DNA of 47,600 bases from Synergistaceae bacterium (GTDB lineage Bacteria; Synergistota; Synergistia; Synergistales; Aminobacteriaceae): positions 1 to 47,600 of the forward strand of contig JAFSXS010000111.1 of the NCBI GenBank assembly GCA_017443945.1, written 5' to 3'. Below, piece by piece: positions 1 through 47,600 of the stretch. The notes beneath the pieces were generated by a model. The model had not been told where the DNA came from. It worked only from the letters and a program-made list of their open reading frames with translations, and searched no databases. A program made the position numbers and the translations under genes. The number at the start of each line of letters is the position of its first letter. The first letter of the stretch is position 1.

Positions 1-129
1 TGATATTATACCGCTCGTGAATAGCACAAAATTTGACATGAATTATATAATGCGTTCATTAATGATAGATTATTATTTTGTTATATAGTGTTAAAATTTT
101 CAGCAATCTTGAAGGGGGATAATCTTTAA

Positions 130-1875
130 ATGAAACAGTTAATGCAGGGGAACTCAGCAGCAGCCCGGGGACTTTATGAAGCCGGATGTTGTGTTGTGTC
201 GAGTTATCCCGGCACGCCCAGCACTGAAATAACGGAAGAAGCCGCAAAATTTGACGAGATTTACTGCGAATGGGCACCTAATGAAAAAGTTGCTATGGAG
301 ACAGCTTTCGGGGCATCACTGGCAGGAGTCCGGAGTTTTTGCGGAATGAAGCACGTCGGACTCAATGTCGCCGCAGATCCTTTATTTACTGTGTCATATA
401 CGGGAATTAATGCAGGCATGATTATTTGTGTAGCTGATGATCCCGGTATGCACTCATCGCAGAACGAACAGGATTCGCGACACTATGCACGAGCTGCAAA
501 ATTGCCCATGCTTGAGCCTTCTGACTCACAGGAATCACTAGAATTCTTTAAACGAGCATTTGACATATCAGAAGAATTTGACTCGCCCGTAATTATAAAA
601 ATGTGCACTCGTATAGCTCACTCGCAATCTTTAGTCGAAACCGGAGAAAGAGTCGAACTCAACGCGCGCCCATATGTGAAAAATATTGCAAAATATGTAA
701 TGATGCCCGGAAATGCAATTAAACGTCATCCCATAGTAGAAGAACGTATTAAAAAATTGCAGGAACTCGCAGAAAATATTGATATAAACAAAATCGACTC
801 CGGCCGTGATAACTCAATCGGGATAATTACTTCGTCAACGAGCTATCAATATGTTAAAGAGTCATGCGGTGATTTGTACCCTGTTTTAAAGCTGGGAATG
901 ATTTGGCCGTTACCTGACGAGAAAATAAAATCTTTCGCAAAAAGTGTTAAGCGTTTAATCATAGTTGAAGAGCTTGACCCGTTTATTGAGTCTTATTGTA
1001 AGTCGCTCGGACTCGAATGTGAGGGCAAAAATTTATTCAAACTTGAGGGCGAATTAAGTCAAAATATTATCGCTGAAAAGTTAAATCTTGCTACAAATAA
1101 CGGCCTTAAACTTGACGAGAAAATCCCTCCGCGTCCTCCTGTAATGTGTGCAGGCTGCCCGCATAGAGGATTATTTTACACGCTCAATAAATTAAATTGT
1201 ACGGTTTTGGGTGATATAGGCTGTTATACACTGGGAGCAGTTGCGCCGCTGTCTTCAATGGAAATGACTCTCTGTATGGGAGCTTCAATAAGCGCACTTC
1301 ACGGATTTAATAAGGCACTTGAGAATTCAGACACGAAATTAAAAACTGTCGCAGTAATAGGCGATTCAACCTTCATGCATTCGGGAATGACGGGACTCGC
1401 AAATATCGCATATAATCAAAGCAATTCACTTGTCATAATTCTTGATAATTCTATAACGGGAATGACAGGACATCAGCAGAATCCTACAACAGGATATAAT
1501 ATTAAAGGTGTCCCGGCCGGGAGAATAGATTTAGAGAGTCTATGCAGGGCAATGGGATTTAACCGCGTAAAAGTAATAGATCCCTACAATTTGCAGGAAT
1601 GCGAGTCAGTTATTCGTGAAGAGCTAGAATCAAATCAACCCAGTGTAATAATTTCCCGCCGTCCCTGTGCACTATTAAAATATGTCAAGCATAAGCCCTC
1701 ATTACTCGTAAATAATTCTAAATGTGTCGGCTGTAAATCTTGCATGAAAATAGGCTGTCCTGCAATCGCAATTAAAGACGGTAAGGCAAAAATTGACTCG
1801 ACTCTCTGTGTAGGCTGCGGAGTGTGTCAGCAATTATGTAAATTCGACGCTTTAGAATCTCAGGAGGCTGAATAA
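130..1875 (+). CDS. iorA: Indolepyruvate:ferredoxin oxidoreductase, alpha subunit
   Basis: This is the catalytic subunit of the ThDP- and iron-sulfur-dependent enzyme that oxidatively decarboxylates aryl pyruvates (from Trp, Phe, Tyr) to aryl-acetyl-CoA and reduces ferredoxin in the cytoplasm. The 581 residues match the usual family length. The N-terminus carries the pyrimidine-binding domain with the SSYPGTPSTEI motif. A ThDP-binding GDSTFMHSG segment lies near residue 417. The C-terminus has two ferredoxin-type clusters, CVGCKSC..GCP from residue 532 and CVGCGVC..C from residue 560. The ATG at 130 follows a GAAGGGGGAT Shine-Dalgarno. It is first in a run with iorB (3-nt gap), paaK and an ACT gene. 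Family identity is firm; the preferred aryl pyruvate cannot be told from sequence. Confidence 0.96.
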   Translation: MKQLMQGNSAAARGLYEAGCCVVSSYPGTPSTEITEEAAKFDEIYCEWAPNEKVAMETAFGASLAGVRSFCGMKHVGLNVAADPLFTVSYTGINAGMIICVADDPGMHSSQNEQDSRHYARAAKLPMLEPSDSQESLEFFKRAFDISEEFDSPVIIKMCTRIAHSQSLVETGERVELNARPYVKNIAKYVMMPGNAIKRHPIVEERIKKLQELAENIDINKIDSGRDNSIGIITSSTSYQYVKESCGDLYPVLKLGMIWPLPDEKIKSFAKSVKRLIIVEELDPFIESYCKSLGLECEGKNLFKLEGELSQNIIAEKLNLATNNGLKLDEKIPPRPPVMCAGCPHRGLFYTLNKLNCTVLGDIGCYTLGAVAPLSSMEMTLCMGASISALHGFNKALENSDTKLKTVAVIGDSTFMHSGMTGLANIAYNQSNSLVIILDNSITGMTGHQQNPTTGYNIKGVPAGRIDLESLCRAMGFNRVKVIDPYNLQECESVIREELESNQPSVIISRRPCALLKYVKHKPSLLVNNSKCVGCKSCMKIGCPAIAIKDGKAKIDSTLCVGCGVCQQLCKFDALESQEAE

Positions 1876-1878
1876 ATC

Positions 1879-2454
1879 ATGGCAGCAAAAAATATTATGA
1901 TAGTCGGAGTCGGAGGTCAGGGCAGTGTCTTAGCTAGTAAATTACTCGGTCATCTGCTGACTTCACAAAATTATGACGTAAAAGTCTCTGAAGTTCACGG
2001 AATGAGCCAGCGGGGCGGGAGTGTCGTTACTTATGTGAGATACGGCGAAAAAGTTTATTCACCAGTTATAGACAAAGGCCAAGCTGATTTTATAGTCTCG
2101 TTTGAAATGTTAGAGGCAGCAAGAAATTTAGAATATTTAAAGCATGACGGCCAAATTGTAACGTCGACACAAGAGACTGATCCCATGCCGGTTTTGACAG
2201 GTGCAATGACTTATCCGGAAAATTTATTAGCAAAAATTAAATCGCTCGGAGTTAAAGTTGACGCGCTTGACTGTTTGAAACTCGCAGAAATGGCCGGGAG
2301 CTCAAAAGCTGTAAATCTTGTCTTACTTGGCCGGTTAAGTAATTATTTTGATGATATACCCGTTCAAGCATGGGAAGAGTCAATAAATTCATGTGTTCCT
2401 GCTAAATTCTTAGAGCTGAATCTCAAAGCCTTTAATTTAGGTAGAGACGCATAA
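1879..2454 (+). CDS. iorB: Indolepyruvate:ferredoxin oxidoreductase, beta subunit
   Basis: This is the gamma-type (pyruvate-ferredoxin oxidoreductase catalytic) partner of IorA. It is a 191-residue protein with the glycine-rich VGVGGQGSVLAS motif at residues 9-20 and the HGMSQRGGSV motif typical of IorB. It starts 3 nt after the iorA stop, and an AGGAGG Shine-Dalgarno lies inside the iorA 3' end, so the two are translationally coupled and should form the heteromeric enzyme in equal amounts. Its length is normal and no key feature is missing. Confidence 0.95.
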   Translation: MAAKNIMIVGVGGQGSVLASKLLGHLLTSQNYDVKVSEVHGMSQRGGSVVTYVRYGEKVYSPVIDKGQADFIVSFEMLEAARNLEYLKHDGQIVTSTQETDPMPVLTGAMTYPENLLAKIKSLGVKVDALDCLKLAEMAGSSKAVNLVLLGRLSNYFDDIPVQAWEESINSCVPAKFLELNLKAFNLGRDA

Positions 2455-2484
2455 ATATTTTATAAAGAAGGTATTATTTACACG

Positions 2485-3795
2485 ATGGAAATTAAGCAGA
2501 AATATTATCAGCCCGAAATTGAGACAATGCCGCACGAAAAAATTCGCGAATTACAAAACGAGCGGTTATTAAAGCAAGTTCGTCATGTCTGGGAAGATGT
2601 CCCGTATTACCGCGCTAAAATGCAGGAAAAAAATTTGACTCCCGATGATATTAAATCACAGGACGATTTATACAAGCTCCCATTTTTGACAAAGGACGAT
2701 TTACGCAAAGCATATCCATACGGCTTAATGGGCAAACCGTTAAAAGACTGCGTCAGAATTCAGTCAACATCAGGCACAACAGGACAAAGAGTCGTAGCGT
2801 TTTACACTCAGCACGATTTGAATATCTGGGAGACAATGTGCGCACGAGCGATTACAGCAGCAGGCGGAACAAATGAAGATGTTGTACAAGTTTCATACGG
2901 TTATGGGCTGTTTACTGGCGGGCCGGGGCTTAACGGCGGGAGTCATTTAGTCGGTTCTCTCACGATTCCTGCGTCTTCAGGAAATACTGACAGACAAATA
3001 ATGTTCATTAAAGATTTATCGGCGACGATTTTATGCTGCACTCCGAGTTATGCGGCTTTTATCGGTGAACGCATGAAAGAAATGGGAATGACTCCGTCTG
3101 ATATTCCATTGAAGGCGGGAATTTTCGGGGCTGAGGCATGGTCAGAAAGTATGAGACATGATATTGAGGCAACTATGGGAATCAAAGCCTATGACATTTA
3201 CGGACTGACAGAACTTTGCGGGCCCGGAGTCTCGTTTGAATGTTCGGATCAACACGGAATGCACATTAACGAAGATTATTTTATAGCAGAAATTATTAAC
3301 CCTGAAACCGGCGAAGTATTACCAGAAGGGAGTCTCGGCGAACTTGTTTTCACGACTTTAGACAAAGAAGCATTCCCGTTATTGAGATATAGGACTCGTG
3401 ATATTTGCTCACTTACTCGCGAAAAATGCCCGTGCGGCCGTACTCATGTGAGAATGACGAAACTCAAAGGCCGGAGCGATGACATGTTGATAATTCGCGG
3501 TGTAAACGTCTTCCCGAGCCAGATCGAGACCGTATTAATCAATCAGGGCTATCCTGCAAATTATCAAATTATAGTTGATCGAGTAAATAATACTGATACA
3601 CTTGACGTAAGAGTCGAAATGACTCCGGAAATGTTCACGGACAATCTCGGCGAAGTAAACAAGAGACAGGCAAAATTAGTTGACGGTCTTCGTTCAATGC
3701 TGGGATTAACTGCTAAAGTTACTCTTGTCGCGCCTAAGACAATAGCACGCAGCGAGGGTAAAGCAGTAAGAGTCATAGACAACCGCAAAATTTAA
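2485..3795 (+). CDS. paaK: Phenylacetate-CoA ligase
   Basis: This is an AMP-forming acyl-CoA ligase of the PaaK family, which activates phenylacetate or related aryl acetates to the CoA thioester. It has 436 residues, the normal family length. The phosphate-binding loop STSGTTGQ begins at residue 94. YGLTELCGPG and PLLRYRTRDI follow in the central region, and the AMP-binding C-terminal domain (PF14535 type) includes the segment RGVNVFPSQIE. It lies 30 nt after iorB and just before an ACT-domain gene. With IorAB the context suggests interconversion of aryl-acetyl-CoA and aryl acetate during fermentation of aromatic amino acids; the physiological direction is inferred. Confidence 0.93.
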   Translation: MEIKQKYYQPEIETMPHEKIRELQNERLLKQVRHVWEDVPYYRAKMQEKNLTPDDIKSQDDLYKLPFLTKDDLRKAYPYGLMGKPLKDCVRIQSTSGTTGQRVVAFYTQHDLNIWETMCARAITAAGGTNEDVVQVSYGYGLFTGGPGLNGGSHLVGSLTIPASSGNTDRQIMFIKDLSATILCCTPSYAAFIGERMKEMGMTPSDIPLKAGIFGAEAWSESMRHDIEATMGIKAYDIYGLTELCGPGVSFECSDQHGMHINEDYFIAEIINPETGEVLPEGSLGELVFTTLDKEAFPLLRYRTRDICSLTREKCPCGRTHVRMTKLKGRSDDMLIIRGVNVFPSQIETVLINQGYPANYQIIVDRVNNTDTLDVRVEMTPEMFTDNLGEVNKRQAKLVDGLRSMLGLTAKVTLVAPKTIARSEGKAVRVIDNRKI

Positions 3796-3810
3796 AGGAG
3801 TGTGCAAATT

Positions 3811-4245
3811 ATGAGCGTTAAACAAATTTCTGTATTTCTTGAGAACAGGCCGGGCTGTCTTCACGAGATGACAAAGGCACTCGCTGATAATAATATAGAC
3901 ATGAGGGGGCTTTCACTTGCTGAGACGAGTGATTTCGGTATAGTGCGCTTAATTGTCGATGATGTTTACGGGACAGCAAATGTTTTGAAATCGGCGGGAT
4001 TTATTGCGAGCATCACGGACGTTATAGCCGTTGAAGTTCCGAATGTTCCCGGCGGCCTGAATAAAGTATTAGAAATTTTGCAGGGCGTTAATATCAACGT
4101 TGAATACATGTACGCGATTTTAGGCAACCAGAAATCAGAAAACGCGTATATAATTTTCAGGGTAAATGACAACGAGTCGGCTTCTGATTCGCTCATGAAA
4201 GCAGGAGTCAGAATAATGAATCAAGAAACTTTATCGGCTCTATAA
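3811..4245 (+). CDS. ACT-domain protein (paired ACT domains)
   Basis: This small cytoplasmic protein of 144 residues has two ACT-like halves. The first (residues 1-70) begins VKQISVFLENRPGCL, a typical ligand-binding beta strand and turn. The second (about 70-144) contains VEVPNVPGGL followed by NINVEYMYA. Stand-alone ACT proteins next to paaK and ior genes are common in anaerobes and are thought to sense amino acids. I place the start at the ATG at 3811, ten bases after the AAAGGAG Shine-Dalgarno (3794-3800). An in-frame GTG at 3802 is almost on top of that site and is unlikely. It is the last gene of the ior-paaK unit, followed by a terminator. The ligand is unknown. Confidence 0.88.
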   Translation: MSVKQISVFLENRPGCLHEMTKALADNNIDMRGLSLAETSDFGIVRLIVDDVYGTANVLKSAGFIASITDVIAVEVPNVPGGLNKVLEILQGVNINVEYMYAILGNQKSENAYIIFRVNDNESASDSLMKAGVRIMNQETLSAL

Positions 4246-4264
4246 AATATTAAAAAATTTTTCC

Positions 4265-4297
4265 GGGACTGATTCGCGCGAGTCAGTTCCATTTTTT
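4265..4297 (+). terminator. Rho-independent terminator after the ior-paaK-ACT unit
   Basis: GGGACTGA (4265-4272) pairs with TCAGTTCC (4283-4290) with one G-U wobble. Inner pairs extend the stem over the TTCGCGCGA region, and a six-T run follows at 4292-4297. It lies 20 bp after the ACT gene stop. Confidence 0.85.
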
Positions 4298-4346
4298 ATA
4301 TTATAATTATTGCTATATATTTATTTAATAAGGAGGAATCTATAAC

Positions 4347-6201
4347 GTGAAGCAAAGACTTGCGGATTATGTAGCTGATTTTCTTGTCTCACACGGCATA
4401 AAACACTGTTTCAGTGTCGTAGGAGGCGGGGCAATGCATTTAAATGACGCGTTAGGACATAAGGACGGCCTCAAAGTAATTTATACTCATCACGAACAGG
4501 CGGCTGCAATTGCTGCGGAATCATATGCGAGACTCGATAATAATATTGCTGCTGTCTGTGTTACAACTGGGCCGGGAGGTGTGAACGCTTTAACGGGCGT
4601 ATTATGCGGCTGGCTTGACTCTATTCCCATGTTTATTATAAGCGGCCAAGTACGTTATGACACTACAGCGAGATATGCTAAAAAATTGCGCGGTATAAAT
4701 TTGCGTGCGCTCGGTGATCAGGAATACGACATAATTAATTCAGTCAAAGCAATGACAAAATACGCCGTAATGATCGAGAACCCCGAACGAATTAAATACG
4801 AACTCGAACGAGCTTATCATTTAGCGACAACAGGACGGCCCGGCCCGGTTTGGCTTGATATTCCCGTAAATTTTCAGGGCGCATATATAGAAACTAGCAA
4901 TCTTGAAAGCTATGACCCTTCAGAAGATGATAAATTACTGCCTCCCGCTGTGAGTGATGACGTTATAAAAGATGTTATCTCGCTCATAAAAGAGTCAAAA
5001 CGTCCGGTTTTATATGCAGGTTATGGCATAAGATTATCGGGCGGCTATGAAATTTTCAGGCAGTTAATCGAAAAATTAAATATTCCCGTTGTTACATACT
5101 GGAATGCGATAGATTTAATAGAGAATTCTCACAGGCTTTACACGGGCAGGGGCGGCAATATGGGCGACAGACCCGGAAATTTTGCGGTTCAGAATTCAGA
5201 TTTAGTGCTGGCAATAGGGACTCGCTTATCGATTCGTCAAGTCGGCTATAACTGGGACACATGGGCGAGGGCTGCAAAAATTATCATGGTCGACATCGAT
5301 AAAAACGAAATGAACAAGCACACTATACACGCAGATTTTAAAATATGGGCAGATGCTAAAGATTTTATGAATAAATTAAACGCTGCAATAGATCACAAAA
5401 TTTTTAATGACTCGTCATGGCTTGAGACCTGCTCAAACTGGAAAAAAAATTATCCCGTTGTATTGACTCGACACTATGAGCAGAAAAAACTTGCTAATAT
5501 ATATGCATTTATAGATTATCTCAGCAGTAAATTACATGATAAAAATTTAACGGTTGTATCAAACGGCGCGTGCTGTGTTGCAGGCAGTCAGGCATATAGA
5601 ATCAAGAAAGACGCGAGATTTATTAATAATAGCGCAACTGCTTCAATGGGCTATGGACTCCCGGCTTCAATCGGAGCATGCGTAAATTACATAGGGGGGG
5701 GGGGGGGCATCAACTGGCGCAAGGACTCAAGTAATTTGTCTCGAAGGCGACGGCAGCATAATGATGAACTTGCAGGAACTCCAGACAGTAATAACAAATA
5801 AGCTCCCTATAAAAATTTTCCTAGTAAACAATCAAGGCTATCACTCAATCAGGCAGACCCAGCGAAATTTATTCAGCAATCACACACGAGTCGGAATCGG
5901 TCCGGAGTCCGGTGATCTGTCATTCCCTGATTTCAGCAGGATTGCAACGGCGTTCGGATATAAATATTTGTGCGCTCATGATAATTCAGAGATGGAACGT
6001 GCAGTAGATGAGGCTTTAAATTTTGACGGAGCTTTATTTTGCGAAATTTTCACGGACACAGTGCAGAACTGGGAGCCCAAGAGCAGCGCAAGAAAATTAG
6101 AAGATGGGACTCTAGTAAGTTCACCGCTTGAAGATTTAGCCCCGTTTTTGCCCCGTGAAGAGTTAAAGCGCAATATGTTTATACCGTTGATTGACGAGTA
6201 A
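4347..6201 (+). pseudogene. ThDP-dependent acetolactate-synthase-like enzyme, frameshifted at a poly-G tract (possibly phase-variable)
   Basis: This is a ThDP-binding enzyme of the acetolactate synthase/benzoylformate decarboxylase superfamily. The N-terminal pyrimidine domain has THHEQAAAIAAE with the catalytic glutamate and TTGPGGVNALTG. A middle domain follows, then the C-terminal domain with CLEGDGSIMMNLQELQ, which is ThDP-Mg binding. The frame from the GTG at 4347 (AGGAGG Shine-Dalgarno at 4331-4336) runs only to 5801, because a 14-G run at 5694-5707 shifts the frame before the GDGS motif. The rest is open in the next frame up to 6201. Thirteen or sixteen G would give one protein of about 617 residues, the normal length. 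As written, translation stops after 484 residues without the cofactor motif. Substrate is unclear; similar enzymes occur in sugar or surface polysaccharide loci. Confidence 0.88.
5694..5707 (+). repeat. Homopolymer of 14 G inside the ThDP enzyme gene
   Basis: Fourteen consecutive G follow codons for NYI and precede CATCAACTGG. The tract is the exact point where the two open frames of one enzyme meet. Its length (3n+2) puts the gene out of frame, while 3n+1 would restore it. It is either a slippage-prone contingency tract or a homopolymer sequencing error. Confidence 0.9.
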
Positions 6202-6207
6202 ATTATT

Positions 6208-7068
6208 TTATTCAGGTCCGAGAATCTTTGCTGCGTTATCGTAAAATATTAATTTTTTCTCGGACTCGTTTAAATCGAGCGAGTCAAAATCTTTAACGCA
6301 TTGAATTTGTGAACTCCACGGCGAGTCAGTCCCGAATAAGACTCGATTCGCCCCGAAAATTTTTATAATTCGCGTGAATTCTTGAGAGTTTAACATTTTG
6401 CACTGATCTTGACTCGTATAGAAATTATCATTATTAGGGATAAATTCTCCCAGTGAGAACGCAGTATCTATATAAATATTTTCACGATCAGCAAAAAATT
6501 TTATAGAATCTTCCCAGCAACGCCAGCCGCCCATATGAGCGAGAATTACCCGGCAATTATTCCCGGCCAAGTCAAGAGATTTTGCGATTCGTTCGGGGAG
6601 TGCTTTATCATCATCAGGAAATCCAATATCAAAACCAGCATGAATCATCACGGATAAATTAAACTCGCCGGCAAATTTCAAAATATTTATAAATCTCTCG
6701 TCATCGATATTTACTCCCTGATAGACCGGGTGAATTTTAACGCCTTTAACGCCTGAACTTGATAATCTTGCAAACTCTTCACGGATAAATTTATTATTGC
6801 AGTCCGGGTGAATTGCCCCGAATGAAAAAATTTTGCCGGTATTATTTATTGAGATTGCGGAGTCATTTATTTTGCTGACTTGTTCGGGCTTGGTGGCTAC
6901 TGGCTGCAGGACTGACGCTGATATTTCAGCATTTGACATTGATTTAATGAGAGACTCAAGCGTTCCCTCAGTAAAATATTTCGTGTGACTCTTACTTGAT
7001 AAAATTTTCAGGGCATGAGAGGCTATTTTTTCGGGGAATGTGTGAACGTGAAAATCTATTATATTCAT
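6208..7068 (-). CDS. Metal-dependent amidohydrolase family protein (amidohydrolase 2 type)
   Basis: This is a TIM-barrel hydrolase or decarboxylase of the amidohydrolase_2 group, 286 residues. The N-terminal metal motif is DFHVHTF (H7 and H9). KIHPVYQ, MIHAGFD, LAHMGG and the terminal FGTDSPW supply the later histidine and aspartate ligands in the expected order. The start at 7068 has an AAAGGAG Shine-Dalgarno ten bases upstream. It follows the symporter gene on the same strand after a 134-bp gap holding a G-rich stem-loop. It also converges with the ThDP enzyme gene, whose stop is only 6 bp away. The substrate is not predictable; a small carboxylate or cyclic amide taken up by the adjacent symporter is a guess. 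Confidence 0.85.
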   Translation of the reverse strand: MNIIDFHVHTFPEKIASHALKILSSKSHTKYFTEGTLESLIKSMSNAEISASVLQPVATKPEQVSKINDSAISINNTGKIFSFGAIHPDCNNKFIREEFARLSSSGVKGVKIHPVYQGVNIDDERFINILKFAGEFNLSVMIHAGFDIGFPDDDKALPERIAKSLDLAGNNCRVILAHMGGWRCWEDSIKFFADRENIYIDTAFSLGEFIPNNDNFYTSQDQCKMLNSQEFTRIIKIFGANRVLFGTDSPWSSQIQCVKDFDSLDLNESEKKLIFYDNAAKILGPE

Positions 7069-7103
7069 GTGATATATACTCCTTTACAGCGTGAGTGAAT
7101 AAA

Positions 7104-7136
7104 GCCGCCGCGGGGCGGGTGGGTGGGAGCGGCGGC
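7104..7136 (+). repeat. Stem-loop with G-quadruplex-capable loop, copy 1
   Basis: Perfect inverted arms GCCGCCGC (7104-7111) and GCGGCGGC (7129-7136) enclose a loop with GGGG-C-GGG-T-GGG-T-GGG (7112-7127), an ideal G-quadruplex motif with single-base loops. It lies between two minus-strand genes, so the G-rich strand is the non-transcribed one. It shares layout and flanks (AAGCCGCCG before, an AAAAATTTTT stretch after) with the copy at 10397-10439. Confidence 0.8.
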
Positions 7137-7202
7137 AGGAAAAATTTTTTGTAACGAGTGGGTGATGACAACAAGGAAAATTTATAGCTCGCAATAAAAT
7201 AT

Positions 7203-8774
7203 TTACTCATCATCACCGAGCGCGCTGGATTGCTTGACAGTAACCGTCTTTGTGTAGCAAGAGAACGCATTATCAATGAAATTTTTATCCGGCTTAGGAG
7301 TAATAAAGCTCACAACAGGCACAATAATAAATCCTGCTAACATGCAAAACGCTCCGGCATTAATGGGCGATTGTAATAGAACCGGAAAATCTGAACGTAT
7401 AAATATATTCGCAATCATTACGGCACTCGAAAAAATAAAATTAACCCAGCAAGCTAATTTACTAACTCCCTTCCAGTAAAGACTATACATGAAAGGTGCT
7501 AAGAATGCCCCGGCCAGTGCTCCCCATGAGACTCCCATTAATTGAGCTATAAACGTAACATTTGATTTATACTGAATCAGCGCGAGAATAACAGAAATTA
7601 TTATGAATATCACGATTAAGATTCTCATTATAAATAATTGCTTTTTTTCGTCCATCTGCTTAATTATATGTCCCTTCAGTAAATCAAGAGTAAGAGTCGA
7701 ACTTGACGCAAGCACTAACGACGAAAGAGTCGACATTGAGGCCGATAATACGAGAATTACTACGACTCCCAGCAAAATATCAGGCAGTCCTGACAGCATA
7801 ACGGGAATAACTGAGTCATAACCTTCAACGGGGACTCCAACTCCGGCGGGGTCTAATTGTGCGGTGAATAAACGCCCGAATCCTCCCAGAAAATAGCAGC
7901 CTCCAGCAACAACAAGCGCAAATAATGTCGAAATAATTGTCCCCTTTGAAATGTCGCTCTCGTTCTTAATCGCATAAAATTTCTGTACCATTTGAGGGAG
8001 TCCCCATGTTCCTAAGCTCGTTAAAATTATTACTCCTAATAAATTAACTGGATCAGGGCCGAAGAATGACGCGAAAATCCCCCGTGATTTTGCAAGAGGT
8101 GTTATCGCCTTAGGATCTGCAATTTCTGAAATTCCCGACAAGGCCGCATAAAATCCGCCTTTACTCTCAAGAACTGCAATTACAACGGCAGAAATTCCCA
8201 GCAGCATAATTATACCCTGAATGAAATCATTTATAGCAGTTGCCATATAGCCGCCCGCTATTACATAAATCCCCGTCAAGACAGCCATTATTACAACACA
8301 TAACGAATAATCTATATTAAATGCCATCCCGAATAAACGACTTAAGCCATTATATAAACTCGCTGTATATGGAATCAGGAACACAAAGCAAATTATTGAC
8401 GCGGCAATTTTTAAAGCATCACTCGTGAATCTTTTCCCGAAAAAGTCAGGCATTGTAGCACTTGATAAATACTGACTCATTATTCTAGTTCGACGGCCAA
8501 GAACTGCCCACGCCATTAACGAGCCTATAAATGCATTTCCAAGCCCGACCCATGTAGCAGCGACTCCGTAACGCCAGCCAAATTGCCCCGCATATCCTAC
8601 GAAGACAACCGCAGAAAAATAACTAGTTCCATATGCAAACGCTGAGAGCCACGGCCCGACTGATCTGTCAGCAAGGACGAAACCGTTGACATCTACTGAA
8701 TGTTTACGGCAATATAAACCGATTCCAAGCATAAGCCCGAAAAATAACACGACTAATAAAATTTTTAGAATCAT
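7203..8774 (-). CDS. Sodium:solute symporter family (SSS) transporter
   Basis: This polytopic inner-membrane transporter of 523 residues, with about 13 predicted helices, belongs to the SSS/PutP-PanF family. It starts with a membrane helix and a short periplasm-to-helix turn, then LADRSVGPWLSAFAYGTSYFSAVVFVGYAG, quoted here in family terms as the unwound TM1 Na+/substrate region. The helix containing SASMSTLSSLVLASS carries the serine/threonine residues of the Na2 site. It probably uses the sodium gradient to import a carboxylate, amino acid or vitamin; substrate cannot be assigned. The amidohydrolase gene downstream on the same strand may act on the imported compound. The start at 8774 has only a weak Shine-Dalgarno. 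Confidence 0.93.
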   Translation of the reverse strand: MILKILLVVLFFGLMLGIGLYCRKHSVDVNGFVLADRSVGPWLSAFAYGTSYFSAVVFVGYAGQFGWRYGVAATWVGLGNAFIGSLMAWAVLGRRTRIMSQYLSSATMPDFFGKRFTSDALKIAASIICFVFLIPYTASLYNGLSRLFGMAFNIDYSLCVVIMAVLTGIYVIAGGYMATAINDFIQGIIMLLGISAVVIAVLESKGGFYAALSGISEIADPKAITPLAKSRGIFASFFGPDPVNLLGVIILTSLGTWGLPQMVQKFYAIKNESDISKGTIISTLFALVVAGGCYFLGGFGRLFTAQLDPAGVGVPVEGYDSVIPVMLSGLPDILLGVVVILVLSASMSTLSSLVLASSSTLTLDLLKGHIIKQMDEKKQLFIMRILIVIFIIISVILALIQYKSNVTFIAQLMGVSWGALAGAFLAPFMYSLYWKGVSKLACWVNFIFSSAVMIANIFIRSDFPVLLQSPINAGAFCMLAGFIIVPVVSFITPKPDKNFIDNAFSCYTKTVTVKQSSALGDDE

Positions 8775-8947
8775 AATAAATTAATCACACTTTCTAATTA
8801 ACAATCTAACAAATTCGCAAAAGATTAAACCTGTTCAGACTCAAAATCAAGTCTCATAAATGTGTGCAAAAAATTTTATTGTGAAATATTTTCGTGATTT
8901 AAGTGATAATATATTTTATAGGCGGGGTAAAATGGGCAAAAAAAAAT

Positions 8948-9023
8948 TGGCTCCACAACCAGGACTCGAACCTGGAACCTAATGATTAACAGTCATCCGC
9001 GCTGCCGATTGCGCTATTGTGGA
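8948..9023 (-). tRNA. tRNA-Asn (anticodon GTT)
   Basis: Read on the minus strand, a full cloverleaf begins TCCACAA and ends TTGTGGA-G-CCA, so the 3' CCA is encoded. The anticodon loop is CTGTTAA with anticodon GTT, and the T loop is GGTTCGAGTCC. A run of nine T (8938-8946) follows one base after the CCA and probably ends transcription. The surrounding 8775-9179 interval otherwise contains only the promoter of this tRNA and AT-rich sequence. Confidence 0.97.
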
Positions 9024-9037
9024 ACACAACGAAAGAA

Positions 9038-9066
9038 ATTTTACTGTAACATGCCGAATTTGTCAA
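9038..9066 (-). promoter_or_regulatory. Sigma-70 promoter of tRNA-Asn
   Basis: On the minus strand TTGACA (9066-9061) and TAAAAT (9043-9038) are separated by exactly 17 bp. The -10 box ends 14 bp before the mature tRNA 5' end, which fits transcription starting a few bases upstream of the tRNA. Confidence 0.85.
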
Positions 9067-9179
9067 ATTTATTTTTTAGCGTTTATTATAAAATTTTGAT
9101 ATAAATCACAGCATAATAACTCGTTAAATAAGTGTGATAATTATTTTATGAGCTTATATAATATGGAGGTAATTTATTA

Positions 9180-10388
9180 ATGCGAAATTTATTCGGGCTC
9201 TCACAGCTTGATTTTTTCAGGGAATCGCTTGACTCTCAAAGTCTTGAGACTCTAAATAAAGCAGTAGAGAGAATCACGAAAACTAAACAAAGCGGCGGCC
9301 GTGTAATGGTAGTAACAGGAAGCGGGCCGAATATTCACGAGGGAGTAACGACTCTTATAGCCGAGTTAATACGAGTCGGAATCGTTGACGCTGTATCTAC
9401 AAGTTCGGCAGTAATTGCCCACGAAATGGCCGGCTCTCTCGATAAAGTTTTCAGGGTTGACGCAAAATCTTTAAATATGGACTTAAGCAAAATGCCCCGC
9501 GGAGATGTCTATGAGTTCACTTGCATGACTGATGACGAAATTAACGCGCTTAAACGTGAAATGCCCTTAGACGACGATTTATTAACACGCGGGAAGAATT
9601 TGCCGAAATTGAACGAGATTATCAAAGCAGCCGGAAATATGGCTTATCCCATGGGACTCAGAACAGAGAGACTCGCGCATGAAGTATTGAGTCTCGCGAG
9701 AATTTACGGACTCCCATTTGAAAAAGTTGCGGGCTGGGGCTGTGATGATAAAACAATGCTGGGAGCTGCGGACAAAAAAAATATTCCTGTTCTCGTTACT
9801 ATTCCGCAATTAGTCGGCGGCGGAGCTGTAGGAATGTCAATAGGCGACTCGATTCCTGTTTCTGAGCGTTCTATGAGAATTTCAAGAATGCTAGCATCAT
9901 GTGATGTAATAATTGAGTCGGCAGTTGCTTTGACACAAGAAATTCATGACGGCCCATTTGAATGCTACACGGGGCACGGGATCTGGGCTGATTATTCGGG
10001 ACAAGCGACTTATAATTTACGGGACAAAAATTTAATCAGAATCGATCTTGACGAGAATTTACGCCGGGCAGTCGAATTAAATAAAACTGTTCAGGAAGCA
10101 ATTGACAAAGGACTCCCGAAAACTAAGGCCGCAAAGATTCCATTCAGAATGGAAATGTCAGCATTTGCACGTCATGAAGGGAGCTTGCCTATTGTCGGGG
10201 ATATTGGCAAAGTCTGGCCGTTAATTGCTCATGATGTCGCTAAAAATTTAGGAGTCGAGCTTGAATTTCTCTCATCGTCTCAAGATACTCCGGAAGGTGC
10301 GTTAATGCGTGAATACATAGTAAATAATGTAAAGCCTCTTGACCGTGAAAAAATGTTAAAGCGTTCTCAAAATTATATGATTCAATAA
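9180..10388 (+). CDS. Conserved protein of unknown function, possibly deoxyhypusine-synthase-like fold
   Basis: This soluble 402-residue protein has no signal peptide or membrane segment, and I do not recognise it with certainty. Glycine-rich segments are VVTGSGPNIHEG (about residues 45-56) and QLVGGGAVGMSIGDS (about 211-225). An acidic/aromatic stretch, YTGHGIWADYSG, lies near residue 275. The order 'VTGSGPN..., long helix, VDAVSTSSAV' recalls the NAD-binding deoxyhypusine synthase family, in which a residue run of the type TTAG follows VD, but this is a weak resemblance. The ATG at 9180 has a GGAGGT Shine-Dalgarno 10 bases upstream. It is monocistronic and followed by a G-quadruplex stem-loop. 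Glycosidic or amine-transfer function would be speculation. Confidence 0.6.
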   Translation: MRNLFGLSQLDFFRESLDSQSLETLNKAVERITKTKQSGGRVMVVTGSGPNIHEGVTTLIAELIRVGIVDAVSTSSAVIAHEMAGSLDKVFRVDAKSLNMDLSKMPRGDVYEFTCMTDDEINALKREMPLDDDLLTRGKNLPKLNEIIKAAGNMAYPMGLRTERLAHEVLSLARIYGLPFEKVAGWGCDDKTMLGAADKKNIPVLVTIPQLVGGGAVGMSIGDSIPVSERSMRISRMLASCDVIIESAVALTQEIHDGPFECYTGHGIWADYSGQATYNLRDKNLIRIDLDENLRRAVELNKTVQEAIDKGLPKTKAAKIPFRMEMSAFARHEGSLPIVGDIGKVWPLIAHDVAKNLGVELEFLSSSQDTPEGALMREYIVNNVKPLDREKMLKRSQNYMIQ

Positions 10389-10396
10389 AAATTTTT

Positions 10397-10439
10397 GCCG
10401 CCGTCTCATTCCCACCCGCCCACCCCATTCGACGGCGGC
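10397..10439 (-). repeat. Stem-loop with G-quadruplex-capable loop, copy 2
   Basis: Perfect 9-bp arms GCCGCCGTC (10397-10405) and GACGGCGGC (10431-10439) flank a 25-nt loop. On the minus strand the loop reads GGGG-T-GGG-C-GGG-T-GGG, again with one-base linkers. It lies between convergent genes ending at 10388 and 10454, where a bidirectional terminator would be expected, but no T-run follows either arm directly. Confidence 0.8.
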
Positions 10440-10453
10440 TTGCTACACACGCT

Positions 10454-11008
10454 TTAATTCTTATATACTAGAGGAATCAGGAATCCCTCCGCGACTTCAT
10501 TTGCCATCGCCTTCCCCTCAAGAATCTCAAGCAGCTTTAACGCAAATATCGGAGTTACTGCCGGCCCCTTTGCTGTCGTGATATGACCAGCTGTCTCGAC
10601 TCTTTCAGAACCTTTTGACGCTCCCGTTAAATGATGTTCGAGTCCCGGATAACATACTGCTTTGCGGCCTGCTAAGACTCCAGCTTTACCCAGTGCCGCC
10701 GGTGCTGCACAAATCGCCGCGATATATTTTCCCTCAGCGTTATATTTCTTGAGTAATTCCTGTAATCCCTCGTGATTCGCTATCTCAAGAGTTCCCCCCG
10801 GTAAAATCAGCATGTCAAATTTTTCGTCTTTAACTGAGTCAAACATTGCTTCAGTCCTCACGCGAATTTTATTTTTGCTGGTAACTTCTTGACTCCCTGT
10901 GAGTGATACAATCGTTACTACAACACCGCCGCGACGTAAAATATCTACAGTCGTGAGTGCCTCTGTTTCTTCAAAACCGTCAATTAAGAAAATTGCTGCT
11001 GTCTTCAT
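10454..11008 (-). CDS. DJ-1/PfpI family protein
   Basis: This cytoplasmic protein of 184 residues belongs to the DJ-1/ThiJ class of the glutamine-amidotransferase-like fold. The nucleophile elbow AAICAAPAA places the reactive cysteine at residue 100. The conserved acidic group GFEETEA lies at residues 11-17, and GLEHHL near residue 122 marks the C-terminal half. Members act as glyoxalases, deglycase-like or stress proteins; the exact reaction is not settled by sequence. The ATG at 11008 follows a GAGGTGA Shine-Dalgarno. It is convergent with the orphan gene at 9180-10388. Confidence 0.9.
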   Translation of the reverse strand: MKTAAIFLIDGFEETEALTTVDILRRGGVVVTIVSLTGSQEVTSKNKIRVRTEAMFDSVKDEKFDMLILPGGTLEIANHEGLQELLKKYNAEGKYIAAICAAPAALGKAGVLAGRKAVCYPGLEHHLTGASKGSERVETAGHITTAKGPAVTPIFALKLLEILEGKAMANEVAEGFLIPLVYKN

Positions 11009-11065
11009 AATAATAAATCACCTCGTGAAAATTGTATCATGTTATTCAAGCGATAACGAGATTAT

Positions 11066-11790
<725 letters not shown>

Positions 11791-11854
11791 TATGATTATC
11801 ACGCCTTTATAAAAATTTCAAGGGCATTATAGCATAAATTTTATATATTTCTTT

Positions 11855-12156
11855 GTGCGATAAAATTTTTAGCTTGAGATTCTAATAAGTAAATAAGTTT
11901 ACTTATATTCTCACGCGTTAATCCCTGAGAGTGCAATTATATATTTATATTCGCTGCGAGATAAAATTTTTTGCCTGTGCTTTCAGTAAATCAAGCAATT
12001 TATTTATATTATTACGCGTTATCTTGACTCCGAGTCTTTGAGGCTGCAATTATATATCTTTACTTTTCTGAGTAATAAAATTTTTTGCCTGTGATTCCAG
12101 TAAATTAAGCAAATTATTTATATTTTTACGCGTTATCTTGACTCCGAAGCCTTGAC
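11855..12156 (-). repeat. Three tandem imperfect copies of the 3' end of the SGNH gene
   Basis: Copy A (12070-12156) lies within the gene's 3' end. Copy B (11956-12041) and copy C (about 11855-11930) lie just downstream. On the minus strand all three translate to similar peptides: KITRKNINNLL..QAKNFITQ in A, KITRNNINKLL..QAKNFISQ in B, and LTRENISKLI..QAKNFIAQ in C, each soon followed by a stop. Period is about 101-114 bp. The non-coding stretch 11791-12049 otherwise holds nothing I recognise. Confidence 0.85.
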
Positions 12157-13090
12157 TCTCTAATTCCGGATAAGACTCGCCGTTGCAAATAATATTTATA
12201 ATAATATCGCCGATTTCTGCTTTATAGTGGCTTGTTTCGAGATAATTATTATTATTGATAGTAATACTATTCAGCCCGCTGAAATTATAGAAGTCCGTTA
12301 TTTTTGCCAGTTCAGCAAGGAAATAAATATAATTTCTCTCAAGTGAGGCCAAGTAAGTAATATAATGCATGGGATTTGTGAAAATTACGAGTTCTATATT
12401 ATTATCACGGCAAATTTTCACGATTTCGCGAATGTCCTTCAGTGTCGAATCCATAAATTTCTCCCCGTTAAAATCTCCCATAGCCGGCACTGCTTTATCC
12501 CAGTCATAATTTGAAGTCATATTATAGTCAAATTCATAGCCGTAATTATAGAATTTATCAGCAAAATTTTTCACAGGTGAGTGCTTTATAATCTTCCCGA
12601 TTGATTGAAAAGTTACAGCTGCATTTAAGTAAAGCGAGTAAAAATGTTCGGGATTTTCGCGCAAATATTCATACGGGCAGTTAAGAGGCTTTGTAATATG
12701 TTCACTATATGAAACAGTGTAGCTCATACTGTCAAAGGCCATATAAATTTTTGCAGGCTTTATATTATTAGCTAGAAAAGTTTTTATATTTGCTAAATGT
12801 TCACAAGGAAGTCCGGCCGGGTAAGTCATATTATAAACTTTTCCGCCGTTATTGATTTTCTCAGGATTGAGGGCTGTGACTCGTGATGAGCCGAATATAA
12901 AGCCATTAAACTTTTCAGGATTAGCAAGAATATATTTCATCTTGATATAATTCTGATTAGGCGTTACTCCGTTGTCCCTGATATTGAACGCGTGAAAGAC
13001 GTTAAACGGGTCTATTAACACAGGCAAAATGACTTGAATAATTATAAAATATGCAGCAAGGAACGAAAATTTTACGAGAAATTTTTTCAT
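12050..13090 (-). CDS. SGNH-hydrolase-like membrane-anchored protein, probable partner of MBOAT acyltransferase
   Basis: This 346-residue protein has an N-terminal membrane anchor (residues 5-27) and an extracytoplasmic domain. FIFGSSRV near residue 67 resembles the nucleophile block of SGNH/GDSL hydrolases. The late ETSHYKAEIGDIII provides the expected catalytic histidine, as in AlgJ/AlgX and DltD-like proteins that complete acyl transfer from a membrane acyltransferase. The gene stands directly downstream of the MBOAT gene, supporting an O-acylation pair acting on a surface polymer. The ATG at 13090 follows a TTAGGAGT Shine-Dalgarno. Partial copies of its 5' end lie upstream and of its 3' end downstream. 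The catalytic assignment rests on motif context. Confidence 0.72.
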   Translation of the reverse strand: MKKFLVKFSFLAAYFIIIQVILPVLIDPFNVFHAFNIRDNGVTPNQNYIKMKYILANPEKFNGFIFGSSRVTALNPEKINNGGKVYNMTYPAGLPCEHLANIKTFLANNIKPAKIYMAFDSMSYTVSYSEHITKPLNCPYEYLRENPEHFYSLYLNAAVTFQSIGKIIKHSPVKNFADKFYNYGYEFDYNMTSNYDWDKAVPAMGDFNGEKFMDSTLKDIREIVKICRDNNIELVIFTNPMHYITYLASLERNYIYFLAELAKITDFYNFSGLNSITINNNNYLETSHYKAEIGDIIINIICNGESYPELESQGFGVKITRKNINNLLNLLESQAKNFITQKSKDI

Positions 13091-13111
13091 AATTATATCG
13101 AGACTCCTAAT

Positions 13112-13195
13112 TTATATATTATCCCTGATATTATTGCGTGAAGGACGAATCAGCACAGGCAAAATTATTAAATATCCAGCAAGAAATTTTTTCAC
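13112..13195 (-). pseudogene. Mini-ORF: degenerate copy of the 5' end of the SGNH gene
   Basis: A 27-codon ORF starts at the GTG at 13195 with its own GAGGTG Shine-Dalgarno and ends with TAA at 13112, just 22 bp before the real gene's ATG. It encodes KKFL, then YLIILPVLI, then NIRDN, which are three blocks of the real N-terminus (KKFL, ..ILPVLI, ..NIRDN) in the same order, with the intervening codons lost. It is the remnant of a local 5'-end duplication and may still be translated as a leader peptide. Confidence 0.75.
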
Positions 13196-13253
13196 TCCGA
13201 CACCTCATTATTTATAATGACGTTATTATATCAGCATAAAATATCGCTCAAAC

Positions 13254-14654
13254 TCAAAACTGGAAATATACAAATTGAGTGCTGCCTATTGACCTGAAGA
13301 ATATTAACGCATTCACCAGCAAGAAATAAAATCCGTATCTCAAGTAAATATTTTTGCACGATGTAACTTTTTCGATAACGTCATATTTTAGCGAGAAATA
13401 ATCCCATAAAGCTAATATAATAATTGATATGCTTAACCCGTAAATTTTTGACGCTCGAATATCAATGAGTTCAAGGCCTGAATTACCCGCGAAAAGATTC
13501 GAGAATATATAAATCGCGTCGTTAATATTATTTGCCCGGAAAATTGCGAATCCAAGCATTACAAATATAAAAGTAGAAATTACTTGCAAGACCCATTTAA
13601 GGCCGTTATATTTCTTAGGACGTATAAAATTTTCGAGAATTTGAGCGACTCCGTGAAGACTCCCCCATGCTATAAAAGTATAATTTGCTCCGTGCCAGAG
13701 TCCTGAAATCATGAACGTTATAAATAAATTCAAGCAATGACGAAATTTTTTGACTCGATTGCCGCCCAGTGGTATATAAACATAATCGCGGAACCATGTA
13801 GACAGCGAGATATGCCAGCAGCTCCAGAATTCTTTTATACTTGCGGAAAAATATGGGCTCCTGAAATTTTGCATTAAATCAATTCCCATTAACTTGGCCG
13901 TCCCTATTGCAATATCAGAATATCCGGAAAAATCACAGTAAATCTGCACAGCAAACAAGAAAGAAGCTATTATTAACGGCAAGCCTTTATAATTATATAC
14001 GTCATTAAAAACTTGATCGACAAAAGCCGCGCTTATCTCGGCAATTATTAATTTCTTGAAGAATCCCCATAATAATAATTTAGTGCCGTACATTGCCTGC
14101 TCATAATTGAAAACGTGTCTTGCTTTTATCTGAGGCAGTAAATTTTTTGTGCGTTCAATCGGGCCTGCTACTAATTGAGGGAAGAACGAGACAAATGCAG
14201 CATAATATATAAAATTTTTCTCCGGTTCAATATCGCCGCGGTAAACGTCAATAATATAGCTCAAAGTCTGAAATGTATAAAACGAGATTCCGACTGGCAG
14301 GACAAATTTTAACGTGAGAGGCTGCAATTTCAGCGCGAATATATTCAAGAAATTAACGAGACTCGCCGCGAAAAAATTATAATACTTGAATACAAATAAT
14401 ACTCCCAGACAAGCAATTAACGAGAATGCGAGAATAAATTTTTTTGTCGAGTCATAACGCCTGATTAACAACGCGGCCAAGTATGAAATTATTGTCGTAA
14501 ATAATATTAATGCGATATATTTAACGTTCCAGCTCATGTAAAAATAATAGCTCGATATGAGAATAATAACGCCCCTGAATTTATCAGGCAGCACCCAGTA
14601 AAGAGCGAACACAAACGGAAAGAATACAGCGAACTGCCACGAATTAAATAGCAT
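13254..14654 (-). CDS. MBOAT-family membrane O-acyltransferase (AlgI/DltB-like)
   Basis: This integral membrane acyltransferase of 466 residues, with about ten helices, belongs to the AlgI branch of the MBOAT family, which passes an acyl group across the membrane onto a surface polysaccharide or other polymer. The conserved signatures are YCDFSGYSDIAIG, FRSPYFSASIKEFWSCWHISLS (given as a family landmark, with its WHISLS core) and SGLWHGANYTFIAWG with the catalytic-type histidine. The gene starts at ATG 14654 with an AAGGAGT Shine-Dalgarno. The SGNH-like gene follows on the same strand after 163 bp that hold a mini-ORF echo. There is no polysaccharide synthesis gene in this window, so the acceptor is unknown. 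Confidence 0.93.
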   Translation of the reverse strand: MLFNSWQFAVFFPFVFALYWVLPDKFRGVIILISSYYFYMSWNVKYIALILFTTIISYLAALLIRRYDSTKKFILAFSLIACLGVLFVFKYYNFFAASLVNFLNIFALKLQPLTLKFVLPVGISFYTFQTLSYIIDVYRGDIEPEKNFIYYAAFVSFFPQLVAGPIERTKNLLPQIKARHVFNYEQAMYGTKLLLWGFFKKLIIAEISAAFVDQVFNDVYNYKGLPLIIASFLFAVQIYCDFSGYSDIAIGTAKLMGIDLMQNFRSPYFSASIKEFWSCWHISLSTWFRDYVYIPLGGNRVKKFRHCLNLFITFMISGLWHGANYTFIAWGSLHGVAQILENFIRPKKYNGLKWVLQVISTFIFVMLGFAIFRANNINDAIYIFSNLFAGNSGLELIDIRASKIYGLSISIIILALWDYFSLKYDVIEKVTSCKNIYLRYGFYFLLVNALIFFRSIGSTQFVYFQF

Positions 14655-14693
14655 TAATTGACTCCTTATATAAATATGCCTGATTATAACACA

Positions 14694-14730
14694 ATAAAAA
14701 AATTCTCCCGGCCTTTCTTGACTGGGAGAA
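14694..14730 (-). terminator. Rho-independent terminator of the NCS2 permease gene
   Basis: On the minus strand TTCTCCC (14730-14724) pairs perfectly with GGGAGAA (14709-14703), followed by a run of seven T and ATTG. It lies 12 bp after the permease stop and insulates it from the MBOAT gene. Confidence 0.9.
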
Positions 14731-14741
14731 CTTGAAAAATT

Positions 14742-16154
14742 TTACTTTACTAAATTTATTTGATAGTCTCTTTTTATGCCGCGTTCTTCGTCAGTTCCCG
14801 GAATGAGTGAGTCAAAAACTGCCGCGCAAATTCCTGCAACTGCCATCGGAGTCTTTAACACTGCCCAGATCATTCCGCCTAAAGTTTGATATAACTGGCT
14901 GCTCTCAGGGTTAATAAATAATGCTTGATTCTGTTCAACCCAGCCGGGAAGACCTAAAGCCATCAAGAAAGCAAAGCCGACTATTAAAATATTTCTCTGG
15001 CTCGACATGTCAGCACGCATTAAAGTCTGTATACCCATTGCGCCGATTGTCCCGAATAAAGCTATATAAGCACCTCCGATAATGGGCGAGGGCATTGTTG
15101 CAATTAACGCGCTCAACTTCCCGACAAAGCTCATGAGAATTAATATTACTGCACCTGTACGAACTACGACTCTTGAAGCGACTCCGGTCAATCCTATCAA
15201 GCCTATATTTTCAGTGTATGAAGTCGTACCTACTGAGCCGAACACGCCCGATAAAGCACAGCAAAGTCCTTCAGCTCCGATCCCCCGGCTTATAGTGTCA
15301 GAGTCAGGATCTTCAACGCCCGACGCATAAGAAACTGAATGATAATCGCCGATTGATTCAATCATTGTAGCGAAAAATCCAGCCAGTAAAGCAGCAACTG
15401 TCATTAAGCTGAATTTCGGCATACCCCAGGGAATTATTACATTTTTGAAATCGCGAATCCATGGAGCTTCACTGACTTTTGCAAGATTTATATATGCAGG
15501 GTGATCCGGCCCGAAAACTCCATTACTTGATAAAACTAGACAAACGCAATAAGTTACTACTATAGCAAGCAAAATCGCGAAAATGTTTATATATTTATTC
15601 TTGATTACTAAGCTGAACAGGAAAATTAATATAACTACTGCGAGGGAGGCCGGCCAATAATTAGCAGCGTTGCCCTGTACTGCAGTATTTGCAAGGGAAA
15701 ATCCTATAGCCATTATAACCGGACCGATTACAACAGGCGTTATTACTCTGCGAATCACTCCAACGATTCTGCTGTAGCCTATGACCGATAAAATTATTCC
15801 GCCTGCGATTAGACCTCCGCCCATGTATTGCATTACTGTTTCAGGTCCTGCTGCCTTGTAAAGCGCGATTACCGTCATAACCGAGGGGATAAAAGAAAAG
15901 CTCGATCCTTGTACTATTGGAAGTCCTGAACCGAGCTTTTTGCTTGTCTGAATTAATGTCGCTACACCCATTCCGAAATATACACAAGAGATTAACGAGG
16001 CTATTTGTAACGCGTCCATTCCCATCGCGGGACCAAATATTAACGGAACTAGTGTTGTTGAACCAAAAAGTGTTAAAACGTGCTGCGCTCCCGAAAGAAG
16101 CATTATTACGAACGGCGGCCGATCGTTGATGCCATAAACCATTTTTCTGGCCAT
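14742..16154 (-). CDS. NCS2-family nucleobase permease (xanthine/uracil type)
   Basis: This inner-membrane nucleobase:cation symporter of the NCS2 family has 470 residues, the normal length. The N-terminus has AQHVLTLFGSTTLVPLI, carrying the family QH motif. VQGSSFSFIPSV forms the substrate-site strand. The later helix has FFATMIESIGDYHSVSY with the conserved glutamate, followed by GVFGSVGTTSYTENIGLI, which matches the NCS2 signature. Both uracil and xanthine subfamilies share these; glutamate and threonine context do not let me choose. It is monocistronic, with its own consensus promoter and a hairpin over the Shine-Dalgarno upstream, and a terminator downstream. Confidence 0.94.
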   Translation of the reverse strand: MARKMVYGINDRPPFVIMLLSGAQHVLTLFGSTTLVPLIFGPAMGMDALQIASLISCVYFGMGVATLIQTSKKLGSGLPIVQGSSFSFIPSVMTVIALYKAAGPETVMQYMGGGLIAGGIILSVIGYSRIVGVIRRVITPVVIGPVIMAIGFSLANTAVQGNAANYWPASLAVVILIFLFSLVIKNKYINIFAILLAIVVTYCVCLVLSSNGVFGPDHPAYINLAKVSEAPWIRDFKNVIIPWGMPKFSLMTVAALLAGFFATMIESIGDYHSVSYASGVEDPDSDTISRGIGAEGLCCALSGVFGSVGTTSYTENIGLIGLTGVASRVVVRTGAVILILMSFVGKLSALIATMPSPIIGGAYIALFGTIGAMGIQTLMRADMSSQRNILIVGFAFLMALGLPGWVEQNQALFINPESSQLYQTLGGMIWAVLKTPMAVAGICAAVFDSLIPGTDEERGIKRDYQINLVK

Positions 16155-16164
16155 GTATAAACCT

Positions 16165-16187
16165 CCTGAAAAAATTTTCTTTTCAGG
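16165..16187 (-). promoter_or_regulatory. Leader hairpin overlapping the Shine-Dalgarno of the NCS2 permease
   Basis: On the minus strand CCTGAAAA (16187-16180) is perfectly complementary to TTTTCAGG (16172-16165). The last AGG of the stem is the first half of the AGGAGG Shine-Dalgarno (16167-16162). The predicted transcript start is close to the first arm, so the hairpin would sit at the very 5' end of the mRNA. Confidence 0.6.
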
Positions 16188-16193
16188 TGCGAA

Positions 16194-16222
16194 ATTATGA
16201 GGGATAAATAAATTTTTGTCAA
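16194..16222 (-). promoter_or_regulatory. Sigma-70 promoter of the NCS2 permease
   Basis: TTGACA (16222-16217) and CATAAT (16199-16194) on the minus strand are spaced 17 bp apart. They lie 40 bp upstream of the permease ATG. Confidence 0.82.
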
Positions 16223-16275
16223 GTGTATAATAATAAAAAATTTTTCAAGTAAGAAAGAAAGTATGTGATTTATTT

Positions 16276-16755
16276 ATGAAGCGTTTTATATTCGCAATTG
16301 TAATAATTATATCTCTTAGTGTAACAGCATTTGCAGATATTCCCAGCCCTGAGAGATTCAGAAAGCCCCGCCCCGTTCCTGCGACTACTGAAAATTTCAG
16401 GCCGATTCCTGTTCCTAATCGTCAGGGAGCAAGAACACGCGCAAAATTTAATTTAGTACCCGTTAAAGATCAAGATTGTGCGTTCGAACTTGCTATTAAT
16501 ATTTCTAAAGATGTCGATTATTTTATTACATTCAGGGATCTTGACTCTAAAAAAGTAATTGACTCAGTTAAAGCTAAAAGCAGCGGAGAATCTCAAATAA
16601 AGCACGTATTTAAATATAATCGTCCGGAAAAGAATCAAGAAATAAAATATTTACTTAGTGCCAAGTGTAAAGCAGAAGGCCGCCGAGAAATAAATTATAT
16701 AAAGCGCATAACTTTGTATAACGTGAACGACGTGATTTATTTCATGACGAATTAA
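16276..16755 (+). CDS. Secreted protein of unknown function
   Basis: This 159-residue protein has a clear signal peptide (MKRFIFAIVI... ending TAFA at about residue 20) and a proline-rich segment following it (PSPERFRKPRPVPATT). The remaining 100 residues look like a small beta-rich extracytoplasmic domain; no family recognised. It begins an apparent two-gene unit, since the next gene starts 3 nt after its stop. The Shine-Dalgarno (GAAAG) is weak. No lipobox or cysteine pair suggests a lipoprotein or thiol function. Confidence 0.75.
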   Translation: MKRFIFAIVIIISLSVTAFADIPSPERFRKPRPVPATTENFRPIPVPNRQGARTRAKFNLVPVKDQDCAFELAINISKDVDYFITFRDLDSKKVIDSVKAKSSGESQIKHVFKYNRPEKNQEIKYLLSAKCKAEGRREINYIKRITLYNVNDVIYFMTN

Positions 16756-16758
16756 ATA

Positions 16759-17727
16759 ATGCTATATTTGTGTACAGTCCTGCATTTTTCAGTAGACGGA
16801 CTCTGCGGGGCAGTTCTTGCAAGTTACGCCGTGAATGAGCCTGATTTTGACAAGATAATTTATTATTTCGGGCTTTACACGGTGATAGCGTTTGGGCTGC
16901 AATTTCTAGCGGGCTTGCTTCTTGATAGACGCAAAAATTTTGTGCTGCCTGCGTTTGTTGCTGCTCCTGTTTTACTTGCCGGGGGATTATTTACGAGTCT
17001 GGGAATATTTTGGCAAGTTATATTAATTGCGCTGGGTAATTGTTTATTTCATGTTTCAGCAGGAGTGTTAATTTTGACTCAATATAAAAATTTTCGTGAA
17101 CCCGGCATATTTGTATCAAGCGGTGCATTAGGTCTAGGACTTGGCCTTGCTGAGATAATAAGCGCGCCTATATTCGAGGCAATTTGCGTTATATTCACGT
17201 TGATTGCTTTATATTTCGCTAAAAAATTTAATTTCGAGCTTGAATCCATAAACGAGTCAAAATCTGAAAAAGTTTCTTGCTCGTTAATAGTCGGAGCGTC
17301 TTTATTACTTGGCTGTGTGATTTTGCGGGGCTTTGGAGGCAGTGCGAATATTGCGGGCTGTATTATGTTAATGCCGTGCGTGTTTGCTTTAGGGAAGTCG
17401 GCGGGCGGAGTGTTATGCGATTTTATAGGCTGGCGGAAAAGTATACTTGCAATTTTTTTTATGAGTTTCGCGGCTCTGCAATTATCAGGAAATTATAAAA
17501 TTATTTTGCTCGTTTTCGCGTTTAATATGACTATGCCGTTGACGTTGAGACTCTTACATAAATACTTCCCTAGTTATCCCGGCTTGACATTCGGACTTGC
17601 TGCGGGGTGCTTAGTGCCGGGGTATTTCTTGAGTGAATATTTTGCCGTGTCGCCTTATATTATGGCAGTGATTCAATTTTTGAGTCTATTTATTGCGGGA
17701 TTGATTTATGAATCGCAAAGTTCTTAA
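16759..17727 (+). CDS. MFS-like integral membrane protein
   Basis: This 322-residue protein has about ten hydrophobic helices. The inter-helix LLDRRKN near residue 60 resembles the basic loop between helices 2 and 3 of major facilitator transporters, and GWRKS near residue 220 sits in an equivalent place in the second half. It is shorter than typical 12-helix MFS proteins (about 400 residues), so it may be a minimal or divergent member. It starts 3 nt after the secreted-protein gene and is likely cotranslated with it. The transported substrate cannot be predicted. Confidence 0.7.
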   Translation: MLYLCTVLHFSVDGLCGAVLASYAVNEPDFDKIIYYFGLYTVIAFGLQFLAGLLLDRRKNFVLPAFVAAPVLLAGGLFTSLGIFWQVILIALGNCLFHVSAGVLILTQYKNFREPGIFVSSGALGLGLGLAEIISAPIFEAICVIFTLIALYFAKKFNFELESINESKSEKVSCSLIVGASLLLGCVILRGFGGSANIAGCIMLMPCVFALGKSAGGVLCDFIGWRKSILAIFFMSFAALQLSGNYKIILLVFAFNMTMPLTLRLLHKYFPSYPGLTFGLAAGCLVPGYFLSEYFAVSPYIMAVIQFLSLFIAGLIYESQSS

Positions 17728-17728
17728 C

Positions 17729-17774
17729 TATTTACTCTGTTCGCGAATGCGGACAGGGTGGGTGGGAGTAAATA
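17729..17774 (+). repeat. Stem-loop with G-rich 3' half, degenerate third member of the G-quadruplex element
   Basis: Perfect 9-bp arms TATTTACTC (17729-17737) and GAGTAAATA (17766-17774) enclose a second hairpin, TGTTCGC-GAAT-GCGGACA (17738-17755), and the motif GGGTGGGTGGG (17756-17766). It follows the MFS-like gene by 1 bp. The shared GGGTGGGTGGGA core links it to the copies at 7104 and 10397, although the arms differ and only three G-runs remain. Confidence 0.6.
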
Positions 17775-17962
17775 ACACACGATTTTGATACATATATTTA
17801 TATTTTTGCGGCTTTATTTGATTTAGACATTTCTTATTTTGTTGACTGGCTGGGAATAAATAACATACTATTTTGCGTACACATTTATACATTCAGGGGG
17901 GATCAATATTTTTACTGCGATTATTACGGCTTTGATTGAGACACCGTTATTTTACATGTCAG
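17764..17962 (+). repeat. Degenerate tandem duplication covering the 5' end of the small membrane gene
   Basis: Unit 1 (17764-17851) begins GGGAGTAAATAAC and contains GCGGCTTTATTTGATTTAGA and CTTATTTTGTTGACTGGCT. Unit 2 (17852-17962) begins GGGAATAAATAAC and contains the matching ACGGCTTTGATTGAGACA and GTTATTTTACATGTCAGGCT within the gene. Unit 2 carries about 30 extra bases, which include the Shine-Dalgarno. The upstream copy is untranslatable as a gene. Confidence 0.7.
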
Positions 17963-18237
17963 GCTATAAAAATTTTAGTAAGTGCTTATATTTTGCGGGA
18001 ATTAACATAATTACAAATTTAATGCTGAATCAATATTTAGACTCGATAACTTTTGCGGGAGATTCTCCGGAATTCATGATTATATTATTTATCAGCGAGT
18101 TTATTATAATTATGCTTGAATTTGCCCTGTGTGCCTGCGTGAATATTATGACCTCGCGAAAACTTTTTAAGACTCTTGCATTCACAAATTCTGTGAGCTT
18201 TATTCTAGGCTTGATTTATGCGTTAATAGCCTATTGA
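17908..18237 (+). CDS. Small integral membrane protein, probable non-canonical ATT start
   Basis: This membrane protein of about 109 residues has three helices, with the landmarks TALIETPLFY, SGYKNF and YFAGINIITNLMLN; it belongs to a type of small membrane protein of unknown role. The first ordinary start is a TTG at 17932, 30 bp after the only Shine-Dalgarno (AGGGGGG, 17895-17901). An ATT at 17908 lies 6 bp after it, and there is no ATG or GTG between the in-frame stop at 17857 and 17932. Starting at ATT also restores the missing first half of helix 1. Its TGA stop lies inside the -35 box of the next gene's promoter. Confidence 0.6.
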   Translation: MFTAIITALIETPLFYMSGYKNFSKCLYFAGINIITNLMLNQYLDSITFAGDSPEFMIILFISEFIIIMLEFALCACVNIMTSRKLFKTLAFTNSVSFILGLIYALIAY

Positions 18238-18264
18238 CAATGCCCCCCCCCCCCTATGTATAAT
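18234..18264 (+). promoter_or_regulatory. Consensus promoter with a 12-C tract in its spacer (candidate phase-variable promoter)
   Basis: TTGACA (18234-18239) and TATAAT (18259-18264) are perfect sigma-70 boxes separated by 19 bp, of which 18243-18254 are twelve consecutive C. Loss of two C would give the optimal 17-bp spacing. The arrangement parallels the known poly-C spacer promoters of phase-variable surface genes such as neisserial opc. The gene at 18302 begins about 30 bp after the expected transcript start. Confidence 0.85.
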
Positions 18265-18301
18265 TGCTTATATTCAAAAATTTTTTAATGGGGATGTTAT
18301 C

Positions 18302-18595
18302 ATGAAGGCCAGTAAAAAAATTGCTGTCTTGCTGCTTATCGTTATAACGTTAGGGACATGCTTTCCAAGCTCGGCACACGCTGATATGGGTCTTATTGTA
18401 GGTCTTGTTAGCTCGCTAATTGACTTAGCACTTAACGTGGTCAAATTGTGGGCTTTCTATGCGCCTGAACCCGACCCCGGTATGTCTTGGCATACGATTA
18501 TTTTATTCACTATATTATTACTGCTGGCAGTCGGCTTATATTTCCGCAAATCCCAAAAAATTTTTAGGTACTTATGGCCGGGCAACTGGCACTAA
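18302..18595 (+). CDS. Small secreted/membrane protein under the poly-C promoter
   Basis: This 97-residue protein starts with a strong signal peptide (MKASKKIAVLLLI.. cleaved near AHA, residue 27). A glycine-rich hydrophobic stretch follows, then a short linker APEPDPG, a transmembrane helix (about 65-82) and a basic aromatic C-terminus (FRKSQKIFRYLWPGNWH). No family recognised; a small surface or envelope protein is likely. The Shine-Dalgarno GGGG lies 9 bases before the ATG. It is the only gene between its promoter and a terminator, so it forms its own unit, whose expression should depend on poly-C length. Confidence 0.7.
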   Translation: MKASKKIAVLLLIVITLGTCFPSSAHADMGLIVGLVSSLIDLALNVVKLWAFYAPEPDPGMSWHTIILFTILLLLAVGLYFRKSQKIFRYLWPGNWH

Positions 18596-18615
18596 AATTT
18601 TCACGCAAAATAAAT

Positions 18616-18639
18616 CCCCCTTGCTTTTACACGAGGGGG
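18616..18639. terminator. Bidirectional hairpin between convergent genes
   Basis: CCCCCTTG (18616-18623) pairs with CGAGGGGG (18632-18639) with one wobble, around an eight-base loop. It separates the gene ending at 18595 from the minus-strand gene ending at 18649. The core resembles the hairpin at 29458-29481. Confidence 0.75.
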
Positions 18640-18648
18640 CGTTATAGT

Positions 18649-21054
18649 TTATCTTCTCCTGAATGTCCTGCGTGATAGTTTGATTCTCTTATAGCCAAGA
18701 AATATTCTGCTCATGAAAATTAATATTCCCGCTGCTAAATATAACAATGCTCCTATCACAATGGGCGAGAAAAACGAGTCCGACGGAATCAATAATAACT
18801 CCGCAACTATGGGCGCGACTGTTGAAAGCAAATAAGATAATACCCAGTAAAAGCTCAAAGCCGTAGACTCGTCGATATGATTCATTACTATATTTAGGCT
18901 CATAAAATTATCTGTTACCATAGGAGTCCCGAACCCGTCAAGAAATCCCAGAATCATGCTCGTAATAATTACCATTAAGGCAACGGGCGGAATCTTCACG
19001 ATAAACAATCCCAGTGCGGTCAACGCGAAAACAAGCGCAAGGGGATAATGTGAGCCGAATTTTTTCTTAGCTGATGAGACTAGAGAAGGCCCTAAATAAA
19101 TCCCTGTCAAGCCATTTGCAATATAGCAATAACTCAACATTACGGCCGAGATTCCTTCAGATTGACATATAGCAGGAATCAGAGTCATACATAACATCGT
19201 GCCTATATAAAGCGGAGTGCATATAATTATCGCAAAAAATATTACTTCACGAGAGAAAATTATTCTTGCAAAATCTTTTAATCGAGCTGATTTCTTTGTC
19301 GAGTCGTCAATTAATTTATTATGAGCGTTCAAAGCCTGCCACGGGATTAATGCAAGAGTCATCACTAAATAGCAAATAAATACTACTGACGAACATAAAA
19401 AAGTTATTCCGTAGCCTGCATTAGCTGAAAGGATCGCGCCCATTCCTGCCCCGCAAGTTATTCCGGCCAAGAGTCCCGCTATATCCTGTGAAATATTATT
19501 ACTTCGTCCGCCTTCAGTCTCATAGCCCCTAGTTATCAAGAAATTTGATACTTGCTTGAATCCTGCATAAGCAACTCCAGCCAGTGCCCTGCAGCTCACA
19601 ATAGTTAATGCGCCCCCGATTATGAACGAGCTTATATTACACGCAGCCATGAGAATAGCCGAGAAAATTAATAGAACCCGTATATTAAACTTTTTAACGA
19701 GACGCGGCAAAATCATTATAGTTATTAATTGCGTAAAACTTTCTATAGAAATGGGAAGGGCTGCAGTCATTCCTACAGAGAGGCCGAATAATGACTCATT
19801 ACTTTCACGAATCATCATGGCAGCATAGGGCAGGCACATATATTCAGCAGTAGCACACAAGAAACTCGCAAATCTTAGGGACAACGCTATTTTTTCCTCC
19901 GAGAAGCCCATATTATTATTATTCGAGTCAACGTCAAAGAATTTCAGCAAGTTATTAAGCTCAAATATAAATATCAGCAAAATTATCATAGTCGACATCA
20001 AAACAAGCAAAGTATCCCATTTTTGTTTTTGTATAGCCTGATCTGAGATTTCAGCCTCAATAGTTAGGAACTCTCTATTATTGCCGGTCTCATAAATAAA
20101 TGTTATAAGCCCTGAAGATTCATCAGTTAAATTAATTTCTGAAATACGCTCGGAGACTCGAACTTTGCTAAGAATCCCTAAAGATATTACGCGCTTCTCG
20201 ATATAACTTCTTAGATCTTGGACTCGTGTTAAGTCGACTCCCTGCTCCCGGATTTTATTTATATTTTCGCCTAAATTCTGAAGTGAGAACCTGACAAAAT
20301 TTTCGATTTTATTTCTGTAATCCTGCTGATAATTATACATGTTGAGACCCGATAATAATAAAATTCCGACTTGCATTATTAAGACAGCTAAGAATCTTTC
20401 TAAATTGTGATTCATGCTTCCGTGTTTCTTGACCCATGTATCCCCGCGTATCACAAAAATAAATATTACCACGCACGCACAAACTAAGACCGAAAAAATT
20501 AACGAGATATATATAATCCTGCGCAATATAGAATTTAGCCCGTCCGAAAAAATTTGATTAGTATATAGACATCCGAAATAGCCTATAACTTTTTGATTTA
20601 ATTTTATGGGAGTAAATATTGCTTTATGATTTCTTGACTCGGCCTTGAAATATTCTCCTGAATGAATAGAATTTATTGCGCGTCTCACTGAATTATCAGC
20701 TATAAACCTTTTAAGCTGCCCGGAATTTGCAGATTTATTATTTTCTGACTCGTAAATTACATTATTATTATCTGACCTGATTATAAACGGATATGGAGCT
20801 TTAAAACGCGACTCAAAATTTTTGAATATTTCCTGAATCCCGTAAAAATTATAGAAATCTTTGCCGAAATTTAACGCTATTTCCATTGATGATATAGTCT
20901 CCTGCTCGGCTCGTGAAATTAACTGCTCCTCCATCTCGATTACCATAGATCTATAATTAAGAAAGCTGAGAAGGCTTACAAAGTTTACGGCAAACAAGGC
21001 TATAACAATCAATAAAATTATATATAAACGCTGAAAGTTTTTATTACCGCTCAT
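18649..21054 (-). CDS. MFS transporter fused to two extracytoplasmic sensor-like modules
   Basis: This 801-residue membrane protein starts with helix 1 (about 9-30), an extracytoplasmic domain to about 165, and helix 2. A second helix pair (near 225-245 and 355-380) brackets another extracytoplasmic domain of about 110 residues with a helix-rich start and beta strands. The remaining 400 residues form a 12-helix MFS domain beginning near SLRFASFLC. Start: I use the ATG at 21054; an in-frame upstream ATG at 21090 lies inside a duplicated segment without a Shine-Dalgarno. It is last in the four-gene operon from 25533, after the TrpX-like binding protein. The fusion is unusual and suggests a ligand-regulated transporter or a receptor using an MFS body. 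Substrate unknown. Confidence 0.78.
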   Translation of the reverse strand: MSGNKNFQRLYIILLIVIALFAVNFVSLLSFLNYRSMVIEMEEQLISRAEQETISSMEIALNFGKDFYNFYGIQEIFKNFESRFKAPYPFIIRSDNNNVIYESENNKSANSGQLKRFIADNSVRRAINSIHSGEYFKAESRNHKAIFTPIKLNQKVIGYFGCLYTNQIFSDGLNSILRRIIYISLIFSVLVCACVVIFIFVIRGDTWVKKHGSMNHNLERFLAVLIMQVGILLLSGLNMYNYQQDYRNKIENFVRFSLQNLGENINKIREQGVDLTRVQDLRSYIEKRVISLGILSKVRVSERISEINLTDESSGLITFIYETGNNREFLTIEAEISDQAIQKQKWDTLLVLMSTMIILLIFIFELNNLLKFFDVDSNNNNMGFSEEKIALSLRFASFLCATAEYMCLPYAAMMIRESNESLFGLSVGMTAALPISIESFTQLITIMILPRLVKKFNIRVLLIFSAILMAACNISSFIIGGALTIVSCRALAGVAYAGFKQVSNFLITRGYETEGGRSNNISQDIAGLLAGITCGAGMGAILSANAGYGITFLCSSVVFICYLVMTLALIPWQALNAHNKLIDDSTKKSARLKDFARIIFSREVIFFAIIICTPLYIGTMLCMTLIPAICQSEGISAVMLSYCYIANGLTGIYLGPSLVSSAKKKFGSHYPLALVFALTALGLFIVKIPPVALMVIITSMILGFLDGFGTPMVTDNFMSLNIVMNHIDESTALSFYWVLSYLLSTVAPIVAELLLIPSDSFFSPIVIGALLYLAAGILIFMSRIFLGYKRIKLSRRTFRRR

Positions 21055-21142
21055 CTTGAGACACCCCGCGTGAATTAAGCAAGCTAGCAAATTTTACGGC
21101 ATATAAAGCTATCATAATCAATAAAAATTTTTTATCGCTCAT
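21044..21142 (-). pseudogene. Mini-ORF: degenerate copy of the 5' end of the MFS-sensor gene
   Basis: A 32-codon ORF begins ATGAGCGATAAA at 21142, with a GAGGTG Shine-Dalgarno nine bases upstream, and ends with TAA at 21044, overlapping the real gene's ATG (21054) by 11 bases. Its peptide MSDKKF, LLIMIALYAVKFASLL mirrors the real MSGNKNF, LLIVIALFAVNFVSLL with a few codons deleted. Its own start overlaps the end of the binding-protein gene (stop at 21132), so the three frames interlock like translationally coupled genes. Confidence 0.75.
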
Positions 21143-22301
21143 TTGCAGCACCTCGTGAAAAAATTTCGTCGCAAACTGTCAAGAACTCAAAATGTAACGG
21201 ATAATTTATTCTTAATGCGACATCATAGTTAAAATAAATACTTGGCGCGCTGGTATAGACACAAGGGAGTTTGCCGGCCTCTGCACCGTTCAAAATTTTT
21301 GCTATAGTATCAGCCACGAACCGCCCGACGTTCTCATAATCATACGCCGAAATTAACATTAATGCGCCGTTTTTCACGCTTGTAACATCGTCCATCAAAT
21401 AAACGGGAATATTTTTATTATATAACGGGTTAAGTATTGCTAATATTCTAGCCGGGTCATTAATTAAATCAACTGTCAGGAAAAACGCATCAATATTTTC
21501 ATTTGACATTCTGCGGAACTTATCGGCTACAAGCTGGTAATATCTCTCTAACTCTTCACGGGTCTCTCTTGGCTGCTCGTCAATGTGATACACGACAAGA
21601 TCAAAGCTGATTTCCTGCGCACTCTTTCTAATATCTGGAAGTCCTGAAATTGTCTCATCGCCGTAAATAATAACGCCCATTTTCTTGAAAGGTTTGACGG
21701 AATAATAATATTTAATTTGTCTCAAGGGTAAAGACGGCTCAACCTGCGCCCATACATTAGGACTCCCGCTGCCTTCTGTTGCTGATTCAATAATGCCTGA
21801 AGCTACCGGATCAGTCGCCGAATAATCCACCATAGGGACTGGCAACTTTAAATTTTTCACGAACAGCCCCGCACTTGTCCCGAACGTTATAATCAAGTCT
21901 ATATCTTGCCCGGCTCGTTTTGTGAGATCTTCAGCGATAATATTTGCCTCCTCGTATGCTAAGTAGTGAAAGCCGCCCTTAACAAATTTTATAAATTCGC
22001 CTAAGTCCCTATCTTGTAAAGCTGCAAACATTTCACGAGTTGACATATTTTTATCTTCAATTTCTTGAATCGTAAAAGGCAGCCCGCCTTGTTTAATCCA
22101 GCCTCTTTCTTGAAGTCCTGATAAAATATAATAAAATTGTCTGCTCGATGGCATGTACTCATCATAATCGACAAATGCAAAATAATATTTATTTCCGTCA
22201 GATTTCAAATGCGGGTCAGTGCTGAAAATTTGCTCACTCATTGCAGGCACGCAAAAATAAAGCAAAATTAACACGCTCAAGCAAAAAAATTTTTTACACA
22301 T
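21132..22301 (-). CDS. ABC-type substrate-binding protein, TrpX-like
   Basis: This 389-residue secreted protein has a signal peptide (ends near PAMS, residue 22) and a periplasmic-binding fold of the TrpX-like ABC_sub_bind family. Landmarks are DLIITFGTSAG (about 134-144), VPMVDYSATDPVASGI, and a repeated alpha/beta pattern ending VPVYLMDD near residue 330. Such proteins bind amino acids or small organic ligands. There is no ABC permease or ATPase gene next to it, so it probably feeds a signalling or MFS partner in this operon rather than an ABC importer. The ATG at 22301 overlaps the stop of the upstream gene by 8 bases. Ligand unknown. Confidence 0.85.
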   Translation of the reverse strand: MCKKFFCLSVLILLYFCVPAMSEQIFSTDPHLKSDGNKYYFAFVDYDEYMPSSRQFYYILSGLQERGWIKQGGLPFTIQEIEDKNMSTREMFAALQDRDLGEFIKFVKGGFHYLAYEEANIIAEDLTKRAGQDIDLIITFGTSAGLFVKNLKLPVPMVDYSATDPVASGIIESATEGSGSPNVWAQVEPSLPLRQIKYYYSVKPFKKMGVIIYGDETISGLPDIRKSAQEISFDLVVYHIDEQPRETREELERYYQLVADKFRRMSNENIDAFFLTVDLINDPARILAILNPLYNKNIPVYLMDDVTSVKNGALMLISAYDYENVGRFVADTIAKILNGAEAGKLPCVYTSAPSIYFNYDVALRINYPLHFEFLTVCDEIFSRGAANER

Positions 22302-23736
22302 TTATAATTATATTCTCCTTAAAGTTAAAGCAATTATTTGAGCCTTCAGTTATAGTCTTGTACCAGTTATTTTCTCGCTCGTGTGAATTAATAATATCTT
22401 CGTACATTGTAGTCAAGCCCATAATTTGCGAATCCCATAATAGAGTCTTATTCATGAGTGACTCAATATAATTAAAATCAGGCTTAGAGATCCAGAATTC
22501 TACAGGCCCGGCGGGAGTTATATATCCTTCTCCCTGACAAACTGCGAAAACTGGCCCGCAAATATAGCCCGTCATGTCATACTCGCGAATAATATTAGAC
22601 TCGTAAATCATGCCTTCTGATTCGAGAATATTAATTAATTTTTCCTGCCATAATGGTAAATACACCGACGCAAAGACTCCATTAATCCAAGTGAGTCCGC
22701 GCTCAAATATAGTAATTAACGCAAGCAGGAATATACCCGGAATTAATTTGCGCTGTTCAATCAATGATAAAATATTCTCAAGTTCTAAGGGAATCGCTAT
22801 ATCATTGCCGTCAAAATCCCGCCCCGATAAAATATTTTCAGGTGTAAATTTTATAGCAATATTCCGGCCCTGTTCGTCTACAAATTTGAATAGCACATCA
22901 CATAAAAGCTCATGAGATAAATATTTCTTGAATCTCGAGTCAAATAATAAACGCGCAATTAAATTATTTCCGTCTTTGAGTTCGCGAATTAACAAGGGAG
23001 TTAATAGACTCTCCATTTCCAAATAAACAATAACGGGAGAATTTGCCTTAAATAGTCCGTGTGAGAGTTCCGCGCCGATTTTAGTAACTTGAGACTCAAA
23101 ACGTGAGCAATTAATAATATTCTCGTGTTCATAGACTGAGCTTAATATTTCATTCAGAGCAGACTCAAGGATTCCGGAATTCCTTATAAAACGTTTGCGA
23201 AATCTTGATAACATTTCTTGACTCATAGCCGGAGCAGAAAACGCTAATAAAGGTCTAGGCTTTGAGGGGAATATAGGGAAGTGCAAAATATTATCTCGAT
23301 TCATAAATGACATTATACCGCGCGCATAAGTTGAGCTGTTTAACTCGACTTGGCCGCATGATATGACCGGAATAACATTTTTATAATCTTCACCGCCTAA
23401 TTTCTTGAGTAACTGCCCGAATAATAAATCAGACTGAAAAGTTTGAGCGCAATAAATCCCACCGTGATGATCTGCCGCACATATCGCCCCGAGTCTCAAT
23501 GCCGAATTAACTTTTTTTGCGAGTTCAGGGCCGACTCTCTCACTTGTGAAATTCTCAGCCAGTGAGAAAAAATCTTCAGGACTGCATAACGGCGTAATCC
23601 CTAGATTCTTTCTCACTTTGCCGGCTTGAATATCAAGAAATTCATTTAGCGTAATTTGTCCGTGATCATAGCAGGTTTTGAGAGTCCCATTTCTTTCACA
23701 GCAAATATTAGCTAACGAGTTTACATTTTCAAGCAT
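22294..23736 (-). CDS. Protein of unknown function in the SpoIIE-phosphatase operon
   Basis: This 480-residue soluble-looking protein has no signal peptide. I recognise no family. Distinctive parts are ICAADHHGGIYC (about residue 92), which could bind metal or phosphate through its paired histidines, the segment VIPVISCGQVELN near 140, and a long mixed alpha/beta C-terminal region with several charged helices. It lies 6 bp after the phosphatase gene and overlaps the binding-protein gene by 8 bases, so it is almost certainly a functional component of the same operon. Regulatory or ligand-modifying roles are both open. Confidence 0.6.
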   Translation of the reverse strand: MLENVNSLANICCERNGTLKTCYDHGQITLNEFLDIQAGKVRKNLGITPLCSPEDFFSLAENFTSERVGPELAKKVNSALRLGAICAADHHGGIYCAQTFQSDLLFGQLLKKLGGEDYKNVIPVISCGQVELNSSTYARGIMSFMNRDNILHFPIFPSKPRPLLAFSAPAMSQEMLSRFRKRFIRNSGILESALNEILSSVYEHENIINCSRFESQVTKIGAELSHGLFKANSPVIVYLEMESLLTPLLIRELKDGNNLIARLLFDSRFKKYLSHELLCDVLFKFVDEQGRNIAIKFTPENILSGRDFDGNDIAIPLELENILSLIEQRKLIPGIFLLALITIFERGLTWINGVFASVYLPLWQEKLINILESEGMIYESNIIREYDMTGYICGPVFAVCQGEGYITPAGPVEFWISKPDFNYIESLMNKTLLWDSQIMGLTTMYEDIINSHERENNWYKTITEGSNNCFNFKENIIINV

Positions 23737-23742
23737 GATAAT

Positions 23743-25533
23743 TTATTTCGCGTTAAACCCGTAAAATCTAAATCCCAGTATAGTAATATCATCAAATTGA
23801 GGCGCGTCCCCGACAAATTCGTCAATATCTTTGCGGACTGCCGGCAATAAATCACTCGGCATTAAATCTTTATATTTATTAAGAGTTTGAGTTAATCTCT
23901 CTTCGCCGAAAAGTTGATCATTTGCATTTGTCGCCTCAGTTACTCCGTCAGTATATACAAATAAAGTATCGCCGGGGTGTAAATCAAAATCATCCTGCTT
24001 GAATCTCATGCCCTCAAGAGTAGCGACTGCCGGGGAGTGCTTTGTTTTTACGAGCTCAAAATTTCCGTCCTTCCTGCAGATTGCCGGGTATTCGTGGCCT
24101 GCATTAGCTTGTACTACGCGGCCGGTTTCGAGATCTACAACGCCAGCCCAGACTGTAACGAATAAGCCAGCCTCATTGCCTTCACAAAGCTGCTCATTTA
24201 CGTTAGCAAGTGCCTTAGAAGGTTCTTCACCCATTTGAAGGCGATTCTTGACTAGAGTCTTAGCAATTACCATGAATAAAGCAGCGGGGACTCCTTTGCC
24301 TGACACGTCAGCAATTACTAAGGCAACATGAGTCTTGTCTATCATAAAGAAATCATAGAAATCTCCGCCGACTTCTTTAGCTGGATTCATAGTCGCGTAA
24401 ATTATATATTCTGTAACATCGGGGAATCTAGGGAAGATTCTGGGCAGCATATCGGCCTGTATTGTAGTTGCTACATTTAATTCTGTTGTAATGCGTTCTT
24501 TCTCGGCTGTTACTGACTGCAAATTTTTCATATAAATATCTAACTCGTTAATCATGCCCGCAAATTTATCTGACAATGAGCCTATTTCGTCATCCTGCCC
24601 GCGCTGTGATGTGATTACATGCGAAATAGAAACGTTTTTATCCTGCGAGTAAGAGTCTATATTTTGCTCAAGCCTCATTATACGAGTTAAAATCTTGCTC
24701 TTGATAAATAAATACATTAAGAATGTTGACACAACAAGCACTATAAATGAAATGCCTACTTGCTGTAATACTGACTTCAAAATATCTGAATTAACACGTT
24801 CGACGCTGATTTCTGCACAAATAAGTCCGACCTTCTCCCCGTTAATCTCAAGAGCATTACAATACGTGTAAACATAGCCGAATTCATTATTAAGAGTGTC
24901 AAAAGTCAGCGAGTCCGAGTCCGAATTATTCCAAGCAAGCCACATGTTAGCATGAATAGCCGGATCTTCGTAAACAATATCGCCTAAAAATAAAATTTCT
25001 CGGCCCTTGTCATCACTTATTATTCCCATAGTGGGATCGAACATGTAATTCATTGTTAATTTGCTCATGTCTTCAGGATAAATGAAATATACATAACTGA
25101 GATTAAATGCGTCCTTTGCCTGAAAAAATACGCTGAACCAGTATTCAAACCTGTAAATCACATATAAACGCTGTGCCGTAAAATCTAAATCTTCAAACGA
25201 GAGATCTACACCGAAAATTTTACCGGGATAATTTGATTTTAAATAATTCGTGAAAGCGTCTTTTGCACGGGGTAAATCTGCCTCGAAATCTTTGGGAATC
25301 TGCACTTCTTTTGTATGCTGGGCGAACCATTTTTTTAGAGTAATAAACTCTGTGCCGCTGCTCTTGATTAAGTCCGATAAATGGGTCGTTAACTGCCTTA
25401 GATTATTTATGCAAGTATCGTGATATTGAACTGTGCGGTTATAATAAGTCATTGCCCCGCTGATAATAATCGTTGCAAGAGCGAAAATAATAAACAATAT
25501 GCCGAATTGTCTGGCTAAACTTTTGTGTTTCAT
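23743..25533 (-). CDS. SpoIIE/RsbU-type PP2C phosphatase with extracytoplasmic sensor and HAMP
   Basis: This membrane-bound serine phosphatase has 596 residues. Helix 1 (about 10-30) precedes a Cache-like extracytoplasmic domain to about 260, then helix 2, a HAMP region, a coiled linker (TAEKERITTELNVATTIQ) and a PP2C-type catalytic domain. The catalytic metal motifs are EVGGDFYDFF and VIADVSGKGVPAALF, with the late DDITILGFR, the order seen in RsbU/SpoIIE. Such enzymes dephosphorylate STAS anti-anti-sigma factors to release a sigma factor. No STAS or kinase gene is in this window. GGAGG precedes the ATG at 25533. It heads the four-gene operon. Confidence 0.9.
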   Translation of the reverse strand: MKHKSLARQFGILFIIFALATIIISGAMTYYNRTVQYHDTCINNLRQLTTHLSDLIKSSGTEFITLKKWFAQHTKEVQIPKDFEADLPRAKDAFTNYLKSNYPGKIFGVDLSFEDLDFTAQRLYVIYRFEYWFSVFFQAKDAFNLSYVYFIYPEDMSKLTMNYMFDPTMGIISDDKGREILFLGDIVYEDPAIHANMWLAWNNSDSDSLTFDTLNNEFGYVYTYCNALEINGEKVGLICAEISVERVNSDILKSVLQQVGISFIVLVVSTFLMYLFIKSKILTRIMRLEQNIDSYSQDKNVSISHVITSQRGQDDEIGSLSDKFAGMINELDIYMKNLQSVTAEKERITTELNVATTIQADMLPRIFPRFPDVTEYIIYATMNPAKEVGGDFYDFFMIDKTHVALVIADVSGKGVPAALFMVIAKTLVKNRLQMGEEPSKALANVNEQLCEGNEAGLFVTVWAGVVDLETGRVVQANAGHEYPAICRKDGNFELVKTKHSPAVATLEGMRFKQDDFDLHPGDTLFVYTDGVTEATNANDQLFGEERLTQTLNKYKDLMPSDLLPAVRKDIDEFVGDAPQFDDITILGFRFYGFNAK

Positions 25534-25667
25534 TAATTGCCTCCAAAAAAATTTTATAACATGAATGAATATTTTAATCGATTTTAAATTATTCGCAAAA
25601 AAAAATGTGCCTCCCCTGAAAAATTTTTTTCTTTCAAAGAAGACACTAACAAGTTTATAATGAATTT

Positions 25668-28600
25668 CTATGATATTTTCTTAGACATGAATAAAGCACA
25701 AGCAAGAATTAATATAACCGCGTAAAGTCCTGAATTATTCATTTGACAGCCGCCTCCGCCGCCCCGATTATTATTATAAATGTAAGGCTGATTCTGGTCC
25801 TGATCCTGATATGAATCTGGATTGTCATTATTATCACTGTCATCTTGATTATTATTTTCTCTGACAGTTCCATAAGCTGCACCGACATGGACAATTCTAG
25901 ACGCTTTGAAGCCGTTATTTTCTGCTGTTATAGTAGTGCTTCCTTCTTTGAGACCCTTAAGCCTGCCGAGTTCTGTAATACTCACAATTGAGGGATCTTC
26001 AATTGTCCATTTAGTACCCATTGAAGGCATCGCAATATTATAGTGATTATTACTTGAAGTTGCTGCGTAAATGCTGATCGGGATTTCTGCGTCTACGTTC
26101 GTAAATAATGCGTCAGTACTTTCCGGGAAGGATATTCCGGTAATATTTCCATTGTCAGGGACTAAGAATAAATAAATTGCGTCGGAAATATAAACTTCAT
26201 TGCTGCCCTCATTTTTTCCGGAAAAACATGCGATTCTGAGAGCTCCTATATCTTCATAATCGAAATCAATGACCGCCGTAAAATTCCCGTCATTATCCCG
26301 TGAAGTTGAGTAGAGTCTATTCTCTAAAATATTGCTTATTAACATATAGACTTGACGATCTGAAATATTATCTTTAGGCGAGACAGTTATTTTTACGGAC
26401 GCAGGAATCGTAATTATTGACGCAGCAGGGGCAGTAATTGAGTCTGAATTATCGGGCTTAACAGTTAGAGTATAATTCAATGAATATGAAATATCTTCGC
26501 TGCTAGTTTTTATTGAGCGAAATTTTTCGGGAATATTTGCAGGTAAAGACGATAAAGCATATTTATTAGAACTTGAGTCAGAAGCCTTATAGAATTTGGA
26601 CTCCGGGCCTTTGAGCAGATTCAAAATTTCTCGGCCGGTGTCATCTTGTTTGCATATGCTTGTATGTTGAAATCTCCAGCCTGTAAAACCTGTTGAATTA
26701 TTCGTAAAAATTGATACTGCGCTGCTTTTGCCGACAACTACATCATGATCTTCTTCATTAGGGCCGAAAACTATTTTCATGAATACTTTACCAGATAATA
26801 AATTTTCTTTGAGTCCCTCAGTGAGTGCCTCAATAAATCCGAGATTAATTATAGTATGTATATCTATAAAAATGGGCAGCGCAATATATTCTGATTCTTG
26901 ATTGAGAACGCCTCCATAAATGGCAAAAAACGGGACTTCAGGAGCTTTAAGAGATTTCACGAGATCGCTGTTTAGCTTTAAATCTTGAAATGCGCTGAGA
27001 TAGTTTATATTTTGTGCAATCGGTGAAAAAATTTCGTCAAAAAACTCTTTAATCACAGGAATATTATCTATAATGAGCTCCCATACTGCAGGCATTGAAC
27101 TATTTCGTATAATATTATAAGCAAGTGAAGCCCATGGAGTTCCCTCGTGAGGTGTGGCGACTGTAATAACTCTGCGAATCATTCCATTTCCGTATGAACG
27201 TATAGTGTTCTTATTTCCTGCATCATTCTGAATAAAACGTCTTGCAATTAAGCCTCCCATGCTATGACATATTAAATCGGCTTGAGTGCACGCTATTCCC
27301 GAACTTACTTTTTTTTGTAGTGCCTGCGAAATCTGCCAGAAAATTGGATTTGTTGCGTAATTCTCAACTTCAGAATCCGGAATTATATTCATAGGGCCTT
27401 TTGTGCCGTCATAATTACAAGGCATAATTACGAGTCCTGAATCCTGAAGAATTTTGCGTATTCCTGAGGCTGCGTTAAAATCTCCAAAAGCATTATCTAC
27501 ATTAGTTCTTGAGAATCCATGAATCAAGACAACCGGCACAGAATGAAGTAAAATATTTTCGTCTTTAGAAGCTAATTCGCCGCCGTCGCCTGTAAAATTT
27601 ACTTTGACATTAAAATTTGTTTCCGGGAATTTATCTAACATACTTTGCGGAAAATCTTTCGGAGAAATCAAGACCGCTGAAGCCTGATAAATTGAGCCGG
27701 CAACATTTTTTGTCTTAATCTCTATTGAAGTCCCGCGATTGTCCCTGCTGAGATTCTCAAGTGAGGCTCCTATTTCTTGAGGCACAGAAAATTTTATAGT
27801 TCCGGGCATTGTTGTATAAGCTCGTAAAATAAGCCTTGTATTTCCGTCTGCTGTGAAACCTTTTTTGCGATAAGAATTTGCGAGCTCTGAATCCTGGAAA
27901 ATTTTCGCAATAGAATCTTCTGTTACTGGATTATATTTATTATTTGCATAGTCGAGATAATTATTATCACTTATTCCGCAGATTATATTTTCATTTTCGA
28001 GTCCTGTTTCTCTGTCAAAACTTAGCGGATCATTTGCTCGCCCTCGTTCGATAATGTCAATATTTAATGACACTTCAGGAGCTGGATTTATTCTCATTAC
28101 AAATGTGCGAGTATCAGAATTTGCGCCGTCCGTTGCTTTTACAGTGAAAGAAAACGAATTAGATTTTGCCGGGATTCCGCTGATTAGTCCAGTAGAACTA
28201 AGACTCAGACCGTCGGGAAGTCCGCCGCTTTCTTTTGTCCATAAAACGCCGCTCGATGATGCCTGCAGCGTAAAAGAGTAATCAACATTTACTGTGCCGT
28301 CTGGTATATATTCAGTCGTAATCTTTAATATATTTGTATTGCTGTTATTTCCGTCGCTGCTGCCTCCCGGTGAGCCTGTATCGTCCATATCTCCGACCTC
28401 ATATTTTGCGTTAGTGAAAGAATTTCCTGACAAAACAGTTTGAGAATATGCCGAGCCTGCTATGCCTCCTATATAAGCCGCGCCGGTTAATTCAGCATTT
28501 GACGTACAATTTTTAATACTTCCTGCGCTTGAGCCTATTCTATTGCCGTAATCGTCTTCTTGAAAATATGCATATCCGACAATTCCGCCTAAATATGATA

Positions 28601-29417
28601 TATAACTAGAATCGCCTACAGTTACAGAAATTTTTGACCCTGCCAAAGCCGCACAATTTTCTATTTTGCCGTCTCCTTCCAAAGAGCCGACTATCCCGCC
28701 TATACCAGCAGCTAAAATTTTGCCTTCTACGGAGAAATCGCCTTCCATTGTTGAAACCGCGTTTATTGTCCCGCTGAATGTGCAATTTTTGACTGTTCCG
28801 CCTGTAATTGCATTAATTAATCCGCCTCCGAGTGCCGCCGTATAAGAATTTATTGTGATATTACCTTCATAATTACAATGATCGACGACTCCATTTTGCA
28901 ATTCATATATTAATATACCAGCACCGAACGGAGCAAGGGGCTTAGTATCTCCGGCAATATTTAAATTTTTGACTGCGTAATCGCTTTCAGTCTTGACTAT
29001 ATAGAAAATTGATGACACTTCTGATGCATTCAAGTTATTTACATTAATTGTGTGTCCGTTGCCGTCAAAATGTCCGCTGAAGGGTATTAAATCAAATTCT
29101 TGAGTCGATTGATTCAGGGATAAGCCGCGCCCTATTGCTGTCCAGTTCTGTTCATTGCTTAAGTCTATATCAGTTACGAGTCTATAATATTTTCCGGCCG
29201 GGTCTTTATCGACATTGCCAGAACCTGAATCAACAAAATTAATGCGATCCCTAAATAATTTAAAGTCTTCGAGTGAAGTGATTAAATATGCGTCGGCTTC
29301 AGAATTTCCGCTTTGTCCTGAATTATAATAAGCTGCTTCAACGGGGGAATAAGATAACGCAAATAAAACTGTTAATAATATAACGAGTCTAAAAATTTTC
29401 TGATTTATCTTTATCAT
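25668..29417 (-). CDS. Large surface protein with GLUG repeats, Ig-like modules, lipase domain and Synerg-CTERM signal
   Basis: This 1249-residue secreted protein starts with a signal peptide (ends near VEA, residue 28). The first 330 residues hold GLUG-like repeats (recurring GGLIN, GGIVGS, GGIVGYA, GGIAGSA). A putative-Ig (He_PIG type) module follows (SGVLWTKESGGLPDGLSL), then an alpha/beta hydrolase with the lipase motif CHSMGGLIARRF and a PGAP1-like fold. A Big_2-type Ig module (KGLKEGSTTITAENNG) precedes the C-terminus. The tail has GGGGGC, a helix and a basic end, the Synerg-CTERM sorting signal of Synergistota. It probably acts on esters, or glycans, at the cell surface. The gene is monocistronic, upstream of the phosphatase operon, and is preceded by the V-ATPase terminator. 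Confidence 0.88.
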   Translation of the reverse strand: MIKINQKIFRLVILLTVLFALSYSPVEAAYYNSGQSGNSEADAYLITSLEDFKLFRDRINFVDSGSGNVDKDPAGKYYRLVTDIDLSNEQNWTAIGRGLSLNQSTQEFDLIPFSGHFDGNGHTINVNNLNASEVSSIFYIVKTESDYAVKNLNIAGDTKPLAPFGAGILIYELQNGVVDHCNYEGNITINSYTAALGGGLINAITGGTVKNCTFSGTINAVSTMEGDFSVEGKILAAGIGGIVGSLEGDGKIENCAALAGSKISVTVGDSSYISYLGGIVGYAYFQEDDYGNRIGSSAGSIKNCTSNAELTGAAYIGGIAGSAYSQTVLSGNSFTNAKYEVGDMDDTGSPGGSSDGNNSNTNILKITTEYIPDGTVNVDYSFTLQASSSGVLWTKESGGLPDGLSLSSTGLISGIPAKSNSFSFTVKATDGANSDTRTFVMRINPAPEVSLNIDIIERGRANDPLSFDRETGLENENIICGISDNNYLDYANNKYNPVTEDSIAKIFQDSELANSYRKKGFTADGNTRLILRAYTTMPGTIKFSVPQEIGASLENLSRDNRGTSIEIKTKNVAGSIYQASAVLISPKDFPQSMLDKFPETNFNVKVNFTGDGGELASKDENILLHSVPVVLIHGFSRTNVDNAFGDFNAASGIRKILQDSGLVIMPCNYDGTKGPMNIIPDSEVENYATNPIFWQISQALQKKVSSGIACTQADLICHSMGGLIARRFIQNDAGNKNTIRSYGNGMIRRVITVATPHEGTPWASLAYNIIRNSSMPAVWELIIDNIPVIKEFFDEIFSPIAQNINYLSAFQDLKLNSDLVKSLKAPEVPFFAIYGGVLNQESEYIALPIFIDIHTIINLGFIEALTEGLKENLLSGKVFMKIVFGPNEEDHDVVVGKSSAVSIFTNNSTGFTGWRFQHTSICKQDDTGREILNLLKGPESKFYKASDSSSNKYALSSLPANIPEKFRSIKTSSEDISYSLNYTLTVKPDNSDSITAPAASIITIPASVKITVSPKDNISDRQVYMLISNILENRLYSTSRDNDGNFTAVIDFDYEDIGALRIACFSGKNEGSNEVYISDAIYLFLVPDNGNITGISFPESTDALFTNVDAEIPISIYAATSSNNHYNIAMPSMGTKWTIEDPSIVSITELGRLKGLKEGSTTITAENNGFKASRIVHVGAAYGTVRENNNQDDSDNNDNPDSYQDQDQNQPYIYNNNRGGGGGCQMNNSGLYAVILILACALFMSKKIS

Positions 29418-29451
29418 TAAATAAATTCTCCCTTCATAAATGCAAAATATA

Positions 29452-29481
29452 AAAATGTCCCCCCGCTTTCACACGAGGGGA
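29452..29481 (-). terminator. Rho-independent terminator of the V-ATPase operon
   Basis: On the minus strand TCCCCTCG (29481-29474) pairs with CGGGGGGA (29465-29458) with one wobble, followed by CATTTTTATATTTT. It closes the operon that ends with ntpD at 29516. Confidence 0.8.
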
Positions 29482-29515
29482 ATTCAAGAATTATTCTATC
29501 ATACTAATTCACATA

Positions 29516-30136
29516 CTAAGCCGAGACGATTTCTTTAATCTTCATTAAGCGGCTTAACGTGGATCTTTCCTGCTCATCAAGTTTCATGCTGATATATCTT
29601 ATAGTTTCGGCCAAATTAGGAATCATGACATATTCAAGAGCATTAACGCGTCTTCTTGTGCGCTCAATTTCTCCGGCCATAAGTCTAATAGCTTTCTCTT
29701 CTGCTGCGAGCTGCAATAAACGTAATATAATCTTGCTGAACTGTTCTAATGCAGCGTCCAACAATAAAGGCACATTTACGAATCCATAATTTACGGGGTT
29801 GCCCTCTTGCTTTACGTCGTATTCAGGTACCATTACGCTCATTACGTTATGCCACTTTACAGAAAGAGTCGACTTTGCGCCCGGAAAAATTAAGGCCTGC
29901 TCAAGAATTTCGGGTGTAGTCTGTGCACGGGATAATACAAAAGTTGCATAACACTCTGATAATTCTTTCTCGACTGCCTCGCGTAATTCCTTGCCAGCGC
30001 GCGCCTTCTCAAGAAATGCCTTAATCAATGCGTCCTGCTTATCCTTTAATAATTTATGACCCCTTTTTGCGACTGCGAGTCTTCTCTTGAGCCTCGATAA
30101 TTCCATTCTGTTAGGGTTGACGTTGATGCGTGCCAT
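29516..30136 (-). CDS. ntpD: V-type ATP synthase subunit D
   Basis: This is the central-stalk subunit that rotates inside the A3B3 head. It is a 206-residue, largely coiled protein beginning RINVNPNRMELSRLKRRLAVAKRGHKLLKDK, whose MELSRLKRRL block is the V-ATPase D hallmark. The C-terminal helix (YISMKLDEQERSTLSRLMKIKE) completes the antiparallel coiled coil. Length is normal. It is the last gene of the operon, with an AAAGGGGG Shine-Dalgarno, 16 bp after ntpB, and is followed by a terminator. Confidence 0.96.
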   Translation of the reverse strand: MARINVNPNRMELSRLKRRLAVAKRGHKLLKDKQDALIKAFLEKARAGKELREAVEKELSECYATFVLSRAQTTPEILEQALIFPGAKSTLSVKWHNVMSVMVPEYDVKQEGNPVNYGFVNVPLLLDAALEQFSKIILRLLQLAAEEKAIRLMAGEIERTRRRVNALEYVMIPNLAETIRYISMKLDEQERSTLSRLMKIKEIVSA

Positions 30137-30152
30137 CTGTCAAATTCCCCCT

Positions 30153-31568
30153 TTAGCTGCCGGCCTTCTCAGCTTTTGCCTTTTTCTCAGCCAGTAAAGG
30201 ATTTAAATATTTCTCGATATAGGCATCTCTGATTCTCTTGAGTTCCTTAACTGGAATCATCGTCAATAAATCCCAGCCGAGTTCAAGAGTTCCTTTGATT
30301 GTCCTGTTCTCGTATTCACCCTGACGAACATATTTATCTTCAAAGACTGTAGAGAATTTAGCAAATGCCTTGTCTTCTTCTGATAATGCGCCTTCACCGA
30401 GAATTACTGCGAGTTCCTTTGCTTCTTTTCCGCGAGCATAGGCCGCAAATAACTGGTTCATTAGGTCCGCATGATCTTCACGAGTCTTATCTTTGCCGAT
30501 TCCCTTATCCTTAAGTCTTGAAAGCGACGGCATGACATCAACGGGCGGATAAATTCCCTGTCTATGAAGACTCCTGCTCAAAATAATCTGGCCTTCAGTA
30601 ATATATCCAGTCAAGTCAGGTATCGGGTGAGTCTTGTCGTCTTCAGGCATTGTCAAAATAGGAATCTGTGTAATACTTCCGCTTTTACCCTTGAGTCTTC
30701 CTGCTCTCTCGTACATAGTGGCCAAGTCAGTATATAAATAACCGGGATAACCGCGTCGGCCTGGGACTTCTTTACGAGCTGCTGAAATTTCGCGTAATGC
30801 CTCGCAGTAGTTCGTCAAGTCCGTTAATATTACAACAACGTGCATATTACACTCAAATGCTAAATACTCGGCGGCAGTGAGTGCGATTCTGGGAGTTGAA
30901 ATTCTTTCAATCGCAGGGTCATCGGCCAAGTTAATATATAAGACTGTACGCTGTAATGCGCCCGTGCGCCTGAAATCTTCCATAAAGAAAGAAGCCTCTT
31001 CGAACGTTATTCCCATAGCTGCGAAAACAACCGCAAAATCTTCGTGTCCACTTATAACTGTAGCTTGACGGGCAATTTGTGCGGCCATTCTGTTATGAGG
31101 CAGACCTGACGCGGAGAAAATAGGCAGCTTTTGACCTCTTACCATCGGGTTAAGTCCGTCAATTGTTGAGATTCCTGTCTGTATGAATTCCGACGGATAA
31201 TCGCGTGAAAATGGATTCATGGGCATTCCGTTAATGTCGAGATTCTGCTCTGCGATTAATGGCGCGCCTCCGTCAATGGGTTCGCCTCGTCCGTTAAAGA
31301 CTCGCCCTAGCATATCTTTAGAAACCGGCAATGTTAAGACTTTACCTAGAAATCTTACTTTAGTGTCTTCGTTCTCGATCCCTGAAGTACCCTCGAAAAC
31401 CTGAACTAATGCGCGGTCTGACTCGATTTCAAGGACTCGGCCTCGGCGTTTCTCACCGTTTGAGAGTGAAATTTCTACAAGCTCATCATAACGTACATCT
31501 TTAGTTTTCTCGACCATCATTAACGGGCCGGAAATATTTGATATAGTTCTATACTCTCTAGGCAGCAT
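30153..31568 (-). CDS. ntpB: V-type ATP synthase subunit B
   Basis: This is the non-catalytic nucleotide-binding subunit of the V1/A1 head, 471 residues. The N-terminal beta barrel begins [20 protein letters not shown]. The truncated P-loop of B subunits appears at SASGLPHN rather than a Walker A sequence, as expected. I set the start at the ATG at 31568, which overlaps the end of ntpA by 11 bases and follows a GGAGGTG Shine-Dalgarno; a longer frame upstream has no Shine-Dalgarno and lies inside ntpA. Length and domain order are normal, and it should pair with subunit A at the catalytic interface. Confidence 0.96.
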
Positions 31569-33351
31569 CGTGTTCACCTCCAACGGGTATAATTGCTTGT
31601 ATTTGCTCCTTGATAGTATCTTCGAGCTTGTCAATTTGTGCTATATCCTTCTCTTCAAGATAGCGCATTCTTGCAATCTGTTCACGGACCGGCAAATTAA
31701 ATAATTTATTCATGGGTGCGCCCTTGTGTAAAGCGTCAAGTCCGGCATGATGGAAATTTACGATCATACGCAGCATCTTAAATTGCTTGTCCATTGAAGC
31801 GTAAGTATCTATCTCGTGGAAAGCGTTTTGATGTAAGAAGTCTTCACGTAAAGATTTCGCCGTCTCCATTACCATTCTCTCATCGCGTGAAAGTGCGTCA
31901 ATTCCTACGAGCCTTACGATTTCGTTTAATTGTGATTCCTGCTCTAATAATCCCATAGCCTCGACTCTGAGTCCGCTCCACTGGTCGTCAAATTTTTCGT
32001 CCCAGTATGAATCAAGCCTATCAGTATAAAGCGAATAACTTGACAGCCAGTTAATGGCCGGGAAGTGCCTTTGATATGCTAAATTCGCGTCAAGTCCCCA
32101 GAAAACTTTTGTAACTCGTAAAGTATTCTGAGTAACAGGTTCTGACAAGTCGCCGCCAGGAGGTGATACTGCGCCTATAACTGTAATAGATCCTTCGCGG
32201 CCGTCCTTACCGTTTACAATGCAGCGCCCCGCTCTCTCGTAGAAACTTGCAAGACGAGTTCCCAAATATGCCGGGTAACCTTCTTCGCCGGGCATTTCTT
32301 CAAGTCGTCCGGACATTTCGCGCAGAGCCTCGGCCCATCGGCTTGTAGAGTCTGCCATTAACGCGACTGAATAGCCCATATCACGATAATATTCTGCGAG
32401 TGTAATAGCTGTATAAACGCTCGCTTCACGTGCAGCAACGGGCATATTTGAAGTATTCGCGATTAAAGTTGTACGCTTCATTAATGGCTGCCCTGTCTGA
32501 GGGTCATCAAGTTCGGGGAATTCAAGCAAAACGTCCGTCATCTCGTTCCCACGTTCACCGCAGCCGACATAAACGACTATTTGAGCCTGTGCCCATTTTG
32601 CGAACTGGTGCTGTATAACTGTCTTTCCTGAACCGAACGGACCGGGTACGCAAGCAGTCCCGCCAAGTGCAACAGGGAAGAATGCATCGACTACTCTTTG
32701 TCCTGTTGTCATAGGCACATTAGGGGCAAGACGGGTTTTAACGGGTCTGGGCTTTCTGACTGGCCAGCGTTGTAACATTTTTACTTCGTGTTTTGTCCCG
32801 TTGTCGTCAATTACTGCTATAACGTCTTCTACTGTGTGTTCGCCCTTCTCGATTTTGGTAATTTTGCCTTTAACTCCATAGGGCACCATTATTCAATGCT
32901 CAACTACTACAGTTTCCTGAACTACTCCGAGAATATCTCCCGCAATAACTTCGTCGCCGGCTTTGACTTTAGGCTCGAAATTCCATTTTTTGCTTCTATC
33001 AATTGCAGGGACGCTGATTCCTCGTGAAATATAAGGACTCTGCGCTGCTTTCTCGATTAATTCGAGCGGTCTCTGAATTCCGTCATAAAACTGTTCAATA
33101 ATCCCCGGCCCAAGCTCAACACTTAGTGGCTCTCCAGTTGAGACAACAGGCTCACCGGGCATTAATCCCGATGTTTCCTCGTAGACCTGAATCGAGGCTT
33201 TATCACCGTTGACCTCAAGTATTTCGCCGACAAGTCCTTCTTTGCCGATATGCACAACGTCCTGCATACTTGCGCCTTCCATACCGCCAGCGATTACAAG
33301 AGAGCCGGAGATTCTCTCTATAACTCCTTTGATTTCTTTCTTCTCAGGCAT
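31558..33351 (-). CDS. ntpA: V-type ATP synthase catalytic subunit A, interrupted by an in-frame TGA
   Basis: This is the catalytic ATPase subunit of the V1/A1 head. The reading frame is continuous from the ATG at 33351 to the TAG at 31558, except for a TGA at 32895-32893 after VVVEH, in the same frame. The second part begins [11 protein letters not shown], and the family usually has K or R at the stop position (EH-K/R-IMVP), so CGA-to-TGA is the simplest change. The Walker A loop GPFGSGKT lies in the second part (about residues 237-244 of the full protein). Total length with the stop read as a residue is 597, normal for subunit A. As written the products are a 152-residue N-terminal barrel and a possible 443-residue re-initiated part at ATG 32889. 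Confidence 0.9.
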
Positions 33352-33375
33352 TTAATATCTCCCGCCTCCAAAAAT

Positions 33376-33708
33376 TTAACGTTCCGCAAAAATATCCATT
33401 CCAACGGCCTTCTCTACGCTGCCCCGAATCGAAGCAAGCCCCGCACCTGTAGCCCCTGAAGGACTCGGCACCGGTAAGACGCTGGTCTGATATTGATCAT
33501 TAACTTCTTCTACTTTGCTCGTGAACTCGACAAATAAATCTTCCTGAATAAATACGACTGCATAATCTTCACGGGCTAATTGCTCAAGTGTATCGCAAAA
33601 TTTTCCGCGCGTTTCAGGAGTTAATATAACACTTCTGACTCCTACTGCTTGAAAGGGTAAGGCCATTTCATAATAACCTATTGCGGCCATTGGCTTATTA
33701 TCTGCCAT
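33376..33708 (-). CDS. ntpF: V-type ATP synthase subunit F
   Basis: This small central-stalk-associated subunit of 110 residues modulates coupling. It begins KPMAAIGYYEMALPFQAVGV, the canonical Rossmann-like F-subunit start in which the first strand carries the invariant glycine. A C-terminal helix with LASIRGSVEKAVG binds the D subunit. It overlaps the ntpC stop by 11 bases and precedes ntpA by 24 bp. Called ntpG in the enterococcal naming. Confidence 0.92.
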   Translation of the reverse strand: MADNKPMAAIGYYEMALPFQAVGVRSVILTPETRGKFCDTLEQLAREDYAVVFIQEDLFVEFTSKVEEVNDQYQTSVLPVPSPSGATGAGLASIRGSVEKAVGMDIFAER

Positions 33709-34696
33709 TGCTCAAAAGCCTCCTTCCGAACTCGCGATCTAATCCGCCTGCAACACAAACTAGAGCGACGCGCATATTTCTAGCTTCTGACTCTTTCGTC
33801 AATAAATATAATAATACATTCGCCGGAGCATCCATTGAATATTTTGCACTCTCTAAGACTCTCAGCAAATAATCATCAAGTGATTTAGATACTTCAGAGA
33901 GCGATAATTTAATATCCTGCGAGTCCTGTAATGCGCTTAACACTGACGAAATATCAGAATATGAAAGAATCCTCGCCCATGTCTCTTGAGGTTCATTCAA
34001 TAATTTTGCCATGTCATCGGCTCTAATAGTCCCGCCGCCGTGCAAAAATGGGAGTGCCTTTGCGCTTTCGTATTTCATTCGTGCGAGTCTTATTATGCTG
34101 CGTAAATTCTCGACATCAATACGCGATTTAACCCAGTGTAAAATTTCGGGCATATTCAGGCCTTCAGCAACTTTTAATAACGCCTTAAACATTGCATCAT
34201 CGATTAATAATTCAACTGACTGGGCGTTTTTCGTCTGATCCCAGACCTGCCAGCACAGAGGCAATAAATCAGTGAGTCCATAGGGCAAAAATCCGTATTC
34301 TTCAGTCTCAATCGCAAGTTTTAACTCTTCAGTGTCAATAGTTCCCAGCTTAGAGAGTAAATCATAACGCCGGCCTTCAGAATCGCCGCCCCTGACTTTG
34401 AATAAACCCTTTAGCAAGACTTTCACATTATGAAAATCATATGGCAGCCTGAAAATATCAAGCAATTCTTTATCCGGTACAAATGACTCTAACTCTTTGC
34501 AGGTTGCTAGAATTTCCGAGTCAATTGCCTTGTCAAAACTTGCTGCTCCTGAAATCCACTGTGAATAACTTGTATCGCCCAGTGCCTTTAATGCGTCATC
34601 AATGCCCGCGCTATCCATAAGACGCGAGAAAAATGCCGGCTCAAGCAAGTGATTTTCCATTCCCCGTATTCTTGCTACGGTATAAACGTAACTCAC
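33698..34696 (-). CDS. ntpC: V-type ATP synthase subunit C
   Basis: This is the funnel-shaped subunit connecting the membrane rotor ring to the central stalk. It has 332 residues, mostly helical, beginning YVYTVARIRGMENHLL, which is typical of the vATP-synthase AC39 family. Mid-protein the sequence FHNVKVLLKG and RSIIRLARMKY (LR-rich) match the family's triplicated helical units. It follows ntpE by 15 bp and overlaps ntpF by 11 bp. No anomaly seen. Confidence 0.93.
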   Translation of the reverse strand: MSYVYTVARIRGMENHLLEPAFFSRLMDSAGIDDALKALGDTSYSQWISGAASFDKAIDSEILATCKELESFVPDKELLDIFRLPYDFHNVKVLLKGLFKVRGGDSEGRRYDLLSKLGTIDTEELKLAIETEEYGFLPYGLTDLLPLCWQVWDQTKNAQSVELLIDDAMFKALLKVAEGLNMPEILHWVKSRIDVENLRSIIRLARMKYESAKALPFLHGGGTIRADDMAKLLNEPQETWARILSYSDISSVLSALQDSQDIKLSLSEVSKSLDDYLLRVLESAKYSMDAPANVLLYLLTKESEARNMRVALVCVAGGLDREFGRRLLSNGR

Positions 34697-34711
34697 CGGC
34701 TCTGCACCTCC

Positions 34712-35290
34712 TTACGCAAATAACCGCTTCACGACTTCGGTCTCAATATCTTCACGGGCAGCAGCTAAAAGCATATCCCATGAACAATTTGTGTCGATTT
34801 TCTCATTACGAAGCACAAAACCGCCGCTGATTGGTAATTTCTCACTTGAAAGAGTCAAGCTCGTATTATTTGCTGAATTATAGCCGTCGAGCCAGCGTTG
34901 ATCTAAATGCTTTTCATTTTTGCCGACAAAGACGACTTCTTTACCAGTTACTACAGCTTGTTTCATGAGAGAATCAGCAAATTTTACGTATTTATCGGGT
35001 GCAAGCTCCGTCATTTGCTTTAATGATGCCTCGAAAGCCTCACCGACTAATTTTTGACGAATGCCTAAATCGATTCTTTTGCCGTCAAGTTCTGCAACTA
35101 TTTCACGTCTTCTCAAAACTTCCGGCTCTTCCTTTGAGAGTCTGGCCGCATATGAGTCCTGAACTTCTTTAATTTCTGCGTTTACTTTGCGGCTGATCTC
35201 GCGGACTTTTGCGTCATTCTCTGCCTCAAGTGCCTTAATTTGTGCCTGTGAATCGGCTTTAATTTTTGCTTTAATGTCTGCAAGTGCCAT
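34712..35290 (-). CDS. ntpE: V-type ATP synthase subunit E
   Basis: This peripheral-stalk subunit has 192 residues: a long N-terminal coiled coil (ADIKAKIKADSQAQIKAL, charged heptads to about residue 110) and a C-terminal globular domain with ISGGFVLRNEKIDTNCSW that holds the A3B3 head. It should pair with the small coiled-coil protein at the start of the operon to make the stator. It lies 18 bp after ntpK. Confidence 0.92.
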   Translation of the reverse strand: MALADIKAKIKADSQAQIKALEAENDAKVREISRKVNAEIKEVQDSYAARLSKEEPEVLRRREIVAELDGKRIDLGIRQKLVGEAFEASLKQMTELAPDKYVKFADSLMKQAVVTGKEVVFVGKNEKHLDQRWLDGYNSANNTSLTLSSEKLPISGGFVLRNEKIDTNCSWDMLLAAAREDIETEVVKRLFA

Positions 35291-35308
35291 TTATCAACAC
35301 CTGCCTAA

Positions 35309-35830
<522 letters not shown>

Positions 35831-37831
35831 TTACGCCTTCACAGTTACATATTCCTGCGACAGCGTCAACGGTGTGAACGGTTCTCCGCCGCCCGAATAA
35901 AATTTGCCGAAAAATTCGACGTATTGAAGTCTTAACGGGTGCACAAAGCTTCCCAGCAAGTTAATTGCTATGCTGAAAATATGCCCGCCTATTACAACTA
36001 CTACTGCTACGAGCCAGCCGACATATGGAATATCTGAAGCAAGCCCGCCCAGCAAATTAATTACTACTCCGATTACTGCCGAGCCGAAGCCTAATGCTAA
36101 TAATCTGCTGTAACTCAAAATATCGCCTAAATATGACGTTGCGCCGTATAAAGCCAATAATCCGGAAGTTATACGCTTGAAAATATTGCGCTCGCCCTTG
36201 CCTGCATACAAGAAAATTATTACCGCTCCGAGTCCTGCCATTGCCGCGCCTATTTGCTGGAAATGTGCCGGGAGCATTCCGCCCATTGTTACACCCAGTA
36301 AGCATAAGCCGACTATAAACAAGAACCATGATATATCATGCCCGATTGCGTCAATAAATTCTCCGTGCCTCATTCTGTCATATGCCGCGATCAATAATCC
36401 AAACATTAAATGAATCACGCCGATTAATAGCGAAATTCCTAAAACCTGCATGGGATTCTTCATCGGGTCAACGAGCATTAAAGAATTCTTAACAGGCACT
36501 AAAGGAGGCAGGAACGCGTCAATAAAATCTCCAAAGAATGAGCCTGAAATCACGCCGTAAATAAACGTCGAGACCGAGCAAAACAAGAATAATCTTATAA
36601 ATTCCTTTATGCCGCCTGACATTTTTTTATACTTTTTCAAGACGTACATAATTGTCCCGAATAAAACAAGCGCATATCCCGCATCACCTAAACACATCCC
36701 GAAAAATATCCAGAAGAAAGGCGCGAGTAAAGGCGTGGGATCTATGCCCCTATATGTCGGTGAAGAATATAGCTCAGTTAACACATTGAAGGGCTTGACC
36801 ATGTTGCTGTTATTTAACAGGCTCGGCGGCTCTTCATCGGGTGCGGGGTCATTCAAGACTAATTCAAGATCTGTGCTGACTGCGTTAATTTTTTCGCTCA
36901 ATTCTTGAGTCTTATCTACTGGAATCCAAAATTTTGTCAGCATTGTTGACTCCGTCTCTTCACTCTTGGCCATGCCGTCATAACGCGCTGAAAGACTATT
37001 ATAATAATCAGATAATTTCTGAATCGCCGGCATATATTCTTGTGAACATGCTTTTAACTTGGCTGATAATTCACTTTCTTTGCTTTCAAGTTCAGTTATC
37101 AAAGCTGAATATTTTTCATGCTCTTCTTCAGGAGTTCCCGTTAAAGCTGCAGGGACATCAATAATTGTTAATCCGTTTTTCGCGCAAACTTCCCGAATTT
37201 CCGAGTCAACACTGCGCGAATAAATAACAGCGGCGCAAATATCCTGTGATTTGTCCTTCTCGTTATAGGGAGCTACTATTAATTCACTGTCCTGCGCAAA
37301 TTTGGAGAAATCACCGAGTGCCGCTTTTAGCCCGCTTAAATTCTCGGCCTTAATAGTTCCGATTAAAGCTGTAAGGGTGCGGGTGCCTTCTGTTACGACT
37401 GAAAGGGGATAAGCAAAAAATTTCAAGCCTGATAATAATAACGAATTAGATCGTGCTTCAGACAGTTTAGTTCTTACTTCTCCGATTTCCTGTTCAATTG
37501 AGCGAATAGACTCGCTAATCGCCTTCAAATCCGTTTTTGCTGCGAGCTGCTCAAGTTCTGACATAGTAACTTCGTCTCGTTCGCCCAGCATTCTATCAAG
37601 TGCCGGAACTGGGTCAACATACAAAGGCGAAAGAGTCCGAGTCAAATAACGAACATCCGCAAGTTTTTCATCAGTCTGAGAGATTAAAGCCTCAATATCA
37701 GCAGGTTTAATACTTTCTTCAACTGTGCTGATAATTTGACATGCTCCCAAGCCCTGAAGAATCGCCGCAATCTGTTCATGAACGGATTTGTGATAATACA
37801 GTTCTGCTTTCTTAAGCCTGGCTACTCCCAT
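35831..37831 (-). CDS. ntpI: V-type ATP synthase subunit I (membrane stator)
   Basis: This is the stator subunit equivalent to a-subunits, with 666 residues. The N-terminal cytoplasmic half (1-330) is charged and coiled. The C-terminal half has about seven helices, with the conserved ion-channel region LGDILSYSRLLALGFGSAVIG, containing the essential arginine (SYSRLLALG), and FVHPLRLQYVEFFGKFYSGGG near the end. It overlaps ntpH (37812) by 20 bases and so is translationally coupled to it. Length is normal. Confidence 0.95.
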   Translation of the reverse strand: MGVARLKKAELYYHKSVHEQIAAILQGLGACQIISTVEESIKPADIEALISQTDEKLADVRYLTRTLSPLYVDPVPALDRMLGERDEVTMSELEQLAAKTDLKAISESIRSIEQEIGEVRTKLSEARSNSLLLSGLKFFAYPLSVVTEGTRTLTALIGTIKAENLSGLKAALGDFSKFAQDSELIVAPYNEKDKSQDICAAVIYSRSVDSEIREVCAKNGLTIIDVPAALTGTPEEEHEKYSALITELESKESELSAKLKACSQEYMPAIQKLSDYYNSLSARYDGMAKSEETESTMLTKFWIPVDKTQELSEKINAVSTDLELVLNDPAPDEEPPSLLNNSNMVKPFNVLTELYSSPTYRGIDPTPLLAPFFWIFFGMCLGDAGYALVLFGTIMYVLKKYKKMSGGIKEFIRLFLFCSVSTFIYGVISGSFFGDFIDAFLPPLVPVKNSLMLVDPMKNPMQVLGISLLIGVIHLMFGLLIAAYDRMRHGEFIDAIGHDISWFLFIVGLCLLGVTMGGMLPAHFQQIGAAMAGLGAVIIFLYAGKGERNIFKRITSGLLALYGATSYLGDILSYSRLLALGFGSAVIGVVINLLGGLASDIPYVGWLVAVVVVIGGHIFSIAINLLGSFVHPLRLQYVEFFGKFYSGGGEPFTPLTLSQEYVTVKA

Positions 37832-38147
37832 ATTTCTTCATCACCTCTTCCGTTATGAATGAAGCAGCTGCAGGGATTTTATCTTTGTGCTTATTATAGA
37901 AAGATTTTGCGTCTGCCTCACGTTTTGTGAGTGTAGCTGCTGCCTTAGTTTCTGCGGCCTCTTCTGCTCTGCGGATTTTGTCTCTGAATTGTCGTGCTGC
38001 GTTTTGCCGTGCTTCCTTCAAAGAGTTTTCTGCGTCTGCAGTTGCCCGATTGAGTTTCTTGGCTGCGTCTTCTCTTGCTTTCTGAACGGACTCAGCTGCT
38101 TGAGTCTCTGCGGCCTTAATCTCGGCTATTGTAGGGTTATCCGCCAT
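37812..38147 (-). CDS. V-type ATP synthase peripheral-stalk small subunit (G/H type)
   Basis: This 111-residue protein is almost entirely an alanine-, lysine- and glutamate-rich coiled coil (ETQAAESVQKAREDAAKK onward), ending in a short segment KKYGSSQA. It is the first gene of the operon, in the position of ntpF/ahaH in other bacteria, and should pair with subunit E to form the stator stalk. The start at 38147 follows a GGGAGGTG Shine-Dalgarno. Its sequence is too low in complexity for a firmer name. Confidence 0.85.
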   Translation of the reverse strand: MADNPTIAEIKAAETQAAESVQKAREDAAKKLNRATADAENSLKEARQNAARQFRDKIRRAEEAAETKAAATLTKREADAKSFYNKHKDKIPAAASFITEEVMKKYGSSQA

Positions 38148-38212
38148 TTTGTAATGTTCACCTCCCGTCGCGTGTATATATAAAATTTTGTCATGGAATT
38201 ATTACGCAAGCT

Positions 38213-38240
38213 ATTATACAAAAAATTTAAGCTCATTCAA
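38213..38240 (-). promoter_or_regulatory. Sigma-70 promoter of the V-ATPase operon
   Basis: On the minus strand TTGAAT (38240-38235) and TATAAT (38218-38213) are spaced 16 bp apart. The start codon of the first V-ATPase gene is about 65 bp downstream. The 232-bp gap to the divergent GGDEF gene holds no gene. Confidence 0.7.
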
Positions 38241-38379
38241 CAGTTAAAGCACTTAGCTTTTATATTATGAGAGTCAAGACTCGCTAAAAAGTTTGTTTGT
38301 GCAATAATATTTACGGCAAAAAATTTATTATAATTATAATATCGTTAATTCTATAACAAATGAGGACTATATTTATTAC

Positions 38380-39582
38380 ATGGAAAATTTATCGCGTTTA
38401 ATTCAGGACACTTCAGAGGCTTTTAACTCGTCGGGATATGCTTTCTTTAACATTGAGGCACATATATTTTGCGCGTTAATACTGGGAATATTATTTTTCA
38501 GGCAGCAAAATTTTTCAGATCAGAAAGAAGTCCGCATAATTTGGTCGAGAATTATATTTGTGCAATTTCTTTACTGCCTCGCTAAAATTTTTAGAGTCCT
38601 CGCTGACGTGAACATAATAAATAATTCCCCCTTCATGCAATATATAGCAGCTTTCATAAATTTTGTTTTATTCGGCCTTATAAGCTGGCTTGTATTCATT
38701 TACAGTGAATTATATCAGGACTCGAAAATGTTTGACTCGCTGAAAAATAAAATTATTTCATGCTTGCCAGTTGCGTTTAATGTCATAATGCTTTTATTGA
38801 CTCCCTTCACGGGATTATATCTTGATATTTCCGGCCCTGTCATGAAAGAAGGCGCGTTATTTCCTGTGATGTTAATTCTTGATTTATTATATCCTGCGGC
38901 GGCGTTGATTCTCGTATTTTCTCGCGGACGAATCAATAATAAATATGACATTGCGGCAATTTATCCGGATTTATTCTTAATCTGCGGCCCTGTTCAATTA
39001 TTGAGTCCCCGCGTGCCCTTCTTGTGCTTTGCTATGATTATAGCTGATATGCTTGTATATATTAGTTATGTAGACGGCTTGATTTCTATAGATCCACTGA
39101 CAAAAATTTCAAATCGAAACGGTTTTATACGGGATTTGACTCATAAATTCATGACGGGCGAACGAGAAAATTTGCATTTATTTGCGATTGATATAGAAGA
39201 CTTAAGCGCGATTAACGGCAAATTTGGAAGACTTGAGGGCGACAGGGCACTAATTATCACTGCTCAGGCACTAAAAAATTTCAGCGAACACGAGTATACA
39301 TGCTATATAGCGAGATATTACGGCGATGAGTTCATGATAAGCGCAAATATAAATAATAACGAGATTGAGATTTTCACAGAAAGAGTGAGAAATTATATCA
39401 GCAATGAGGCGGCCAAGAATAAATTAAAATTTTTCCTGCGGGTAAATATAGGCTTTGCAAAATATGAGAATTACAGCAGGAGTGAGACAATTTCAGGATT
39501 AATTAATGAGTCGGTGCGTTCACTAAATGAGGCAAGGGAACAAAGACGATTTAATGCAGCTTGGCCGGGAGTCAAGAAGTAA
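38380..39582 (+). CDS. Membrane GGDEF-domain protein (probable diguanylate cyclase)
   Basis: This 400-residue protein has six to seven hydrophobic helices in the first 230 residues, then a cytoplasmic GGDEF domain beginning DPLTKISNRNGF. The active-site motif reads RYYGDEFMI, i.e. YGDEF instead of GGDEF; since many active cyclases tolerate variation at the first glycine, it may remain active, but this is not assured. No RxxD inhibitory site is obvious. It may regulate motility or surface attachment through cyclic di-GMP, fitting its place beside the flagellar genes. It is divergent from the V-ATPase operon and ends 47 bp from flgL. Confidence 0.85.
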   Translation: MENLSRLIQDTSEAFNSSGYAFFNIEAHIFCALILGILFFRQQNFSDQKEVRIIWSRIIFVQFLYCLAKIFRVLADVNIINNSPFMQYIAAFINFVLFGLISWLVFIYSELYQDSKMFDSLKNKIISCLPVAFNVIMLLLTPFTGLYLDISGPVMKEGALFPVMLILDLLYPAAALILVFSRGRINNKYDIAAIYPDLFLICGPVQLLSPRVPFLCFAMIIADMLVYISYVDGLISIDPLTKISNRNGFIRDLTHKFMTGERENLHLFAIDIEDLSAINGKFGRLEGDRALIITAQALKNFSEHEYTCYIARYYGDEFMISANINNNEIEIFTERVRNYISNEAAKNKLKFFLRVNIGFAKYENYSRSETISGLINESVRSLNEAREQRRFNAAWPGVKK

Positions 39583-39586
39583 ATAA

Positions 39587-39617
39587 ATTCCCCCTCACTC
39601 ATACAAGCAAGGGGAAT
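39587..39617. terminator. Bidirectional terminator between GGDEF gene and flgL
   Basis: ATTCCCC (39587-39593) pairs perfectly with GGGGAAT (39611-39617). On the plus strand AATAAAATTTTTT follows; on the minus strand TTATTTA. It separates convergent genes ending at 39582 and 39629. Confidence 0.75.
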
Positions 39618-39628
39618 AATAAAATTTT

Positions 39629-42600
39629 TTAGCTCAAGAAATCAAGTAATGACGGCTGAATCAAACGTGAAATTATTGCTAAATTCGCCTGATACATATA
39701 ATCAGCTACCATTAACTGCGAAATTGCGTCGGCCGGGTCAACTTTCACGAGATTATCATAATTTTCCGTCATGATTGCATTCTCGCTTATGAGTCTATCA
39801 TTATTATAATTATATCTTGCCTGCAATGCCCCGTTTGATGACATCACAGTTAAAATATTATTTATTATATTATCGATTTTAGGGATCATTTTTTCAGTGA
39901 TTGCGTCCCTGTTGCCTGAATTTACAGCTGAAATAATATCATTGATTACTCCGAACCCGTTTTGTTTTGCAGTATTTGCGCCGCTCCTGATTGTTGCGTT
40001 TTGTGTGTGAATGCCGGAGTCGTAAAGGCTGCTCGAGTCAATCCCCCGCGAGTCAGTCCCGTAAGATTTGCCCTCAAGATTATAGCCGCCTCTGTAATAA
40101 GTCCTGAATAATTCTTCATCACCTAAGAAATCATTTGTTATGTCGCTGCCGTTCTCATCAGAAAATTTTATCTCAAGACTATAACCGCGCTGAGACCATA
40201 AAACAAGCTCATTATCTTCGTTAATCTCGGCTCTTACGTCATAATCCTGCATTCTCGCATTAATGAATTCTGCAACATCATCGGCCTTAATTACGCTGTC
40301 GTCCGTAACATCGCGCAAAGTCGTTAAATCTAAAGTGTGAGAATACCCCGCCACTTTGATAGTTAATGAATTCGCCGGGAAGTTCTGATTTTCAATATCC
40401 CATTCAAAACTAGAGTCCATTATGCCGTCATTATCGCCGTCGGGATTGAGTCTGCCTTGAATGCTGGTAGAAATTCCGAGTGCGTCCTGTGCAATATGGC
40501 CTTTTACGTCAATAATATTTACTGCTGAGCCGTCAACTGATGAGATCGAAATTAACGGATAATCGCCGGTGTTTCTTGTCGCGTCTTGTCCCATATGTTC
40601 GTCATAATAATTCACGTAAAGCCAATCGCCCGCCTGAGTCCTTATCCTGTCCATGATGTCTTTTACTGTGTCAGTTGCGCTGATGTCAATTTCTACGGAG
40701 TGGCCGAGATTTTCGAGTCTGATTGTGCCGTCTCTAAAATTTTCGCCTGCGTCTGAGTAGGCATCTTCAAAAGCTGCGTTATCTTTCATGGGAACAAGAG
40801 TCTGCTTTAAATTTGAAGTTACTCCGCCGTGAATTCCCATTTGTGCAGCTATACCGCCTGAATAATCATTCCATTCAGGATCAGTGAAGGGCAGATCTAC
40901 AACTGTGAAGGCTTCACCTGAAAGAAAATAAATCGCTGAAGAGTCTTCAAGTTCCGAGCCTGTGCTGTCAACGTGAGCATTATATCCCATAATTTGCTCG
41001 CCAGCTTGAGAATTTACGCCGTCAACTATTGCCTTCATTACTTTATTTCTATCAATAAAGCCTGTTTCAGGGTCAATTACTGCGTTTTTCTTGATATTTA
41101 CGTCATAAGTCATGCCGCAGTTCATTTGGACTCGCATTTGAACGCCTATATTATCATCAACACAGGGAGCAGAAGGAAAGTTTACGCATTTTGTGCCAGT
41201 CCCTGCGCTTGAGTCAGTGTAGCCGTCAGTTCTTAGTGCAGTCGAGAGTCCTAATTTATCAGCGTAATTATATGAGTTCATATCTAAAAATATAACTTGC
41301 TCACCGTTATAGCCGCGAATAACGAGTCTCTTTGTTGCTGCTTCAGAGTCGGCCGTGCTGCGTCCCCAGTCATCGTCTTTATCTTCACTGACTGTAACTT
41401 CAAGCCATCCCGCCCCGGCATTCTTGAGTCTATCTGCTATGTAATCAAGGCTGTAATCACCGGGATTTAATTTTATTTCTACTGACTTCCCGCCGCTCAT
41501 AACTTTCCAGTGTAACTGTTCGCCGTCTTTCACCGTAAAATTTTCGTTCAACGGGTCAAACTCGCGACTCTTCATTGCCGTCTCCATGCCTAAATAATCA
41601 AATACATCCATATGGCTGTGATCTATTATTCTTGTCTGATAAGTAGCTTTTATTGAATTATTTGACGTGAATTCGAACATGTTTAAAGCTCCGCCGTCGC
41701 CTATTATAGAAAGCGAGGGATAATTAAGAGCTTCTAAGGCCTCATTTATTGCGAGTCTGTCTTCAGGTAACTGCCCCGTTCTCTGAGCAGTAACAACTAA
41801 TCTATTACCATCAGCAGAAGCCCGCGAATATACTCCGGAAATAGCATTAATTTTATCTGCAACGTCTTCTAATGAGTCGCCTTCATTGATAAAAATTTTT
41901 GAAGTTGTAGCCGGGTCATCGCCTAATATTATAGTCAATGAGCTTGAAGTACTTGTGATTGAGTCTTCAGAGATTCCGAATAATTCATTAATTGCGTTTC
42001 CTGTTCCTGTTACGGTGATTTCTCCCTTAGTCGACTGCATAATTAACCGGCCTGAAAGATTCCCCGATGTCATTGCGGCAAATGGAGTCCCGTCGGCCTC
42101 GCCTGAAATTGTCTCGTTGATTTTGTCAATTAATGCCGTTGAAGTAGTTATACCCGTTAAATCAAAATCGTAATCATTGCCGTCAACTGAAATTGTGAGA
42201 GTTCCCGAGTCGTCCGTGCCGTGCCAGCCTACAATATTTGTATTGCCCATGAGTCCGTTAATGCTGCCTGAACCGCTTTGCCAGTCGACTCCGTCTAAAT
42301 CAAGACTCGTTATTGTCGCCTCCATAGGCATATAATCAGTATCAGGCCACCCTGTTATGCCGATTTTCTCGCCTGTGTTGCTGCGTAAAATCATTTGCTG
42401 GATTCCGTTCTCGTAGTCCTTCTCAATTGAAGCATGTACAAGCATATCGGCTCCCTGCTGTTCGAGCGAATTATTTATAATCGTAGCTAAATCGTCAAGG
42501 CTGATTCCTGTAACCTCGTTCGGGTCTCTATAACCGTTATCATCAGAAAAATTTACATTGCCTGAATTAGTCTTGTTGCTGTCATAGTCCTGCCAGTCTT

Positions 42601-43276
42601 CAGGAATAAATACAGAGAGTGTGCGGTTTCCTACAGTGATTTGTACTTTCTCTTCGCGGCCTGTCCACTGCCAATCAATGGGAACATAATGCGAGCAGAT
42701 AAAATAAGTATTCTCATTAGTGGGCATTAAATTATTTCCGGCAAAACTCACATCACCGAGCAAGCTATCACTAAGGGCGTATTTAATTCGTTCGTCTGAT
42801 CCGCGATATTCAATGCTCCCGTCTGCTAATTCTACAAAAGGTTGAGTCGTCGTGTCAGTGCCCCCGAAAATATATTGCCCGGCAACTTTTGTATTAAGAT
42901 TATCGAGCATAATTTTTTTATTGGCCTCGATCTGGTCAGAAATATCGCGTAATTGACTCGAGTCAAGTGCTGCGTCCCCTGCCTCAACAATGAGATCACG
43001 AATAGCCTGGGCAGCGTCTAAAATATTATTCATTGCGCTGTGTGAATGCCGTAAAAGTGTTATAGCATTGCTTGTATTTTCCTGATATTGATCATTAGCA
43101 CTCAATGCCGACTGAATCGAGAGTGAACGCGAAATCGCCGCCGCATTATCCGAAAGTTTTGTATATTTATTTCCTGTAGCAATTTGCTTTTGTAATTCCT
43201 GCAGACCTCTTTGACTCGCCTGTAAAGAATCTAGCAAACTCCCGTACATTGTCGCTGTAGTTAACCGGCCATACAT
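39629..43276 (-). CDS. flgL: Flagellar hook-associated protein 3 (FlgL), very large
   Basis: This hook-filament junction protein has 1215 residues, about three to four times the common length (about 300-400). The N-terminal D0/D1 helices begin YGSLLDSLQASQRGLQELQKQIATGNKY, the C-terminal helix bundle includes LQARYNYNNDRLISENAIMTENYDNL. Between them lie repeated beta-rich units, for example DLTTLRDVTDDSVIKADDVAEFIN and SVEIDISATDTVKDIMDRI, each a strand-turn-helix, which presumably form outer domains. The start at 43276 has an AAGGAG Shine-Dalgarno. Last gene of the flgM-N-K-L unit, 157 bp after flgK. Confidence 0.9.
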   Translation of the reverse strand: MYGRLTTATMYGSLLDSLQASQRGLQELQKQIATGNKYTKLSDNAAAISRSLSIQSALSANDQYQENTSNAITLLRHSHSAMNNILDAAQAIRDLIVEAGDAALDSSQLRDISDQIEANKKIMLDNLNTKVAGQYIFGGTDTTTQPFVELADGSIEYRGSDERIKYALSDSLLGDVSFAGNNLMPTNENTYFICSHYVPIDWQWTGREEKVQITVGNRTLSVFIPEDWQDYDSNKTNSGNVNFSDDNGYRDPNEVTGISLDDLATIINNSLEQQGADMLVHASIEKDYENGIQQMILRSNTGEKIGITGWPDTDYMPMEATITSLDLDGVDWQSGSGSINGLMGNTNIVGWHGTDDSGTLTISVDGNDYDFDLTGITTSTALIDKINETISGEADGTPFAAMTSGNLSGRLIMQSTKGEITVTGTGNAINELFGISEDSITSTSSSLTIILGDDPATTSKIFINEGDSLEDVADKINAISGVYSRASADGNRLVVTAQRTGQLPEDRLAINEALEALNYPSLSIIGDGGALNMFEFTSNNSIKATYQTRIIDHSHMDVFDYLGMETAMKSREFDPLNENFTVKDGEQLHWKVMSGGKSVEIKLNPGDYSLDYIADRLKNAGAGWLEVTVSEDKDDDWGRSTADSEAATKRLVIRGYNGEQVIFLDMNSYNYADKLGLSTALRTDGYTDSSAGTGTKCVNFPSAPCVDDNIGVQMRVQMNCGMTYDVNIKKNAVIDPETGFIDRNKVMKAIVDGVNSQAGEQIMGYNAHVDSTGSELEDSSAIYFLSGEAFTVVDLPFTDPEWNDYSGGIAAQMGIHGGVTSNLKQTLVPMKDNAAFEDAYSDAGENFRDGTIRLENLGHSVEIDISATDTVKDIMDRIRTQAGDWLYVNYYDEHMGQDATRNTGDYPLISISSVDGSAVNIIDVKGHIAQDALGISTSIQGRLNPDGDNDGIMDSSFEWDIENQNFPANSLTIKVAGYSHTLDLTTLRDVTDDSVIKADDVAEFINARMQDYDVRAEINEDNELVLWSQRGYSLEIKFSDENGSDITNDFLGDEELFRTYYRGGYNLEGKSYGTDSRGIDSSSLYDSGIHTQNATIRSGANTAKQNGFGVINDIISAVNSGNRDAITEKMIPKIDNIINNILTVMSSNGALQARYNYNNDRLISENAIMTENYDNLVKVDPADAISQLMVADYMYQANLAIISRLIQPSLLDFLS

Positions 43277-43309
43277 TTTTTATTTTCTCCTTTTTTGAAT
43301 CTCTATATC

Positions 43310-43347
43310 TATAAAATAAACGCCCTCCCGTATCCTTCCGGAAGAGC
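43310..43347 (-). terminator. Possible attenuator hairpin between flgK and flgL
   Basis: On the minus strand GCTCTTCC (43347-43340) can pair with GGGAGGGC (43329-43322), including two G-U wobbles, around a ten-base loop, and is followed by GTTTATTTTA. It may partially terminate transcription between the two genes. Confidence 0.45.
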
Positions 43348-43433
43348 TGCCAAATTTCAACGGGTTTATATTATTTATCGGTCAATAAATATAAATTATT
43401 CAATCAATCGCCCGCAGATTTTAACGCAAATTT

Positions 43434-46400
43434 TTATCTGCCGACGAGTCCGAATCCGTTAATTATAGTATTCAGCATTTCGTCCATTGCAGTAACATAT
43501 CGCGACATCGCCCCGAACGCACGATTTAGAATTATCATATCCATTAATTCTTCGTCGATATTAACGCCGCTGACTGATTGACGCTGTGAATCAATTTGAT
43601 CGCTCACTGTAGCTTGAGTAGTATACATTAATTTTGCGTGTGAAGCGTCCGCCCCGATTTCAGAGAGCATTGAGTCATAAACTCCGGCAATAGTCATAGT
43701 TCCGTCTGCTACTACTTTAGCCCAGTTAAGATTCACCATTCTTGACGCATTAGTCCCGTCTCCTGATCCCCCGCTTGTTCCGCTCATTGCGAGTCCGTTC
43801 CCGTCCTTCTTGCCCATTGCCGCGCCTATCAGTGAAGGGTTAGCCTCTATTAAATCAGTAACAGTTAAATTATTTGCTGCTCCGGCCTTAGTTGCAAGAC
43901 TGTTAAAGAAAGCTACTCCGGTCATATTAATATCTGAAGAAATCCCGTAGCCTGAATATTGATAAGCATTCATATTTTTTGCGAGGTTGTATGCTATCTC
44001 GTCAAGTGAATCTTTCAAATTCGGGACAAAACCGTCGCGCAATTCCTCAAGTCCCTTAACTGAACCGCCCCGCACATGATGTCTTACTGTTATGCCAGTT
44101 ACTCCGGTATTCTTGAGATTGAACCACATTCCCTCGTTTACTTCTGTTAATAATGACGCGCTGTAATCGGCCGTCTTACCTGCTGCGGGAATCCTGCGGG
44201 CTTTGTTAAACATGTTATCACTTGATAAATAACGCACTCCGCTCAATGAGAAAGAAGCATCCATTGCTATGCCGTCATTGGGAATATACGCGACTTCTCG
44301 ATAACTCGTAACAGGGTCGCCGTTGTCATCAAGAATATTATCAAGAGTAATCTGTTCGTTTCGAGTGAGTCCCAGCCTGCGCAAAACCTGCATATTTCCG
44401 TCTTCTGATCCCATTAGAGTAATTCTCTGTGCTTCTCCTGCAACATCGGCGGAAATTGTCAAATAATATGACTGGTCGGATGCTTGATTAATTGACGCGT
44501 GAACCCATTGTTCCGGCTGAGTGAGTCCAAATTCTGCCTGATACTTTTCATTAATTTTATTGCGTATAGTCGTGAGTGAGTCCGTGCTTTCTACGTCAAT
44601 TGTAATAATGGGATTGTCATTTGCGAGTCCCATTCGTGAAGCTAGATCGCCGGTTATATCGGAAATTGACAGCAAATAATTATCTCGTGATTCAATATAA
44701 AATTGAGTCTTAGTTCCTGATGCCGGGCCTGCTACAACATTGAGTCTAGCAATTGAATCGCCGCCGCCTGAATTCTTTGATTTCGTGATGGTGTCAGCTA
44801 TAAATTGATTCATGTCCTGAACTGTTAAAGTTTCGCCCGCCGTTGTAGTGTTGCCTAAGTCGCTGCTAAGAACCCATTTTCCTGTTGAATTATTCCAATT
44901 TACGGAAATATCAACTTGATCATCAGATACGCCGATTCTGAAAGTATATTTTTCGCCCGCTGTGCCTTCTGGTAAAATTTCGCCCTTTTCGAGACCGAGT
45001 CCCTGATTATCATTAAAAATTTTTGACGTTACGCGAGTCCCCTGAGTCCCGACCTGAATCCTAAACGAACCCGAAATATTTAACGCATCATCAGGATCTA
45101 GTGGCCTGCTTCTCATGTTTACGCCGGTTAATTCTGCTTTCTGTTCGGTTAAAGCTCCTAACATTCCTGTATAATCAGTGATTTCAAGCGGGGACTCTTC
45201 ATTTGTTGAAGTCGTGCGGAATTCAAGAGTGTTATTTGTTGTGTCCGCTGTAACTTCAAGATTTACGGGGATTCCTAGTGTGTTAGAATTTGCTTTATTA
45301 TTTATGAAATCTGCCAGAGTCTGAATATCTAAATCTCCTGATACAGTCTCATAAATAACTGTAACATTTCCATCGGAGTCCGTGCTTGTTTCGGGCGTAT
45401 TGTCAATTTTTGCGCGCAATTTCCACCCGCCTGAGTCCTTGTCGATTTTAATAGTCAAAACGTGGGGTGTCTCGTCATCGTCAAGACTTCTAAATGATAA
45501 TTTATAGGGAATATCAGCGGAGTTATCATAACTTAATATTATGCCGTCCTCAAAACTTGAAGTAATAGCCGCACGAGTCTCTAAGCAGTGAGCATCGCCG
45601 CCGCCCGTCGTCCATTCTACACCGTTCGCGAGCCTGTCAACTGCTAATTGATAATTACCTTCAGGGCCAGCCGCTAAAATGTCAGCAACTGCCGGATTCT
45701 CTACAATGTCAAATTCATTCTGCGCGACTTGGACATCATAATAAACTTTATTGTCCCACATGAAAGCATGAGCCTTTAACTCTCGAACATTATCGCCCTG
45801 CACTATAGCTTTACCGTTAAGAGTAACAAAGAATTCACCGGGGACTCCGTTTGATTCTAACGGCTCATTATAAGAAATATCGATCATTTTAGAGAGCTTA
45901 TCAAGTAATAAATCGCGCTGATCCCGCAAATCATTAGCGTTCTGATTCATAGCTTCGGCCTTGTAGATTTCATGATTCAACGCGGCAATATCGTATAACA
46001 TGCCGTTTGCTTCCGTTACAGTTTCCTGAATCTCAAGATTTATGGAATTATTATAAGTGTCAAAATTTGCGTCCAAAGCAGAAAGCATATCACCTATTGA
46101 ACGAGCCGCCTCAACAAGACTTCTTCTTGCTGAAGTATCTTCAGGAGATTGCTGGACGGTCTGCAATTCGGTGAAAAAATTATCCATTGCCGAACGAATC
46201 CCCGTAGAATTCGGCTCAGCTATATAGCTTTGTATATTGTCGTATAAATCATTGATTTTCTCCCAGTAACCTAATAATGCTTGATTGTCTCTGAACTGGA
46301 AATCAAGAAATTGATCGCGGATTCTCTGTATGCTCTCGACATTTACGCCCTGACCGACTTGGCCTATATTCGGCAAATCCATAGGTACGGCTGACCCTAA

Positions 46401-46529
46401 ATTTACGCGCTGACGAGAATATCCCTCTGTGCCCATGTTTGAAATATTATGCCCGACAGTTTGCATTCCCAGTCTGAAAGCGTTTAAAGCATTTCTGCCG
46501 AGTTCTAAGCCTCCGAATGTGCTACCCAT
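43434..46529 (-). CDS. flgK: Flagellar hook-associated protein 1 (FlgK), large
   Basis: This hook-associated protein has 1031 residues, roughly double the usual 450-650. The N-terminal rod motif reads GLELGRNALNAFRLGMQTVGHNISNMGTEGYSRQRV, a textbook FlgK start. The C-terminus ends SGVNIDEELMDMIILNRAF..MDEMLNTIINGFG as in other FlgK. Repeated beta units similar to those in FlgL fill the middle. The start at 46529 has an AGGGGG Shine-Dalgarno, 27 bp after flgN. Confidence 0.95.
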   Translation of the reverse strand: MGSTFGGLELGRNALNAFRLGMQTVGHNISNMGTEGYSRQRVNLGSAVPMDLPNIGQVGQGVNVESIQRIRDQFLDFQFRDNQALLGYWEKINDLYDNIQSYIAEPNSTGIRSAMDNFFTELQTVQQSPEDTSARRSLVEAARSIGDMLSALDANFDTYNNSINLEIQETVTEANGMLYDIAALNHEIYKAEAMNQNANDLRDQRDLLLDKLSKMIDISYNEPLESNGVPGEFFVTLNGKAIVQGDNVRELKAHAFMWDNKVYYDVQVAQNEFDIVENPAVADILAAGPEGNYQLAVDRLANGVEWTTGGGDAHCLETRAAITSSFEDGIILSYDNSADIPYKLSFRSLDDDETPHVLTIKIDKDSGGWKLRAKIDNTPETSTDSDGNVTVIYETVSGDLDIQTLADFINNKANSNTLGIPVNLEVTADTTNNTLEFRTTSTNEESPLEITDYTGMLGALTEQKAELTGVNMRSRPLDPDDALNISGSFRIQVGTQGTRVTSKIFNDNQGLGLEKGEILPEGTAGEKYTFRIGVSDDQVDISVNWNNSTGKWVLSSDLGNTTTAGETLTVQDMNQFIADTITKSKNSGGGDSIARLNVVAGPASGTKTQFYIESRDNYLLSISDITGDLASRMGLANDNPIITIDVESTDSLTTIRNKINEKYQAEFGLTQPEQWVHASINQASDQSYYLTISADVAGEAQRITLMGSEDGNMQVLRRLGLTRNEQITLDNILDDNGDPVTSYREVAYIPNDGIAMDASFSLSGVRYLSSDNMFNKARRIPAAGKTADYSASLLTEVNEGMWFNLKNTGVTGITVRHHVRGGSVKGLEELRDGFVPNLKDSLDEIAYNLAKNMNAYQYSGYGISSDINMTGVAFFNSLATKAGAANNLTVTDLIEANPSLIGAAMGKKDGNGLAMSGTSGGSGDGTNASRMVNLNWAKVVADGTMTIAGVYDSMLSEIGADASHAKLMYTTQATVSDQIDSQRQSVSGVNIDEELMDMIILNRAFGAMSRYVTAMDEMLNTIINGFGLVGR

Positions 46530-46555
46530 TTTTATACTTCCCCCTAAATAAATAA

Positions 46556-47035
46556 TTAGCCCGTGAAATCAGCCGAACCAGCTTGTGCAACGTCTCCCCC
46601 TAACGGAAAACCCGGCGAGCCGGCTGAGATTCTGCGATATTCAGAGAGCAGCATTGCCGTATATTTCTCGTTCTGATCTATAAGGCCTTCAAGTATGATC
46701 ATTTCAGATTTTAATACAAAGACGGACTGTGTTAATCTGTTTGCAGCCCCGTCAAATTTTGCGCGTTCGTCGTTTTCCATTTTTGACGCGAGAGAACTTG
46801 CTTTTGGCTCACATGAAAATTTTGCGGCGAGTTTCTTTGCTAAATCATTGCGTAGATTTTCACGAGTCTGAGAGTCAAAGAATAAATCTCTAATTTCGTC
46901 CATGAGAGAATTAATTGACTCTTTGTCGCCTGCTCTCATTGCCTCGCGCTGTTCTCTAATAGCGTCAACAAGGTCATCTATAGAATCTGCCTCATCAAGA
47001 ACAGCATTAATTAAATTCTCAACTTCGGCACGCAT
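46556..47035 (-). CDS. flgN: FlgN-family flagellar export chaperone
   Basis: This 159-residue, acidic and helical protein contains long helices (MRAEVENLINAVLDEADSIDDLVDAI; KLAAKFSCEPKASSLASKM) and a C-terminal segment LLSEYRRISAG. It fits FlgN, the type III export chaperone that delivers FlgK and FlgL. Position directly between flgM and flgK is the best evidence, since FlgN sequences are poorly conserved. It starts 2 nt after the flgM stop. Confidence 0.8.
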   Translation of the reverse strand: MRAEVENLINAVLDEADSIDDLVDAIREQREAMRAGDKESINSLMDEIRDLFFDSQTRENLRNDLAKKLAAKFSCEPKASSLASKMENDERAKFDGAANRLTQSVFVLKSEMIILEGLIDQNEKYTAMLLSEYRRISAGSPGFPLGGDVAQAGSADFTG

Positions 47036-47037
47036 GA

Positions 47038-47325
47038 TTACTCAATATCAAGCATTCCCGCAATTATTAAGGCATTGGCAACTTTATCTAACGGGGGATT
47101 ATATGTCCCTGACTCGATTCGCCCCTTAAAGTCTGCCACGACGTCATCACGTACTTCGGGAATATTTTTCATTTCAGCGTTTACCTTTGCAAGCAGTGAG
47201 CCGAATGAGCTTATATTTGCATTGTCAGACTCTGCCGAAAAATTGCCGTTGTAAGATACATTGCGTTTTGCTTTCCTGTTATTCAGAGCGTCAATGTTAT
47301 ATTGCCCTGAAATTTTGCCTATCAT
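47038..47325 (-). CDS. flgM: FlgM-family anti-sigma factor (FliA inhibitor)
   Basis: This small 95-residue protein begins MIGKISGQYNI. The C-terminal half, VADFKGRIESGTYN..DKVANALI, matches the FlgM segment that binds the flagellar sigma factor FliA (sigma-28). I choose the ATG at 47325, after GAGAGGAGTG; the longer frame from 47343 begins within the Shine-Dalgarno. It heads the flgM-N-K-L run. Confidence 0.85.
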   Translation of the reverse strand: MIGKISGQYNIDALNNRKAKRNVSYNGNFSAESDNANISSFGSLLAKVNAEMKNIPEVRDDVVADFKGRIESGTYNPPLDKVANALIIAGMLDIE

Positions 47326-47421
47326 CGTGTTCACTCCTCTCACTGATAAAAATTTTTGTAACTCTGATTTTGTGTTAATTCTCGGTATTCTGCGCTGTTA
47401 TCTTTAACGAAAATTTATTTA

Positions 47422-47600
47422 TTTACACAAGAAATTTTTTTACTGGGTTATTGCTTACTTCCGGGAAAAGTAAAAATTATATTTATCACAATAAAATTTT
47501 TGCTGTGTAAGTGCCTGACTCCTGAAAAAGTAAAATATTTCTGCTCACTATTATATTTACACAAGAAATTTTTTTGCTGAGTTATTGCTTGCTCCGGAAA
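47422..47600 (-). repeat. Three imperfect direct repeats at the window edge
   Basis: Units at 47422-47475, 47482-47535 and from 47556 onward (cut by the window end) share ACACAAGAAATTTTTTT..CTG..TTATTGCTT..CTCC-GGAAA. On the minus strand the copies translate to short peptides such as SNNSAKKFLV and SNNPVKKFLV, each ending in a stop. They resemble repeated 3' ends of a gene, perhaps the next gene beyond the window. The 257-bp stretch 47344-47600 holds no gene. Confidence 0.6.

Follow-up and report, generated by a model that had tools for sequence, protein, structure and literature searches.

A run of 12 C residues stands between two consensus promoter hexamers in the 47 600-nt stretch of Synergistaceae DNA analysed here (the window), and the question that it raises is whether slippage in this run switches the gene behind it. 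An initial annotation had proposed a slipped-strand switch of this kind. We consider it probable, judging from sequence comparisons, that positions 18234-18264 form a phase-variable sigma-70-type promoter of a gene encoding a 97-aa protein and that this promoter is a member of a family found in its genus. The two boxes would flank a slippage-prone poly-C tract and drive expression of the 97-aa exported protein; replication slips would add or remove C and shift the distance between -35 and -10, and the changed distance would make the level of transcription differ among subpopulations, as in the transcriptional phase variation known from fetA and porA. We infer both the slippage in the living population and the dependence of transcription on length. 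In the limited collection of papers searched, phase variation by simple repeats was not described for Synergistota; the precedent there consists of inversion signatures only, in one of two tested species (PMC5903667).

The window promoter and its gene

The boxes, the tract and the spacer were all found as the initial annotation gave them (Table 1), and on inspection the site reads ...CCTATTGACAATG-C12-TATGTATAATTGC.... The C run exceeds chance, as had been claimed, with 10 overlapping C9 matches from two tracts in the window against 0.08 expected from dinucleotide shuffles. It is an ordinary tract for its host genome (2.40 Mb in 114 contigs, hereafter G000), where many C/G runs have a similar length. 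As in fetA/porA-type promoters, the -35 and -10 boxes are recognisable and have a homopolymer between them, and the promoter stands at a normal distance before a translated gene, usually one for an exported or surface protein (export signals by eye).

Table 1. Coordinates of the features discussed (window positions unless a locus is named)
Feature	Position	Strand	Remarks
Second window tract, G14	5694..5707	+	Inside thiamine-pyrophosphate (TPP) enzyme gene; frame broken
Upstream ORF for a small membrane protein, 101 aa, TTG start	17932..18237	+	Paralogue on contig C37, 80% DNA identity
-35 hexamer TTGACA	18234..18239	+	Overlaps TGA stop (18235-18237) of upstream ORF
Poly-C tract, 12 C	18243..18254	+	Within 19-bp promoter spacer 18240-18258
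Flanking motif copy, G strand 5'-AGCAATTATACATA-G12-3'	18255..18268	-	Overlaps -10; PWM scores 8.9 and 9.3
-10 hexamer TATAAT	18259..18264	+	G before, T after, as in most family members
TTCAA just 3' of -10	18273..18277	+	Near match to family GTCAA
Putative Shine-Dalgarno GGGGAT	18290..18295	+	Before ATG 18302; by eye
ORF of 97-aa small exported/membrane protein	18302..18595	+	ATG 37 bp after TATAAT
Terminator-like hairpin CCCCCTTG...CGAGGGGG	18616..18639	+	Weak T tail
Interrupted-run promoters	L239, L240, L241, L243 = G041:C332, G042:C8, G053:C14, G053:C118		20-bp spacer

Judged by eye, the N terminus of the 97-aa protein resembles a signal peptide and its C-terminal part includes a hydrophobic segment; the protein matched no Pfam family, in agreement with its earlier description as a secreted or membrane product of unassigned family. 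In 42 other species of the genus it had a single weak match, with 31% identity over 59 residues, and no tract was found at the locus of this sole homologue. That the gene stands alone between promoter and terminator was also borne out, by the hairpin with its weak T tail and by a convergent gene beyond it. Upstream, window positions 16435-18225 correspond to a paralogous cassette at G000:C37:5621-7205 (74-80% DNA identity), which comprises a membrane transporter and the 101-aa ORF; behind the cassette, contig C37 has a LicD gene that itself contains a G12 tract, where the window has the 97-aa gene.

A family of poly-C promoters with a long spacer

The pattern TTGACN{3,9}C8N{1,9}TATAAT retrieved 26 sites in 16 of the 43 species of the genus, and the reversed pattern none, so the combination of boxes and tract is beyond chance. 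The TTGAC-polyC-TATAAT arrangement was absent from 145 genomes of 62 other Synergistota genera. Shuffles, reversed control and recurrence in the genus rule out a chance or one-off origin of the window promoter. The organism names of contig matches suggest that the host genus belongs to uncultured ruminant-gut Synergistaceae.

The family has the consensus TTGACw-N3/4-C~10-wTAnCG-TATAAT-N9-GTCAA, with a G before the -10 box in 23 of 25 promoters and a T after it in 20 of 25, both shared by the window copy, which departs from the family mode in its 19-bp spacer and weak GTCAA. A start codon follows 31-45 bp downstream at most sites, commonly with a GGAGG-type ribosome site. The genes behind these promoters encode proteins with a signal peptide or lipoprotein signal (by eye), small exported proteins, glycosyltransferases (GT2; a weak glycerophosphotransferase) and one GTPase, which lies downstream of the L194 promoter and has MMR_HSR1 and IIGP matches. 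A small protein family with the pattern CHxIIH..A..AG..A.AQ.PG recurs downstream of poly-C promoters of several species, at L193, L195, L197, L211, L240 and L242, with a weak DUF697 match in one.

In 10 of 25 family members (loci including L193-L218 and L239-L243), GTCAA stands exactly 9 nt past TATAAT, possibly as an operator or as the initial transcribed sequence. Together with TTGAC it could form short inverted repeats around the -10 box in some members, as would suit a promoter inverted by site-specific recombination rather than altered by slippage. The arms, however, match each other no better than when the pairs are shuffled (z = -0.73), GTCAA keeps its distance to the -10 and not to the -35, the whole spans ~45 bp, and the window arms match over only 4 bp; we regard inversion as extremely unlikely. 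Matching inverted repeats flanking the promoter, the mark of an inverton, were not found in this pairwise comparison with shuffled arms.

The spacer of the family has its mode at 20 bp (16 of 26 sites), with 19-21 bp in 23 and 19-22 bp in 24 sites and outliers at 11 and 16 bp, whereas 16-18 bp is most frequent among the ordinary TTGACA..TATAAT sites listed for the genus (99 of 149). Tract length and the remaining spacer were strongly anticorrelated (r = -0.85, n = 24, spacers of 11 and 16 bp left out; r = -0.36 over all 26 sites), and in none of 10 000 permutations of tract and rest of spacer did the sum of the two vary as little. It is therefore the distance from box to box that is kept and not the number of C, which argues that the tract works as a promoter spacer. 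A second pattern, TTGACN{12,25}TATAATN9GTCAA, gave 16 matches against 0 for its reversed control; the spacer was C-rich in 14, and in four of the matches the run was interrupted (C6TC3, C6AC3, C3AC6 and C8AC), all at exactly 20 bp and with the other elements intact. These four appear as natural slip-resistant versions, and in three of them exported proteins are encoded downstream.

The initial annotation took 17 bp, two C fewer than in the window, as the ideal spacer. This is doubtful, since the family, copies with interrupted tracts included, stays at 20 bp and it is the ordinary promoters of the genus that have 16-18 bp; 17 bp is thus probably not the sole ON state. From the family spacers we infer, as we do the ON length itself, that 20 bp would be a set-point or working state. 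The probable reason is either the shorter geometry of a G:C homopolymer compared with normal B-DNA or a regulator that compensates for the extra length. The window copy, at 19 bp, may then be one C under this set-point instead of having two C in excess. It may also be the reverse, with 20 bp as the common OFF state. As a natural series with a C run at 20 bp, these promoters are relevant to the effect of G:C homopolymers on promoter geometry.

The narrow clustering at 20 bp counts against free switching, for which a broader spread might be expected. It raises the alternative that the promoters are a real family whose C-rich spacer has a fixed structure, either 20 bp of A-like G:C or a long stretch read through a regulator, with variation in length that is incidental and no evolved switch. 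Such a structure would account for a family near 20 bp and for the four interrupted copies at exactly that length, and the constant place of GTCAA past the -10 suggests an operator. MerR-regulated promoters have an overlong spacer of 19-20 bp, like that of the poly-C family; they differ in that no dyad operator lies inside the poly-C spacer, which consists of the C run with short AT-rich flanks. On the other hand, most copies carry pure C10-14 runs, which structure alone does not need, dozens of pure G/C runs break coding frames in the same genome, and orthologous promoters differ in tract length. Before orthologous 59-aa genes the promoter has C10 in G057 and C11 in G051 with a spacer of 20 bp in both, and in G010 a promoter closely resembling these combines C11 with a spacer of 21 bp; these comparisons are across species, with one genome per species. 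We consider a purely structural spacer unlikely for the family as a whole, and the interrupted members that keep 20 bp indicate that part of it may be a fixed promoter type.

Phase variation thus remains the preferred reading, and the arrangement agrees, as initially annotated, with known slipped-strand promoter switches, of which fetA, porA and tp0126 share the design of a homopolymer in the spacer. In Neisseria gonorrhoeae fetA (frpB), a poly-C tract between -10 and -35 ranges from C10 to C14 in strains and alters expression of a surface protein (PMC5320596). The poly-C spacer design is the same, but fetA is a single locus in an unrelated phylum, whereas here a promoter family in 16 species has a common 20-bp spacer and shared flanks. 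Neisseria meningitidis porA likewise has a homopolymer, poly-G, in its promoter spacer, where one-base changes grade expression (11G > 10G > 9G; PMC3639595); it too is one locus, and the present family differs in its poly-C and longer spacer. In Treponema pallidum tp0126, which encodes an outer-membrane protein, poly-G separates the two boxes and the optimum is reported for a spacer of 17 bp (PMC7864442), in contrast to the 20 bp kept by the present family. The proposal of a slipped-strand switch therefore stands in its core, backed by a genus-restricted family of 26 members, by spacer compensation and by the C10/C11 orthologous promoters, but its scope was incomplete along with the doubtful ideal spacer: the promoter tract is there, and it is one of 26 such promoters and about 39 genome tracts rather than a lone switch.

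C/G tracts across the genome and genus

In G000, where tracts were read from separate stretches of sequence, a pattern search gave 37 C/G runs of at least 9, 35 of them of at least 10, plus one at the start of contig C18, or about 39 in total. Only two runs end at 9, and the commonest length is 12. Runs of at least 10 numbered 0-35 per genome within the genus versus 0-5 in a sample of 16 genomes from the order's other families. Most tracts are intragenic with G on the coding strand, and 34 of the 55 tracts that have at least 60 open codons on each side (in the groups of genomes sampled) are out of frame. The tract-bearing genes include two for LicD, two GT2 glycosyltransferases, a GT10 and a weak GT87, as well as genes for a sugar-transfer ATP-grasp protein, TPP enzymes, an SDR, an Fe-dehydrogenase, a DUF2142 protein and a CDP-alcohol transferase, and this repertoire is what contingency loci would be expected to include.

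With ~39 tracts, of which the majority lie in surface-polysaccharide genes and many are out of frame, G000 therefore has genome-wide contingency loci, and most coding-region tracts would apparently be translational switches in surface-polysaccharide genes. The poly-C promoters would work beside this larger set of G tracts, which would switch surface-sugar genes by frameshift. Two reports on the Campylobacter phasome describe many phase-variable G tracts per genome in surface determinants (PMC6321876, PMC6097035). To that extent G000 is similar, the rest of its genome having many G tracts with frameshifts in surface genes in the manner of Campylobacter poly-G contingency loci, but here a conserved DNA motif precedes the tracts and MutS1 is present. 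Campylobacter is not known to have mutS or such a tract-flanking motif. Since MutS1 is present in G000 and in nearly all relatives, loss of MutS was rejected as the cause of the tracts, and slippage need not be frequent. One ruminant-gut Synergistota genus thus combines up to ~40 tracts per genome with a shared poly-C promoter class, and surface variation in these uncultured commensals is therefore testable from existing reads.

The window itself holds a second, probable translational phase-variable locus, the G14 tract in a TPP enzyme gene (Table 1), whose ORF covers 4347-5801 with another frame running onward to 6201. Another TPP gene (L044:3819-3830) has a G tract whose position is shared by its orthologues in six other genomes of the genus (L066-L069, L071/L076 and L072; lengths 10-12, ~65-67% DNA identity), which argues against a homopolymer artefact of sequencing or assembly. 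The assembly is fragmented and of metagenome type, with contigs C18 and C32 starting or ending at or beside tracts, and lengths may be off by 1-2; yet tracts occupy the same gene site in many independent species assemblies, the spacers compensate for tract length, and mid-contig tracts must be spanned by reads. An artefact is accordingly very improbable. The C18 start (L062) and the C32 end (L043) coincide with or adjoin tracts of C15 and G21. Assemblies thus break at such places, which makes the counts and lengths of tracts minimum or approximate values.

We also considered a mobile element of 25-30 bp that carried the tract in. A tract-less SDR gene (L067) aligns with a length difference of one residue, and the SDR tract therefore arose in place. 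Among the orthologues of the TPP gene, some have the flanking motif and others (L071/L076) lack it, so some tracts may have come in by copying.

A conserved motif beside the tracts

A near-palindromic motif with the consensus CGTAAAATTACGTA lies 5' of most G runs on the G strand. Among 74 tracts of the sampled genomes whose G run is on the coding strand, a motif score of at least 5 was reached on the 5' side by 80%, at the mirror position by 14% and farther off by 7%, figures that are self-trained, the coding set having also served for training; for 16 tracts outside the training set they were 44%, 25% and 6%, respectively. The motif scores 2.9 nats per sequence versus 0.6 for shuffled sequences. 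Where it occurs in the poly-C promoters it extends over the -10, with a mean of 6.0 bits versus 0.9 when shuffled, of which part is TATAAT itself. All three reading frames are used (21/16/8), and there is thus no peptide constraint; a protein-level origin of the motif was ruled out on this ground. Base-pair covariation gave no convincing hairpin in the motif, with one axis at z = 2.9 among ten tested.

The TATAAT of the window is hence also part of a motif common to intragenic tracts, and one could suppose that a generic tract with its CGTAAAATTACGTA-like motif resembles a promoter by accident, TTGACA and TATAAT being unused for transcription. The regular place of the motif 5' of coding G tracts and its inclusion of the window -10 (score 8.9) would fit. 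TTGACA, however, lies outside the motif and yet accompanies 26 tracts at a fixed distance, with a typical distance to the start codon, and we hold an accidental resemblance to be quite unlikely.

For the promoters as switches, the motif permits a further and tentative proposal, that of a dedicated contingency system in which CGTAAAATTACGTA-like motifs mark the sites where tracts are made, kept or destabilised, perhaps through a specific DNA-binding protein, together with the class of 20-bp poly-C promoters. The conserved motif beside tracts suggests that DNA sequence may specify slippage sites. No motif was found beside the tracts of G009, and tract-motif matches outside the genus were scattered; in the window and the loci, motifs without a tract were in no more than modest excess over chance, too little to be informative. 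Two runs, a C18 at L049:3967-3984 and a G10 at L059:3946-3955, are without the flanking motif and lie near other C/G-rich intergenic repeats, and they look different from the contingency tracts.
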